The position numbers and the translations under genes were made by a program. Shown piece after piece: positions 1-58,811 of a DNA stretch of 58,811 nt. The stretch comes from an uncultured Pelagibacteraceae bacterium. Lineage in GTDB: Bacteria > Pseudomonadota > Alphaproteobacteria > Pelagibacterales > Pelagibacteraceae. The stretch lies in assembly GCA_902525355.1 (NCBI GenBank), contig CABZGO010000001.1, positions 66,641 to 125,451 on the forward strand. Direction: 5' to 3'. The notes below the pieces were generated by a model that was not told the DNA's origin, made no database searches, and saw only the letters and a list, made by a program, of their open reading frames with translations. Numbering within the stretch: position 1 is the stretch's first letter; each line of letters starts with the position of its first letter.

Positions 1-1291
1 CTTTTGGCCGCCAAACTTGAACAACTTCTCCAACCAAACCTCCGGCTGCTGTAACAGCTATATCAGTTGGATCTGAATTCCTATAAATTGCTCCAACAGC
101 GTGAGCATAACTTGGTAATTCTTGATTAGTTGGCCCACTCTCTTTATCTATATATTCATTCCAAGACCTAAGCTCATCTTGTGATTTTTTATGCCAACTA
201 TCAGATGATCTCCAGTCTCCAAGTACATTTGATAATTCTATTAATGATACTTTTGCATCTCCAATAACTGCCTCTGCTAAATGTTTATTTGCGTCATGTC
301 TAGCAATATTGATTGAAACTAGCTTAAATTCAGGATTTTCAAAATTTGCCCACGAGCCAGTTGTAAAATCTGCAAGCTTAGTTCCTATGCAGATTGCTAG
401 ATCAGTTTCTTTAGCTAAATTATTTGCAGCCTTTCCTCCAAGTCCTCCTATTGGTCCTACAAAATGAGAGTGGTCTCTTTTCATTGTTGAGTATCCCATA
501 ACTGTTTGAGTTACTGGTATATTATGTTTAACTGCAAAATTTCCTAATTCATCCATTGCATCAGAATAAAATACTCCTCCACCTGAAATTATAATCGGGT
601 TTTTGGAATTCTTAATTCTTTCAATAGCTTGTTTAATTTGAAAATCATCTGGCTTAGGTCTTCTAATATTGTGAATTCTTTCTTTAAAGAATTCTTCGGG
701 ATATTCAAATGTTTCTCCTTGTACATCTTGGCATAAAGATAAACATGCAGGACCACAATCTGCTGGATCTAACATGGTTTGAATTGCTTGAGGAAGTGAC
801 TGTAATATTTGCTCTGGTCTTGTAATTCTATCAAAATATTTTGTGACTGGTTTAAATGAGTCGTTTGCTGTCATTCCTGGATTTGAAAAGTGTTCAACCT
901 GTTGCAAAACTGGATCTGGCATTCTATTTGCGTAAGTATCTCCAGGTAAAAATAAAATTGGCAATCTATTACTCATTGCTACTGCTGATGCTGTAACTAG
1001 ATTTGTAGATCCTGGTCCAACCGAGCTTGTTGCAATAAAAATTTGCTTTCTTCTTTTTGCTCTTGAAAAAGCCACACCTGTTAAAGCCATATTTTGTTCA
1101 TGATGACCTCTAAATGTTGGAAGTTTATCTTTATTTTCCTCTAAAGCTTGTCCAATACATGCTACATTTCCATGTCCAAAAATACCAAAAGCTCCTGGAA
1201 ATAAAGGTTCAACCTTATCATCTATATAGATTTTCTGTGCAATTAAGTGTTTAACTATGGCATGCGCGCAAGTAAGCTTTATTTTTTTCAT
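1..1291 (-). CDS. iolD: 3D-(3,5/4)-trihydroxycyclohexane-1,2-dione hydrolase IolD, 3' end cut by window edge
   Basis: This is a thiamine-diphosphate enzyme of myo-inositol catabolism that opens the cyclohexane ring of the diketo intermediate to 5-deoxy-glucuronate. I translated the minus strand from the ATG at 1291; 430 codons lie in the window and roughly the last 190 residues of a normal IolD (about 620) are missing. IolD-type signatures are visible: the thiamine-binding glutamate in RGHHEQNMA, the block DPVLQQVEHFSNPGMTAND, and YFDRITRPEQI shortly after. The last two distinguish IolD from acetolactate synthase and glyoxylate carboligase. It diverges from the aldehyde dehydrogenase gene, with 55 bases between the start codons. 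A GAGGAG sequence lies about 15 bases before the ATG, a long spacing. iolE and iolG lie 8-12 kb along, so the gene belongs to a dispersed inositol set. Confidence 0.92.
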   Translation of the reverse strand, partial: MKKIKLTCAHAIVKHLIAQKIYIDDKVEPLFPGAFGIFGHGNVACIGQALEENKDKLPTFRGHHEQNMALTGVAFSRAKRRKQIFIATSSVGPGSTNLVTASAVAMSNRLPILFLPGDTYANRMPDPVLQQVEHFSNPGMTANDSFKPVTKYFDRITRPEQILQSLPQAIQTMLDPADCGPACLSLCQDVQGETFEYPEEFFKERIHNIRRPKPDDFQIKQAIERIKNSKNPIIISGGGVFYSDAMDELGNFAVKHNIPVTQTVMGYSTMKRDHSHFVGPIGGLGGKAANNLAKETDLAICIGTKLADFTTGSWANFENPEFKLVSINIARHDANKHLAEAVIGDAKVSLIELSNVLGDWRSSDSWHKKSQDELRSWNEYIDKESGPTNQELPSYAHAVGAIYRNSDPTDIAVTAAGGLVGEVVQVWRPK

Positions 1292-1346
1292 TTTTCTAGT
1301 TATATTCTCCTCAAATATTCAACTAATAAACCACAAAATAAAAATT

Positions 1347-2789
1347 ATGTATAGCAAATTTGGACAATTCATTGATGGCAAATGGCAAGCATCACAAAAT
1401 AATGAAACTTATGATGTTTTAAATCCTGCAACAGAAGAAGTTTTAGGTAAGGCATCTAAAGCAGGTGAAGAAGATGTAAACAAAGCACTTAAGTCTGCAG
1501 AAAAAGGTCTAGAAGTTTGGAGAAATACTCCACCATGGCAAAGATCAAAAATTATAAGAAAAATTGCCGACCTTATGAGAGAGAGAACTGATGTTTTGGC
1601 TAAGTGGTTAACATTAGAAGTTGGAAAGCCACTATCAGAAGCAAAAGGAGAAGTTGGAGGAGCTGCAGATATTTTTGAATGGAACTCTGAAGAAACAAAA
1701 AGAATTTATGGTCAGATAGTTGAAAGTAGATTTGAACATACAAGAATGTACATAAAATATGAGCCAGTTGGAGTTGTTGCTGGATTAATACCATGGAATT
1801 TTCCAATAGTTTTATCTTCAAGAAAAATTTCCACTGCTTTAGCTGCAGGGTGTTCAGTAATTTGTAAGCCTGATGTAATTACTCCAGGTAGTGTAATGGA
1901 ACTTATGAATATTATAAATGATGCGGGCGTTCCTCCAGGAGTAGTAAATTTATTATCTGGTGATCCAGCTAAAATCTCATCTCAATTAATATCATCTGAT
2001 ATAGTGAAAAAAGTTTCTATTACTGGTTCAACAAGAGTTGGAAAACTAATTTTAAAACAAGCTGCTGAAAAAGTTCAAAGAGTTACAATGGAGTTAAGTG
2101 GTCATTCACCTTTTATTGTTTTTGACGACGTAGATATCAATAAAGTAACTGATATGGCAATCACTGCTAAATTTAGAAATAATGGTCAAGTTTGTATATC
2201 ACCTGCAAGATTTTATATTCATGAAAGTAAAAAAGATGAATTTGCTAAAACTTTAGTTGAAAAGGTCACTAAGCTTAAAGTTGGTAACGGAATGGATGAA
2301 GATACAATTCTAGGACCTTTAACAACAGAAAAAAGATTAAATGAAATAGAGGCATTAGTAGAAAAAACTAAAAATGAAGGTGCAACAGTTTTATGTGGTG
2401 GAAAAAGACCAGCTGGTTTTAATAAAGGTTATTTTTACGAACCAACAATTTTTGACAATGTTAAAGATAATTTTACAATTGCTAAAGAAGAGCCATTTGG
2501 ACCCTTAGTTCCATTGCTTACTTTTAAAGACACAGATGAAGTTGTAAAAAGAGCAAATGACAATGACCTTGGTTTAGCAAGCTATATCTACACTAATTCT
2601 TTAGAGAAAGCGCACAAAGTCTCAGAAAAAATGGAAACTGGAACATGTGCAGTAAACCATCCGACAATTGCTTTTGCTGAAGTACCGTTTGGAGGAATAA
2701 AACAAACAGGTTATGGAAGAGAAGGTGGTTCTATGGCTATCAAAGATTATTTGAACATTAAGTACACTCACTTTGGTCTCAATTATTAA
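1347..2789 (+). CDS. NAD(P)-dependent aldehyde dehydrogenase, succinate-semialdehyde dehydrogenase-like
   Basis: A complete 480-residue ALDH-superfamily enzyme that oxidises an aldehyde to the acid; the closest look is to succinate-semialdehyde (GabD-type) dehydrogenases. Visible catalytic features are Asn151 in PWNFP, the cofactor-binding Lys174 in ICKPD, the general base Glu249 in TMELSG and the nucleophile Cys283 in NGQVCISPARF. The open frame extends upstream to 1257, but that extension is a hydrophobic stretch reading into the divergent iolD leader, and the family start (YSKFGQFIDGKW) fits the ATG at 1347. Its stop overlaps the start of the aldolase gene (TAATG), indicating translational coupling. 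The partner aldolase suggests the substrate is an aldehyde released by retro-aldol cleavage. The exact substrate cannot be read from the sequence. Confidence 0.9.
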   Translation: MYSKFGQFIDGKWQASQNNETYDVLNPATEEVLGKASKAGEEDVNKALKSAEKGLEVWRNTPPWQRSKIIRKIADLMRERTDVLAKWLTLEVGKPLSEAKGEVGGAADIFEWNSEETKRIYGQIVESRFEHTRMYIKYEPVGVVAGLIPWNFPIVLSSRKISTALAAGCSVICKPDVITPGSVMELMNIINDAGVPPGVVNLLSGDPAKISSQLISSDIVKKVSITGSTRVGKLILKQAAEKVQRVTMELSGHSPFIVFDDVDINKVTDMAITAKFRNNGQVCISPARFYIHESKKDEFAKTLVEKVTKLKVGNGMDEDTILGPLTTEKRLNEIEALVEKTKNEGATVLCGGKRPAGFNKGYFYEPTIFDNVKDNFTIAKEEPFGPLVPLLTFKDTDEVVKRANDNDLGLASYIYTNSLEKAHKVSEKMETGTCAVNHPTIAFAEVPFGGIKQTGYGREGGSMAIKDYLNIKYTHFGLNY

Positions 2790-3580
2790 TGAGAAAAAAT
2801 AAAGTCAAACAGATGATGGCTGATGGTAAGCCAGTTGTAAATGGTTGGTTACAAATACCAACCACGGTTTCAGCAGAAATGATGGCTCATCAAGGGTGGG
2901 ATTCTCTGACTGTAGATATGCAGCATGGACTTGTTGATTACACAAATGCACTTCCAATGCTTCAAACAATTTCGTCAACTGGTGTAACTCCTCTTGCTAG
3001 AGTAAATTGGAATGAACCAGGTCAAATAATGAAGATTTTAGACGCTGGTTGTTATGGAATTATATGTCCAATGGTAAGTAACAAAGAAGAGGCAGAAAGA
3101 TTTGTTCAAGCTTGTATGTATCCACCTAAAGGATACAGAAGTTTTGGACCAATAAGGGGATTAATTTATGGTGGATCAGATTATGCTGATCATGCAAACG
3201 ATGAAATTTTAAAATTAGCTATGATTGAAACCAAGGAGTCATTGGAAAAATTAGATGAAATTATGTCTACAGATGGTGTAGATGGAATATATATTGGTCC
3301 AGCTGACTTAAGTTTAGCAATTGGAGAGAAACCAGGATTTGATAGACCAGAAGATACAAAAGCATATTCAGAAATATTAAGAATATTGGAGCATGCCAAA
3401 AAAAATAATATTTTTGCAGGAATACATAATGGAACAACTGAGTATGCTCAAAAAATGATTGATAAAGGATTTAATTTTGTAACAATTGGATCTGATGGAA
3501 GAGCAATGAGCGCAGGTGCTAAAGCAATTGTTGAAAAAATGAAAGGATCAATAAGCAAAAAAGAAACTGAAACTTATTAA
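2789..3580 (+). CDS. HpcH/HpaI family class II aldolase
   Basis: A 263-residue metal-dependent aldolase of the HpcH/HpaI (2-keto-3-deoxy acid) family, which splits a 4-hydroxy-2-oxo acid into pyruvate and an aldehyde. The active-site set is complete: His46 (DMQHG), Arg71 (LARV), and metal ligands Glu147 (MIET) and Asp173 (GPADLS), close to positions 45, 70, 149 and 175 of E. coli HpaI. The start codon overlaps the stop of the aldehyde dehydrogenase gene by one base, so the two are probably co-translated. The 3' end overlaps the converging PanB-like gene by four bases (TTAA), so both stops share bases. Substrates known for the family include 4-hydroxy-2-oxoheptanedioate and 2-keto-3-deoxy sugar acids; which applies here is unknown. 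Confidence 0.9.
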   Translation: MRKNKVKQMMADGKPVVNGWLQIPTTVSAEMMAHQGWDSLTVDMQHGLVDYTNALPMLQTISSTGVTPLARVNWNEPGQIMKILDAGCYGIICPMVSNKEEAERFVQACMYPPKGYRSFGPIRGLIYGGSDYADHANDEILKLAMIETKESLEKLDEIMSTDGVDGIYIGPADLSLAIGEKPGFDRPEDTKAYSEILRILEHAKKNNIFAGIHNGTTEYAQKMIDKGFNFVTIGSDGRAMSAGAKAIVEKMKGSISKKETETY

Positions 3581-4392
3581 TCAAGTTTATCAAGAAAAGA
3601 CTCGAATTCCTTTTTATTTAAATTTGAAGATTGTTTTTTTCCTGGAAATTTTCCTGACATTGAATCTTTTTTGAACGCCTTGAGAGCTCGAACTCTCTCA
3701 ATTTTTATTTCATTTTTTAATTTTAATAAATTTCCGAAAGCTTTTGAATGTCTTGGAGGATTTAAAGTATCTCCACATATATCTTCCATAAACAAATACA
3801 TTACATCTGCTTTTTTTCCTGAACCTAATGAAACTGTAACTATATTCGTTCTTTTAGAGATTTCTCCCATCACATTTTCTGGAATAACTTCACATTCAGC
3901 AGAAAAAGCCCCCGCATCTTCTAATCTTTTAAATTTTAAAAAAAGCTGATGTGCCTCTTCGCTATTTTTTCCTACTGCTCTTAAACCACCAATCCATGTA
4001 GATTTTCTTGGAACTAAACCAAGATGTCCCATTACTGGAACATCCTCATTAGCCAGCATTTCAATGATCTTCATACTTCTAGGTGTCATTACAGCATCAG
4101 CTCCATTTTCTAAGGCTTCAAACGCTCCTCTCATTATATCTTCTGAAGTGACAAACTTATTTAATACTAGCGCAGCAGTTAAAAATAGACTCTTTGATCC
4201 CTCTCTCACCTGTTTTACATTAAAAGCATTACAGATTATCATGTCAAATCCAGCTTTATCTGCAGCCTCAGCTTCATCTATTGTATTAGCTGTGACTTGA
4301 GTAAATTTTTTTTTTCCTTTTGCTTTTTTAAGATCATCAACTGTAAGAGTTCTGTTAGCAGGTTGAGCGGCCCAAGTATAAATCTTTTTCAT
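3577..4392 (-). CDS. PanB-like (ketopantoate hydroxymethyltransferase family) protein with altered active site
   Basis: A 271-residue TIM-barrel protein of the PanB / isocitrate-lyase-like superfamily. Family landmarks are PVMGHLGLVPR (about residues 119-129) and the ECEVIP segment, whose Glu168 aligns with the PanB base Glu181. The three acidic metal ligands of E. coli PanB (Asp45, Asp84, Glu114) are not found at the aligned positions, which read ICNAF, LTAAL and VMTPRS. A standard 3-methyl-2-oxobutanoate hydroxymethyltransferase activity is therefore doubtful. The gene overlaps the upstream DUF1907 gene by four bases (ATGA), a coupled pair, and sits within inositol and aldolase genes rather than beside panC. 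It could be an aldolase or lyase of the same fold acting in catabolism. Family membership is sure, function is not. Confidence 0.75.
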   Translation of the reverse strand: MKKIYTWAAQPANRTLTVDDLKKAKGKKKFTQVTANTIDEAEAADKAGFDMIICNAFNVKQVREGSKSLFLTAALVLNKFVTSEDIMRGAFEALENGADAVMTPRSMKIIEMLANEDVPVMGHLGLVPRKSTWIGGLRAVGKNSEEAHQLFLKFKRLEDAGAFSAECEVIPENVMGEISKRTNIVTVSLGSGKKADVMYLFMEDICGDTLNPPRHSKAFGNLLKLKNEIKIERVRALKAFKKDSMSGKFPGKKQSSNLNKKEFESFLDKLD

Positions 4393-5357
4393 TTTATATT
4401 TTTTAATTCTTTATAGATATTATTCACTCTATGTACTTCTTGTGCAATATTAAAGTATCCTTCATATTCAATTTCATCCGGAGATACGTCAAAATGGTAA
4501 TGTCCAGCATCATTCTTGTGCTCATATGAGTGAAAGTGAGTATGCTCACCGGACTCTCTTAAATTTAATTCTCCCCCCGTTGGGTCTCCAGTCCATAAAA
4601 CAGTATAGCATTGTAATTTTGGTCCAACAGGCTCGTAAAATTGTAGAAAATCTTTTGTACATTTCATCAATTTTGGATCATAATATTCATGTTTTATATC
4701 CTTATAATCTGGTTGTACGTGTGATCTTATTTTTCCATTCAAAACTCTAAATACACCAGCAAGAGCAATATGATCTTTATTCCCAATTTTAAGATTTTCT
4801 GAAAGTGCTGTTCTTATTGATTGAGGTAATGAACCTTGTTTTCCAATTCTTTTTTTTATTTTTAAATATATAACTTTTCCTTTAACTCCATCGGAATAAT
4901 AAACATTACCTAACCCACCATGTTTGCTTGCGGTATAGTCCTCTACTATACATTCTTTATCTTTTCCTACCCTAGCAATTAAAGATCTATTTTCTTTTGT
5001 TATAAAATTTTCATTTATAACCAATTCTCCACAGTGTCCATCAAGGCAAGACATTGCTCCAGATCCTGCCCCAAGTGCATATGATTTTTCTGATCCTATC
5101 ATCTTAGAGATTTCTGAATAATCAAATTCAGTTCCAAGATATTTTGGATCATGCATGTAAGGCTCTCCTCCAACATCGATTATCTTTTGGTTGCCACTCA
5201 TACCTTCAGATGGACAATCCCAATTTCTTAAATTTGGACAATCAATTACCTCTGCATTTACACTATCATAATTCTTTGACAAACCTTTTTCTAATACGTT
5301 TGATATTTCTTCTAACTTAATTTTTTTGAAAATTCCTTTTTCTATTTTTAATTCCAT
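4389..5357 (-). CDS. DUF1907 family protein, homologue of vertebrate C11orf54
   Basis: A 322-residue protein whose C-terminal third carries the zinc-site signature of the DUF1907/UPF0554 family: GEHTHFH (His272, His274, His276), then GHYHFD (His286, His288) and a following EYEGYF segment. The same order is seen in human C11orf54, remembered as EHTHFFS, GHYHYD and EYLGYF. The mid-region GAGSG and an early VGGEPY motif also fit. From memory, the human protein has a crystal structure with zinc and weak esterase activity, and has more recently been linked to sugar-acid (glucuronate-xylulose) metabolism; I cannot verify the latter here. The gene is first in a coupled pair with the PanB-like gene and diverges from the PanE-like gene, with 63 bases between starts. 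Cytosolic; no signal peptide. Confidence 0.8.
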   Translation of the reverse strand: MELKIEKGIFKKIKLEEISNVLEKGLSKNYDSVNAEVIDCPNLRNWDCPSEGMSGNQKIIDVGGEPYMHDPKYLGTEFDYSEISKMIGSEKSYALGAGSGAMSCLDGHCGELVINENFITKENRSLIARVGKDKECIVEDYTASKHGGLGNVYYSDGVKGKVIYLKIKKRIGKQGSLPQSIRTALSENLKIGNKDHIALAGVFRVLNGKIRSHVQPDYKDIKHEYYDPKLMKCTKDFLQFYEPVGPKLQCYTVLWTGDPTGGELNLRESGEHTHFHSYEHKNDAGHYHFDVSPDEIEYEGYFNIAQEVHRVNNIYKELKNIK

Positions 5358-5420
5358 ATATAAGTTAGTTACATAATATATTGCATAATTTTTTTACATA
5401 AATATATTTTGATTTTAAAA

Positions 5421-6365
5421 ATGAATAATAAAGATTTAAAAGTTGCAGTTCTTGGTGCGGGGGCAATGGGTTGTCTATTTGGAGGCCTACTAGCAGAAAA
5501 AGGTCTAAATGTAACGCTCATTGATGTTTGGAAAGAGCATGTTAATGAAATAAATAAAAATGGTCTAAAAATGGATGGTCATGGGGGAGATAGATTTATA
5601 AAAGTACCCGCAACATCAGATCCATCTACAATTGGAAAAGTTGATGCTGTGATAGTAATGTGTAAGGCAACAGCTCTAGAGCCTGCTTTAAAAAGCATTT
5701 ATAACATTATTAGCGATAAAACAGTTTTTATGTCTTTTCAAAATGGAATAGGACATGAAGCTATAATTAAAAGTATTGTTGGTGATGAAAAAGTAATTGG
5801 CGGAACAACGACGCAAGCATCAAATATCTTAGGTCCTGGTCATATTATGAATCATGCTTCTCTACCCTCTTGGATTGGAGAATATGATGGTGGGATAACT
5901 GATAGAATAACCGAAATTGCAGACACCTTTACTGCTCATAATTTAGAAATGATTGCTGCTGGGGATGTAAAAAAAAGAAAATGGATGAAACTCTTTGCTT
6001 TAACCGCAATAGGTCCACTTTCAGCTATTTTTGATCTACATCATACTGATCTTTACATAAATAATAATGCTAATGACATTTCTAGAAGTTTAGGAAAAGA
6101 AATAATTTTAGAAACAAGAGACGTTGCTTTAGCAGATGGCGTTAATGTTTCTGAAGATGAGTGTTTATTTATGTTTAATAAAATTGTTGACTCAAAACAA
6201 ACAAATAAATCTTCAATGGCTTTTGATGTACTTTATAAAAGAAAAACTGAAATTGATTTCATAAGTGGCGCCGTATCTAAAATAGGAAAAAAACATGGAA
6301 TAGCAACGCCATTAAATGACCTTATGTACAAAATGATTAAAGTAAAAGAGGGCATGTACAGCTAA
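5421..6365 (+). CDS. PanE/ApbA-like ketopantoate reductase family oxidoreductase
   Basis: A 314-residue NAD(P)-dependent 2-hydroxyacid oxidoreductase of the ketopantoate reductase fold. The dinucleotide motif GAGAMG is at residues 12-17. Conserved catalytic positions are Asn108 (FQNG), Lys190 (KWMKL) and Glu277 (RKTEID), which align with Asn98, Lys176 and Glu256 of E. coli PanE. Two asparagines after the lysine that contact pantoate in E. coli (180 and 184) are replaced by Leu194 and Gly198. The family reaction is likely but the substrate may differ from ketopantoate. I preferred the ATG at 5421 to the TTG four codons earlier because the family N-terminus begins just before the dinucleotide fold. 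It is the first of four genes that abut or nearly abut. Confidence 0.85.
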   Translation: MNNKDLKVAVLGAGAMGCLFGGLLAEKGLNVTLIDVWKEHVNEINKNGLKMDGHGGDRFIKVPATSDPSTIGKVDAVIVMCKATALEPALKSIYNIISDKTVFMSFQNGIGHEAIIKSIVGDEKVIGGTTTQASNILGPGHIMNHASLPSWIGEYDGGITDRITEIADTFTAHNLEMIAAGDVKKRKWMKLFALTAIGPLSAIFDLHHTDLYINNNANDISRSLGKEIILETRDVALADGVNVSEDECLFMFNKIVDSKQTNKSSMAFDVLYKRKTEIDFISGAVSKIGKKHGIATPLNDLMYKMIKVKEGMYS

Positions 6366-7226
6366 ATGCTGAAAATTAGTAAACTAAAGAAAATTAAATC
6401 AAACTACCCAGTCATTGTTGGAGAACAAATAATCAGTAAAAAAGTCTGCAATTCTTTAATTAAAGAAATAACTAATTCAAAAAGTTTTGATGATATGGTT
6501 ATGGGTGGCAGAAGCAGGATTAATAAAGGATCAAAAAATTTCAACAAATATATCTCAAGTTCTAAAATCTCAAAAAAACTTTTTACTACTTTCAATACAC
6601 AATCGTTTTATAAGAAAATTGATAAAAAATTTAAAAGGGAGTTTAAGGCAAAAACTTGGGAAAGTTTGTTTAAACCAAAAAAATTTAATAAAAAAAAATA
6701 TACACTAAAAAGAAAAGTAAATTCCAAAGAGCTAAAAAAACTATTAGGTAAAAATTATAAAAATCCAAATTTAAATTTAGATATTGATTTCTCAGTATCT
6801 AAAGGAGGATATAGATTAAGACCACATAGAGATGATGTGAATAGGCTATATAATTTTTTGATCTATTTAACCGATATACCAAAAAAAAATGGAGGATCTC
6901 TTACTTTATTTAAGAAAAAAGCAAATAAAAACCTTCGAAAAAGCTTTAGAAGATTTCCTAAAATAAATGAACTTGATAAATTAAAGGAATTCGCACCAAA
7001 ACAAGGAAGTGTAATTTTCTTTAAATCTACTCCTAATTCTTATCACGGAGTAAATAGATTTAAGGAAAAAAACTGTCCAAAAAGATTTTTTATTTATGGA
7101 AGTTATGCTCTCAACAAACCAGTGATATGGAAATATAAAAATTTTGAATATCATCCACATATTGTTGCGACGAAAAAAAGAATGCTTACATCTTTTCATG
7201 ATTCGAATTATTTGCTAAAGTATTAA
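6366..7226 (+). CDS. Fe(II)/2-oxoglutarate-dependent oxygenase (prolyl-hydroxylase type)
   Basis: A 286-residue protein with a C-terminal double-stranded beta-helix oxygenase domain. The iron facial triad is visible as His154 and Asp156 (RPHRDD) and His227 (SYHGVN), with a downstream basic residue near 240 suited to binding 2-oxoglutarate. The segment YNFLIYLTD followed by GGSLTLF resembles prolyl 4-hydroxylase-like and Sm-20/TPA1-like bacterial enzymes. The N-terminal 135 residues are very lysine-rich and match no domain I recognise. The start codon follows the PanE-like stop without a gap. The substrate (protein, sugar or small molecule) is unknown. The base composition is even more A-rich than in the flanking metabolic genes. 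Confidence 0.82.
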   Translation: MLKISKLKKIKSNYPVIVGEQIISKKVCNSLIKEITNSKSFDDMVMGGRSRINKGSKNFNKYISSSKISKKLFTTFNTQSFYKKIDKKFKREFKAKTWESLFKPKKFNKKKYTLKRKVNSKELKKLLGKNYKNPNLNLDIDFSVSKGGYRLRPHRDDVNRLYNFLIYLTDIPKKNGGSLTLFKKKANKNLRKSFRRFPKINELDKLKEFAPKQGSVIFFKSTPNSYHGVNRFKEKNCPKRFFIYGSYALNKPVIWKYKNFEYHPHIVATKKRMLTSFHDSNYLLKY

Positions 7227-7231
7227 TAATT

Positions 7232-8221
7232 ATGCAAATTCAGACTAAATTAAAGAGTATTTTAGATAGAGATGGCTTCTTAAGAGTTAGAAATGTTCTT
7301 AACTTCAATAAAGATTTAAAGCCAATTTTAAATGACATGGAATATGTAATGGATAATTTAGTTCATAAATTTGCTCCAAATCACATGAAAGAAAAAATTT
7401 TTAAATATAACTTTAGAAAAAAGTATACATATATTTCAAAGTTAAATATTTATGATCTTGATCAATATTTTAATACTAGACTTCCAAGAGATCATGTGAA
7501 GAAAGACAGTGATTATTTCGCCTCTCAATCTTTGTGGAATTTAATAAATCATAAAAAAATCTTGGATGTGGTCGAAAAATTACTAGGACCAGAAATTATG
7601 TCAAATCCAGTTCAAAATACAAGAATTAAACAACCCGAAAATAAACTACCTAAACATTCTGTTCACGATGGCCTCTCTGGTAGAACACCTTGGCATCAAG
7701 ATGCAGCAGTCTTATCGTCTTTAGGACAAAGGCAAACTGATATGGTAACTGTTTGGATTCCATTTACTAAAACTACAAAAAAAAATGGATGCATGATTAC
7801 AGTGAAAGAAATTAATAAATTGGGGCTATTAAATCATATATCGGGATATAGAGGTCAGGTCGAAATAAAAGATAGTAAATTACTTGATAATTACAAGCCT
7901 GTTTTTCTGGAAGCTAATGTTGGCGATATTATTATTTTGCACAAACATTCTATTCATTGTTCATTACCTAATAGGTCTAATGATTTTAGAATTAGCGCTG
8001 ATTTAAGATACAATAGAGCTGGAACTCCATCTGGAAGAAAACCTTTGCCAAATTTTTATGTAAGAAGTAAATATAAAAAAAATATTACCATACACAATTA
8101 TAAGCAATGGATTGCTTTGTGGGAAAAAGCTAAGAATAAATGTATACCAAGAAAGTATGCATTTAAATATCCACTTCCGACATTTAAAAATAGCAAAAGA
8201 GATCTTGCTAGATTAGTATAA
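7232..8221 (+). CDS. Phytanoyl-CoA dioxygenase (PhyH) family oxygenase
   Basis: A 329-residue protein of the PhyH family of non-haem iron, 2-oxoglutarate-dependent hydroxylases. Iron ligands His155 and Asp157 (TPWHQDA) and His242 (SIHCSLPN), and a probable 2-oxoglutarate-binding Arg253 (DFRIS), are in the usual order, and VWIPF between them is typical. Members of this family hydroxylate small molecules such as phytanoyl-CoA, ectoine and 2-aminoethylphosphonate, and nothing here decides between such substrates. It follows the other oxygenase gene by five bases and precedes the hydroxyacid dehydrogenase by 16, so the two oxygenases are probably co-expressed. No signal peptide. Confidence 0.87.
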   Translation: MQIQTKLKSILDRDGFLRVRNVLNFNKDLKPILNDMEYVMDNLVHKFAPNHMKEKIFKYNFRKKYTYISKLNIYDLDQYFNTRLPRDHVKKDSDYFASQSLWNLINHKKILDVVEKLLGPEIMSNPVQNTRIKQPENKLPKHSVHDGLSGRTPWHQDAAVLSSLGQRQTDMVTVWIPFTKTTKKNGCMITVKEINKLGLLNHISGYRGQVEIKDSKLLDNYKPVFLEANVGDIIILHKHSIHCSLPNRSNDFRISADLRYNRAGTPSGRKPLPNFYVRSKYKKNITIHNYKQWIALWEKAKNKCIPRKYAFKYPLPTFKNSKRDLARLV

Positions 8222-8237
8222 TTTCTTTTTTAAAGTT

Positions 8238-9194
8238 ATGAAAAAAATTCTCATTGTCCAACCTATTCATGAAAAAGGTATGGAATTATTAAAAAATAAT
8301 AGTGACTATAGTTACGAAGTTGTTGAAGATTTAAGTGTTGAAAACGTGAAACAAAAAATCGTAGATGCAGACGCAGTTTCTTTAAGAACTTCGATACTAC
8401 CTGCTGAGGCAATTGAAAATGCAAAAAACCTTAAAATAATTTCAAGACATGGAGTTGGTTACGATAATATTGATTTAGATAGCTGTAAAAAAGGAAATAT
8501 CGATATAGCAATAACTGCCACAGCAAATGCTGTTGCTGTTGCAGAACACGTTCTTTTCATGCTTTTAAGCATCTCTAAAAGAAAAAGTATGTATGACCAT
8601 TCAGTCAAAAGTGGAAAATTTATTGAAAGAAACAAATTGCCAAAAACTATAGAAATTTGGCATAAAAATATTCTTATAGCTGGGTTTGGAAGAATAGGTA
8701 AAGCATTAATAAAAAGATGTTTGGGATTTGAAATGAATGTGTTTGTTTATGATCCATTTGTAAATGCAGAAACAGTTAGCAAAATGGGTGGGGAAAAAGT
8801 AGATGATTTATCTGAGGCTATTAAAGATATGGATGCTGTATCACTCCATATACCTTTAACAGATCAAACTAAAAATATTATCAATTACGAACTTCTAAAA
8901 ACAATGAAAAACAATTGTATCATCATAAATGCTGCAAGAGGTGGTGTTATAAATGAGAAAGACTTAGATAGAGCTTTAAATGAGAATTTAATTTTTGGAG
9001 CAGGTATTGATGTATTTGAGGTAGAACCTCCAGAGGCTGATAACCCTTTGTTAAAAAATGACAAAGTTTTCCTTAGTCCTCATGCTGCAGCGTTTACAGA
9101 GGAATGCATGACAAGAATGGCAAAAGAAACTATTCAAAATATCTTTGATTTTTTTGACGGTAAACTTGAAGATAGTAAAAAGGTAAAATTATAG
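8238..9194 (+). CDS. D-isomer-specific 2-hydroxyacid dehydrogenase
   Basis: A 318-residue NAD-dependent dehydrogenase of the phosphoglycerate/hydroxypyruvate reductase family, interconverting a D-2-hydroxyacid and its 2-oxo acid. Seen in order: GVGYDNID, the NAD-binding GFGRIGKA, the AARGGVI block with the substrate-binding arginine, the glutamate of EVEPPEADNPLL and the catalytic histidine of LSPHAA. There is no C-terminal ACT domain, so it is the short form, not full-length SerA; hydroxypyruvate, glyoxylate or a sugar-acid substrate is likelier than a serine-pathway role. It is last in the PanE-like/oxygenase run. Its 3' end overlaps the converging iolE by six bases. Confidence 0.88.
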   Translation: MKKILIVQPIHEKGMELLKNNSDYSYEVVEDLSVENVKQKIVDADAVSLRTSILPAEAIENAKNLKIISRHGVGYDNIDLDSCKKGNIDIAITATANAVAVAEHVLFMLLSISKRKSMYDHSVKSGKFIERNKLPKTIEIWHKNILIAGFGRIGKALIKRCLGFEMNVFVYDPFVNAETVSKMGGEKVDDLSEAIKDMDAVSLHIPLTDQTKNIINYELLKTMKNNCIIINAARGGVINEKDLDRALNENLIFGAGIDVFEVEPPEADNPLLKNDKVFLSPHAAAFTEECMTRMAKETIQNIFDFFDGKLEDSKKVKL

Positions 9195-10091
9195 ACTATT
9201 TATCTCTAGATTTGATTTCTTTAATGTATCTGTAATATATTTATAACCCTTAATAGCATATTCAAGTGGATTAGCTTTTTTAGGATCTTGTTCAGCCTCC
9301 ACAACAAGCCAACCCTGGTAATTATTTTTTTTTAAAATATCAAACAAAGGTTTATAGTTGATACACCCATCTCCAGGTACGGTAAAAGCACCTTCTAAAA
9401 ACGCATTCCTAAAACTAAAATCCTCAGAAAGGGCTTTTTTTAATACTTCTTCTCTAATATCTTTACAGTGGATGTGGATTACTCTTTCCTTAAATTTATT
9501 GATTATATTAATTGAATTACCCTGTGCAAATAACATGTGGCCAGTATCTAAAGTTAATTTTACACTGTCATTTGTGTTTTCAAGTAATCTAGTAGTTTCT
9601 TCTTCTGTTTCTATTACTGTACCCATATGATGGTGATAAGCTAAAGGCATACCTTCATCTTCAAGATATTTTGCAAGTTCAGATATTTTTATACAATAAT
9701 CTTTCCATTCTTCATCAGTCATCTTAGGTCTACTTGATAGTTTTTTTGTTGGATCACCCTGTATTGAACCGAAAACTTCAGCAAAAACGATACATGGAGC
9801 CTCGCAATCTTTAAATAATTTTAGTTGGTCTTGAATTAAATTTTTTTCTTGTTCAACAGAATTTATTCTAAGATTTCCGCTATACCAACCAGAACATAGT
9901 TTTAAGTTATACTTATTTAATTTTGGTAACAGCTCTTTAGATGTTTTTGGAAATTTACCACCTGACTCAATTCCAACAAACCCAGCCTGACTTGCTTCTG
10001 ACAAACATTGCTCTAAAGAAGTATCTCCACCTAATTCGGGCATGTCGTCATTACTCCAGGCGATCGGTGCTATACCTAATTTTACTGACAT
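9189..10091 (-). CDS. iolE: Myo-inosose-2 dehydratase IolE
   Basis: A 300-residue TIM-barrel protein of the xylose-isomerase-like family that dehydrates scyllo-inosose to the diketo substrate that IolD acts on next. The N-terminus is diagnostic for IolE (KLGIAPIAWSNDDMPELGG), followed by EQCLSEASQAGF and SGWYSG. Metal-site segments include LTLDTGH, IHIHCKD and VVEAEQDP. The frame is open up to 10124, but the family start fits the ATG at 10091. That leaves 31 bases to the start of the divergent dehydrogenase gene. iolB, iolC and iolJ are not in the window and may lie beyond the left edge. Confidence 0.92.
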   Translation of the reverse strand: MSVKLGIAPIAWSNDDMPELGGDTSLEQCLSEASQAGFVGIESGGKFPKTSKELLPKLNKYNLKLCSGWYSGNLRINSVEQEKNLIQDQLKLFKDCEAPCIVFAEVFGSIQGDPTKKLSSRPKMTDEEWKDYCIKISELAKYLEDEGMPLAYHHHMGTVIETEEETTRLLENTNDSVKLTLDTGHMLFAQGNSINIINKFKERVIHIHCKDIREEVLKKALSEDFSFRNAFLEGAFTVPGDGCINYKPLFDILKKNNYQGWLVVEAEQDPKKANPLEYAIKGYKYITDTLKKSNLEINSL

Positions 10092-10122
10092 AAATTTTTT
10101 ATTTGTTAAGATATATTTAATC

Positions 10123-11268
10123 ATGAAATTAATTAAAGGAAAAAAAATTCAACTTGGCATAGTTGGAGGTGGTCCAAAATCCTGGATTGGTCATGTTCAT
10201 AGAATTTCATCAAGATTTGACAATCAATATGAGATAGTTGCTGGTGTTTTTTCAAGAAATTCAAAACTATCTAAAAGTTTTGGTCAAAACCTAGGTATTT
10301 TAAAAGAGAGATGCTATTCAAATTTTAGGGAAATGGCTGAAAGAGAAGCTGCAAGAAAAGATGGTATAAATGTTGTCGCAATAATGACTCCTCCTTCAAG
10401 TCACCAAATTATTGCTGAAAAATTTATTGATAAAAATATTCATGTAATTTCTGACAAACCATTTGCTGGAAATCTTACTCAAGCTAAGAAATTATTTAAA
10501 AAAATAAAATCAAATAAAAAAATTAAGTATGCTTTAACACATAATTATTCTGCTTATCCTATGGTTAGAGAAGCTAAAGTATCGGTTGAAAGAGGTAAAA
10601 TAGGAAAAGTTGAATATGTTAACATAGAATATGTTCAAGATTGGTCTGATGGAGAAAAAATTTCACAAAAAAATGCGTATAAAAAGTTTAAATGGAAAAT
10701 AGATAAAAAAATTGTTGGAACTTCTGCAGTTTTGAATGAAATTGGCTCCCACGCATATCATATGGCAACTTACATATCAGGATTAAAAGGTCAAAATGTT
10801 TTTGCAGATATTAAACAAATTTCAAATAAAATTAAAATGGACAACAATGCTCAAGTAATGATTAATTTTAATAATGGAGCTAAAGGAATGTTTTGGACTA
10901 GTGTGATGGCAAGAGGTGGTGTTTATGGATTACGAATAAGAATATTTGGAACGAAAGGAAGTTTGGAATGGGTTCAAAACGATCCAAACTATTTAAGACT
11001 TAATCCATCTAATGGTGCTGTTAAATTTATTGAAAGAGGTTTTTTTAATGCTGAATTGTCTAAAAAATTTTCTAGATTAAAATTTGGACATCCTGAAGGA
11101 TATTTGGATGCATTTGCAAATATTTATAGTGAATTTGCAGATTCTTTGAAAAATAATAGTAAAAAAAGGTATTTTTATCCAAATGAGGATGAGGGACTTG
11201 AAACTGCAAAATTTATTGATGCATGCAAAGTTTCAAACAGAAAAAAAAGATGGGTAAAAATAAAATAA
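10123..11268 (+). CDS. Gfo/Idh/MocA family oxidoreductase
   Basis: A 381-residue NAD(P)-dependent dehydrogenase. The N-terminal Rossmann motif is GIVGGGPKSWIG at about residues 12-23, and the family's DKPF segment (normally EKP) and LTHNY follow; the C-terminal domain carries NEIGSHAYH. The variant GGGP..IG..HR and the DKP motif suggest a subgroup that often sits with inositol or other sugar catabolic genes. It may oxidise an inositol isomer or a sugar acid. The open frame begins at 10042 inside iolE; I chose the ATG at 10123 because the Rossmann fold starts just after it. It overlaps the following iolG by 19 bases, so the two are coupled. Confidence 0.85.
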   Translation: MKLIKGKKIQLGIVGGGPKSWIGHVHRISSRFDNQYEIVAGVFSRNSKLSKSFGQNLGILKERCYSNFREMAEREAARKDGINVVAIMTPPSSHQIIAEKFIDKNIHVISDKPFAGNLTQAKKLFKKIKSNKKIKYALTHNYSAYPMVREAKVSVERGKIGKVEYVNIEYVQDWSDGEKISQKNAYKKFKWKIDKKIVGTSAVLNEIGSHAYHMATYISGLKGQNVFADIKQISNKIKMDNNAQVMINFNNGAKGMFWTSVMARGGVYGLRIRIFGTKGSLEWVQNDPNYLRLNPSNGAVKFIERGFFNAELSKKFSRLKFGHPEGYLDAFANIYSEFADSLKNNSKKRYFYPNEDEGLETAKFIDACKVSNRKKRWVKIK

Positions 11269-12266
11269 AAACTGCTCTATTTGGACTTGGTAGAATTGGT
11301 CAGATGCATGCAGATAATTTAAGAAAAAATAATGAATTTGATTTAAAATATGTTTTTGATTTGAATAAAAATTTATCAAACAAAATTTCAAAAAGATTTA
11401 ATACTATTTCAATAGATAATCCAGATATTGCTTTTAAAGATAATGAAATTAAATGTATTTTTATAGCATCCTCTACTTCTACACATTTAAAATTTATTGA
11501 AATGGGTGCAAAATATAAAAAAGTAGTCTTTTGTGAAAAACCACTAGATTTAAATCTAAATAAAATTAATTCAACTCAAAAGAAAATTAAAAAATTTAAT
11601 CCTAAAGTACAAATAGGTTTTAATAGAAGATACGATCCCGGACATAATCTACTTAAAAAGAATTTATTAAAAAATAAAATAGGTAAACTAGAGAAGATTA
11701 TTATAACCAGTCGAGATCCTGCTCCTCCCTCATTATCTTATTTAAAAGATTCGGGGGGTATTTTTAAAGATATGATGATTCATGATTTTGACTTAGCAAG
11801 ATATTACTTGGGTTCAGATAAATTTATATCATTATTTGCTACTGGAAGTAATTTATCAGACCAAAGATTTAACAAGATAAAAGATTATGAACTTGCAACA
11901 ACAGTGATTAAGTCAAGAAAAGGAGTGCAATGCATTATAACTAATTCAAGACATTGTAGTTTTGGTTATGACCAAAGAGTTGAGCTTTTTGGAACAAAAG
12001 GAATGATGATATCAGATAATAAAAGAGATACAGAAACCAATCTCTTTTTAAAAAATTCTACTAATAACAAATCACCTCTCTTGCATTTTTTTATAGAAAG
12101 ATATGAAGAAGCTTTTAAGTTACAATTATTAGACCTTGCGAATTTTTGTAAAAAAAATATAAAACCTAGGGCAGTTTTTGAAGATGGAAAAAATTCAATA
12201 ATATTGGCAGAAGCTGCACAAAAATCTGTTAAATCAAAAAAATTTGAAAAATTAAAAATAAATTAA
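11250..12266 (+). CDS. iolG: Inositol 2-dehydrogenase IolG (Gfo/Idh/MocA family)
   Basis: A 338-residue enzyme that oxidises myo-inositol to scyllo-inosose with NAD. Visible features are the dinucleotide motif GLGRIGQMHA, the family lysine in FCEKPLD, the IolG-like block GFNRRYDPGH followed by SRDPAPPS, and the catalytic SGGIFKDMMIHDFDLAR with its Asp-His pair. The ATG at 11250 is preferred to the longest-frame start at 11223 because the Rossmann strand begins a few residues later. It lies 19 bases inside the end of the preceding dehydrogenase. With IolE and IolD this gives the first three chemical steps of the classical pathway. The EamA gene converges on it after eight bases. Confidence 0.85.
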   Translation: MGKNKIKTALFGLGRIGQMHADNLRKNNEFDLKYVFDLNKNLSNKISKRFNTISIDNPDIAFKDNEIKCIFIASSTSTHLKFIEMGAKYKKVVFCEKPLDLNLNKINSTQKKIKKFNPKVQIGFNRRYDPGHNLLKKNLLKNKIGKLEKIIITSRDPAPPSLSYLKDSGGIFKDMMIHDFDLARYYLGSDKFISLFATGSNLSDQRFNKIKDYELATTVIKSRKGVQCIITNSRHCSFGYDQRVELFGTKGMMISDNKRDTETNLFLKNSTNNKSPLLHFFIERYEEAFKLQLLDLANFCKKNIKPRAVFEDGKNSIILAEAAQKSVKSKKFEKLKIN

Positions 12267-12274
12267 AATAACTT

Positions 12275-13168
12275 TTATATACTTTGTATTTTTTTATCTC
12301 CTGCTTTTTTTACAAAGTAAATTCCTAAGACAACGGCACATAGAGCAATTAAAATTTTAGGTGTAACTAATTCGTTTAAGAAAACATATCCTAAAATTAC
12401 TCCAAAAATCGGTATTAAGTAAGCGACTTGACTTTGAAAAACTAAGCCATTTTTCTTTAAAATCATAAATCTTAATAACCATGCTATTCCAGTTGGAAAA
12501 ATACCCAGATAAATCAAAGATAATGTGGATTCTAATGATGGATTTAAATTCCATGGTTGCTCAAATATTATTGATATTGGACAAACAATAATAGTACCCC
12601 AAATTAGAATTGATGTAGTTACATTTTCATTTTTCTTATTACTAATTTTTAACGTTAATATTCCTCCAATAACATAAAAAGTAGATCCTAATAGAATCAT
12701 AAGAGCAGAGAATAAATTTTCATTATTTATTAGTAAATTTTCTGAGAATAAATAAACAATTCCAGAAAAGCCTAATATAATTCCGAATATTTTTATTAAA
12801 TTAATTCTCTCTCCATCTGCAAAGAAATGTGCAAGTATAGTTGCACTTATAGGTGTTGTAGACATCAAAATTGCTGCTAGGTTACTTTGAACTTTTTGAA
12901 CACCATATGCTATTAGAAAGAAAGGTATAACAAGATTGATAATACCAATTGCTGCAAACCATTTCCAATCTTTTGAAAACGCTTCAATTTTTATTTTTTT
13001 AAAATAACATAGTAATAATAATGGTATCATACCAAAAAATATCCTTAAAAAAGATATTGTTATAGGTCCATAAGAATATGTTGCAATTTTAATATTAAAA
13101 AAAGCCGAGGCCCAAAGTAAAGCCAAAAAAGTTAAAATGAAATAATCAGTAGCATTTGGAGATTTCAT
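12275..13168 (-). CDS. EamA-family (drug/metabolite transporter) membrane protein
   Basis: A 297-residue inner-membrane protein with about ten hydrophobic helices arranged as two EamA repeats. The first half begins FILTFLALLWASAFFNIKIA and the second contains the GIFPTGIAWLLRF segment common in DMT carriers. The substrate is not predictable; relatives export amino acids, nucleosides or other metabolites. The start overlaps the end of the YbaK gene by four bases (ATGA), so the two are co-transcribed. Its position at the end of the catabolic island may be coincidental. Confidence 0.85.
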   Translation of the reverse strand: MKSPNATDYFILTFLALLWASAFFNIKIATYSYGPITISFLRIFFGMIPLLLLCYFKKIKIEAFSKDWKWFAAIGIINLVIPFFLIAYGVQKVQSNLAAILMSTTPISATILAHFFADGERINLIKIFGIILGFSGIVYLFSENLLINNENLFSALMILLGSTFYVIGGILTLKISNKKNENVTTSILIWGTIIVCPISIIFEQPWNLNPSLESTLSLIYLGIFPTGIAWLLRFMILKKNGLVFQSQVAYLIPIFGVILGYVFLNELVTPKILIALCAVVLGIYFVKKAGDKKIQSI

Positions 13169-13644
13169 TCAATTACATCTTCTATTGATCCATTAGTTAT
13201 TTTAATAAGATTCTCAAAATTTATTTTAAAAATACAGTTTGGATGTCCAGCAGCTGCATATAAATCTTTAAATCTATTTAAAGAACTATCAACTAATATC
13301 TGTAACTTATTTATATGCCCTATAGGAGAAACTCCTCCTATCGTATATCCTGTTTGTTCTTTCACATCATCAGGAGATGCCATGCTTAAATCTTTACTTT
13401 TAAAGAACTTCTTAAGTTTGTTTAACGAACATCTTTTGTCGCCAGATACCAAACATAAAAAAAAATTATCACCATTTTTGAAAAGTAGGCTTTTTACGAT
13501 TGCCCCCACCTCACAATTTAGAGATTTTGCTGCATCAAAGGCTGTTCTTGCTGTGTTTACTAATTCTGTGACTGATAAAGTCTTATCAAACTCTTTTAAC
13601 GCTTTTTCAGCTCTTTTAACTGGTTCTTTATTTAATAAACTCAT
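13165..13644 (-). CDS. YbaK/EbsC-family aminoacyl-tRNA deacylase
   Basis: A 159-residue protein of the YbaK/ProX superfamily, cytosolic enzymes that hydrolyse mischarged aminoacyl-tRNA such as Cys-tRNA(Pro) or Ala-tRNA(Pro). Typical segments are the lysine in AIVKSLLF (the catalytic lysine in this family), the LVSGDKR strand, TGYTIGGVSPIGH with the conserved glycines, and AAGHPN near the C-terminus. It is first of a two-gene unit with the EamA transporter and diverges from glnA, with 140 bases between starts. The specific tRNA cannot be assigned by eye. Confidence 0.88.
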   Translation of the reverse strand: MSLLNKEPVKRAEKALKEFDKTLSVTELVNTARTAFDAAKSLNCEVGAIVKSLLFKNGDNFFLCLVSGDKRCSLNKLKKFFKSKDLSMASPDDVKEQTGYTIGGVSPIGHINKLQILVDSSLNRFKDLYAAAGHPNCIFKINFENLIKITNGSIEDVIE

Positions 13645-13784
13645 TATTGCAACTTAAGATTGATTGAAAATTCCAATTTTTTAAGGTTAATATACATGTA
13701 AAAAAAGCATAAGTGATATCTATTTAATAGGCATTATTTATCTTTTTTTAACTGATAAGAGAATTAAAAATTATAGGAGATAAT

Positions 13785-15191
13785 ATGAGCGCTAAGGACG
13801 TATTAAAGTTAATGAAATCTAAGAATATTGAATTTGTTGATCTTAGATTTACAGACCCAAGAGGTAAACTTCAACATTTAACAATGGATACAACGATCGT
13901 TGACGAGGGAATGTTGAACGACGGCGTATTTTTTGATGGTTCATCAATTGCAGGATGGAAAGCAATTAATGAATCAGACATGATATTAAAACCTGATTTA
14001 AGTAGAAAAGTAATAGATCCTTACACTTCTCATAATACCTTGATTTTGTTTTGTGACATTTTAGATGCAGTCAAAAGAGATCCTTATGAAAGAGATCCAA
14101 GAGGCATTGCAAAAAAAGCAGAAGCTTATTTAAAGAAAACAGGAATTGGTGATACAGCTTATTTTGGACCAGAACCAGAGTTTTTCGTTTTTGATGATGT
14201 AAGAATTAAAAATGATATGAATGAGACAAGCTTTTCAATTGATAGTTCAGAAGGGCCATACAATTCCGGAAAATCTTATGATAATGGGAACATGGGTCAT
14301 AGACCTGGGGTCAAGGGAGGATATTTTCCTGTTCCACCAGTAGATAGTGCGCAAGATATGAGAGGTGAATATCTTAAAGGACTAAGAGACGTTGGAATAA
14401 CTGTAGAGAAACATCACCATGAAGTTGCACCAAGTCAGCATGAACTTGGAATGTTATTTGGAACTTTGGTTAATCAAGCAGACAATGTTCAACTTTATAA
14501 ATATGTTGTTCAAATGGTTTCTCACTCTTTTGGAAAAACTGCAACATTTATGCCCAAACCTGTAAAAGGAGACAATGGTTCTGGTATGCACACTCACCAA
14601 TCAATATGGAAAGGCAAAACTCCAGTTTTTTCTGGAAATAAGTATGCTGGCTTATCTCAAACTGCTCTTTACTATATTGGTGGAGTTCTAAAACATGCAA
14701 AAGCAATTAATGCATTTGCTAATGCTACTACAAATAGTTACAAAAGACTGATTCCAGGATTTGAAGCTCCTGTTTTACTTGCATACTCTGCCAGAAACAG
14801 ATCGGCATCATGTAGAATACCAATCACATTGAGTAAAAAAGGTGCAAGGTGTGAAATAAGATTTCCTGATGCATCTGGAAATCCATATTTAACTTTTGCT
14901 TCAATGCTTATGGCGGGAATTGATGGGATTAAAAACAAAATTGATCCAGGTAAATCTTTTGATAAAGATCTTTATGCTTTATCAGATAAGCAAGTCAAAA
15001 AAGTTCCAACAGTTTGTGGTTCTTTAAGAGAAGCAATGGAGTCTTTGGATAAAGATAGAAAATTCTTAACTCAAGGAAACGTATTCACAGACGATCAAAT
15101 AGATGCGTATATTGAACTTAAATATGAAGAGATTCATAATTTTGAACATACGCCACATCCTATAGAATTTGATATGTATTATAGCTGCTAA
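13785..15191 (+). CDS. glnA: Glutamine synthetase, type I
   Basis: A 468-residue type I glutamine synthetase that makes glutamine from glutamate, ammonia and ATP. It has the N-terminal FVDLRFTDPRGK, the catalytic FFDGSSI, the metal-ligand block FGPEPEFFVFD, KGGYFPVPP, HHHEVAPSQHE, the glutamate/ammonia region GSGMHTHQS and the arginine-rich NRSASCRIP. Tyr397 in DKDLYAL is the adenylylation site, at exactly the position used in E. coli, so control by GlnE-type adenylylation is possible. A clear ribosome-binding site (AGGAGA, 13775-13780) precedes the ATG. The 140-base leader shows no riboswitch fold that I recognise. A hairpin follows the stop. Confidence 0.97.
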   Translation: MSAKDVLKLMKSKNIEFVDLRFTDPRGKLQHLTMDTTIVDEGMLNDGVFFDGSSIAGWKAINESDMILKPDLSRKVIDPYTSHNTLILFCDILDAVKRDPYERDPRGIAKKAEAYLKKTGIGDTAYFGPEPEFFVFDDVRIKNDMNETSFSIDSSEGPYNSGKSYDNGNMGHRPGVKGGYFPVPPVDSAQDMRGEYLKGLRDVGITVEKHHHEVAPSQHELGMLFGTLVNQADNVQLYKYVVQMVSHSFGKTATFMPKPVKGDNGSGMHTHQSIWKGKTPVFSGNKYAGLSQTALYYIGGVLKHAKAINAFANATTNSYKRLIPGFEAPVLLAYSARNRSASCRIPITLSKKGARCEIRFPDASGNPYLTFASMLMAGIDGIKNKIDPGKSFDKDLYALSDKQVKKVPTVCGSLREAMESLDKDRKFLTQGNVFTDDQIDAYIELKYEEIHNFEHTPHPIEFDMYYSC

Positions 15192-15206
15192 ATAGCTTGT
15201 AATATT

Positions 15207-15242
15207 AAAGGTAATACCTGTAGTAATAGCAGGTATTCCTTT
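15207..15242 (+). terminator. Hairpin after glnA, probable transcription terminator
   Basis: The inverted repeat AAAGG-T-AATACCTG and CAGGTATT-CCTTT is separated by a nine-base loop (TAGTAATAG). The 13 paired positions are interrupted only by one bulged T. It begins 15 bases after the glnA stop. The T tract after it is short (CCTTTATT), so termination may be weak and the downstream small ORF could still be read. Confidence 0.7.
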
Positions 15243-15282
15243 ATTAGAATTTAAATTTTATGTATTTTTGTTATTAACATAT

Positions 15283-15420
15283 ATGACTAAGTTTATAACA
15301 ACATTAAAAAGTATTATTGGTTACAAAAAACCTGAAATTAGAAGGACTAAGCGTAGAAAAAATAAAATTTATTCTATGAATAAAAGAGGACAATATTGGT
15401 TTATTTCCTATTACCAATAA
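15283..15420 (+). CDS. Small basic protein of 45 residues, unknown
   Basis: An ATG at 15283 opens 45 codons ending TAA at 15420, between the glnA hairpin and the converging sufA gene. The protein is strongly basic (about 13 Lys/Arg, including RRTKRRKNK) with an aromatic C-terminus (YWFISYYQ). It has no signal peptide or recognised domain. No strong ribosome-binding site is obvious. It fills the only otherwise empty stretch between glnA and the suf operon and ends five bases before sufA's end, which suits a real gene in such a compact genome. It could still be a chance frame; conservation would decide. Confidence 0.5.
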   Translation: MTKFITTLKSIIGYKKPEIRRTKRRKNKIYSMNKRGQYWFISYYQ

Positions 15421-15425
15421 TTTGA

Positions 15426-15761
15426 CTAAACTTTAAAAGACTCCCCACAACCACATCTCTCGGTTTCATTTGGATTATTGAACACAAATTGAGATGAAAA
15501 CTCCTCTTTTTTGTAATCCATTTCCGTTCCAAAAAGATACATTACTGCAGCAGAATCTATGAAAACTTTTACGCCTTTATCCTCAATAACCTCATCATTA
15601 GGGTTTATTTCCTTTGTGTATTCCATAATATAAGACATTCCTGCACAACCTCCTGATTTAACTCCTACTCTCACACCTATTGAATCATTTTCTGCTGAAG
15701 ACATAATTTCTTTTATACGGTCTGCCGCATTATCGCTTAATGATATTACTTGTTTAGTCAT
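15426..15761 (-). CDS. sufA: HesB/IscA-family iron-sulfur carrier (SufA-like)
   Basis: A 111-residue A-type carrier that receives Fe-S clusters from the SufBCD scaffold and passes them to apoproteins. The three conserved cysteines are present: one in SGGCAGMSY and two in the C-terminal CGCGESFKV. It is the last gene of the suf operon and overlaps sufT by four bases. It could equally be named erpA or iscA from sequence alone; its operon position favours sufA. Confidence 0.9.
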   Translation of the reverse strand: MTKQVISLSDNAADRIKEIMSSAENDSIGVRVGVKSGGCAGMSYIMEYTKEINPNDEVIEDKGVKVFIDSAAVMYLFGTEMDYKKEEFSSQFVFNNPNETERCGCGESFKV

Positions 15762-16057
15762 AAATTTAATTCCAATTTTGCTGCCTCTGACATCATAGAT
15801 TTATCCCAAGGTGGCTCCCAAACCAAATCTAAATCTACTTTTTCAACTTCTTCTAATTGCATAATACTATCTTTAACTTCTTTAGGCAAACTTTCTGCTA
15901 CTGGACAGTTTGGAGTCGTTAAAGTCATTTTTACACTGATATTTTTTCCATCTATTCTAATATCATAAATTAATCCAAGTTCATATATATTTACAGGTAT
16001 CTCAGGATCATAGATTTTTTTTATTTCTTCAATTACTTTTTCTTTAAGCTCCATCAT
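15758..16057 (-). CDS. sufT: SufT/MIP18 (DUF59) family Fe-S assembly factor
   Basis: A 99-residue DUF59 protein, a helper in Fe-S cluster maturation. The family hallmarks are YDPEIPVNIYELGLIYDI near the N-terminus, the conserved cysteine in TLTTPNCPVAESLP, and the WEPPWDKSMMSE motif near the C-terminus. It directly follows sufU with no gap and overlaps sufA by four bases. Two adjacent methionines start the frame, so the first residue is uncertain by one codon. Confidence 0.9.
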   Translation of the reverse strand: MMELKEKVIEEIKKIYDPEIPVNIYELGLIYDIRIDGKNISVKMTLTTPNCPVAESLPKEVKDSIMQLEEVEKVDLDLVWEPPWDKSMMSEAAKLELNL

Positions 16058-16522
16058 TTAACTTTCAGTGTTTATTACTTCTTGTGAATTATCAATTGCT
16101 GATGTAAGTGTGTGCCAAGAGAGTGTAGCACATTTGACCCTCATTGGGTATTGCTTAACACCAGATAAACACATTAATTTTGTTTTTTCGTCATCATTTA
16201 AAAGTTTAGAGTTAAGATCATCTTTTTCTTTAATCATATCTAAAAAATCTGTGACAATTTCTTTTACCTCAGCTTCTTCCTTTCCTCTTACTAAATCTGT
16301 CATGATTGATGCTGAGGCCATAGATATTGCACATCCACTTCCTTCAAAAGAAATATCATCAACTTTTTTATTTTCATCAAGCTTTAGAAATACATGCACA
16401 TTATCTCCACATAAAGGATTATGACCTTTGGCATCTTTGTTATAATTGTCTGTCTTTCTTAAGTTTCTAGGATTCTTTCCATGATCTAAGATAATTTCTT
16501 GGTATAATTCTTTTAAGTTCAT
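16058..16522 (-). CDS. sufU: SufU-type iron-sulfur scaffold / sulfur relay protein
   Basis: A 154-residue NifU-N/IscU-fold protein. Cys38 and Asp40 (PLCGDN), Cys64 (GSGCAIS) and Cys131 (RVKCATLSW) form the zinc or cluster site. The long segment between the second and third cysteines is the insertion typical of SufU rather than IscU. In Gram-positive bacteria SufU accepts sulfur from SufS; the operon here has no SufE, so SufU probably fills that role. It overlaps the sufS stop by four bases. Confidence 0.92.
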   Translation of the reverse strand: MNLKELYQEIILDHGKNPRNLRKTDNYNKDAKGHNPLCGDNVHVFLKLDENKKVDDISFEGSGCAISMASASIMTDLVRGKEEAEVKEIVTDFLDMIKEKDDLNSKLLNDDEKTKLMCLSGVKQYPMRVKCATLSWHTLTSAIDNSQEVINTES

Positions 16523-17739
16523 TTCAGATTAAATATTTTTTTACAATTATTTAATGATGCATTCAGTTGATCAATGTCTTCTTTGGTATTATATACTCCG
16601 AATGAAGCTCTTGCAGTTGCTGGTAAACCTAATTTATCATGTAATATCTGGCAACAATGATGTCCTGCTCTTATCGCAACGCCGTCTTCATCTAATATCG
16701 TTGCAATATCGTGCGGATGAATGCCCTCTATAGTAAAGGATATTACACCTCCTTTATTTTTTGGATTTCCTACGATATTAATTGAATTATTTTTGCCTAA
16801 AACATCTATAGCATAATCTAATAATTCTTTTTCATGCTTTTCTATATTTTCAATACCAATTGTCTCCATAAATTTTATAGACTCATTAAAAGCAATTACT
16901 TGTGCAGTTGCCATTGTCCCAGCTTCATATTTATTTGGAAGATCACCGTAAGATATTCCTTTTTTCTTTACCTCTCTAATCATTCCACCACCACCTTGGT
17001 ATGGAGGAAGATCTTCGAGCCACTTTTTTTTTGCATAAAGAACACCAATGCCTGTTGGACCATACATTTTATGGCCAGATATTGCATAAAAATCGCAGCC
17101 TAAATCCTGCATATCAAGTTTTAAATGTGGTGCTCCCTGACATCCGTCTACTAATACTGGTATACCTTTTGAATGTGCTAAATTCACAATTTCTTTAATT
17201 GGAAGTATTGCTCCAGTTACATTTGAAAGATGAGTAATACATATAATTTTAGTTTTATCTGTTATTTTAGTCTTTATTGCCTCTAAAGTTATTTCACCAT
17301 CATCATTAATTTCTGCAAACTCTATTTTAATATTTTTTGATTTTCTTAAAAAATGCCACGGTACATAATTTGAATGATGTTCTAATTCAGTTATAAGCAC
17401 TTCATCACCTTCATCTAAGTATTTTTGTCCAAAAGTATTAGCGATTAAATTAATTGCTTCTGTGGCACCTTTAGTAAAAACAATTTCGTTTTTATCCTGC
17501 GCATTAATATATTTTTGAACTGAGACCCTTGTATTCTCATATAGATTAGTAGCAGCTACAGCTAGATAATGTACACTTCGTCCAACATTTGAAAATTCTT
17601 TTGAATAAAAATCGTAAATTCTATCAAGAACAATTTTTGGCTTTTGTGAGGAATTTGCACTATCAAGATAAACAAGATCATTATTATGAATCTTATTATC
17701 AAAAATTGGAAATTCTTTTTTAATATCGTCTATGTTCAT
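16519..17739 (-). CDS. sufS: Cysteine desulfurase SufS
   Basis: A 406-residue PLP-dependent class V aminotransferase-fold enzyme that removes sulfur from cysteine as a persulfide. The PLP lysine is in SGHKMYGPTGIG and the active-site Cys362 in RAGHHCCQ. The short loop around that cysteine and the length mark the group II (SufS/CsdA) type rather than IscS. It overlaps sufD by four bases and sufU by four bases. Cytosolic. Confidence 0.95.
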   Translation of the reverse strand: MNIDDIKKEFPIFDNKIHNNDLVYLDSANSSQKPKIVLDRIYDFYSKEFSNVGRSVHYLAVAATNLYENTRVSVQKYINAQDKNEIVFTKGATEAINLIANTFGQKYLDEGDEVLITELEHHSNYVPWHFLRKSKNIKIEFAEINDDGEITLEAIKTKITDKTKIICITHLSNVTGAILPIKEIVNLAHSKGIPVLVDGCQGAPHLKLDMQDLGCDFYAISGHKMYGPTGIGVLYAKKKWLEDLPPYQGGGGMIREVKKKGISYGDLPNKYEAGTMATAQVIAFNESIKFMETIGIENIEKHEKELLDYAIDVLGKNNSINIVGNPKNKGGVISFTIEGIHPHDIATILDEDGVAIRAGHHCCQILHDKLGLPATARASFGVYNTKEDIDQLNASLNNCKKIFNLK

Positions 17740-18983
17740 TCCTTTATTCCAATCAGATTTTTAATTAAATTTTTCACCTCAGGATCTGTTATTTTTTCAA
17801 CTACATCTAATAGAAAACCATTTATCAAAAGTTCTCTTGATTGTTGATAACTTAATCCTCTTGACATTAAATAAAATATTGAGTTCTCATTGAGATTTCC
17901 AGAGGCAGAGCCATGCGAACATTTCACATCATCTGCATAAATTTCTAATTCTGGTTTAGCATTGAACTCTGCATCTTTGTTTAATAATATTGCTTTACTT
18001 AATTGATATCCATCTGTTTTTTGAGCCTTAGAATTAACGTATATTTTTCCTTGATACACGGCTTTAGAATTTTCTTCTAAAACACTTTTTATTAGTTGAT
18101 AGCTTTTTGTATTTTCAGTTAAATGATTAATTATAGTTCTAATTTCATGATGCATACTATTATTAAGAGAGAAAATGCCATTTACAAAAGCTGATGAATA
18201 TTCTCCACTTAAGTTACAGTTAATTTCATTTTTAAAAAAATTTGATCCTGATGACAAAATAAATGTTTCAGAAATACTATTTTTATCTTGATCGATATTA
18301 TTGAAGGAATACTTGATATTTTTATTTTTAAATTTGTCTACTTTATAATTTTTCAAGATCGAATCTTTTTTTAAATCAAAATTATAAAAAATATTTAAGA
18401 AATTTTTTTCTGAAGTATCGCTGTATAAATCAATTAATCTTAAACAACTATTCTCAGATAATTCAAAATTTAGTCTTAAATTTATATTTTTAGACCAAAT
18501 TTTAGAGTTAGTTGTGTGATAAATAATAAGTGGTTTTACTAATCGATAATCTTTTTTAACTGCTATTTTAAAAGACTTATTTGTAAATGCACTATTTAAG
18601 TCAGATAAAGAACTTGTATTATTAAATTTATTAATAGTTTCTGATTGATCGATTATCTCTATTTGATCTTTTTCTTCATAATCAAAATCAATTTTTTCAA
18701 TTCTACCATTTATAAATACTATTTTGTTATGTTCTAAACCATCTACATATACAGAAGTGTCAACTTTATTGGTAGTTGTAAAATCAGTATAAAAACTTAT
18801 CTCTCCAATATTTTTATTTATAATTTGTTTAAGGTCAGAGAATTTCCAATCTTCTTCTTTTCTATTTGGAAAACCTTTGCTTATAAAATTATCTAAATAA
18901 AATTTTTTTATTTCAATATCTTTTTGAGTTAAACTTAAACCTTCAATAGTATTGTTAAAATCTTTTTGTAATTGCTCTTTCAT
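17736..18983 (-). CDS. sufD: SufD, Fe-S assembly scaffold subunit
   Basis: A 415-residue paralogue of SufB that forms the SufBC2D scaffold. The N-terminal half is divergent and rich in lysine and asparagine. The C-terminal beta-helix and signature DDVKCSHGSASGNL, with the conserved histidine, followed by YLMSRGLSYQQSRELLINGF, identify it. The start codon directly follows the sufC stop, with no gap. The pairing with SufB and SufC in order B-C-D is the usual one. Confidence 0.93.
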   Translation of the reverse strand: MKEQLQKDFNNTIEGLSLTQKDIEIKKFYLDNFISKGFPNRKEEDWKFSDLKQIINKNIGEISFYTDFTTTNKVDTSVYVDGLEHNKIVFINGRIEKIDFDYEEKDQIEIIDQSETINKFNNTSSLSDLNSAFTNKSFKIAVKKDYRLVKPLIIYHTTNSKIWSKNINLRLNFELSENSCLRLIDLYSDTSEKNFLNIFYNFDLKKDSILKNYKVDKFKNKNIKYSFNNIDQDKNSISETFILSSGSNFFKNEINCNLSGEYSSAFVNGIFSLNNSMHHEIRTIINHLTENTKSYQLIKSVLEENSKAVYQGKIYVNSKAQKTDGYQLSKAILLNKDAEFNAKPELEIYADDVKCSHGSASGNLNENSIFYLMSRGLSYQQSRELLINGFLLDVVEKITDPEVKNLIKNLIGIKE

Positions 18984-19718
18984 TTAATGAAAATTTTCAT
19001 ATCCTTTTTGTTCTAGCTCTAATGCTAAATCTGCACCTCCAGATTTAACAATTTTTCCATCCATTAAAACATGGACAAAATCAGGTTTAATATAGTCTAG
19101 TAATCTTTGGTAATGTGTAATTATTAAAAAAGAATTTTTATTGTCTCTTAAAGTATTTACTCCATCTGCTACAATTTTTAGTGCATCAATATCTAGACCA
19201 GAGTCTGTTTCATCTAATATTGATAATTTTGGAGCTAATAAAGACATTTGTAAAATTTCATTTTTCTTTTTTTCTCCACCTGAAAAACCAACGTTTAATT
19301 GTCTATTTAATTTCTCTTCATCAAATTTTAGTTCTTTAGATTTTTCCTTCACTAATTTTAAAAATTCTATAGCATCAAGCTCTTTTTCACCTCTTGCTTT
19401 CCGTACTGCATTTAATGAAGTCTTTAAAAATATGTTTGTATTAACACCTGGAATTTCTAATGGATATTGAAAGGCAAGAAAAATACCTTTGTGAGCTCTT
19501 TCCTCTGTTTCGAGTTCGAACAAATCTTTTTCTTCAAAAAGAATTTCACCCGAAACTTGATAGCCTTTTTTACCTGATAAGATATTTGATAGTGTGCTTT
19601 TACCAGATCCATTAGGGCCCATTATAGCATGAACCTCTCCAGGATTTATATCAAGAGAAAACTCCTTTAATATTTCTTTGTTATCAATTTTTGCGTTTAG
19701 TTTGTTTATTTTTAACAT
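18984..19718 (-). CDS. sufC: SufC, ATPase subunit of the Fe-S scaffold
   Basis: A 244-residue ABC-type ATPase that is soluble rather than a transporter. It carries Walker A ([10 protein letters not shown]), the signature [11 protein letters not shown] with the SufC-specific lysine-rich continuation, Walker B ([16 protein letters not shown]) and the switch histidine ([10 protein letters not shown]). It drives conformational change in SufB and SufD during cluster assembly. Its start shares one base with the sufB stop region, so translation is probably coupled. Confidence 0.96.
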
Positions 19719-21160
19719 TAGCCGACACTACCTTCTAGGCTGATACCAACTAGTTTTTGAGCCTCAACAGCAAATTCCATAGGTAATTGTTGTAATACCT
19801 CTTTACAAAATCCATTAACAATTAATCCGACTGCTTCTTCAGCACTCAAGCCTCTTTGTTGACAGTAATGCAATTGTTCCTCGCTTATCTTTGATGTTGT
19901 TGCTTCGTGAGCAATATTTGACTCTGCATTCTTGTTTTTAATATAAGGAACAGTATGAGCTCCACATTTATTACCCATCAATAAAGAGTCACATTGAGTA
20001 TAATTATTAGAATTTGCAGCTTTTGAGGAGATATCAACTAAACCTCTATAAGTCATATCTGACAAGCCAGCACTAATACCTTTTGATATTATTTTACTTT
20101 TAGTGTTTTTTCCTAAATGTATCATTTTAGTTCCTGTATCTGCTTTTTGGTGATTATTAGTAATCGCTATAGAGTAAAACTCTCCAACAGAATTATCACC
20201 TTTTAAAATGCAACTTGGATATTTCCAGGTAATAGCAGAACCGGTTTCAACTTGCGTCCATGAAATTTTTGAGTTTTTTCCTTTGCATAAACCACGTTTT
20301 GTAACAAAATTATAAATTCCACCTTTTCCATCTTTATCACCAGGATACCAATTCTGGACTGTAGAATATTTTATTTCTGCATCATCTAATGCAACTAATT
20401 CAACATTTGCAGCATGTAACTGGTTTTCATCTCGCATAGGAGCAGTACAACCCTCTAAGTAGCTTACATAACTTCCTTTGTCAGCAATAATCAATGTTCT
20501 TTCGAATTGACCTGTATTAGATGCGTTTATTCTGAAATATGTTGATAACTCCATTGGACAACGTACACCTTCAGGTATGTAAGCAAATGATCCATCAGTA
20601 AAAACAGCAGAATTTAGAGTCGCAAAAAAATGATCTGTTACCGGGATTACTGAACCTAAATATTTTTTTACTAACTCGGGATGATTTTGAATAGCTTCTG
20701 AAATAGGACAAAAAATAATTCCTTGTTTTGTAAGCTCTTCTCTGAATGTAGTTGCAACAGAAACAGAGTCAAATACTGCATCAACTGCTATACCATTAAG
20801 TCTTTTTTGCTCTTGAAGTGGAATACCTAATTTTTTATAAGTTTCCAAAAGTTTAGGGTCTAAATCATCTAAATTTTTTGGTTTATCTTTCATGCTTTTA
20901 GGTGCTGAATAGTAATATAGATCTTGATAATCTATTTTTGGATACTTTGGTTTTTGCCAATCTGGTTCTTTTAGCTGCTTAAATCTATCATATGCTTTTA
21001 ATCTAAAATCAAGCATCCACTGTGGTTCTTTTTTAATATTAGAGATAAATTTAATAACATCCTCATTTAAACCTTTAGGAGCTTTTGTATTTTCAATATC
21101 AGTCGTAAAACCGTATTTATAATCTTTTAAATTATCAATTTCTTTTTGTCTGTTATCCAT
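19718..21160 (-). CDS. sufB: SufB, Fe-S assembly scaffold subunit
   Basis: A 480-residue scaffold on which the nascent cluster is built. The C-terminal core is highly conserved: [36 protein letters not shown] and the cysteine in [14 protein letters not shown], which is required for cluster assembly in E. coli SufB. The C-terminal [15 protein letters not shown] also matches. The gene overlaps iscR by eight bases, so regulator and scaffold are transcribed together. Confidence 0.97.
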
Positions 21161-21575
21161 TTAAAGTTCTTTTATTTATTAAATCATTTAATGTTTTTTG
21201 CTGGAAAAAATTATTTATATAATCTTCTAGCTCATCCCATAAATCATGAGTGATGCATTTGGAAGACTTACCATTGCACCCACTATCAGAGTGTTTTTCA
21301 CAACCAACTGTTTTTATTTTTTCATCCACTGCTATAAATACCTCTGAAATTTTAATTTCTGAGGCTTGCTTTGATAAAACATATCCACCTTTATTTCCTC
21401 TAACACTTTTTACTATTTGATTTTTTTTTAACTTTGAAAATAATTGTTCTAAATAAACTAGAGAAATTCCCTGTCTTAGAGATATGTCTCTTAATGAAAC
21501 AGGCTCGTTGAAGTTAAATTTAGCTAGATCCGCTAGAGCCATTACAGCATATCTACCTTTACTTGATAATTTCAT
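21153..21575 (-). CDS. iscR: Rrf2-family regulator, IscR-type
   Basis: A 140-residue winged-helix transcription factor of the Rrf2 family that probably senses Fe-S cluster status. The N-terminus ([17 protein letters not shown]) and the recognition-helix region are typical, and Cys92, Cys100 and Cys107 with the following His110 match the Cys3-His cluster ligands of E. coli IscR. It heads the suf operon. The upstream palindrome (21603-21627) fits the type 1 IscR site, so holo-IscR probably represses its own operon. The leader from the likely transcription start to the ATG is only about 14 bases. Confidence 0.93.
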
Positions 21576-21595
21576 ATTTTCCGCAATTTACGGGA

Positions 21596-21627
21596 CTTAT
21601 ATATACCCGACTATTTTAGTCAAGATT
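21596..21627 (-). promoter_or_regulatory. suf operon promoter with a type 1 IscR-binding site
   Basis: Positions 21603-21627 on the plus strand read ATACCCGACT-ATTTT-AGTCAAGATT. This matches the E. coli type 1 IscR consensus ATASYYGACTRWWWYAGTCRRSTAT at 23 of 25 positions as I recall that consensus. On the minus strand the site contains a -35 box TTGACT (21618-21623), then 16 bases to a -10 box TATAAG (21596-21601), and the iscR ATG lies 20 bases further. Binding would cover the -35 element, as expected for autorepression. Confidence 0.85.
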
Positions 21628-21705
21628 AATTAGTTTTTAAAAACTTGCATTTTGTCACTCAATTTTGATAGAAAAAACCTTATTTTTTTTTGAGATTAAT
21701 AATCA

Positions 21706-22371
21706 ATGGCATCAGTAGATAATAAAATTTTAGAAATATTTATACCAGGTCCCGCGGGAAGATTAGAAGCTAAGTATTTTAAAAGTAAAAAAAATACTTC
21801 TCCAATTGCTTTAGTTTTACATCCCCATCCTCAGTACGGTGGAACAATGAATAATAAAGTTGTTGTTGATATATTTCAAACTTTTGTTGAGAATGATTTT
21901 TCAGTTTGTAGAGTAAATTTTAGAGGAGTTGGTAAAAGTGACGGTGAGTTTGATAATGGACAAGGAGAGCTTGCTGACGCAGCAGCAGCACTAGACTGGT
22001 TAGAGAGAGAAAACTTTGATAACTCACAATGCTGGATTTCTGGTTTTTCTTTTGGATCTTTGATAGCTATGCAATTACTAATGAGAAGACCAGAAATAAA
22101 TAGATTCGTTGTGGTATCGCCCCAACCTAATGTTTATGATTTTTCGTTTTTATCGCCATGCCCTACATCAGGTACAATGATTTATGGGAAAAAAGATGAA
22201 TTAGTTCCAGTAGAACACATAAATGATTTAAATAAAAGGCTTAGTGAACAAAAAGGTATTAAGGTTGAATTTGAATCTATTCAAGATGCAAATCATTTTT
22301 TTTCAAAAAATGATATATCCTTAATTAAATCTTTAAATAAATATATAAAAAAAGAAACTGCACTTTATTAG
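21706..22371 (+). CDS. Alpha/beta hydrolase of unknown substrate
   Basis: A 221-residue alpha/beta-hydrolase of the group often called predicted alpha/beta superfamily hydrolase (COG2945-like). Visible are LVLHPHPQYGGTMNN, the oxyanion region NFRGVGKSDG, the nucleophile serine in SGFSFGS, an aspartate in GKKDELVP and the catalytic histidine in DANHFF, so the triad is complete. No signal peptide. It diverges from iscR with 130 bases between starts and ends immediately before the converging anmK stop. The substrate is unknown; relatives include esterases and dienelactone-hydrolase-like enzymes. Confidence 0.85.
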   Translation: MASVDNKILEIFIPGPAGRLEAKYFKSKKNTSPIALVLHPHPQYGGTMNNKVVVDIFQTFVENDFSVCRVNFRGVGKSDGEFDNGQGELADAAAALDWLERENFDNSQCWISGFSFGSLIAMQLLMRRPEINRFVVVSPQPNVYDFSFLSPCPTSGTMIYGKKDELVPVEHINDLNKRLSEQKGIKVEFESIQDANHFFSKNDISLIKSLNKYIKKETALY

Positions 22372-23466
22372 TCAAGATTTTTTTATAATAATTCCTCCAA
22401 TCGAAGGTTTTTTACAATTAGTTGTGGAGGGGAATGATATTGGTAATCCAAGATAAGATCGAATTGCAAGAAATGCAAATGCTTGTGACTCTATATAGTC
22501 GCCATCTATATTTAAGTCATCGATTAAATGTAATTTATTATTAATTTTTTTTTTTAAAGAGTTAATTAAATATTTATTTTTTCTACCACCGCCACAAATA
22601 TAAATATCATTAATACCTATTTTCTTGGATAATAATTCAGAAGTTAAGTCTGTAATTGTGGCTGTGCCATTTTCTAAAGAGAGACCTTTAGCAAAAGAAA
22701 TATCAAAATCATTTGTATCAAGAGATCTTTTAGAATTAACTTTGCTATAATAGTAATTATCTAAATATTGATCAAAAATAAATTTATCTGTTTTTCCTTT
22801 ATCAGCCAAAGTTCCATTTTCATCAAAAAATTTGTCAGAATTTTTTCTTATCCATTTATCTATAAGACAATTTCCAGGTCCTATATCTCTACTACTAATA
22901 TTAAAATCTTTTTCAATTTTGGTAATATTTGCAATTCCACCAATATTTAATATTGAAATTGGAATTTTAACTTTATTTTCATTAAACAATGATTTTATTA
23001 GTGCTAGATGATAAATAGGTGATAAGGGTGCACCCTCACCTCCATTTTTAATATCGTTTTGTCTAAAATTATAAACTACATCTTTATTTGTTAATTTTGA
23101 TAAATTAGTACCAAGTCCAATTTGTTTTGAAATTTTTTCCTCTGTATTATGATAAATAGTGTGACCATGAAAACCGATAAGGTCATAATCAACCTCTTTG
23201 GTTGCCTTAATTGCAATATCGATATGAAAATCAGTAATTTCTAACTCTAATTTATCAATTTCAGAGGAATATTTTAGCAAGTCTTGCATTTCTGATATGC
23301 TTTCTTTTACTCTATGAATTTTATTTGAAAGGCTTCTAGGATAAGGATCAAATCTATTATATTTGATATTAATAGAATCTTTGCCATTAGAACTGATTAC
23401 GGAAGTATCAACACCATCACCAGATGTACCACTCATAAATCCAAGTGCAGATAAGTTTTTTTCCAT
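22372..23466 (-). CDS. anmK: Anhydro-N-acetylmuramic acid kinase
   Basis: A 364-residue sugar kinase that phosphorylates and opens anhydro-MurNAc during cell-wall recycling. The N-terminal phosphate-binding motif GFMSGTSGDGVDTSV and GFHGHTIYH are diagnostic, followed by LNIGGIANIT and GPGNCLID, and the C-terminal ICGGGRKN. The length is normal for the family. It diverges from tyrS with 47 bases between starts. Its presence suggests peptidoglycan recycling is kept in this small genome. Confidence 0.93.
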   Translation of the reverse strand: MEKNLSALGFMSGTSGDGVDTSVISSNGKDSINIKYNRFDPYPRSLSNKIHRVKESISEMQDLLKYSSEIDKLELEITDFHIDIAIKATKEVDYDLIGFHGHTIYHNTEEKISKQIGLGTNLSKLTNKDVVYNFRQNDIKNGGEGAPLSPIYHLALIKSLFNENKVKIPISILNIGGIANITKIEKDFNISSRDIGPGNCLIDKWIRKNSDKFFDENGTLADKGKTDKFIFDQYLDNYYYSKVNSKRSLDTNDFDISFAKGLSLENGTATITDLTSELLSKKIGINDIYICGGGRKNKYLINSLKKKINNKLHLIDDLNIDGDYIESQAFAFLAIRSYLGLPISFPSTTNCKKPSIGGIIIKKS

Positions 23467-23513
23467 TCTTATTTTTTTTTATTAAAATATGTATATTGTA
23501 AGATTATAGACCT

Positions 23514-24737
23514 ATGAATAATTTTTTAAAAGAATTTAAAGAAAGAGGGTACTATTATCAATGTACCAATGAAATAGAATTATCAAATCTATTAAATAAA
23601 GAAAGCACAAATGCTTATATTGGATTTGATAGTACAGCTCCAAGTTTACATGTTGGAAGTTTATTGCAAATTATGTGTCTTAGACTTTTACAAAAGTATG
23701 GCCACAGACCTATTGTTCTTTTGGGTGGGGGCACGACTAGAATAGGAGATCCATCAGGTAAAGAGGAAACTAGAAAAATCCTCTCTGAAAAGCAAATTGA
23801 GAATAATATTAATAATATAAAAAAGGTTTTTAAAATTTTTCTTAAAACCAATAATACAAAATTAAAACCAATTTTTGTGAATAATTATAAATGGTTAAGC
23901 AAACTCAATTATATAAATTTTTTAAGAGACATTGGTAAACATTTTACAATAAATAAAATGTTAACATTTGATAGTGTTAAATTAAGATTAGAAAGAGAAC
24001 AATCTTTAAGTTATATGGAATTTAATTATATGATTTTACAAGCATATGATTTTTATGAACTTAATAAATCAAACAAATGTAATTTACAAATTGGTGGATC
24101 TGATCAATGGGGAAATATAGTAAACGGTGTTGAACTAATTAAAAGGGAATCTGGAAATCAAGCATTTGGCTTAACTACTCCGCTAATAACATTAGCATCA
24201 GGTACTAAAATGGGTAAAACAGAAAAAGGGGCAGTATGGTTAAATAAAGAAATGTTATCTCCATATGATTATTGGCAGTTTTGGAGAAATACTGATGATA
24301 GAGATGTATTAAAGTTTTTAAAAATGTTTACTGATCTGTCTTTAGATAAAATAGAGAAAGAAAAAGATAAAGATATAAACGAACTAAAAATTTTACTCGC
24401 CAATAATGCAACAGAAATGTTACATGGAAAAAAAGAAGCTGAAAAGTCTGAGAGACTTGCAAAAAATACTTTTAAAGAGAATTCTACAGGAGAAAATCTT
24501 CCTGGGATAAAAGTCAATAATGATATTTTATCAAAAAATATAGTTGAGCTAATTTCTTTTGTAAATAAAGAAATTTCTAAATCAGAAATAAGAAGATTAA
24601 TAAAGTCAAACGGGATAAAATTAAATAATGAAACTGTATTAGATGAAAAATATATAATTGATCCTAATTTATTCTCAGATAAGGGTTTTGTTAAACTATC
24701 TGTAGGAAAAAAAAAGCACTTTAAAATTACAAATTAA
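23514..24737 (+). CDS. tyrS: Tyrosyl-tRNA synthetase
   Basis: A 407-residue class I aminoacyl-tRNA synthetase. The HIGH motif appears as LHVGS, the KMSKS loop as KMGKTEKG, and the tyrosine-binding region as YMEFNYMILQAYDF and IGGSDQWGN. The C-terminal S4-like RNA-binding domain begins around residue 345 (SEIRRLIKSNGIKLN). Its TAA stop overlaps the stop of the converging AsmA-like gene (TTAA, 24734-24737). Confidence 0.96.
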   Translation: MNNFLKEFKERGYYYQCTNEIELSNLLNKESTNAYIGFDSTAPSLHVGSLLQIMCLRLLQKYGHRPIVLLGGGTTRIGDPSGKEETRKILSEKQIENNINNIKKVFKIFLKTNNTKLKPIFVNNYKWLSKLNYINFLRDIGKHFTINKMLTFDSVKLRLEREQSLSYMEFNYMILQAYDFYELNKSNKCNLQIGGSDQWGNIVNGVELIKRESGNQAFGLTTPLITLASGTKMGKTEKGAVWLNKEMLSPYDYWQFWRNTDDRDVLKFLKMFTDLSLDKIEKEKDKDINELKILLANNATEMLHGKKEAEKSERLAKNTFKENSTGENLPGIKVNNDILSKNIVELISFVNKEISKSEIRRLIKSNGIKLNNETVLDEKYIIDPNLFSDKGFVKLSVGKKKHFKITN

Positions 24738-27712
24738 TTACCTTTAAGATTTTCTAAAGTCCTGGTAATAAATCTCGGAGTTAAAGTTTTTATTGGATTA
24801 ACTGTACTTTTTAAATCATTAGGTGGTCCTTTAATTTTAAAACTGACACCAAATACACCTTCGCCAGTTTTACTACCTACTAAAATTTTACCAAGTAAAG
24901 GAATTTTGGCTATTGTGTTATTAATAGTTGTTGCAGGCACTAAGGTTCCTCTTAAACTTGTCATCCTGTCTTTCTCAATATAACCCTCCATCATTATTGA
25001 AATAGCTGGCCCTAATGCATAAATCTCATCAATCTCTATTAAATTGTTTTTTGTTTTATAATCCATCTCAAATTCATTAAATCTTATTCCCTCGCCTGTC
25101 AAAAAATCAGCAATTCCTTGTAAATCTGCAAGTGTAAGAATTTTTGCTAAAACTGGTACTTCTTTAACTTTGAAATTACTAATCTTGAGTTTTGACCTAG
25201 ATGTATTATCAATTTTGATTGAACTGAACTTTAATTCACCTTCATCAAAACCTTTTATAAATTTATAATTATTGATAAATGGTTTTGGTTCTTGAATAAA
25301 TATATTTGTGATTTTTTCATTCTTAGCTGTTGTTCTATAAAAATAAGAGAATTGATTTTCTTTGTCCAAAACTCCATTAGCTTTAGCTAGTATTAATTTA
25401 TTATTTTTTATATCAAATTCGCCAGTAAATTTTTTAAGATATTCATTTTTTTCTAAATATACCTTTTCTAAATTCAATATTACTGAAGTATTTAAATTAT
25501 CAAAGAAATTTGAAATCTTAGTTTCATTATTGCTCTTCAATAGTTTTTCAATTATTTTTTCTCCATCGATTTGGTTTCCAATAAATTGATAATTATTTGA
25601 ATTTTTTTTAATTTGAAAATTATTTTTAACTCCCTTGATATTAAAAAAATTTGCATCAATTTTATCCACACTCTGCAATTTAAAATCATCGGATATATAG
25701 AGATTATCTATTGAAATATAATTTTTGTTTTCTTTAAAACTGATTTTCTGTAAGTTAAATCCATTTATAGACTTATTTAATAAAATTTCTAATTTTGATG
25801 GAATATTTTTTTTCTTTAAATATTGAATTTCATCAATTTTTAAATCACTATCATCTAAATTTAATAATGTATAAAGTTCATAATTATTTTCACTACCTTT
25901 GTATTTAATAAAAAAATTATCCTCTTTATTTTGTATTAAATATTTTCCATTTAGTTGAAAATTAATTATATCATTTGAATATTCAAATAAAATTTGAGGA
26001 TTTTTGACAGTAATCTTATTGTCGAAACTTGTTAAATATTTTTTAATGAAATTTGATCTGTAATTAAGATTTAAATTATCAAAATTTAAATTTGATTTTA
26101 TAGCAAATTTTTTAATGTTAAATGTGTCATCAATCGATGCATTTATTGTAAAATTTGAATTTAGGTTTATTATTTGATCCTTTATTAAATTATGTTGTTC
26201 TTGAATATCTAAATATTTCTTAAACTCTTTAGTATTAAATGTATTATTATCTGATTGTACAAATATTTCTACATCAGAGGTTTTATCGTCTTTTTTATCT
26301 AATTTGAGATTTATAATATTATTTTCTGACTCATTATCAAAATTTTTATCTAAAAATGAGTAATTACTTTTTAAATCTACTTTAAATAATTGGTCTCCAA
26401 AAATTATTTTAGTTTTAATATTTTTTAAGTACAGAACGTCTTGGATTTCTTCATTAAGTTGTAATTTATCTATGTAAATTTCTGAGTCGAATAGGTAATT
26501 TTCTATTTTGTTATTATAAACTTCAAATTTAAAGTTATTATCTGACTCTAAATTAATTTTTTTATCAGATAGAAGTTTGGGATCTAAATCTATAAAGTTT
26601 AAAAAAATTTTAGGATCTAAAAGTGCTTTTCCATTTCCTATATTTCCTTTTATCATTATTTTTTGATTTTTTTTACTATTTAAAGATAATTTTAAATTAT
26701 TATTTTTAAATTCATTCTTTATTTTTAAATCGTCTAAAAAAGCAAAGTAGGTATCAAGCTCAGCAGTAAATTTTTCATTTTCAAATTTAGAATTAATTGT
26801 ACCCTCTTTTAAAAAAATAAGATTTTGATATTTATTATTAAAATGAATTTCGTCAAAATTTAAGACTGAGTCAATTTTGATATTTTTAATTTTTTTATTT
26901 TTATTTAATTTAAAGGAGAATGAATTTTTACTCTTAAACAAAATATCTTTATTAGACAAATAATCTTGTTTTATATTTGTAAATTTAAATATTAAGTTTG
27001 GGTTCACTAATGCTTTAGTATTTTCTATATCTCCTTCAATGTAATATTCACCAGATTTTTTCTCTTTTATATCTAATCTTTTTGATGAAAGCAGTATCTC
27101 ATCATAAGTAAAGTTTAAATTTGAAATATTAGTTATTTTATCCTGAGTCTGAAAATTAAAATTTAAGTCATTTAAACTTTCATATCCTGGTATATTTAAT
27201 TTTGCATTGCTCACTGAGCCTGAAATAAAATAAGAGAGAGACTCTTGTCTTTTACTATCTAATTTAGCATCTAGTTCAAAATTTAATAATCCTTCTTTGA
27301 TCTGACTATAAAATATGTATCTAGTTAGATTATAGTCTATTGTATTTAAGAATGATGTAACATCTTTTATTAAATTACTTGCAGATTTTATTTTTATATT
27401 TTTTATTGAACTTTCATTCTTTAAAAATTTTATTAAATTTAAATTTATATCTATATTTGAAATTTTTATTGTGTTGAATTCTGCAATTATATTTGCATTC
27501 TTAGTGTTAATATTAATTGCTCTCTCACTTAGATTTAACTTAATATAAACATTCTCAGTTTGAAGTGTAAGTTTTGAGTTAAAGTCTTTGACTTTATTAT
27601 TTATTAAATTATTAAATTTATCTGTTTTTATGCCATAAATACTTAAATATGAAATGCATATACCGAAAATTAATAAAATTGATATACCTGTAATTAATAT
27701 TTTCTTAGGCAT
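24734..27712 (-). CDS. Large AsmA-like / DUF3971-type envelope protein
   Basis: A 992-residue protein with one N-terminal membrane helix (ILITGISILLIFGICISYLS, residues 5-24) and a very long predicted periplasmic part made of repeating beta-strands. The C-terminal region, including GPAISIMMEGYIEKDRMTSL and IPLLGKILVGSKTGEGVFGV, resembles the AsmA C-terminal domain of YhdP/TamB-like proteins, thought to form bridges that carry phospholipids between membranes. The start overlaps the prfB stop by eight bases. It is lysine- and asparagine-rich, as is usual here. Membership of the AsmA/YhdP group is likely; the exact role is inferred. Confidence 0.78.
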   Translation of the reverse strand: MPKKILITGISILLIFGICISYLSIYGIKTDKFNNLINNKVKDFNSKLTLQTENVYIKLNLSERAININTKNANIIAEFNTIKISNIDINLNLIKFLKNESSIKNIKIKSASNLIKDVTSFLNTIDYNLTRYIFYSQIKEGLLNFELDAKLDSKRQESLSYFISGSVSNAKLNIPGYESLNDLNFNFQTQDKITNISNLNFTYDEILLSSKRLDIKEKKSGEYYIEGDIENTKALVNPNLIFKFTNIKQDYLSNKDILFKSKNSFSFKLNKNKKIKNIKIDSVLNFDEIHFNNKYQNLIFLKEGTINSKFENEKFTAELDTYFAFLDDLKIKNEFKNNNLKLSLNSKKNQKIMIKGNIGNGKALLDPKIFLNFIDLDPKLLSDKKINLESDNNFKFEVYNNKIENYLFDSEIYIDKLQLNEEIQDVLYLKNIKTKIIFGDQLFKVDLKSNYSFLDKNFDNESENNIINLKLDKKDDKTSDVEIFVQSDNNTFNTKEFKKYLDIQEQHNLIKDQIINLNSNFTINASIDDTFNIKKFAIKSNLNFDNLNLNYRSNFIKKYLTSFDNKITVKNPQILFEYSNDIINFQLNGKYLIQNKEDNFFIKYKGSENNYELYTLLNLDDSDLKIDEIQYLKKKNIPSKLEILLNKSINGFNLQKISFKENKNYISIDNLYISDDFKLQSVDKIDANFFNIKGVKNNFQIKKNSNNYQFIGNQIDGEKIIEKLLKSNNETKISNFFDNLNTSVILNLEKVYLEKNEYLKKFTGEFDIKNNKLILAKANGVLDKENQFSYFYRTTAKNEKITNIFIQEPKPFINNYKFIKGFDEGELKFSSIKIDNTSRSKLKISNFKVKEVPVLAKILTLADLQGIADFLTGEGIRFNEFEMDYKTKNNLIEIDEIYALGPAISIMMEGYIEKDRMTSLRGTLVPATTINNTIAKIPLLGKILVGSKTGEGVFGVSFKIKGPPNDLKSTVNPIKTLTPRFITRTLENLKGN

Positions 27713-28803
27713 TTAATTTATATAAAGAGTTTTCTAAAAATTCATCAATTTCTCCATCTAATACCTTATCTGGATTTGAATTTTCGTAGTTCGTTCTGTT
27801 GTCTTTCACCATTCTGTAAGGATGTAATACATATGATCTTATTTGATGTCCCCAACCAATTTCTGATTTTGAGCTTTCAATATTATCACTCTCTTTTTTT
27901 CTCTTTTGTATTTCGTGTTCATAAAGTCTTGCTTTAAGCATGTTCATGCAAGTTTCTTTATTTTTATGTTGTGATCTTTCGTTTTGACATTGGACAACAA
28001 TTTTACTTGGAATATGAGTAATTCTTACTGCACTATCAGTTGTATTAACGTGTTGTCCGCCTGCTCCACTTGATCTGTAAGTATCGATTCTTAAATCTTT
28101 GTCTAGTACCTCAATATCTATATTCTCACTTATTACTGGGTAAACCCAAACGCTCGCAAAGCTAGTATGTCTTCTTGCACCTGAGTCAAATGGAGAGATT
28201 CTTACCAAACGGTGTATTCCAGACTCTGATTTTAAAAAACCATAAATATATTCTCCAGAAATTTTAATAACTGAAGACTTTATACCTGCCTCATCACCTC
28301 TATGCTCACTAATCAATTCAACATTATAACCTCGATCAGATGCCCATTTCATATACATTCTTCTCAACATTTGAGCCCAATCTTGACTCTCAGTACCTCC
28401 TGCGCCTGCATGAAATTCTAAATAACTATCTAAAGTATCATTTTCATTTGAAAGAAAACATTTTATTTCTAATTTTTTTAAATCTTTTTTTAAATTTAAA
28501 AATTTATCTAAAGTTTCTTGAATTAACTGTTTGTCATTTTCTTCACTTGCAAGCTTAAAGATATCATATAACTCATCAATCTCTCTTTCTGATTGTTTAT
28601 GAGAGACTAATAAGTCGTCATATCCTTTTTTTTCTTTTAATATTTTTTCAGCTTTTTTTCTGTCATCCCAGAATTTTGGACTCTCTATGAGAATGTTAAG
28701 TTTATTTCTTTTTAATACAATATCTTGTGTTTCAAAGAAACTCCTTAATTCTTTGATTTATTTTAATTACCTCAGACTTAAATTTTTCTATCTCTTGTTC
28801 CAT
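27705..28803 (-). CDS. prfB: Peptide chain release factor 2 (programmed +1 frameshift)
   Basis: RF2 releases proteins at UGA and UAA. The ATG at 28803 opens 23 codons that end in an in-frame TGA (28732-28734). Shifting +1 after CTT (skipping base 28734) gives a continuous frame to 27705, for a total of 365 residues, normal for RF2. Downstream are the SPF stop-codon recognition tripeptide (ISPFDSGARRH) and the GGQ motif in SSGAGGQHVNT. It is not a pseudogene: the shift site has the standard form. The start codon overlaps the stop of the penicillin-binding protein gene (TAATG). An annotation beginning at 28370 would miss the first 144 residues. Confidence 0.95.
28732..28746 (-). promoter_or_regulatory. 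RF2 programmed +1 frameshift site
   Basis: On the minus strand the sequence is AAGGAG-TTT-CTT-TGA-A. The AAGGAG acts as an internal Shine-Dalgarno three bases before the slippery CTT, and TGA is the stop RF2 itself reads, so low RF2 favours slipping to CTT-T-GAA. The layout matches E. coli (AGGGGG-TAT-CTT-TGA). This autoregulation is well established for the family. Confidence 0.94.
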
Positions 28804-31142
28804 TAATAAAATTTTAGAATATTTTTTTTATATTTGTTATATTTATATTTATCATTACTACTATATATCTGATTTTCAATTTTTTCTTTTTTGTAAGACT
28901 CAATAATTGTCTGTTTTGATCCAAAATCTGCTTTTTTTCCTGTGTCTGCATCTATGACCATCATTTTTATTCCTTTTGCAATTTTAAAAGGTCTGGCTTC
29001 ATATTTATTGACTGCTTTAGTTATAAAATCTTTAAAAATTGGCAGAGCAGTTTTAGAACCTGTTTCATATTTTCCTAATTTTTTAGGACTGTCATATCCC
29101 ACATATACTCCAACAACTAAATTTGATGTAAAACCAATAAACCACGTATCAGTATTATTATTTGTTGTACCAGTTTTGCCGGCTAGTTGTAAATTTAGAT
29201 CTTTTAAACGTTTTCCAGTGCCTCTTTGAATTACACCTTCTAGTATAGATGTCATTTGATATGCAGTTTGTGGAGAGAAAATTTGTTTATAATTACTTTT
29301 TATTGTAGGAAAACTATTACCATTAAAAGATATTTTATCACAATTTTCACAAAACCTTTTTTCATTGTTAGATATTGTAATGCCTTGACTGTCCTGAATT
29401 CTATCAATTATTATTGGAGTAACTAACTTACCACCATTCACAAATGAACAATAAGCACTTGTAATATTCAATAAAGTTGTCTCAGCTGATCCCAAAGAAA
29501 CTGACAATAATTCATCAGGATTATCATAAATATTTAGTTTTTTTGAAAAATTGATAATTTTGTCTATTCCTAAGCTCTGTGAAATTCTGACAGTCATTAG
29601 ATTTCTAGACTTCTCTACACCAGTTCTTAATGTTGAAAGCCCATAAAATTTTTTTCCATAATTTTCAGGTTTCCACATTTTTAGATCGTCACCTTGATCT
29701 AGAACTATTGGTGCATCAAGGATTAATGAAGATGGAGTGTAATTATTTTCTAAAGCTAGTGCATATATAAATGGTTTGAAAGCAGATCCAGGTTGCCTCT
29801 TTGCTTGTGTAACTCTATTAAATTCGCTTTTTTTAAAACTAAAACCACCTGTCATTGCTAAAACCCTTCCAGTATATGGGTCCATAACAACTATCCCCCC
29901 ATTAACATTTGGTAATTGTCTTAAACTGAATATTCCATCAGAAATTTTTTTTACATAAATTAAGTCATTTGTTTTAAATATTTCATTAAAGTTTTTTCTT
30001 GTCCAATTAATATCTTCGTAACTTATAATACCTGTTTCTTTGTCAGATGTTTCAACTACAGTTTCAAATTTATCAATTCTTTTAACAATAGCAATTTGCC
30101 AACCAAGGGTTTTTTCTAATTGATATTTATCTAAGTTTTTATACCAATCTTTATATTCACGGTTTTCTAAAGGTCCCCGCCATCCTTTTCTCTTATCATA
30201 TTCTAATAACCCATCTCTCAACGAAATTGCTGCTAAGTTTTGAAGTTCTAAGTTAATTGGAGTTTTTATATTAAAACCTTGTTTATGAACTTTATCATAT
30301 CCATAGTCTTTTATTACTTTTTTTCTTATCTCTTCTACAAAGTATCTTGTATCTTCTATAAAAATTCTTTTTCTCTTTTTGAGAATAATTTCTGAATTTA
30401 TTAATTCTTCATATTTATTTTTAGAAATATAATTATTATCATAAATATTTTTTAATACTAAATTTCTTCTATAAGTTGCTAATTCTTTATTTTTATAAGG
30501 ATTATATTTACTAGGAGCCTTGGGCAATGCGGCCAATAAAGCAGACTCGGCATAATTTAACTCACCTATTGGTTTATTAAAATATCTTAGACTTGCAGAT
30601 GCGATACCATAAGATCCTTCACCTAAATAAATTTGATTTAAGTAAAGTTCTAATATCCTCTCTTTCGATAAAGCTCTCTCAATTCTAAATGCTAAAATAG
30701 CTTCTTTTATTTTTCTATCTAAGCTAACTTCGTTTGATAAAAGAAAGTTTTTAGCAACTTGTTGTGTAATTGTAGATGCTCCTTCGAGTCTTTTTGATTT
30801 TATTAAATTAAAAATATTATTTTTAACTGCTCTTAAAACACCTTTTGCATCAACTCCTGGGTGTTTAAAAAAATTTTTGTCTTCAGAGGATAAGAAAGAA
30901 TAAATTATTTTTTTGGGAATTGCATTAAAAGGTATAAAAATTCTTTTTTCAGTTGAAAAATCACTAATCAATATACCATTTCCAGAATATACTTTACTAG
31001 ATACTGGTGGCTTATACATTTTTAAGAACTTATAATCCGGTAACTTATTCGAATAATTCCACAATATTAAGAAGATGGCTATAAACCCCAAAAATAAAAT
31101 TATTGTAAATGTTAATATAAATTTTTTTAACAATTTGCTCAT
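28803..31142 (-). CDS. Class A penicillin-binding protein (PBP1A-like)
   Basis: A 779-residue bifunctional peptidoglycan synthase with an N-terminal membrane anchor (residues about 8-28). The glycosyltransferase domain shows SSEDKNFFKHPGVDAKG, with the catalytic glutamate, and GASTITQQVAKNF. The transpeptidase domain shows the active-site serine tetrad in QPGSAFKPF, the VSLGSAE segment and the KTG motif (AGKTGTTNNNTDTWFIGF). The C-terminal tail after about residue 735 is lysine-rich. Its last codons overlap prfB. The length and domain order fit PBP1A (mrcA/ponA). Confidence 0.93.
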   Translation of the reverse strand: MSKLLKKFILTFTIILFLGFIAIFLILWNYSNKLPDYKFLKMYKPPVSSKVYSGNGILISDFSTEKRIFIPFNAIPKKIIYSFLSSEDKNFFKHPGVDAKGVLRAVKNNIFNLIKSKRLEGASTITQQVAKNFLLSNEVSLDRKIKEAILAFRIERALSKERILELYLNQIYLGEGSYGIASASLRYFNKPIGELNYAESALLAALPKAPSKYNPYKNKELATYRRNLVLKNIYDNNYISKNKYEELINSEIILKKRKRIFIEDTRYFVEEIRKKVIKDYGYDKVHKQGFNIKTPINLELQNLAAISLRDGLLEYDKRKGWRGPLENREYKDWYKNLDKYQLEKTLGWQIAIVKRIDKFETVVETSDKETGIISYEDINWTRKNFNEIFKTNDLIYVKKISDGIFSLRQLPNVNGGIVVMDPYTGRVLAMTGGFSFKKSEFNRVTQAKRQPGSAFKPFIYALALENNYTPSSLILDAPIVLDQGDDLKMWKPENYGKKFYGLSTLRTGVEKSRNLMTVRISQSLGIDKIINFSKKLNIYDNPDELLSVSLGSAETTLLNITSAYCSFVNGGKLVTPIIIDRIQDSQGITISNNEKRFCENCDKISFNGNSFPTIKSNYKQIFSPQTAYQMTSILEGVIQRGTGKRLKDLNLQLAGKTGTTNNNTDTWFIGFTSNLVVGVYVGYDSPKKLGKYETGSKTALPIFKDFITKAVNKYEARPFKIAKGIKMMVIDADTGKKADFGSKQTIIESYKKEKIENQIYSSNDKYKYNKYKKNILKFY

Positions 31143-31224
31143 TTTAGTTTAAATTATTGATCGAATTTGTTAAAGATAAGGCACCGAATTTAAAAATAAA
31201 ACTAATGAAAAATAATCAAAATTT

Positions 31225-32970
31225 ATGTCAAAAAATTTATATATTGATGCATCGCATCCAAATGAAACTAGAGTTGTTCTTAAAAGAGATGATCATATTG
31301 AAGATTACGAATATGAAAGTGTAAACAACACATTAATAAAAAACAACATTTATCTCGGAAAAGTAAGTAGAATTGAGCCTTCACTTCAAGCAGCATTTGT
31401 TGATTTTGGAAGAGACAGACATGGATTTCTATCATTCAATGATATTCAGTCTGATTACTATCAGCTACCTCATAGCGATTTAGAAAAGATAAAACAAGAG
31501 GAGGAAAAAGTAAGAGAAGAGCTTTCAAAGGAAAGTGAAAACACAGAAAATCAAATTTTGGAAGGTAATGAAGAAATAAAGATTAATGATCCAGTTGAGA
31601 AACCGGAGGATGAAAACAAGGATAAAATTAACGAAAAAAAATTTCCATCAAAAAGATATAAAATTCAAGAAGTAATAAAACCTAATCAAGTCATATTAGT
31701 TCAAGTTTTAAAAGATGAAAGAGGATTTAAAGGAGCAGCGCTTAGCACATTTATAAGTATCGCGGGAAAATATATTGTTTTAATGCCAAACACAGCAAAA
31801 GGTGGTGGAATTTCTAGAAAAATATTTAATCCTGGGGATAGAAAAAAAATTCGGAAAATTCTAAATGAAATTGAAATTCCTAAAGAAATGGGAATTATTG
31901 TTAGAACAGCCGGATCCAATAAAACAAAAAATGAAATAGAAGGTGACCTAAATAATTTAATATTAATTTGGAATTCTATAAAGGATAATGCATTAAATTC
32001 AATTGCACCGTCTTTAATTCATCAAGAAAGTGACATAATCAAAAGAAGTATAAGGGATATGTATGATGATGAAACACAAAATATAATAGTTGAAGGAAAT
32101 GAGGGATATCAAAAAACTAAAAACTATATGAAGCTCATGATGCCAAAGCAATTAAAAAAAGTTAAAAAATTTAGAGAAAAACTTCCTCTTTTCTTTAAAG
32201 AAAATATTGAAAGAAAGCTATTTGAAATATTTAAGACAGAAGTAAAACTTAATTCTGGTGGTTACCTAGTAATTAATCCTACAGAAGCATTAGTTTCTAT
32301 TGATATAAATTCTGGTAAATCTATAAAGCAAAAAAATGTGGAAAGCACAGCTTTAGATACCAACCTTGAAGCTGCTGAAGAAATAGCTAGACAAATTAAG
32401 ATAAGAGATTTGTCTGGTTTAATAATCATTGACTTTATTGATATGCTTAGTTTCAACAATCGTAAGCAAGTTGAAAGAAGATTAAAAGAGAGATGTAGAA
32501 ACGACAGAGCAAGGATTCAAATAGGAAGGATAAGTAATTTTGGACTTCTCGAAATGTCAAGACAACGACTTAGAGAAAGTAATGTTAAATGGTCAATAAA
32601 ATTAACAAATGAGACTCAAGCTTTAAAAGTGATCAAATTAATTGAAATTAAAACACTTGAAAATACTGCTAAAGTCATAGAGGTAAAAATTAATGAAAAA
32701 ATTTTTAATTATATTGAGAATAATTTTAGTGAGGACCTAAATTATTTTAAAAAAAAGAATAAGATTAAAATTAATCTTAATATTGACCAAAATTTAAGCT
32801 TACAGGAATATAGCATGGAGTTTAAATCTAAATCAGGCAAAGTATTAGAAACAATTCAAAAAATTGAGAGTTTAGATAAAATTGTTGAAGATAAAAAAGA
32901 ACATAGTCCTAAAGAGAATAAAAAAAAAAAAAAATTTAAAAAAAAAAAAATTTTTAAAAAAAAAAGCTAA
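31225..32970 (+). CDS. Ribonuclease E/G family endoribonuclease lacking the Zn-link cysteines
   Basis: A 581-residue RNase E/G-family protein that cuts single-stranded RNA in mRNA decay and rRNA or tRNA processing. The S1 domain (GKVSRIEPSLQAAFVDFG) is interrupted by an acidic insertion at about residues 84-145. The magnesium-binding aspartates are in LVSIDINSG (Asp360) and IDFIDM (403-406), and FGLLEMSRQRLR follows. Directly after this the CPxC motif (Zn-link) of both RNase E and RNase G is absent; the sequence reads RESNVKWSIKLTNETQ. There is no long C-terminal scaffold domain, and the protein ends in a lysine tail encoded by A-tracts. Its stop overlaps the thiG stop (CTAA). Confidence 0.88.
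   Translation: MSKNLYIDASHPNETRVVLKRDDHIEDYEYESVNNTLIKNNIYLGKVSRIEPSLQAAFVDFGRDRHGFLSFNDIQSDYYQLPHSDLEKIKQEEEKVREELSKESENTENQILEGNEEIKINDPVEKPEDENKDKINEKKFPSKRYKIQEVIKPNQVILVQVLKDERGFKGAALSTFISIAGKYIVLMPNTAKGGGISRKIFNPGDRKKIRKILNEIEIPKEMGIIVRTAGSNKTKNEIEGDLNNLILIWNSIKDNALNSIAPSLIHQESDIIKRSIRDMYDDETQNIIVEGNEGYQKTKNYMKLMMPKQLKKVKKFREKLPLFFKENIERKLFEIFKTEVKLNSGGYLVINPTEALVSIDINSGKSIKQKNVESTALDTNLEAAEEIARQIKIRDLSGLIIIDFIDMLSFNNRKQVERRLKERCRNDRARIQIGRISNFGLLEMSRQRLRESNVKWSIKLTNETQALKVIKLIEIKTLENTAKVIEVKINEKIFNYIENNFSEDLNYFKKKNKIKINLNIDQNLSLQEYSMEFKSKSGKVLETIQKIESLDKIVEDKKEHSPKENKKKKKFKKKKIFKKKS
32920..32965 (+). repeat. Poly-A tracts encoding the lysine tail of the RNase E/G protein
   Basis: Three nearly adjacent A runs (15, 13 and 10 bases; 32920-32934, 32938-32950 and 32956-32965), separated by TTT and TTTTT, encode a K-rich end (KKKKKFKKKKIFKKKS). 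A change in run length would alter only the last few residues. The runs are also long enough to cause replication or transcription slippage, or sequencing error. Confidence 0.85.
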
Positions 32971-33740
32971 ATTAGTCCTTTTTTAGTTGTAGAGGGCGAG
33001 CCTTTTAAATTTGGTATTATTCTACCAGAAAGATAGGATTTTCTTCCAGATATAACAGCGTACTTCATTGACTCAGCCATTTGAAAAGGATTTTTAGCTT
33101 TAGCTATAGCAGTATTTATCAAAACTGCGTCGCATCCTAATTCCATTGCTTCTACAGCATCAGAAGCTTGACCTATTCCTGCATCAATTATAAGAGGAAC
33201 TTTAGTTTGTTGTCTCAATATCTTAATATTTGTTTTATTTTGAATACCCAGTCCAGAACCAATTGGAGCTGCAAGAGGCATAATTGCTGACGCTCCTGAA
33301 TTTTCCAATCTTTTGCACATTAAAGGATCATCATTACAATATACCATTACTTTAAAACCTTCTTTTGTCAGAATTTCGGTTGATTTTAAAGTCTCAATCA
33401 TTTCAGGAAACAAGTTTTTTTTGTCTCCAAGAACTTCCAGCTTAACAAGTTTCCAGCCACCGATTTCTCTTGCAAGTCTTAATGTTCTTAAGGCTTCTTT
33501 TGAATTAAAACAACCTGCAGTGTTTGGTAAATAGGTAATTTTTTTTGGATTAATATAATCCATTAATAAAGGTTTGGTTTTATCTGAAATATTAACTCTT
33601 CTTACTGCTACTGTAACAATATCTGCACCAGAAATTTTTATTGCTTTTGCACACTCTTTCATAGTTTTATATTTCCCAGTTCCAACTATAAGTCTAGACT
33701 TAAATTTCGTATCTGCAATTTTTAAAATATCTGACTTCAT
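32967..33740 (-). CDS. thiG: Thiazole synthase ThiG
   Basis: A 257-residue TIM-barrel enzyme that builds the thiazole half of thiamine from deoxyxylulose phosphate, dehydroglycine and ThiS thiocarboxylate. Lys100 in WKLVKLEVLG is the Schiff-base lysine; RLIVGTGKY, LPNTAGC, MPLAAPIGSG and DAGIGQASDA are family blocks. It directly follows thiS, sharing one base. thiC is not in the window. SAR11 strains are commonly reported to lack thiC and to need an external pyrimidine, which a thiSG pair would fit. Confidence 0.95.
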   Translation of the reverse strand: MKSDILKIADTKFKSRLIVGTGKYKTMKECAKAIKISGADIVTVAVRRVNISDKTKPLLMDYINPKKITYLPNTAGCFNSKEALRTLRLAREIGGWKLVKLEVLGDKKNLFPEMIETLKSTEILTKEGFKVMVYCNDDPLMCKRLENSGASAIMPLAAPIGSGLGIQNKTNIKILRQQTKVPLIIDAGIGQASDAVEAMELGCDAVLINTAIAKAKNPFQMAESMKYAVISGRKSYLSGRIIPNLKGSPSTTKKGLI

Positions 33741-33958
33741 TAACCACCACCTATAAAATGTACAATTTCTATTCTATCTTTATTCTTTAAATAAATTTGA
33801 CTTAATTTTTTTTTATTAACAATTTCTTCATTTAATTCTATTGCAACTTTATTAATTGGGGTTTTTAACTTTTCAATAAGATTTTTTATGGAAAATTTTA
33901 CATTTACAGTCAAAAGCTTGCCGTTGACAACTATTTTTATTTTATTTTTTTTGTTCAT
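33740..33958 (-). CDS. thiS: Sulfur carrier protein ThiS
   Basis: A 72-residue ubiquitin-fold sulfur carrier. The C-terminus ends HFIGGG, supplying the Gly-Gly end that is adenylated and thiocarboxylated before sulfur is given to ThiG. VNGKLLTVN at the N-terminus and VAIELNEEIV are typical. It is the first gene of the thiS-thiG pair. The start lies only 17 bases from the divergent aroQ start, which leaves no room for a TPP riboswitch leader. Confidence 0.9.
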   Translation of the reverse strand: MNKKNKIKIVVNGKLLTVNVKFSIKNLIEKLKTPINKVAIELNEEIVNKKKLSQIYLKNKDRIEIVHFIGGG

Positions 33959-33975
33959 ATAATATAAATCTTCTA

Positions 33976-34419
33976 ATGAGTAAATTAATAATAATTAATG
34001 GACCTAATCTTAATCTATTAGGTGAAAGAGAACAAACTCAATATGGTAGCAAAGACTACAAACATCTTAAAGAAATTTGTTTAAACAGAGCAAAAGATTT
34101 AAATATCGAAATTGAAATAAAACAATCAAATATTGAAGGGGATATTGTAAATATTATTCAAGATGCTCGCAAAATATATGATGGAATGATAATTAATGCT
34201 GCTGGATATAGTCACACGTCTGTTGCTATTAGAGATGCTTTGAGTATTTATAAAAAACCTATAATAGAACTTCACATATCAAATATTTATAAAAGAGAGG
34301 ACTTTAGGCATAAATCTCTGATAAGTGCAGTTGTAACAGGTATAATTTGTGGACTAGGAACTAATGGCTATATTTTAGCCATAAACTCTATGCATGAAAT
34401 ATTGAAAAATGAAAATTAA
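33976..34419 (+). CDS. aroQ: 3-dehydroquinate dehydratase, type II
   Basis: A 147-residue type II dehydroquinase of the shikimate pathway. Visible are the N-terminal IINGPNLNLLGERE with the catalytic arginine in the flexible loop (Tyr following in TQYG), the NAAGYSHTSVAI block with the catalytic histidine region, and ELHISNIYKREDFRHKS. It is the first gene in an aroQ-accB-accC run, an order common in proteobacteria, and overlaps accB by 11 bases. Confidence 0.95.
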   Translation: MSKLIIINGPNLNLLGEREQTQYGSKDYKHLKEICLNRAKDLNIEIEIKQSNIEGDIVNIIQDARKIYDGMIINAAGYSHTSVAIRDALSIYKKPIIELHISNIYKREDFRHKSLISAVVTGIICGLGTNGYILAINSMHEILKNEN

Positions 34420-34831
34420 CAAAAATATTATTAAAGAGCTTAATGATTATTTGGAGGAATTTAACCTAACAGAGATAGAGTACACGGAAAAAGATATTAA
34501 AGTTAAAGTTTCAAAATCTAATCATTTGAAAAATATTGATACTTCAGAACCTAAAAATGAAATTAGGACGATTGAAGAGGATGTTAGAATTGATAATTCT
34601 AAAAAAATAACATCCCCAATAATTGGTACTGCGTATCTTGCTCCAGAACCAGGAGGTAAAAAATTTATTGATATAAATCAAAAAATTAAAAAAGGTGATA
34701 CAGTTATGATAGTTGAGGCAATGAAAACTATGAATCATATTCCAAGCCCAAAAGACGGGATTGTGATGGAAATTTGTGTTGATGATGGCCAGCCTGTTGA
34801 GTTTGGACAGACTATTGCAATCTTAAATTAA
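34409..34831 (+). CDS. accB: Biotin carboxyl carrier protein of acetyl-CoA carboxylase
   Basis: A 140-residue carrier subunit. The C-terminal biotinyl domain (about residues 66-140) has the biotinylation site as VEAMKTMNHIP with Lys106; the usual EAMKLMN or EAMKMMN reads EAMKTMN here. The N-terminal 60 residues form the usual lysine-rich linker. It follows aroQ with an 11-base overlap and precedes accC by four bases. Confidence 0.95.
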   Translation: MKINKNIIKELNDYLEEFNLTEIEYTEKDIKVKVSKSNHLKNIDTSEPKNEIRTIEEDVRIDNSKKITSPIIGTAYLAPEPGGKKFIDINQKIKKGDTVMIVEAMKTMNHIPSPKDGIVMEICVDDGQPVEFGQTIAILN

Positions 34832-34835
34832 ATTA

Positions 34836-36173
34836 ATGTTTAAGAAAATACTTATAGCTAATAGGGGTGAAATAGCAGTACGTATAATTCGAGCTTGCAA
34901 AGAATGGGGTATTTCAACAGTGGCTATACATTCTGATGTGGATAGAGAAAGCATGCACGTAAGATTGGCTGATGAAAGTATTTGCGTTGGGCCACATCAA
35001 CCAACTTTTAGTTATTTAAATATTCCTGCGATCATGTCAGCTATCGAACTCACAGGTGCTGAAGCTGTTCATCCTGGATATGGTTTCCTGTCTGAAAATT
35101 TTGAGTTTGCAAAAATATTAGAGGAAAATAATATTAAATTTATTGGCCCCTCCTCTAGTCTTATAAAAATGATGGGTGATAAAATTGAGGCAAAAAGAGT
35201 TGCTAAAGAATATGGACTTCCAATTATAGAAGGGTCTGATGGTGGAATTAAAGATATTAATGAGGCAAAAAAAATATGTGAGAAAGTTGGTTTTCCCGTT
35301 CTAATTAAGGCATCTGGGGGTGGAGGTGGAAAAGGAATGAAAATTGTTAATAAGTTAGAAGAATTTGAAAATCTTTTTTTAACTGCAAAACAAGAGGCAA
35401 AAAAGTTTTTTGGAAACGATGAAGTTTACATTGAAAAATTTTTTCAAAATCCAAGACACATTGAAGTGCAGGTCTTATCAGGTAAGAATAGAACTGTTCA
35501 CTTGCACGAAAGAGATTGCTCTGTTCAGCGAAGACACCAAAAACTTATAGAAGAAACTCCAAGTCCAGTTTTAAATGATGCTGTTAGAAAAAATCTATTT
35601 GAAAAGACAGTCAATATGGTTAGTAAAATTGGATACGAAGGGGCTGGGACAGTTGAATTTATATACGAGGAGGGTAAATTCTATTTTTTGGAAATGAATA
35701 CCAGGGTGCAAGTTGAGCACCCAGTAACTGAAATGGTTACTGGAATTGATATAATAAAAGAGCAGATTTGGATAGCTTTCTCCGGAGATACTGCTTTAAA
35801 ACAAAGTGATATAAACCCTAGAGGTCATGCCATAGAATGCAGAATTAATGCAGAGGATCCAAGCAACAATTTTCAACCCTCACCAGGCAAGATAGGTATG
35901 TGCCATCAACCATCTGGATTTAGAACAAGAGTCGACGGATCTATATACCAAGGATATAAAATAACCCCGTATTATGACAGTATGGTTTGTAAAGTAATAA
36001 CACATGGAAGAAATAGAGAAGAAGCAATTCAAAGAATGTTAAGATCTCTCGATGAGTTTGTGATAGATGGAATAACAACTACAATAGAATTACATAAAGT
36101 ATTACTTAATAACAAAAAATTTATAACATCTGACTTTAATGTAAGCTGGTTGGATAAAGAAAAAGTTATCTAA
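34836..36173 (+). CDS. accC: Biotin carboxylase subunit of acetyl-CoA carboxylase
   Basis: A 445-residue ATP-grasp enzyme that carboxylates biotin on AccB, the first step of fatty acid synthesis. It contains ILIANRGEIAVRIIRACKE, HPGYGFLSEN, the glycine-rich ATP lid KASGGGGGKGMK, HERDCSVQRRHQKLIEE and EMNTRVQVEHPVTE. The length is normal. Its stop shares bases with the stop of the converging DUF2155 gene (CTAA, 36170-36173). Confidence 0.97.
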   Translation: MFKKILIANRGEIAVRIIRACKEWGISTVAIHSDVDRESMHVRLADESICVGPHQPTFSYLNIPAIMSAIELTGAEAVHPGYGFLSENFEFAKILEENNIKFIGPSSSLIKMMGDKIEAKRVAKEYGLPIIEGSDGGIKDINEAKKICEKVGFPVLIKASGGGGGKGMKIVNKLEEFENLFLTAKQEAKKFFGNDEVYIEKFFQNPRHIEVQVLSGKNRTVHLHERDCSVQRRHQKLIEETPSPVLNDAVRKNLFEKTVNMVSKIGYEGAGTVEFIYEEGKFYFLEMNTRVQVEHPVTEMVTGIDIIKEQIWIAFSGDTALKQSDINPRGHAIECRINAEDPSNNFQPSPGKIGMCHQPSGFRTRVDGSIYQGYKITPYYDSMVCKVITHGRNREEAIQRMLRSLDEFVIDGITTTIELHKVLLNNKKFITSDFNVSWLDKEKVI

Positions 36174-36574
36174 CTATAACATTTTTTTAACCAAACATCA
36201 TAAACTGGATGATCAAATGGTCTAATTGATGGACTTGATGCGAATGTCCAATCATTAAAAACGAATACTTTATCATTATTATTCATTGAAATATCTTTTA
36301 CCTGCATAAAGGCCGTAACCTCTGGGTCATCATCAAATTCTGAATTGTAACATTTTAAAACTTTTATACTTAAATTTTGAAATGAAAATTCTTCACCTAC
36401 TTGTATTTTAATATTCGTATTTTTTGAACTTACTTTATCAAGAACACTAAGTTCTGCGATTGTTTCGCTTTTTTGAATGGTTTCAGCAAGTAAATTATTT
36501 ATTATTAGGGAAAAGAAAATTGTTAACAATAATAATTCAATTTTTCCAACTTTTATATTTCTTTTTAACAACAT
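36170..36574 (-). CDS. DUF2155 domain protein, probably exported
   Basis: A 134-residue protein with an N-terminal hydrophobic segment (IELLLLTIFFSLIINNLLA) that looks like a signal peptide or anchor. The C-terminal DUF2155 domain includes FQNLSIKVLKC, a ten-residue acidic turn and FDHPVYDVWLKKC, with the two family cysteines. DUF2155 is common in Alphaproteobacteria and often lies next to the NDUFA12 gene, as here; its function is not established. The open frame runs to 36646, but the signal peptide supports the ATG at 36574. That start lies 38 bases inside the end of the NDUFA12-like gene. Confidence 0.82.
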   Translation of the reverse strand: MLLKRNIKVGKIELLLLTIFFSLIINNLLAETIQKSETIAELSVLDKVSSKNTNIKIQVGEEFSFQNLSIKVLKCYNSEFDDDPEVTAFMQVKDISMNNNDKVFVFNDWTFASSPSIRPFDHPVYDVWLKKCYS

Positions 36575-36896
36575 TATTATATTTTTTTGGATGATAAGAA
36601 TTTTCTGATCCAGTTTGATTAGGTAAATGTTCTTTCTGCCATTCATATTTTTTTAAATTGTGATCATTTTCTATTTTATTATTCATGTAATGCATCCATG
36701 AATACCATTCATTGGGTATTTTCGATGCTTCAACCTCACCATTATAAATTACCCATCTTTTTCCTGATTTACTTTCATAATATTTATTTCCATTTTTATC
36801 TTCCCCAACTAATTTACCTGAAAAAAATATTTGCAATCTTGTTCCAAACGTCTGCTGATTCCACCAAGTAAAAATTTGTTTAAATACTGTCAACAT
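36537..36896 (-). CDS. NDUFA12-family Complex I accessory protein
   Basis: A 119-residue homologue of the mitochondrial NDUFA12/B17.2 subunit of NADH:ubiquinone oxidoreductase, a supernumerary subunit shared by Alphaproteobacteria and mitochondria. Characteristic segments are TWWNQQTFGTRL, a GEDKNGNKYYE tyrosine pair, KRWVIYNGEVEASKIP and WYSWMHYM. It probably associates with the matrix-side arm of Complex I. It is followed by the DUF2155 gene with a 38-base overlap, a common alphaproteobacterial arrangement. Confidence 0.92.
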   Translation of the reverse strand: MLTVFKQIFTWWNQQTFGTRLQIFFSGKLVGEDKNGNKYYESKSGKRWVIYNGEVEASKIPNEWYSWMHYMNNKIENDHNLKKYEWQKEHLPNQTGSENSYHPKKYNNVVKKKYKSWKN

Positions 36897-37012
36897 AAAA
36901 GTTTATTTTTTTTTCAATTTAAAATTGTAAAAATTCAATTAGACTAAAATTTTAAATTTCTATATATATTATATCTTTAAGATTCAATTTTATAAATAAA
37001 TAAGGAAATTAA

Positions 37013-37837
37013 ATGGCAAAATATTTAGTAGAGACATACTACACCTGTAGTTTCAAAGTAAGTCACTATCTCAACGATATTGATGAGAAAAATATGCAAA
37101 ATATAGAAAAAAGAGATGATGGAAAATTTGAAATATTAGATGTAAAACTAGATAACAGAAAAACTAAAAATTTAGAAAAAATTGAAAAAAACAAGATAAA
37201 TGTTGTAGAAAAAGAGCTTCCACAACCTGAGCAAAAAAATAATCTTAAGGTTAACCATGAAACGTTAACTAAAAATATCAAAGATTCAAATGGCAGAAGA
37301 TTTAGTATGCCAGACAGAAGAAAAGGATATATCCAAAAGGCATCGATTGGAGATCATAAAGTATACCTACATACTGGTGAATATGAGGATGGTAAAATAG
37401 GAGAAATATTTATTGATACAAGTAAAGAAGGTGAACTAGTAAAAGCAACAATGAATAACTTTGCTATAGCTGTTTCCCTTGGATTGCAATACGGAGTTCC
37501 ATTGGATGAATTTGTAAATGCCTTTGTTGATACAAAATTTGAACCATCAGGTAAAGTGTTTGGAAATGACAGAATATTAAGTGCAACATCAATTCTTGAC
37601 TATATATTTCGAGAATTAGCAATATCATATCTAAACAGAGAAGATCTCGCCCATACTCCTTCTATAGGAGGATCTGAAAACTTGGATGAAGCTGTAACAG
37701 ACGAAAATAGTGAGGATAAAACTCAATTCTTAAAATTAGTAAAAGACATTACAAGTAAAGGTTTTGTTAGAAGTAATTACAAAAAGAAATTAGTGGATCT
37801 CTCAGATATAAAAATTAATCTTAAAGGAAAGAAATAA
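37013..37837 (+). CDS. Stand-alone TSCPD-domain protein related to the C-terminus of B12-dependent ribonucleotide reductase
   Basis: A 274-residue protein. The C-terminal half (about residues 120-230) resembles the end of NrdJ-type ribonucleotide reductases: [31 protein letters not shown] and [18 protein letters not shown]. No catalytic RNR barrel, cobalamin-binding or radical-site sequence is present, so it is a detached domain. The N-terminus ([18 protein letters not shown]) has one cysteine, and a charged lysine-rich linker follows. I remember such separate TSCPD proteins from other Alphaproteobacteria. The role is unproven; it may assist RNR or bind nucleotides. It ends exactly where the converging aspS ends. 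Confidence 0.78.
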
Positions 37838-39622
37838 TTATTTTTTCTTTTTAATATTTAAATTTAACTCTTTTAGTTGATCATCTGAAATTTCAGATGG
37901 AGCATTCATCATCAAATCTTGTGCATTTTGGTTCATTGGAAACATTGTAACTTCTCTTATATTTTTTTCGTTTGCCAAAAGCATAACAATTCTATCAATT
38001 CCTGGAGCTATTCCTCCATGCGGTGGTGCTCCATAACTCAAGGCATTTATCATTCCTCTAAATTTTTTATTCACGTCATTTTTTGAGTAGCCAGCAATTT
38101 CAAATAATTTATACATTAATTCAGGAATATGATTTCTTATAGCCCCTGATGATAACTCAATACCATTACAAACAATATCATATTGATAAGCTTTAATATT
38201 TAATGGATTAGAAAAGTCTAATTTATTTACTTCTCCTTGAGGCATTGAAAACGGATTATGACTAAATTTGATTTTTTTTGTTGTTTCATCAATCTCATAC
38301 ATTGGATAATCAACAATCCAACAAAACGAAAATGTTTCATTATCAATTAAACCTAAATTCTCTGCAATTTTGTTTCTTGCAATACTTAGTATTTTTTCTA
38401 CATCATTTTTCTTGCCGCAAGAAAGAAATACGGTATCATCAATATTTGCCTTTGTAAGTTTCATAATTTCTAATAATGCATTCTCTGAAAAAAATTTTCC
38501 AATCGGTCCCTTCGCATTTATTTTATCCTCTTTTTCTAATGTAAAATATGCAAGACCAGACGACCCTTGATCTTTAGACCATTTATCAATTCCATCAAAA
38601 AAACTTCTAGGTTTATCTTTTGTATTTTTGGTGACTAATGCTCTAACTATTGAGCCATTTTTTACTAATTTCTTAAATATTTCAAATTTAACATCCTCCC
38701 TTTCAAAAATGTTTGTTATATCTGAAATTTCTAATGGATTTCTTAAATCTGGTTTGTCTGACCCATATTTAAGCATTGCATCTTCATGGGTAATTCTTGG
38801 AAACTTTTCATGAAGAATTTTTTTATTACTGAATGTTTTAAATAATTTAAGAAATAAAGTTTCAATTACACCAAAGACATCCTCTTGTTCAACAAAAGAC
38901 ATTTCAACATCTAATTGATAAAATTCTCCAGGACTTCTATCTGCTCTTGCGTCCTCATCTCTAAAACATGGGGCTATTTGAAAATATTTGTCAAACCCAG
39001 ATACCATGATGAGTTGCTTAAATTGTTGGGGTGCCTGTGGTAAAGCATAAAATTTACCAGGATTTAATCTACTAGGTACAAGAAAGTCTCTTGCACCTTC
39101 TGGACTTGATGAAGTTAATATGGGAGTTTGAAATTCTAAAAAACCAAGTTTTTGCATTTCATTTCTTATAAAAGAAATTACTTTTGATCTTAAAATAATA
39201 TTTCTATGTATTTTTTTTCTCCTTAAATCTAGAAATCTATATTTTAGTCTTATTTCTTCAGCATATTCTTGATCAGAAAAAACTGGCAATGGCAGTTCTT
39301 TTGTTTCACCTAAAATATCTATATTATCAATTTTAACTTCTATTTCTCCAGTAGAAATATTTTTATTTATCGTTTCATCTGATCTTTCAACAACTATTCC
39401 TGTAACTTTAATTACTGTTTCTAAAGAAAGTTTTTCAATTTTCCTAAAAATTTCATTACTTTTGTCTATAACACATTGTGTAATTCCAAAGTTATCTCTT
39501 AAATCTACAAATAAAAGATTTCCATGATCTCTTTTTTTATTTATCCAACCAGATAAAGAAATTTCTTTTTCTTTATGCAGCTTAGTTAGTTCGCCACAGG
39601 TATGAGTTCTATATTTATTCAA
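37838..39622 (-). CDS. aspS: Aspartyl-tRNA synthetase
   Basis: A 594-residue bacterial-type class II synthetase. It has the N-terminal anticodon-binding OB-fold (HTCGELTKLHKEKEISLSGW), motif 2 with FRDEDARADRSPGEFYQLD, the GAD insertion domain in the middle, and motif 3 (GGIAPGIDRIVMLL). The C-terminal TMFPMNQNAQDLMMNAPSE is typical of bacterial AspRS. It follows hdaA in the same direction after one base. Confidence 0.97.
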   Translation of the reverse strand: MNKYRTHTCGELTKLHKEKEISLSGWINKKRDHGNLLFVDLRDNFGITQCVIDKSNEIFRKIEKLSLETVIKVTGIVVERSDETINKNISTGEIEVKIDNIDILGETKELPLPVFSDQEYAEEIRLKYRFLDLRRKKIHRNIILRSKVISFIRNEMQKLGFLEFQTPILTSSSPEGARDFLVPSRLNPGKFYALPQAPQQFKQLIMVSGFDKYFQIAPCFRDEDARADRSPGEFYQLDVEMSFVEQEDVFGVIETLFLKLFKTFSNKKILHEKFPRITHEDAMLKYGSDKPDLRNPLEISDITNIFEREDVKFEIFKKLVKNGSIVRALVTKNTKDKPRSFFDGIDKWSKDQGSSGLAYFTLEKEDKINAKGPIGKFFSENALLEIMKLTKANIDDTVFLSCGKKNDVEKILSIARNKIAENLGLIDNETFSFCWIVDYPMYEIDETTKKIKFSHNPFSMPQGEVNKLDFSNPLNIKAYQYDIVCNGIELSSGAIRNHIPELMYKLFEIAGYSKNDVNKKFRGMINALSYGAPPHGGIAPGIDRIVMLLANEKNIREVTMFPMNQNAQDLMMNAPSEISDDQLKELNLNIKKKK

Positions 39623-39623
39623 T

Positions 39624-40280
39624 TTACAATATCTCTTTTATTGTCTTTAAATTAATTGGTTTTTTTTTTTTTAAACTTAATTCGTCAACCTTATATATAA
39701 ATTCGTCAATTTTTCTATAAGATCTGTCAACCCTGCTAATTATGAAATTTATAATTTTTTTTTCGATTTTAATCTGTCGATCAGAAAAATTCTTTAAAAT
39801 AATAGCAAAAAGTAATTCATCATCTGGATTTTCAATTTCTGCATAAAGACAATTTTTTGATCTTGATGCTAGATCAGGTAATTTATATTTAATTTTGTTA
39901 ATTGGTTTTAATGAATTTATCAGCAAATATTTGCTATCCTGATCTATTAGATTAAAAATTGAATAAAGTATTTCCTCTTCATTGCACTCTTCAAAATCAT
40001 CAATAATTATACTTTCATATAATTTAAGACTTTTAAAAATTGAATTATCAATCTTATTTCCTTTAATTAAAAAAGCTTTTGATTTTAACTTAAAGATATT
40101 TGCTAGATGGCTTTTGCCAGAGAATTTTTCACCTGAAATATTTAATATTTTTTTTTCCCAGTCTGGCCATCTATTAATAAGATTAAATGCATTAGAATTG
40201 CTTTTCGATAAATAAAAATCATTTTCATTAAAATTAGTCTTATAATCTAACTCTAGTAGTAATTGGTTTAATTCACTCAT
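39624..40280 (-). CDS. hdaA: DnaA-like regulatory ATPase HdaA/Hda
   Basis: A 218-residue protein like DnaA domain III without the DNA-binding domain IV. The Walker A motif is GEKFSGKS (residues 50-57), with a Walker-B-like SIIIDDFEE and a sensor region LASRSKNCLYAEIENPDDE. Hda-type proteins with the DNA clamp stimulate ATP hydrolysis by DnaA and so prevent re-initiation. The ATG at 40280 fits MSELNQLLLEL and overlaps the DUF2066 stop (ATGA). The family location upstream of aspS is not diagnostic, but Hda beside DUF2066 and purM is a common alphaproteobacterial order. Confidence 0.83.
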   Translation of the reverse strand: MSELNQLLLELDYKTNFNENDFYLSKSNSNAFNLINRWPDWEKKILNISGEKFSGKSHLANIFKLKSKAFLIKGNKIDNSIFKSLKLYESIIIDDFEECNEEEILYSIFNLIDQDSKYLLINSLKPINKIKYKLPDLASRSKNCLYAEIENPDDELLFAIILKNFSDRQIKIEKKIINFIISRVDRSYRKIDEFIYKVDELSLKKKKPINLKTIKEIL

Positions 40281-41353
40281 TTTACTCTCCAATTTGGTGA
40301 AGTGGTATCAACAATAATGTCATAATTTGAAATATCTTTTAAAAATCTATTTGGACTACTACTATAGTAAACTTTATAGATAATTTTGCTATTATCAAAT
40401 TTTTCAACAGTGTAATAATTAACAAAATCCAAATTTGCTAAAGTATTTTCAAGCTTTAAGGATTTTTTTATATTAAAAGAATTTACAGATAATCGAATTG
40501 GTACTGATGAAGATGGATTCATTTTATTAATAAATTTCCAATAATCTTCATATTTATTTTTTATATTTAATATCATTGAGTTTAAATTTGACTGATCCAG
40601 AATATTTTTATTTGTAAAATTTTCATTTGATACTAAAAATTTATCATCAAATTGAATTTTAGAATAAAATTTGATATTATTTTTTCTTTTGAAAACTATC
40701 ATTATTATATAATTTTCAGAATTATATTTTTGTAATATTTTTTTAAAATTAAAATTTTCTATATTTTTCAGATTTTTTTTTATTATTAAATAGTCTTCCA
40801 CATCTTCATTTGGTAAAATATAATTTATTTGAAAATAATTTTCTTGTACATTTTCCCAATTTTTTACAAAAATGTCATCATTCAAATAATTAAAACTACT
40901 TGTTTCTAAATCAATTAGGATTGGTAGAAAAAAAACATCTATTTTTTTTGGTAAAGAAAGAATTATATTTTTAGTATTAAAAAATTTAATCAATTTTTTT
41001 CTATTAAATTCAACCTCCATAATACTTTTATATTTTTGGTTTACAAATTTTTCGTCTAATATTGAAAAGTTATCTACTAATTTTTTAATATCCTCTATTG
41101 AAGTATCTGTAATTTTATTAAGATCCTTTACTTCAAGTATGATTTGAGAGAGATTCTGAAATGCTTTTTTAAAGCCTCTATCAATAACTTTTATCTTATT
41201 AAAATTAAGATTATATTCTTCCTCAACTTCAATTTTTGAAACAACAAAAGTTTTTGAGTATGCAATGTTTGTGGAAAACTCTATAAAATTGAAGGTTAAA
41301 AATATAAAAAATATATATAAACAAATAGGAATTTTTTTTTTAAATAAAAACAT
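40277..41353 (-). CDS. DUF2066-type exported protein
   Basis: A 358-residue protein with an N-terminal signal or anchor (PICLYIFFIFLTFNFIEF). The mature part is lysine- and asparagine-rich beta/alpha sequence that I assign to DUF2066 mainly from its position between hdaA and purM and the general pattern (repeated VxVxxxxxN... and a WRVK end); function unknown. The start at 41353 is preferred to the longest frame (41386) because it leaves a normal signal peptide and does not run into purM. It diverges from purM with only 11 bases between starts. Confidence 0.65.
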   Translation of the reverse strand: MFLFKKKIPICLYIFFIFLTFNFIEFSTNIAYSKTFVVSKIEVEEEYNLNFNKIKVIDRGFKKAFQNLSQIILEVKDLNKITDTSIEDIKKLVDNFSILDEKFVNQKYKSIMEVEFNRKKLIKFFNTKNIILSLPKKIDVFFLPILIDLETSSFNYLNDDIFVKNWENVQENYFQINYILPNEDVEDYLIIKKNLKNIENFNFKKILQKYNSENYIIMIVFKRKNNIKFYSKIQFDDKFLVSNENFTNKNILDQSNLNSMILNIKNKYEDYWKFINKMNPSSSVPIRLSVNSFNIKKSLKLENTLANLDFVNYYTVEKFDNSKIIYKVYYSSSPNRFLKDISNYDIIVDTTSPNWRVK

Positions 41354-41364
41354 AACTTTGTTAT

Positions 41365-42387
41365 ATGACATCAAATAAATTAACATACAGTAAGAGCGGA
41401 GTTAATATTCCAAAAGCGGATAGTTTTGTTAAGTTCATAAGTTCACTAACTAGAAAATCAAGCAAAAGTGGTGATTTTAAGAATATAGGTGGTTTTGGTG
41501 CAGTCTCTACAATTCCAAGAAAGTTCAAAGAACCTAACATTGTTACAAGTACTGATGGAGTCGGCACTAAAATTGAGATTGCAAATGATCTAAATAAATT
41601 TGATACAATTGGAATTGATCTTGTGGCCATGTGTGTAAACGATTTGTTGGTTCAAGGAGCTAAACCATATTTATTCTTAGACTATATATCGGTGAGTAAA
41701 ATAAATTTAAGAAAATTAAAAAGTTTGGTTAGAGGAATTGTTAATGGGTGTAATATAGCTGGATGTAAATTAGTTGGTGGTGAAACTGCGGAAATGCCTG
41801 GGACATATTCAAAGGATAAATTTGATATTGCAGGTTTTGCTGTCGGTCTTGTTGAAAAAAAAAAAATACTCCACAATAAGATTAAAAATAATGACCTTAT
41901 TTTAGCAGTACCATCAAATGGACTACACTCAAATGGATTTTCATTAGTAAGATATGTTATTAAAAAAAAAAGAATTAATTTAAAATCAAATAAATTCCTT
42001 AAAGAAGAATTAATTAGACCAACTAAAATTTATGTTAAAGAATTATCGATAATAAATGAAAAAAATTTGATAAATGGATGCGCACATATAACTGGTGGTG
42101 GATTAGCAGACAATCTTAAAAGAATAATTCCAAAAAACCTAGGTGCAGAAATAAACCTAAATAACATTAAAACTTTAAAAATTTTTAAATTGTTACATAA
42201 GATGGGTATAACTGAAAATGAAATGTTAAAAACTTTTAATTGTGGTGTAGGCTTTTGTTTAGTTATAAATCCAAAAAATTTAAATAAAATAATTAGATAT
42301 TTTGGAAGAAACTTTAAACCCTACGTAATTGGTAAAATTGTTAAAAATTCAAAAAAAGTTAAATTAAGTGGAAAAATATCCTGGTAA
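41365..42387 (+). CDS. purM: Phosphoribosylformylglycinamidine cyclo-ligase
   Basis: A 340-residue AIR synthetase of purine synthesis, making aminoimidazole ribotide from FGAM with ATP. Visible family blocks are VTSTDGVGTKIEIA, GIDLVAMCVNDLLVQGAKP, LVGGETAEMPG and HITGGGLADNL. The length is normal. It overlaps purN by 20 bases and lies opposite the DUF2066 gene with 11 bases between the starts, so its promoter must reach into that gene. Confidence 0.96.
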   Translation: MTSNKLTYSKSGVNIPKADSFVKFISSLTRKSSKSGDFKNIGGFGAVSTIPRKFKEPNIVTSTDGVGTKIEIANDLNKFDTIGIDLVAMCVNDLLVQGAKPYLFLDYISVSKINLRKLKSLVRGIVNGCNIAGCKLVGGETAEMPGTYSKDKFDIAGFAVGLVEKKKILHNKIKNNDLILAVPSNGLHSNGFSLVRYVIKKKRINLKSNKFLKEELIRPTKIYVKELSIINEKNLINGCAHITGGGLADNLKRIIPKNLGAEINLNNIKTLKIFKLLHKMGITENEMLKTFNCGVGFCLVINPKNLNKIIRYFGRNFKPYVIGKIVKNSKKVKLSGKISW

Positions 42388-42946
42388 AAGAAAGATAGCT
42401 GTCTTTATTAGTGGTAGAGGCAGTAATTTAAAAAATTTAATAAAACACTCAAAAAAAAAAAATTCTTTAATTAAAATTATATTAGTTATTTCAAATAATC
42501 CAAATGCTGAAGGATTAAAATATGCATCTAGATCAAAAATAAAAATTTTTGGTATAAAATTTAAAAATATATCAAGTTTTGAAAAAAATTCACTTAAATT
42601 ACTAAAAAAATATAATATAGATTTACTTTGTTTAGCTGGTTTTATGAAAATATTGTCAGGAAATTTTATAAAAAAATTTTCTAAACCAATATTAAATATT
42701 CATCCATCTCTTTTACCAAAGTATAAAGGATTGAATACACATGAAAGAGCAATCAAAAATAAAGATAAATTTGCAGGAGCTTCAATTCATAAGGTAACAG
42801 AAAAATTAGATTCAGGTAAAGTTATTTTACAAAAGAAAGTGAAAATTCTAAAATCAGATACTGTGAGAAGTTTGGAGAAAAAAGTTCTTAAAATTGAACA
42901 TAAAATTTACCCGAAAGCTATTGATAAGTTTTTATCTAATCTTTAA
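42368..42946 (+). CDS. purN: Phosphoribosylglycinamide formyltransferase
   Basis: A 192-residue 10-formyl-THF-dependent enzyme that formylates GAR in purine synthesis. The nucleotide-binding start (VFISGRGSNLKNLI), the LAGFMKILS block, and NIHPSLLPKYKGLNTHE with the catalytic His-Pro-Ser identify it, and SIHKVTEKLDSG follows. It overlaps purM upstream by 20 bases and the converging ndk by 11 bases at the 3' end. Confidence 0.95.
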   Translation: MEKYPGKRKIAVFISGRGSNLKNLIKHSKKKNSLIKIILVISNNPNAEGLKYASRSKIKIFGIKFKNISSFEKNSLKLLKKYNIDLLCLAGFMKILSGNFIKKFSKPILNIHPSLLPKYKGLNTHERAIKNKDKFAGASIHKVTEKLDSGKVILQKKVKILKSDTVRSLEKKVLKIEHKIYPKAIDKFLSNL

Positions 42947-43346
42947 AAAAAAAGTCTAACTCAATCTTGGCATTCTCTACACTATCTGATCCATGGACAG
43001 AATTTTTATCGATTGAGATACCATATTTTTTTCTAAGTGTTCCCTCTTCTGCATCTTTAGGATTAGTTGCCCCCATCAATTTTCTATTTTCAGAAACAGC
43101 GTTGAATTTTTGAAGACACATAACAACAATAGGTCCAGAGGATAAATAAGCACATAAATCATTGTAAAATGGTTTAGACTCATGAACTTTATAGAACTTT
43201 TCAGCCTCATCTTTTGAAATATGAATTTTTTTTTCTTCTAAAATTTCGAATCCTTTATTTTTAAATTCATTTTTAATTTGATCTTGCAAATTTCTTTCAA
43301 CAGCATCTGGTTTAATTATAGACAATGTCTGTTCAATATTACTCAT
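42936..43346 (-). CDS. ndk: Nucleoside diphosphate kinase
   Basis: A 136-residue enzyme equilibrating nucleoside di- and triphosphates through a phosphohistidine. It starts TLSIIKPDAVERN; the active His118 is in KNSVHGSDS, with TNPKDAEEGTLR before it and AKIELDFFF at the end. The ATG at 43346 is preferred to the one four codons upstream, which lies inside pepA. It overlaps the end of pepA by eight bases. Confidence 0.96.
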   Translation of the reverse strand: MSNIEQTLSIIKPDAVERNLQDQIKNEFKNKGFEILEEKKIHISKDEAEKFYKVHESKPFYNDLCAYLSSGPIVVMCLQKFNAVSENRKLMGATNPKDAEEGTLRKKYGISIDKNSVHGSDSVENAKIELDFFFKD

Positions 43347-44775
43347 AATTCTCCTCAATAAACTTATTTAATAATCTGACACCATATCCTGTTGCACCAC
43401 CAGAATTAAGTGCTCCTGCATATTTAGAAAATGCCATTCCAGCAATATCTAAATGCGCCCAAGGTGTTTTATTAATTATAAATCTTTGTAAAAATTGAGC
43501 TGCGGTAGTTGACCCAGCTCCTCCAACATAATTAATATTTTGCATATCAGCATTATTTGAATTCATCAATTTATTATAATTTTCATGTAAAGGCATTCCC
43601 CATACTTTTTCCTCTACCTGTTCTCCAGCATCAAAAAGTTGTTTCGACAATTTTTTATTATTTGACCATAAGCCAGCATATTCAGATCCAAGTGCAACAA
43701 TTATTGCTCCAGTTAATGTTGCTAAATCTATAATTAAACTTGGTTTAAATTTCTTCTCAGTGTAAGTAAGCGCATCAGCTAGAACTAGTCTTCCCTCGGC
43801 ATCGGTATTTAAAACCTCAATGGTTTGTCCACTATAAGATTTTACAATATCTCCAGGTCTTTGTGCATTTGCTCCTGGCATATTTTCAACTAATCCTACA
43901 ACTCCAACAGCATTAATTTTTGATTTCCTTAAAGCCAAGGTTTTCATAAGACCGACTACTGTTGCAGAACCAGCCATATCATATGTCATATCTTCCATAA
44001 ATTTTGCAGGCTTAAGTGAAATTCCTCCAGTATCAAAACAAACTCCTTTTCCTACAAAGGCTAAAGGTTTTGATTTATTTTTATTTCCTTTCCATTCTAT
44101 GGTCACCATATAAGAACCTCTTATACTTCCCTGTCCAACACCAAGTAATGCATTAAAACCTAATTTTTTTAATTTTTTTTGATCATAGACTGTAACTTTT
44201 AATCCAAACTTTCTTAGTTTAACAATTCTGTTTGCGTATTCATCTGGATGTAAAATATTACCAGGTTCAGAAACTAAGTCTCTCGTAAGAAAAACACCTT
44301 CCAAAAGAGCTTTTAGTTTATTTCTCAATAAATTTTTTTGTTCAATACCATTGCCTATAATACTTAAATTTATATTTTCATTTTTCTTTTTGTTGGTTTT
44401 ATAAAGATTAAAATTATACGATTTAAGCTGTGCTCCATGAAGAAACTTTTCCAATTGTATATTGGTAAAAGAATTATTTTCTACATTTATGAAAGAATTT
44501 TCTTTCTTATTTTCCTTTAAAAAAACATACAATTTCGAACCAAGTTTTTCAAAATCTAAAGAAATTTTAGATTTAGTGCAATTTACAAATATGTAACTTT
44601 TGCCATTATAATCTTTTGAGAGGAAATTCTGTTCAGAGAAAAGTTTATTCGAAAATATTGATTTTGATAAATTTTTAATCTCTTTACTTTTTATAACTTT
44701 TTGGGTCAGCAAAATAATCTCGTTATCCTTAGCGATTTTCGGTACTTTCTTTACAAAATTTAAATTTAGCTTCAT
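43339..44775 (-). CDS. pepA: Leucyl aminopeptidase (M17)
   Basis: A 478-residue cytosolic dizinc aminopeptidase. The catalytic C-terminal domain includes FVGKGVCFDTGGISLKPA, the metal ligand segment YDMAGSATVVG, NTDAEGRLVLADAL and the C-terminal PWAHLDIAG and GATGYGVRLL. The N-terminal regulatory domain is short and lysine-rich. It is followed by ndk with an eight-base overlap, and diverges from lptF with 54 bases between starts. Confidence 0.94.
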   Translation of the reverse strand: MKLNLNFVKKVPKIAKDNEIILLTQKVIKSKEIKNLSKSIFSNKLFSEQNFLSKDYNGKSYIFVNCTKSKISLDFEKLGSKLYVFLKENKKENSFINVENNSFTNIQLEKFLHGAQLKSYNFNLYKTNKKKNENINLSIIGNGIEQKNLLRNKLKALLEGVFLTRDLVSEPGNILHPDEYANRIVKLRKFGLKVTVYDQKKLKKLGFNALLGVGQGSIRGSYMVTIEWKGNKNKSKPLAFVGKGVCFDTGGISLKPAKFMEDMTYDMAGSATVVGLMKTLALRKSKINAVGVVGLVENMPGANAQRPGDIVKSYSGQTIEVLNTDAEGRLVLADALTYTEKKFKPSLIIDLATLTGAIIVALGSEYAGLWSNNKKLSKQLFDAGEQVEEKVWGMPLHENYNKLMNSNNADMQNINYVGGAGSTTAAQFLQRFIINKTPWAHLDIAGMAFSKYAGALNSGGATGYGVRLLNKFIEENYE

Positions 44776-44829
44776 TTTTTTGAAATTTTTATTAGATAAT
44801 GTTGTATATTTATTAAAACAATAATTTCA

Positions 44830-45978
44830 ATGAATAAATTAATATTTCGTAAATTTTCTTTGGATATAGTAAATTTCTTTTTAATTGCGTCATTTAGCAT
44901 TACTTTTATTGTTTGGATAATTCAAGCAGTAAACTTTTTAGATTTAGTATCTGATGATGGTCACAGTCTTAAGGTATATTTTTACTATGTAACTTTAAAT
45001 CTTCCAAAAATATTCAGTAAAACAATAATTTTTGTATTTTTCATATCCATATTTTATGTAATAAATAAATATGATAATGCAAATGAGTTGATCGTATTCT
45101 GGAATAATGGAATAAAAAAAATATATTTTATAAATTTTATTTGTAAGCTCTCAATTTTCTTTTTGATTTTGCAACTATTTCTTAATTTATTTGTAATCCC
45201 AAAATCTCAAAGTTTAGCAAGACAGTATATAAAAGAGTCAAATATAGATTTTTTACCAAAATTAATTTCAGAAAAAAAATTCATAAATGTTGTAAAAAAT
45301 CTTACTATTTTTGTTGAAGAGTATAAAAACGACAATGTTTTACATAAGATATATATCAATGAAAAAATTGATAACGATCGATCAAAGATAATTGTTGCTG
45401 ATAGTGGAAAGATAATAAAAAAAGATAATCAATTTTTTTTAAGACTTTATGATGGAGGTATTACAAATATTAATAAAAAAAATTCATTTGCTTTAAATTT
45501 TTCTGAGACAGATTATAATTTATCAAATTTTTCTACACAATCGGTTACTCATCCAAAAACACAAGAAATAAAGTCAGATATTTTGATAAATTGTTTTAAG
45601 GATTTTTTTTTAAATATTTATAGGAATAGTGATGAAGTATTCAAAAATATGAAAAAACAAACTTGTGAAGGCAGAAAACTAAAGTCGATAAGTGATGAAT
45701 TATATAAAAGATTAATTATGCCACTCTACACTTTGATTATTTCACTAATCGCTGCTAGCTTAATTGTTGAACCAAAATCTAGGTATTTTTCAAAATTTCA
45801 TAAAATTAATATCTTTTTAGTTGGAAGTTTTATAATTGTTATATCTCAGATAAGTCTGAAATTTTTATTAAACTCTGTAAGTATGATTTATTTAGTATCT
45901 TTGATGCCAATTATATTTTTATTAATTTTTTATTTATTATTATTTCTGATTACTAAATTTAAATTAAATTACCTATGA
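44830..45978 (+). CDS. lptF: LPS export permease LptF
   Basis: A 382-residue membrane subunit of the LptB2FG ABC exporter that extracts lipopolysaccharide from the inner membrane. Two N-terminal helices, a third and fourth around residues 60-120, a periplasmic domain, then C-terminal helices around 300-380 (IMPLYTLIISLIAASLIV and following) fit YjgP/YjgQ. Assignment as LptF rather than LptG rests on its being first of two tandem paralogues. It overlaps the next gene by four bases (ATGA). Confidence 0.85.
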   Translation: MNKLIFRKFSLDIVNFFLIASFSITFIVWIIQAVNFLDLVSDDGHSLKVYFYYVTLNLPKIFSKTIIFVFFISIFYVINKYDNANELIVFWNNGIKKIYFINFICKLSIFFLILQLFLNLFVIPKSQSLARQYIKESNIDFLPKLISEKKFINVVKNLTIFVEEYKNDNVLHKIYINEKIDNDRSKIIVADSGKIIKKDNQFFLRLYDGGITNINKKNSFALNFSETDYNLSNFSTQSVTHPKTQEIKSDILINCFKDFFLNIYRNSDEVFKNMKKQTCEGRKLKSISDELYKRLIMPLYTLIISLIAASLIVEPKSRYFSKFHKINIFLVGSFIIVISQISLKFLLNSVSMIYLVSLMPIIFLLIFYLLLFLITKFKLNYL

Positions 45979-47063
45979 TAATTAAACAACATGAACGATA
46001 TTTAACAAGTTTATTTTTAAAGAATATTTTAATAATTACTGTGGTTTTTGTTTTTTTAAGTTTTTTTTTAAATATTTTTGAGGAAATAAAATATTTTGAA
46101 AATAAAACAAGTGAAACTTATATCCCAATTTTTTTGACTATATTAAATATTCCTTCAATTGTATTTGAAATTCTCCCATTTATATTTTTATTAGGTGTTA
46201 TGTTTTTTTTTATTAATTTGTATGAAAAAGATGAAATTGAGTTACTAAGAAGTAACGGCATAGACAACTTAAAAATCACATCATTAATTTCTATTGTTTC
46301 AATAATTTTGGGTATCATCCTCATAGTATTGTATTACTCATTTTCAGCTAACTTAAAAAGTTTATATCTCAACATTAAGTACAAGTATTCTAATACAAGT
46401 GATCATCTAGCAGTAGTAAATGAAGATGGTTTATGGATTAAAGAAAAAAGTATTGATAATGAAAAAATTTTTATTATTAACGCTAAAAACTACAAAATTA
46501 ATAGTCTTGAAAAATTAGAAATCACTGAACTTAATAATAATTATAAATTATTGAATACAATAGTTTCTGAGAAAGCAGATATTAGAGAAAAAACTTGGAC
46601 CTTAAGCAATGTAAAAATATATTCTCAAGATAAAAAAACAAAACTCTTAGAAAATTACCTTTATTCATCTTCATTTAATGAGAAAATTATATCTAACTTA
46701 TATTCCAATCTTAATTCTCTAAATATTTTACAATTAATAAAATTAAAAGATAACTACAAATCTATTGGGTACTCAGCGACAGAAGTAAGTTTACATCTTA
46801 ATAAAATTTACAGTCTGCCTACATACCTTACACTTACTACTATTATAGGAGCACTATTAATGTTTAAATTAACATTTATAAAATCAAAATTTTTTTTAGT
46901 AGTAGTTGGTGTATTGGTTTCTGTAGTATTTTATTATATAAATTACTTTTCAGTATTATTTGGAAAAAATGAAACATTACCTGTTGAGGTTGCTGTGTGG
47001 TTACCTCAACTTCTGATACTTCTTATTTGTATACTAGGATTGACTAAGCTAAATGAAAATTAA
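45975..47063 (+). CDS. lptG: LPS export permease LptG
   Basis: A 362-residue YjgP/YjgQ-family permease and the second transmembrane subunit of the LPS exporter. Helices are seen near residues 15-32, 45-75 and 95-120, with ELLRSNGI in the coupling-helix region, then the periplasmic beta-jellyroll and three C-terminal helices. It follows lptF with a four-base overlap and runs 11 bases into lptD, so the export genes are coupled. Confidence 0.85.
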   Translation: MIIKQHERYLTSLFLKNILIITVVFVFLSFFLNIFEEIKYFENKTSETYIPIFLTILNIPSIVFEILPFIFLLGVMFFFINLYEKDEIELLRSNGIDNLKITSLISIVSIILGIILIVLYYSFSANLKSLYLNIKYKYSNTSDHLAVVNEDGLWIKEKSIDNEKIFIINAKNYKINSLEKLEITELNNNYKLLNTIVSEKADIREKTWTLSNVKIYSQDKKTKLLENYLYSSSFNEKIISNLYSNLNSLNILQLIKLKDNYKSIGYSATEVSLHLNKIYSLPTYLTLTTIIGALLMFKLTFIKSKFFLVVVGVLVSVVFYYINYFSVLFGKNETLPVEVAVWLPQLLILLICILGLTKLNEN

Positions 47064-49446
47064 AATTTTAAGAACATTATTAATATTAATTTTTTTATCA
47101 ACTTACTCCAATTTAAATGCTCAAACAGTATTTTTTGATTCAAAAAATATTAAAATCGATGTTGAAGATAATATGATTTTTGCCACAGAAGGAGTTGCAA
47201 AAATACCAACAAAAAATTTGAAAATTATCGGTGAAAAATTTATTTATGATAAATTGAAGTCTGAATTAATAATTTTTGATAATGTTGAATATATTGATGA
47301 GGAGAAAGATATAACTATTAAGAGTCAAAAAATGATTTATAATGAGTCTGATAACAAAGTTTTTACTCAAAGTGAAACATTTTTGGATTTAGAAAATAAA
47401 TACGATATTAAGTCGTCAAATATCTTATTTGATAGAAATTTAAATATTATATCAAGCAGTGAAATCACAGAAATAAACGACAAAGTAGCTAATAAATTTA
47501 TATTCGAAAAAGGCATAATATTTGACACAATCAGAGAAATCATATCATCAGAAAAAATATTTATAAAAGATCAAAACCTAAATGAATATTCTTTTGAAAA
47601 TTCAAAATTAAATTTAAAAGATAATGAAGTTGCTGGAAAAGATGTAAAAGTTGATTTTGTAGATAATTTTTTTGGAAACGAGAATAATGATCCAATTCTA
47701 AAAGGTTCAAGTATTGTGTCTAATAATCAAAATACCAAAATTTATAAAACTGTTTTTAGTACCTGTAATAAAAAAAATAAAAATTGTAGAGGTTGGGAAT
47801 TACAAAGTGAAATATTTACGCACAACAAAACTAAAAAATTATTTGAATATGAAAAATCCTGGTTTAAGGTGTTTGATAATAAAATATTTTATTTACCATA
47901 TTTTAATCATCCAGATCCAACAGTAAAAAGAAAATCAGGGTTTTTAAGTCCTTTTTATAAAGGTTCGAGTAATTTAGGTTCTTCTGTAACCGTACCTTAC
48001 TTTTACTCAATATCAAATTCTAAAGACCTTACTTTTAAGCCAAGGTTTTATTTTGATAATGATTATATATTTCAAAGCGAATACAGGGAAGCTTTTAAAA
48101 ATTCAAATTTGATAACAGATTTTAGTTTCAATAGAAAAGATAATACGAGTAGTCATTTTTTTACAGAATTGAAAGGAAAGTTTGAAGATAATTCAAACTA
48201 TAAAATACAAATTCAAAATGTTACAAATGATAGTTATCTGAAGATTCATAATATAAAAGAATACACTTCACTCATTGATAGTGAAAGTACTTTGGCGTCT
48301 TACATAAGTTTAGAGAAGGATATAGATGAAAATACTAAACTAGATACTACAATTAAATTGTACGAGGATTTGTCAAAGGAAGATAATGACAAATATCAAT
48401 ATATTTTCCCAGATTTTAATTTTTCAAAAAATATTAATTTAGAAGAAAGTTATAATGGAAATTTACAATTTATGTCAACTGGATTTCAAAAAATTTACGA
48501 AACGAATAAGTACGAAGCACTAATTAATAACGATTTTAATTTTAATTCTTTTGATTATATAACTAAAAAAGGTATAGTTTCTGATTATAGTTTGCTATTA
48601 AAAAATTTTAATACTTACTCTGAAAATTCAACTGTGTATGAAAAGAAGAATGATCATGAAATCTTTGCAACACTTTTATTAAAATCAGAATTACCTCTTA
48701 AAAAAGAATTAGAGAATTCTACCAACTTATTAAAACCAATACTACAATTAAGAGTTAGTCCAACTAATGGAAAAAATATTTCATCTAGTGATACACGCAT
48801 AGAATTTGATAATCTTTTTTCACCAAATAGAATTGGAAGATCAGATATGGTTGAAAAAGGAAATTCAATTACATTAGGTGTGGAATTTGAAAAACAAAAA
48901 CATGATGATACTAAATTATTAGGTTTAAGCCTTGGAAATGTCTTTAAAGATAAAAAGAATGATGATCTCCCTTCAAAAACAAAGTTAAATCAAACGAGAT
49001 CTGATATTGTGGGAAATCTATATTATAAATTAAATAACAATTTAGAGGTGAATTATGATTTTTCGTATGATAAAGATCTAGAATATTCAAATTATGACTC
49101 TATCAACGCAACATTTGGACTAAATAAATTCATAACCTCCTTTGATTATATAACTGAAAATCACGATTTTGGTGATAGTGAAGTTGTCAAAAATGATACA
49201 AGTTATAAATTTACAGATGAACACGTAATTAATTTTAATACCACAAAAGATCTAAAAGATGACTTTACTCAATTTTATAAATTATCTTATGAATACGAAA
49301 CTGATTGTCTTTTAGCCTCATTTGAATATCAAAAGAAATTTTTTAGAGATGGTAGTCTAGTCCCAGATGAGAGTTTAGTATTTCTTATCAAATTTATTCC
49401 TTTTGTAGATATACGTGGAGCAGCTAATTCGGTTTTTGAAAATTAG
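47053..49446 (+). CDS. lptD: LPS-assembly outer membrane protein LptD
   Basis: A 797-residue outer-membrane protein with a signal peptide (ILRTLLILIFLSTYSNLNAQ), an N-terminal LptA-like (OstA) beta-jellyroll around residues 25-150, and a C-terminal beta-barrel. Landmarks are CNKKNKNCRGWEL with paired cysteines and YFNHPDPTVKRKSGFLSPFY, both typical of LptD. It inserts LPS into the outer leaflet. It lies between lptG and surA, which is the usual order and matches SurA's role as its chaperone. Confidence 0.92.
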   Translation: MKIKILRTLLILIFLSTYSNLNAQTVFFDSKNIKIDVEDNMIFATEGVAKIPTKNLKIIGEKFIYDKLKSELIIFDNVEYIDEEKDITIKSQKMIYNESDNKVFTQSETFLDLENKYDIKSSNILFDRNLNIISSSEITEINDKVANKFIFEKGIIFDTIREIISSEKIFIKDQNLNEYSFENSKLNLKDNEVAGKDVKVDFVDNFFGNENNDPILKGSSIVSNNQNTKIYKTVFSTCNKKNKNCRGWELQSEIFTHNKTKKLFEYEKSWFKVFDNKIFYLPYFNHPDPTVKRKSGFLSPFYKGSSNLGSSVTVPYFYSISNSKDLTFKPRFYFDNDYIFQSEYREAFKNSNLITDFSFNRKDNTSSHFFTELKGKFEDNSNYKIQIQNVTNDSYLKIHNIKEYTSLIDSESTLASYISLEKDIDENTKLDTTIKLYEDLSKEDNDKYQYIFPDFNFSKNINLEESYNGNLQFMSTGFQKIYETNKYEALINNDFNFNSFDYITKKGIVSDYSLLLKNFNTYSENSTVYEKKNDHEIFATLLLKSELPLKKELENSTNLLKPILQLRVSPTNGKNISSSDTRIEFDNLFSPNRIGRSDMVEKGNSITLGVEFEKQKHDDTKLLGLSLGNVFKDKKNDDLPSKTKLNQTRSDIVGNLYYKLNNNLEVNYDFSYDKDLEYSNYDSINATFGLNKFITSFDYITENHDFGDSEVVKNDTSYKFTDEHVINFNTTKDLKDDFTQFYKLSYEYETDCLLASFEYQKKFFRDGSLVPDESLVFLIKFIPFVDIRGAANSVFEN

Positions 49447-50379
49447 ATGAATAAAATTAAATATATTTCATTTTTTGTATTTTTTTTAATTATAAACTTA
49501 AATGTTTATGCTTCCTCGATAAAAATAATTGTAAAAGTTAATAATGAAATAATAACAAATTTAGATATTCAAAATGAAAAAAAATATTTATTATTTCTTA
49601 ATCCAAAATTAGATCAACTTACTAAAAATCAAATTGATGAAATAGCAAAAAACTCACTTATTACAGAAATAGTAAAAAAAAATGAATTAAAAAAAATCTA
49701 TGACACAAATAATATGGGAAGTTTGCTAGACTCCATTGAACAAAGATTTTTAAAAAACAAAAATATTAAAAATAAATCTGATTTTATTAAGTTATTAAAA
49801 AAAAGGGACCTTGAGTATGATAACATTATAAACAAATTACATATTGAAGCCTTATGGAATCAGCTCATTTATAGCAAATTTTCAAAAAATATTAGAATTA
49901 ATGAAGAAAACATAAGAAAAAATACCTTAATTCAATTTCAAAATGAAAAAAAAAAATACGAGTATGACCTTTCAGAAATTCTTTTTACAGAAAATGTTAG
50001 TGAAAATTTTGATGATACATTAAAAAAAATTGAAAAAAGCATTATAAATGTTGGTTTTGAAAATACAGCAAATATATTTAGCATCTCAAGCACTTCAAAG
50101 AATGGAGGGCTTATTGGTTGGGTTAATGAATTGCAAATTTCAGAAAACATAAAAAAACATATAATAAAGCTAAAAATAGGTCAAATAAGTAATCCCATAA
50201 AGATTAGTGGAGGATACTTGATGATTAAACTAAACAATAAAAAAGAATTCAAACAAAAAGTTAACATAGAAAATGAGATAAAAGAATTAATTGCCAAAGA
50301 AACTAACAGACAGCTAAATACATATTCTGTTATATTTTATAAAAAATTAAAAAAAAATACAAAAATAAATGAAGTTTAA
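49447..50379 (+). CDS. surA: SurA-like periplasmic chaperone / peptidyl-prolyl isomerase
   Basis: A 310-residue protein with a signal peptide (ISFFVFFLIINLNVYAS), a SurA-type N-domain that begins KVNNEIITNLDIQNE, and one parvulin-like domain near residues 175-270, seen in NGGLIGWVNELQ and IGQISNPIKISGGYLMIKL. It has one parvulin repeat rather than the two of E. coli SurA. It probably chaperones beta-barrel proteins such as LptD. Adjacent to lptD without spacing, and overlaps pdxA by 11 bases. Confidence 0.87.
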   Translation: MNKIKYISFFVFFLIINLNVYASSIKIIVKVNNEIITNLDIQNEKKYLLFLNPKLDQLTKNQIDEIAKNSLITEIVKKNELKKIYDTNNMGSLLDSIEQRFLKNKNIKNKSDFIKLLKKRDLEYDNIINKLHIEALWNQLIYSKFSKNIRINEENIRKNTLIQFQNEKKKYEYDLSEILFTENVSENFDDTLKKIEKSIINVGFENTANIFSISSTSKNGGLIGWVNELQISENIKKHIIKLKIGQISNPIKISGGYLMIKLNNKKEFKQKVNIENEIKELIAKETNRQLNTYSVIFYKKLKKNTKINEV

Positions 50380-51340
50380 TAAAATATTAATAGTGCTTGG
50401 TGAGCCAAATAGCATATTTTCCGAAGTTTTATTTAAATATTTTTCTTTAAAAAATTTAAAAAAAAATAAAAACATAATAATCTTAGTAGGCAACAAAAAA
50501 TTAATTTTCAAACAAATGAAGAAATTAAAGTATAATTTTAATATTAATCAAATAAATCATATAGAAAAGGCAAGAAAACAGAGAATAAATCTGATTGATA
50601 TTAATTACAAATTTGAAAAACCCTTTACTAAAATAAGCAGTTCATCAAATAAATATATTGAGAATAGTTTCAAAAAAGCATTACAATTTATAAAAGTTAA
50701 TAAAATATCGAAATTAATAAATGGGCCTATTTCAAAAAAATATTTTTTGAAGAAGAAATTCCCTGGCATCACAGAATATGTCGGTTTTAAAACAAAAACA
50801 AAAAATCCTGTAATGCTTATTTATAATGATAATCTATCAGTTGTTCCTTTGACAACTCACATACCTCTTAAAAATGTAACTAAATTCATTAAAAAAAGGA
50901 AAATTATAGATAATATAATTAAAGTTGATTTATTTTATAAGTCAAAATTAAAGAAAATACCTAAATTTGCTGTTTTAGGATTAAACCCTCATTGTGAAAC
51001 AACTGATAAAATTAGTGAAGAAAAAATTGAAATAATCCCAGCAATAAATTATTTAAAGAAAAAAAAAATTAAAATATCTGGTCCTTTCTCTGCTGATACT
51101 TTTTTTTTAAAAAAAAATATAAAAAAATTTGATGTTGTTGTAGGTATGTATCATGACCAAGTATTAACTCCGATTAAAACATTATTTAAATTTAAAGCAA
51201 TAAATGTAACAGTTGGACTACCTTTTGTAAAAGTAACACCTGATCATGGTCCAAATCAAGAAATGATGGGTAAAAATATTTCCGATCCATCATCAATTAT
51301 TTACGCATTTAAATTCCTTAATAAAATAAATGATTTTTAA
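50369..51340 (+). CDS. pdxA: PdxA-family 4-phosphohydroxythreonine dehydrogenase
   Basis: A 323-residue protein of the PdxA family, which oxidises 4-phospho-hydroxy-threonine in pyridoxal phosphate synthesis. The substrate and metal motifs are there: TTHIPLKNV, LGLNPHC, and MYHDQVLTPIK. Near the C-terminus the usual DHGTAxDIAGKG reads TPDHGPNQEMMGKN, a change in a normally conserved loop. It sits in the standard surA-pdxA-rsmA order and overlaps rsmA by 11 bases. Whether it keeps full PdxA activity is uncertain; family membership is clear. Confidence 0.88.
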   Translation: MKFNKILIVLGEPNSIFSEVLFKYFSLKNLKKNKNIIILVGNKKLIFKQMKKLKYNFNINQINHIEKARKQRINLIDINYKFEKPFTKISSSSNKYIENSFKKALQFIKVNKISKLINGPISKKYFLKKKFPGITEYVGFKTKTKNPVMLIYNDNLSVVPLTTHIPLKNVTKFIKKRKIIDNIIKVDLFYKSKLKKIPKFAVLGLNPHCETTDKISEEKIEIIPAINYLKKKKIKISGPFSADTFFLKKNIKKFDVVVGMYHDQVLTPIKTLFKFKAINVTVGLPFVKVTPDHGPNQEMMGKNISDPSSIIYAFKFLNKINDF

Positions 51341-52124
51341 TCCTAAGAAAAGTTTAGGACAAAATTTTCTTATTGATGATAAAGTTTTGAATAAAATTAT
51401 TGATATTGGAGATATAAATTTTGAAAACGTTGTGATTGAAGTTGGTCCTGGAAAAGGAGCTTTAACAGATAAAATATTTGAAAAAAAACCTAAAAAACTT
51501 ACCGTAATAGAGAAAGATCAGAGATTATTCAAATTTTTAAGTAAAAAATTTGGTTCTGAAATAGATATAATAAATAGTGATATGATGAAAATTTCATATG
51601 AGGATTATTTACAAGAAAATTTAATTATCTTTGGAAATTTACCCTATAATATTTCAACGCAAATTTTAACAAAATGGATTAGGGTAAATAATTTAGAAAA
51701 ATTTTGTAAAAAATTGATATTAATGTTTCAAAAAGAAGTAGCTGATAGAATAATTGCAGAAACAAATACAAAAAATTATGGAAGATTATCAATTATATCC
51801 AACTGGAAAATGAAAATTGAAAAAATAATAGATATAGAACCTAGAAGTTTTAGCCCTTCTCCAAAAGTAAAAAGTACTTTATTAGTTTTTATTCCTAAAA
51901 GAAAATATTATATATTTAAAGATCCTAAGAATTTAGAACATATAACAAATATCTTTTTCAGCCAAAGACGTAAAATGATAAAAAAACCTCTTAAATTTTT
52001 ATTTAATAATTTTGAAGAAGTGTCTAAAAAATTATCAATTGATTTAAAACTTAGACCTCAAAACTTAGATCATAAGACTTATTATAAAATTACTGAACTT
52101 TATGAATTAGAGTTAATTAAGTAA
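51330..52124 (+). CDS. rsmA: 16S rRNA dimethyladenosine methyltransferase KsgA
   Basis: A 264-residue SAM-dependent enzyme that dimethylates the two adenosines near the 3' end of 16S rRNA. It contains [12 protein letters not shown], the SAM-binding [11 protein letters not shown], the catalytic GNLPYNIST and QKEVADRI, plus the C-terminal [13 protein letters not shown]. It overlaps pdxA by 11 bases, and its 3' end overlaps the converging gmk by 25 bases. Confidence 0.96.
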
Positions 52125-52744
52125 TCAACATGACTTTTTATAATTTTTTTATTATATTTTAATTTTAAATTTGATTTTTTTTGTAAATTTATAAAATTAT
52201 TAATCAACTTATAACATTTTTCTACTTCATCATTTATTACAGTAAAGTCATAGTTTATCCAGTGCATTACATCCTTCTTGAATTGCTTCATCCTTTCTTT
52301 GGCAATTTTTTTATCTTTTTGGTCTCTTTTTAACAATCTTTTAAATAATTCTTTTTTTGATGGTGGTAAAATAAAAATGGTTATTATTTTGTATTTTAAT
52401 TTTTTATTTTTAATCTGCTCTGTTCCTTGCCAATCGATATCAAAAATAACATTTTCTCCTCTTACTAAATTTTGGATTATAGTTTCTTTTAATGAACCAT
52501 AGTAGTTTTTGAATACTTTTGCGTATTCTAAAAATTTGTTATTTTTTATCAATTTTAGGAATTTTTTTTTATCTACAAAAAAATAATCTCTCCCATTTTT
52601 TTCATTAGCTCTTGGTTTTCTTGTGGTATGGGAAATAGATATTTTATATTTTTTTCTAATTGAAATTTTTTTTACTAAGGTTGTTTTTCCCGCGCCTGAA
52701 GGAGAGGATAGGATTACAATCACCCCTGCTTTTTTTTCGGCCAT
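52100..52744 (-). CDS. gmk: Guanylate kinase
   Basis: A 214-residue kinase converting GMP to GDP. It has the P-loop [15 protein letters not shown], the GMP-binding [22 protein letters not shown], the [12 protein letters not shown] segment and [14 protein letters not shown]. The end is extended and lysine-rich. It converges on rsmA with a 25-base overlap, the longest convergent overlap in the window. acpP lies 12 bases upstream. Confidence 0.95.
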
Positions 52745-52756
52745 TAATGTAAAAAG

Positions 52757-52996
52757 TTAGTTTGCTTTATTTTCAATAAATTTTACTGCATCACCTACAG
52801 TTAAAATTTTTTCTGCATCGCTATCAGATATTTCAGATCCAAATTCTTCCTCGAAAGCCATAACTAACTCAACTGTATCTAAACTATCTGCACCTAAATC
52901 GTCAATGAAACTCGAATCATCATTTACTTTAGTTTCATCAATACCTAAATGATCGGCAACTATTTTTTTTACTTTATTTGAAATATCATCTGACAT
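52757..52996 (-). CDS. acpP: Acyl carrier protein
   Basis: A 79-residue carrier protein of fatty acid synthesis. Ser38 in the [10 protein letters not shown] motif carries phosphopantetheine. The N-terminus ([19 protein letters not shown]) fits the ATG at 52996; the open frame up to 53065 extends into fabG and is not typical. The gene follows fabD and fabG in the same direction. High acidic content is normal for ACP. Confidence 0.96.
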
Positions 52997-53042
52997 TTTG
53001 TTCCTTAAGTTAATTTTGTTAATAAATAATTTAGAGGTTTTG

Positions 53043-53780
53043 TCAACTAAAATACATTCCTCCATTTACATGAATAGTTTCTCCGGTGATATAATCTGAT
53101 AAGTTTGAACATAAAAAAGCAATTGTATTAGCCACATCTTCAGGATTACCAAATTTGTTTAGGGAAATTCTTGATTTTAGCAATTCTGTGTGATCTTCAC
53201 TAATTTTGTCAGTCATATCAGACATTATGAAACCTGGTGAGACACAATTAACAGTAATATTTTTTTTCCCATATTCCAATGCTAAACTTTTAGACATTGC
53301 AATTATACCAGCCTTTGATGCAGCATAATTTGCTTGGCCAATATTTCCTGAATGGCCAACAACAGAGGTTATATTAATAATTTTACCCTTTTTGGATTTT
53401 AACATTTTTTTTATTACATTTTTAGTTAAAAAAAATGTTGATGAAAGATTTATGTCAATTACTTTTTTCCATTCTTCTTCCTTCATCCTAATTGAAAGAT
53501 TATCTTTTGTAATTCCCGCGTTGTTAATCAGGACATCTATTTTATTTGATAAGATTGTGCTACAATTATCGATAAATTTCTCTATTTCGTTATGCTTTGA
53601 AATGTCAAATTGCAATATATTTATATTTTCATATTTGTTTTTGATTTTATTTAATTTTTCTTCATTAGTTCCAGTGGCTAAAATATTCGAACCACCTAAA
53701 ACAAGCTTTTCTAAAATTGAATTTCCAATTATTCCAGTTGCTCCTGTAACAACTACATTTAAATTTTTTAAATCAATCAT
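53043..53780 (-). CDS. fabG: 3-oxoacyl-ACP reductase
   Basis: A 245-residue short-chain dehydrogenase that reduces 3-oxoacyl-ACP with NADPH. It shows [10 protein letters not shown] (NADP site), INNAGIT, the catalytic YAASK in [20 protein letters not shown] and the FabG end [10 protein letters not shown]. It overlaps fabD by four bases and precedes acpP, the usual fabD-fabG-acpP order. Confidence 0.96.
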
Positions 53781-54697
53781 AAGTTCTTTAAATCTTCCAT
53801 ATTATTTATTGGAATTAATTTTACATTTCTATCTATTCTTTTTACTAGTCCAGACAATACTTTTCCAGGACCAATTTCAATAAATTTATCAGATCCAAGG
53901 TTTATCATATTTACAATACTTTCTCTCCAACGAACAGGTTTTTCAATTTGTTCTATTAAAAGTTTTTTAATTTCTTTTGGATCACTAGACGGTTTTGCTG
54001 TCACATTTGATACTATCATATTATTTGGAGTAGAAAATTTAATCTCATTTAAATGTTTATCCATAATTTTAGTAGCTGGACTCATTAACATACAATGAAA
54101 AGGTGCTGAAACAGGTAATTTAATATTTTTTATATTAAACTTTTTTAATTCAATGGTAAGTTTTTCTAGATCATTCAGTTTTCCACTTATAACCACTTGG
54201 CCATTTGAATTATCGTTTGCTAAAAAACAATCAAAATTATTTTTATTTATTTGAATAATTTCTTGAACTTTATCAATATTTTCACCTAATACAGCTACCA
54301 TCCCTCCTTCGTTTTTAGGTACTGCATTTTGCATCGCATTACCCCTTATTTTTAAAAGTCTTATTGTTTCTCGAAAGTTAATCACATCAGAACAAGCTAA
54401 AGCTGAATACTCACCTAAAGAATGACCAGCAAAATAATCTGCTTTTGTGATATCAAAAGATGTCTCATTTTTTATCACACTAAATATTGCAAAACTAACA
54501 AGGAAGATTGCAGGTTGTGTATTTTCTGTTTGATTTAAAATATCAGGTGGACCTTCAAAAATTATTTTTTTAATAGATAAATTTAATGTATCTTCAGCTT
54601 CTTCAAAAAGAACTTTGATATAATCAAATTTATTATATAGATCTTTGGCCATTCCAACTGATTGTGATCCTTGACCAGGAAATAAAACAGAAAACAT
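53777..54697 (-). CDS. fabD: Malonyl-CoA:ACP transacylase
   Basis: A 306-residue acyltransferase that moves malonyl from CoA to ACP. It has SVLFPGQGSQSVGM, the active serine in GHSLGEYSALA, the arginine region RGNAMQNAV and the catalytic histidine in APFHCMLM. The ATG at 54697 is preferred to the longest frame at 54712 because FabD normally starts just before the FPGQGSQ motif. It heads the fabD-fabG-acpP run and diverges from rpsF, with 84 bases between starts. Confidence 0.95.
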   Translation of the reverse strand: MFSVLFPGQGSQSVGMAKDLYNKFDYIKVLFEEAEDTLNLSIKKIIFEGPPDILNQTENTQPAIFLVSFAIFSVIKNETSFDITKADYFAGHSLGEYSALACSDVINFRETIRLLKIRGNAMQNAVPKNEGGMVAVLGENIDKVQEIIQINKNNFDCFLANDNSNGQVVISGKLNDLEKLTIELKKFNIKNIKLPVSAPFHCMLMSPATKIMDKHLNEIKFSTPNNMIVSNVTAKPSSDPKEIKKLLIEQIEKPVRWRESIVNMINLGSDKFIEIGPGKVLSGLVKRIDRNVKLIPINNMEDLKNL

Positions 54698-54781
54698 AGA
54701 AAATATAAGCAAAAACCTTATTTTTTATATTGTAATTAAAAAATTATAATAGTATATCCTCTTTTTTTTGAAAGAAATATT

Positions 54782-55129
54782 ATGAACTTTTATGAGCATA
54801 CAATTATAGCAAGGCAAGATATAAGCCCTAGCCAATTAAAACAAATAGAAGAAAAATATTCTAAAATAGTGGAAAAATTAGATGGAGATATAGTTAAATT
54901 TGAAAATTGGGGATTGATGAATTTATCATATTTAATAAAAAAAAATAAAAAAGGGAATTATATACATTTTAAAATTAAAGCTGATGGAAAGATAATTTCT
55001 GAACTTGAGAAAAACGAGAAAATTGACAAAAACTTATTAAGGTATTTAACTGTGAAAGTAAAAAAATTTGATCTTGATACCAATTACTTCAAAAGAAATG
55101 AAGAGAATGAAAACTTACAAAAAAAATAG
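54782..55129 (+). CDS. rpsF: Ribosomal protein bS6
   Basis: A 115-residue small-subunit protein that pairs with bS18 on the 30S platform. It begins [20 protein letters not shown] and includes [20 protein letters not shown] and [16 protein letters not shown], as expected for S6. It is first in rpsF-rpsR-rplI, a widely conserved order. An AT-rich region before it (TATAAT at 54745-54750) could be the -10 element of its promoter, with no clear -35. Confidence 0.96.
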
Positions 55130-55134
55130 GAGTA

Positions 55135-55404
55135 ATGAAGAAAAAAAATAACAAAAAAAAGGGTAAACAAAGTAACTTTGCTAAGCTAAGTATTTTTCAA
55201 AACCAAAAATATAAATTTAAAAAAAAATGTCCATTATCAGGGAAAGGTGCTCCGATTGTAGATTATAAAAATATAAAATTACTAAAAAGATATATATCTG
55301 AGAACGGAAAAATTTTACCTTCCAGAATTACCTCTGTTTGTCAAAAAAAACAAAGAGAATTATCTTTATCTATTAAAAGAGCACGAAATTTAGCACTACT
55401 TTAA
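55135..55404 (+). CDS. rpsR: Ribosomal protein bS18
   Basis: An 89-residue basic protein that binds bS6 on the 30S subunit. The core [20 protein letters not shown], followed by [28 protein letters not shown], identifies it (the conserved family end). The N-terminal 30 residues are a lysine-rich extension with one cysteine. It starts five bases after rpsF. Confidence 0.96.
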
Positions 55405-55405
55405 A

Positions 55406-55864
55406 ATGAAAGTTATACTACTTGAAAATGTTAGAAAAATTGGATCAATTGGTGATATAATTGATGTAAAAAGAGGATTTGCAAGAAATTTCCTTATAGC
55501 AAATAAAAAAGCCTTATTTGCCTCAAAAGACAATATTAAAGAGGTTGAGAAAATCAAACAAGATTTAAATAAGAAAGATAATGACAAAAAAAAAGAAGCT
55601 AAATTAATTCATGAAAAAATAAAAAATAAACAATATGAAATTAAGAAGTTAAGTACTGAGAATAAAGAATTATATGGCTCTGTTAAACCAACAGAAATTT
55701 CAAAAGTTCTAGAGGAGGTTGATCAGGTAAGAATAAATCCATCTTTAATACAACCTTCAAAAGAAATCAAATCTATTGGAAGTTTTGAAGTTGAAATAAA
55801 TCTTCATCCAGAAGTACAAACACAAATAGTAATTAACACAATAGCTCAAGAAGACACAAAATAA
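55406..55864 (+). CDS. rplI: Ribosomal protein bL9
   Basis: A 152-residue large-subunit protein with the typical two lobes. The N-domain begins MKVILLENVRKIGSIGDIIDVKRGFARNFLI (written in two parts here: MKVILLENVRKIGSIGD and IIDVKRGFARNFLI), a long lysine-rich helix links to the C-domain, which has LYGSVKPTEI and SIGSFEVEINLHPEVQ. It starts one base after rpsR. dnaB follows 67 bases later, a common order. Confidence 0.96.
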   Translation: MKVILLENVRKIGSIGDIIDVKRGFARNFLIANKKALFASKDNIKEVEKIKQDLNKKDNDKKKEAKLIHEKIKNKQYEIKKLSTENKELYGSVKPTEISKVLEEVDQVRINPSLIQPSKEIKSIGSFEVEINLHPEVQTQIVINTIAQEDTK

Positions 55865-55931
55865 TTATACAAAGCTTTCCCCAGTAAAAATAACAATTTG
55901 TTTTTCAAAATTTATTCTGTAAATTTCTAGT

Positions 55932-57347
55932 GTGTCTCAATCACTTAATTTAATAAAAAATAAATTAGATGAGCTTCCGAACAATATTGAAGCAGAGCAA
56001 TCAGTAATCGGCTCAATATTACTCTCTAATGAAATATTTGATGAAATTAATGTTTTAATTTCTAGCAAAAATTTTTATGATCCAATGCATCAAAAGATTT
56101 ATGGTGCGATAGAAAGTCTAATATATAAAGGACTATTAGCTAACCCTATTACATTAAAAAATCACTTCGAGAATGAAAAAGATGAAATCTTTATTCCTGA
56201 ATATTTAGTAAAAATCACAAAATTTTCTACCTCCTCTAGACAAAGTATTGAATATTCAAAACTTATTTATGATCTTTATGTAAGAAGAGAATTAATTAAA
56301 ATTTCAGGTAACATAATTGATACTGCAAAACTTAATGATCTCAATAATGATGGACAACAAATTATTGAAAATTTTGAAAAATCTTTATTTGATTTAGCTG
56401 AAAAAGGATCTTTCAGTTCTTCAATTGTAAAATTTGACGAAGCAATGAGACAGACTATAGAAATGGCATCTAATGCCTATAAAAATGAGGAAGGTATTGT
56501 AGGCGTGCCGTCAGGCCTTAAAGATCTGGATGACAGATTAGGTGGTATGCATAAATCAGATTTGATCATTATTGCTGGACGCCCTTCTATGGGAAAAACA
56601 GCTTTAGCTACAAATATTGCGTTTCATGCTGCAAAAAATATTCAAGAGAAAGGAGAAAAATCTTGTATAGCTTTTTTTTCGTTGGAAATGTCATCAGAAC
56701 AATTATCCACAAGAATTTTAGCAGAACAATCTAGAATTAAATCTAACGATATAAGGCGAGGAAAAATTTCAGAAGAACAATTTGACAAATTCATAGAAAC
56801 TTCAAAAAATATTGCTGAACTACCTTTGTACATCGATGAAACTCCAGCTATATCTATCGCTGCTCTTAGTAATAGAGCCAGAAGAATTAAAAGAATTCAT
56901 GGATTAGACATGATTGTTGTTGATTATATTCAGTTAATGAAAGGAACAAGTTTTAAAGATGGAAGAGTTCAGGAAATTTCAGAAATAACTCAAGGTTTAA
57001 AAGCTCTTGCAAAGGAATTATCAGTACCTGTACTTGCACTTTCTCAATTATCTCGAGCTGTTGAGCAAAGAGATGATAAAAAACCTTTACTTTCAGATCT
57101 AAGAGAATCTGGCTCGATTGAGCAGGATGCTGACGTTGTGATGTTTGTGTTTAGAGAGTCTTATTATTTAAAAAACAAAGAGCCAAGACCTGCAACTGTT
57201 GAACACGCTGAATGGCAGGCAAAAATGAATGAAATTTCTCATTTAGCTGAGCTACTCATACTTAAGCAAAGACATGGACCAACGGGAACTATAATGCTTG
57301 AATTTGAGGAAATGTTTACAAAATTTAAAGATATTCAAAATAATTAA
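55932..57347 (+). CDS. dnaB: Replicative DNA helicase DnaB
   Basis: A 471-residue hexameric helicase. The N-terminal domain begins NNIEAEQSVIGSIL; the RecA-like C-domain has the Walker A IIAGRPSMGKTALATNIA, the Walker B region DMIVVDYIQLMKG, ALSQLSRAVEQR and SDLRESGSIEQDAD. No intein or insertion is seen. It starts with GTG at 55932; an upstream in-frame ATG is not present. It follows the ribosomal cluster rplI, as in many Alphaproteobacteria. Confidence 0.97.
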   Translation: MSQSLNLIKNKLDELPNNIEAEQSVIGSILLSNEIFDEINVLISSKNFYDPMHQKIYGAIESLIYKGLLANPITLKNHFENEKDEIFIPEYLVKITKFSTSSRQSIEYSKLIYDLYVRRELIKISGNIIDTAKLNDLNNDGQQIIENFEKSLFDLAEKGSFSSSIVKFDEAMRQTIEMASNAYKNEEGIVGVPSGLKDLDDRLGGMHKSDLIIIAGRPSMGKTALATNIAFHAAKNIQEKGEKSCIAFFSLEMSSEQLSTRILAEQSRIKSNDIRRGKISEEQFDKFIETSKNIAELPLYIDETPAISIAALSNRARRIKRIHGLDMIVVDYIQLMKGTSFKDGRVQEISEITQGLKALAKELSVPVLALSQLSRAVEQRDDKKPLLSDLRESGSIEQDADVVMFVFRESYYLKNKEPRPATVEHAEWQAKMNEISHLAELLILKQRHGPTGTIMLEFEEMFTKFKDIQNN

Positions 57348-57372
57348 TATAAATTATAAAAGCTGATATCAA

Positions 57373-58811
57373 ATGTTAGCTAATTTTTACGAAAAAAATA
57401 TTATAGAAAAACCTAAGCTAGTTTTTTCCATCCTAGTCTTAATATTAATTACATCTTTTTACTTTTCTAAAGATTTTCGCTTAGATGCAAGTTCAGAAAC
57501 TTTGTTATTAGAAAATGATCCTGATCTAAAATATCTTAATGAAATTAATGAGAGATATGGTGCTAAGGAATTTCTAGTGCTCACCTACTCCCCAAAAATT
57601 AAAATGAATTCGGAAGCGTCAATTAAAAATCTTCTCGCATTAAAAAATGAGTTAAAATCATTAAGCTGGGTTCACAATGTTGTTACACTTTTAGACATTC
57701 CTTTATTGGAGGCAACAGATGATGGTTTAATTGAACGTATTCAAAATTTTAAAACGTTAACAAGTAAGAATATAGATAAAGACCGTGGATTTAATGAAAT
57801 CTTAAATAGTCCAGTGTTTAAAAATTTTGTGATTAGCGAGGACGGAAAAACAAGTGGCATAATTGTATATATAAAACCAAATAAAATTAATAAAGAGTAT
57901 AAGACCGATAAAGAATTAGAGATTTATAAAGATAAAATTAAAAAAGAGCGACATCAAAATATTTTAGAAATAAGAGAAGTTATAAAAAATCATAACCAAA
58001 ATACACAGATTTATCTTGGGGGTATTCCAATGATAGCAGATGATATGATGACTTTTATTAAAAATGATATTGTTACGTTTGGAATTGGGGTATTACTTTT
58101 TATCATCTTAACACTTTGGTACGTATTCAGAAAAATTATTTGGATTATAATTCCTATCAGTAGCTGTTTTTTTTCGGTTGTAGTTATGACAGGTTTTCTG
58201 GGTTTGGTTGGTTGGAAAGTTACAGTAATTTCATCAAACTTTATCGCGTTAATGTTAATTCTTACAATGGCGATGAATATTCATATGAGTACTAGATTTT
58301 TGCAATTGAATAAGCAGTTTCCAGAAAAGCAAAAATTTGAAATTTTAATTTTGACAACAAGAAAAATGATTTGGCCAATATTTTATACTGTCTTAACAAC
58401 GATATGTGCTTTTATGTCATTAATATTTAGTGACATAAAACCAATTATTGATTTTGGATGGATGATGACTTTTGGACTAATAACCTCACTAACAGTTACA
58501 TTCACCCTTCTCCCTACATTATTAAGTTTTGTTCAAAACTCGAATGTTCAATTAATTGAGGATAAGGGCTCAAAAATAACAAGATATCTAGGAGTATTAT
58601 CAATAAAAAATAAAAACTACATATTTGGTTTAACTGGGTTAATTATATTTTTAAGTATATTTGGCATATCTAAATTAGAAGTTGAAAATAGTTTTATTAA
58701 TTATTTTGATAAAGATACAGAGATTTACAAAGGGATGAAATTAATAGATGAAAAGCTGGGTGGAACAACTCCGTTAGAAGTAATTTTAAAATTTCCAAAA
58801 GATGAGGATGA
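57373..58811 (+). CDS. MMPL/RND-type membrane transporter, 3' end cut by window edge
   Basis: I translated this from the ATG at 57373; 479 codons are open to the right edge. A first membrane helix lies near residues 20-35 (LVFSILVLILITSFYF), then a periplasmic domain to about residue 225. A helix cluster follows: FGIGVLLFIILTLWYVF, IIPISSCFFSVVVMTGFLG and MMTFGLITSLTVTFTLLPTL. Another loop begins after about residue 430. This is the arrangement of the MMPL/RND superfamily, first of two halves. Relatives move lipids, hopanoids or drugs; the substrate is unknown. The missing second half prevents further assignment. Confidence 0.83.
   Translation, partial: MLANFYEKNIIEKPKLVFSILVLILITSFYFSKDFRLDASSETLLLENDPDLKYLNEINERYGAKEFLVLTYSPKIKMNSEASIKNLLALKNELKSLSWVHNVVTLLDIPLLEATDDGLIERIQNFKTLTSKNIDKDRGFNEILNSPVFKNFVISEDGKTSGIIVYIKPNKINKEYKTDKELEIYKDKIKKERHQNILEIREVIKNHNQNTQIYLGGIPMIADDMMTFIKNDIVTFGIGVLLFIILTLWYVFRKIIWIIIPISSCFFSVVVMTGFLGLVGWKVTVISSNFIALMLILTMAMNIHMSTRFLQLNKQFPEKQKFEILILTTRKMIWPIFYTVLTTICAFMSLIFSDIKPIIDFGWMMTFGLITSLTVTFTLLPTLLSFVQNSNVQLIEDKGSKITRYLGVLSIKNKNYIFGLTGLIIFLSIFGISKLEVENSFINYFDKDTEIYKGMKLIDEKLGGTTPLEVILKFPKDED

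Follow-up and report, generated by a model that had tools for sequence, protein, structure and literature searches.

The RNase E of the SAR11 bacteria (Pelagibacterales) belongs to the Rne/Rng family but lacks a feature of canonical RNase E, the zinc link. The window, i.e. the whole stretch of 58,811 nucleotides analyzed here, carries at 31225-32970 (+) an intact open reading frame of 581 codons, which encodes a 581-residue endoribonuclease of the Rne/Rng family from a SAR11 genome; the canonical Zn-link motif CPxCxGxG after the MSRQR segment is absent from this protein. The loss is clade-wide and not peculiar to this genome.

In RNase E of Escherichia coli, a dimer of dimers, the contact from dimer to dimer is made by the small domains, and two CPxCxGxG motifs share a single zinc. 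Self-contacts of the DNase I domains dominate the E. coli dimer, and both tetramer formation and full activity reportedly require the Zn-link (PMC2631609). According to a 2025 paper, the CxxC motif is conserved throughout the alphaproteobacterial RNase E homologs (PMC12510024); SAR11 is an exception to the conservation stated there. No published description of the Zn-link loss in SAR11 was found in the open-licence PMC literature.

Gene, conserved residues and the shortened linker

The 581-residue protein scores 457.9 bits against the model of the Rne/Rng ribonuclease family (TIGR00757), above the curated cut-off of 325.95, and 313.9 bits against PF10150; its top match in the PDB is E. coli RNase E (2bx2, E 6.4e-101). 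It stays under the cut-offs of both equivalog models, that of RNase E (NCBIfam NF008074: 387 bits, cut-off 908, with a model that describes the full-length protein in 1068 positions) and that of RNase G (265.8 bits, cut-off 594). One gene with PF10150 was found in this genome (1.18 Mb, 80.8% complete). Among named sequences, the nearest relatives come from single-cell genomes of uncultured Pelagibacteraceae (L234, 88% over 555 residues; L263, a partial sequence, 89% over 292 residues), and therefore we assign the window to SAR11. The features of the gene are listed below.

31225..32970, +, RNase E without Zn-link, Rne/Rng family (open reading frame, TIGR00757, PF10150, PDB match)
31330..31470, +, S1 RNA-binding domain, first half, residues 36-82 (PF00575 at 38-87; model matches 1sn8/1smx)
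31471..31659, +, charged S1 insert, residues 83-145, of variable length in SAR11 (alignments, model)
31903..31908, +, 5'-phosphate sensor R227-T228 (R and T in 88/88 order sequences)
32233..32568, +, DNase I catalytic/dimer domain, residues 337-448 (model against 6x2d_B)
32302..32304, +, catalytic D360, E. coli D303 (D in 88/88 order and 148/148 class sequences)
32431..32433, +, catalytic D403, E. coli D346 (D in 88/88 order and 148/148 class sequences)
32494..32496, +, C424 in KERCRND, the sole cysteine of the protein (Cys in 33/88 order sequences)
32569..32610, +, shortened linker of 14 residues, 449-462, with the Zn-link knuckle missing (linker lengths, alignment)
32590..32592, +, W456, SAR11-specific invariant Trp (W in 87/87 readable order sequences)
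32602..32604, +, L460, SAR11-specific invariant Leu (L in 87/87 readable order sequences)
32608..32862, +, small (tetramerisation) domain, residues 462-546 (PF20833, domain-only model)
32872..32967, +, Lys-rich disordered tail, with no long degradosome scaffold and no C-terminal GWW (pLDDT <50, residues 550-581)

The catalytic residues D360, N362 and D403 as well as the residues R227 and T228 of the 5' sensor are invariant in all 88 sequences from the order, which bears out the statement of an earlier, sequence-only reading of this DNA that the catalytic aspartates remain. We take R227-T228 to be the equivalent, in numbering and in sensor role, of R169/T170 in E. coli.

The segment MSRQRLRESNVKWSIKLT leads directly into the next helix and contains no cysteine; in the alignment, the window protein has nothing opposite the E. 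coli segment containing CPRCSGTG. Compared with the 25 residues that are usual in the class, the linker has 14, and the difference of 11 residues equals the length of the knuckle CPxCxGxGxxR. The alignment gap sits there, placed after L460 (32604/32605). Two residues of the shortened linker are specific to SAR11: the position of W456 is mostly occupied by T/A/S/G in the class, and that of L460 mostly by P/T/V/K. No conserved Cys or His was found in the linker columns of the alignment, from which two exceptional class sequences (L143 and L181, see below) were left out. The earlier reading, which had noticed that no cysteines follow MSRQR and that the only one nearby lies in KERCRND, was correct on both counts, and this cysteine, C424, proves to be the only one in the entire protein. 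Its position is not conserved: apart from the 33 order sequences with Cys, it is mostly occupied by I, V or L.

Distribution of the deletion in the order, the class and the phylum

In the order-level search, the Rne/Rng family was present in 225 out of 247 genomes. RNase E/G matches per genome usually number one, and 5 of the 225 rows show two (by eye). The order sample is composed of 88 genes, one each from 88 genomes, the window included; five of these sequences are cut by contig ends (L008, L009, L184, L193, L324), and since L324 stops at the contig edge before the linker, 87 are readable at the site. In all 87, the linker (RQR to residue 463) consists of 14 residues. CxxC occurs nowhere in the chain in any of the 88 sequences, five of which are the contig-end-cut ones. 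A cysteine pair supplied from another part of the protein, which the sequence-only reading had left as a possibility, is thereby ruled out; 25 of the 88 proteins, all of them uncut, are even free of cysteine. At the level of DNA, a pattern for the Trp form, which shows this form only and not the absence of CxxC, matches 221 of the 247 order genomes. Four gene-bearing genomes do not match the pattern: in three, the Trp form is present but SRQR is preceded by V, L or I, and the fourth is that of L324. Among the named Pelagibacteraceae loci, which come partly from the same genomes as the order sample, 29 out of 30 are readable at the site, all without CxxC.

The search of the class covered 192 genomes, of which 187 matched, three belong to the order and two were unmatched; 148 loci were taken. 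CxxC is present at the site in 146 of them. The class linker comprises 25 residues in 146 of the 148 loci, the two exceptions having 26 and 21, and the Trp signature of SAR11 is found in none of the 148 sequences. Two class loci are without CxxC, namely L181, an RNase G-like copy with the linker of 21 residues, and L143, with CIYS. The latter, from another alphaproteobacterium (G430), is a lone CIYS variant with a Zn-link loop of normal length, and either is a genuinely half-lost site or stems from an error in the sequence. The 80 named loci include 50 from outside SAR11, and 49 of these carry CxxC; in the remaining one (L307), one base of the first Cys codon is undetermined. In the phylum-wide search, the Zn motif is present in 70 out of 70 loci, RNase E-sized and RNase G-sized proteins taken together (the 30 best-scoring matches plus 40 picked to spread over families). 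Among the sampled sequences, the deletion separates the Pelagibacterales from the remainder of the class.

The catalytic part, with the linker excluded, was used to calculate a tree with 69 rows; it is a quick tree with many long branches. A single branch (SH-aLRT 93) separates the 17 SAR11 rows from all others; adjacent to them is L148, whose lineage has a genome of 1.4 Mb and retains CHTC. The row of L148 is itself long, so that the branch order below SAR11 is unsure. The tree topology is consistent with a single loss of the Zn-link on the SAR11 stem.

Domain models, tail and gene neighborhood

The AlphaFold2 model of the whole chain (pLDDT 79.2, pTM 0.76) matches E. coli RNase E (2bx2) with a Z of 28.6 over 380 residues and an rmsd of 4.8; the linker is poorly defined (pLDDT 53). 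The S1 region of the model matches the E. coli S1 structure 1sn8 with a Z of 12.3, and the DNase I domain matches RNase E of Vibrio cholerae (6x2d_B) with a Z of 20.6 and an rmsd of 0.9 over 109 aa. The S1 insert is modeled as a helix from residue 83 to 112, with low confidence beyond; a helical S1 insert has been described for RNase E of Caulobacter (PMC4245959). The VIA alignments of the whole chain with E. coli RNase E end at model residues 455-465 and the whole-chain Foldseek superpositions are poor, with rmsd values near 15-18, presumably due to a different placement of the domains and the linker. A domain-only model was therefore needed. Modeled alone, residues 440-556 reach a pLDDT of 82.7 and match the small domain of E. 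coli (412-497) with Z from 10.1 (2bx2) to 12.1 (2vmk); the match to 2vmk_A (Z 12.1) extends over 80 residues with an rmsd of 1.5, the identity to E. coli being 15-16%. The next chain, an unrelated one, scores Z 8.1 against the same model, and Foldseek finds RNase E chains weakly (E 0.004-0.08). PF20833 matches residues 462-532 with 27.0 bits at a cut-off of 26.8.

When pairs are binned by DNase I identity, those of SAR11 show a slightly lower conservation of the small domain than those of the class in seven out of eight bins (0.259 vs 0.303; 0.313 vs 0.358 in the 0.70-0.75 bin; 0.381 vs 0.421), whereas the bin 0.90-0.95, with only three class pairs, runs the opposite way. The comparison is based on 83 order and 146 class sequences, without L143 and L181, and its pairs are not independent. 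The lower conservation would fit some relaxation. Strong decay of the small domain is ruled out, as the divergence is only slightly faster and the fold is kept in the model.

Short forms of RNase E, of 720 aa or less, have been noted before in Pelagibacterales and Rickettsiales (PMC5436854). A C-terminal GWW is absent from all 63 sequences of the SAR11 family to which the window belongs (f1; one sequence is 3'-cut); in the sister family f2, 23 out of 25 sequences have it, and the two without it are 3'-cut. We assume that GWW at the end of a long C-terminal scaffold is the PNPase-binding motif of Alphaproteobacteria; judged from its presence in f2 and not in f1, the loss of degradosome contacts may have proceeded in steps. 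This genome contains PNPase. A match to the RNase J family (for example G000:C13:9148-10761) was obtained at E 0.001 in 57 out of 58 order genomes, 35 of the 58 being over the curated cut-off, this genome included; the control for RNase J also matches in E. coli, so that weak rows are no proof of RNase J. In view of these matches, the cell probably has further RNA-decay enzymes besides RNase E.

Upstream of rne, in divergent orientation, lie genes for a penicillin-binding protein that combines transglycosylase and transpeptidase domains and for a release factor, read as prfB, a neighborhood that we take to be typical of the class. The thiG gene follows downstream in convergent orientation, and the 3' ends of rne and thiG overlap by 4 bp (32967-32970). 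The prfB gene (27705-28803, -) begins with a short frame that runs to a CTTTGA stop, with a Shine-Dalgarno-like AAGGAG before it, and continues in a different frame. It looks as if prfB keeps the programmed +1 frameshift of RF2, the arrangement being, as we presume, the classic one of E. coli.

Proposed assembly of the enzyme without a shared zinc

Like RNase E of E. coli, the SAR11 enzyme possesses the S1, 5' sensor, RNase H-like, DNase I and small domains and the catalytic aspartates; unlike it, it is devoid of CPxCxGxG, has a linker that is 11 residues shorter and contains W456/L460, carries an S1 insert, and has no long degradosome scaffold. With the enzymes of Caulobacter and other Alphaproteobacteria it shares 38-46% identity (in the cases aligned) and the S1 insert (PMC4245959), but CxxC, theirs in 146/148 loci, is found in 0/87 readable sequences of the order. 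It resembles RNase G from E. coli and elsewhere in being a short Rne/Rng protein with no long scaffold, and RNase G of E. coli is described as mainly dimeric (PMC2948425); in contrast to SAR11, the phylum sample, in which many proteins are RNase-G-sized, carries the Zn motif in 70/70 cases. Cyanobacterial RNase E, which is described as retaining the Zn-link without the small domain (PMC10989914), is the mirror image of the SAR11 form, which keeps the small domain without the Zn-link; each does without one quaternary element.

Because the metal-sharing contact between subunits is gone, something in the assembly must differ, and to this extent the different quaternary structure proposed in the sequence-only reading stands. 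The loss of the tetramer that it also considered is not implied, since the small domain persists and is folded in the models. As two other interfaces, those of the DNase I domain and the small domain, are still present as folds, we judge metal-free assembly with W456/L460 as a new contact to be the likeliest solution, at about an even chance, with a dimer-only enzyme as its main rival. On this reading, the protein would be a zinc-independent RNase E in which the DNase I domains and the small domains pair the subunits and W456/L460 form a candidate hydrophobic clamp. The tree and the outgroups suggest that an ancestor of SAR11 underwent one in-frame loss of 33 bp, the product of which would have been an active, zinc-independent RNase E. 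Its protomers would still pair via the self-complementary faces of the DNase I domains, and the small domain would still join or brace the subunits. W456 and L460 would be placed where two linkers approach each other, and a metal-free hydrophobic contact between them is a candidate replacement for the shared zinc; W456 may alternatively pack within one protomer or bind RNA. Target recognition by the 5' sensor and S1 as well as metal-dependent hydrolysis would proceed as in E. coli RNase E. The full scenario, in which one ancestral excision of the knuckle was offset by a new Trp/Leu clamp between subunits and the quaternary structure was kept without the metal link, is put forward tentatively, at somewhat less than an even chance.

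The tetramer might instead have been lost, leaving a dimer mediated by the DNase I domains and a small domain retained for binding of RNA or partners. This is a possible but clearly less probable outcome. Disruption of the Zn-link blocks tetramer formation in E. coli (PMC2631609), RNase G of E. coli is mainly a dimer (PMC2948425), and the small domain of SAR11 is slightly less conserved than that of the class, all of which would suit such an enzyme. What is more difficult to reconcile with it is that the modeled small domain has retained the fold seen in E. coli and that the new linker leading into this domain is conserved; pure decay of an interface is not expected to fix both W456 and L460 in 87 out of 87 sequences. 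The loss could also be a by-product of zinc and cysteine economy, with an assembly function that is marginal or slower: SAR11 needs reduced sulfur, zinc is low in the open ocean, and 25 of the 88 order sequences do without any cysteine. We regard this as unlikely. The CxxCxGxG motif also characterizes the zinc domain of DnaJ, for which 38 out of 38 order genomes give a match, and all four motifs are kept in each of the three DnaJ sequences whose cysteines were checked, which rules out a general loss of CxxCxGxG zinc domains in SAR11. Moreover, the exact excision and the new invariant residues look constrained, and economy bears on the cause of the loss, not on the mechanism of assembly.

Still less probable, and indeed very unlikely, is that zinc or another metal continues to be shared via non-cysteine ligands elsewhere in the chain; carboxylates are plentiful, but the linker columns are without conserved Cys or His, and C424 is not conserved. 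The chance of an assembly or sequencing error, the second possibility left by the earlier reading, or of a decayed copy is negligible. The frame is open, the longest homopolymer within 32481-32660 measures four bases, the other two frames across the site have stops, and the catalytic residues are invariant. The deletion is the same in 87/87 readable species genomes and therefore not an error, none of the 29 readable named Pelagibacteraceae loci has CxxC, and we found no support for a misassembled or decayed gene; a frameshift is ruled out by the open frame, the stops in the other frames and the clade-wide pattern alike.

An order that lives without the Zn-link is a natural experiment on the purpose of this link. 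The 11 residues together with W456/L460 define a testable swap that would separate assembly from catalysis. If metal-free assembly is true, the most abundant bacteria of the ocean would run their central RNA-decay enzyme without a metal link.
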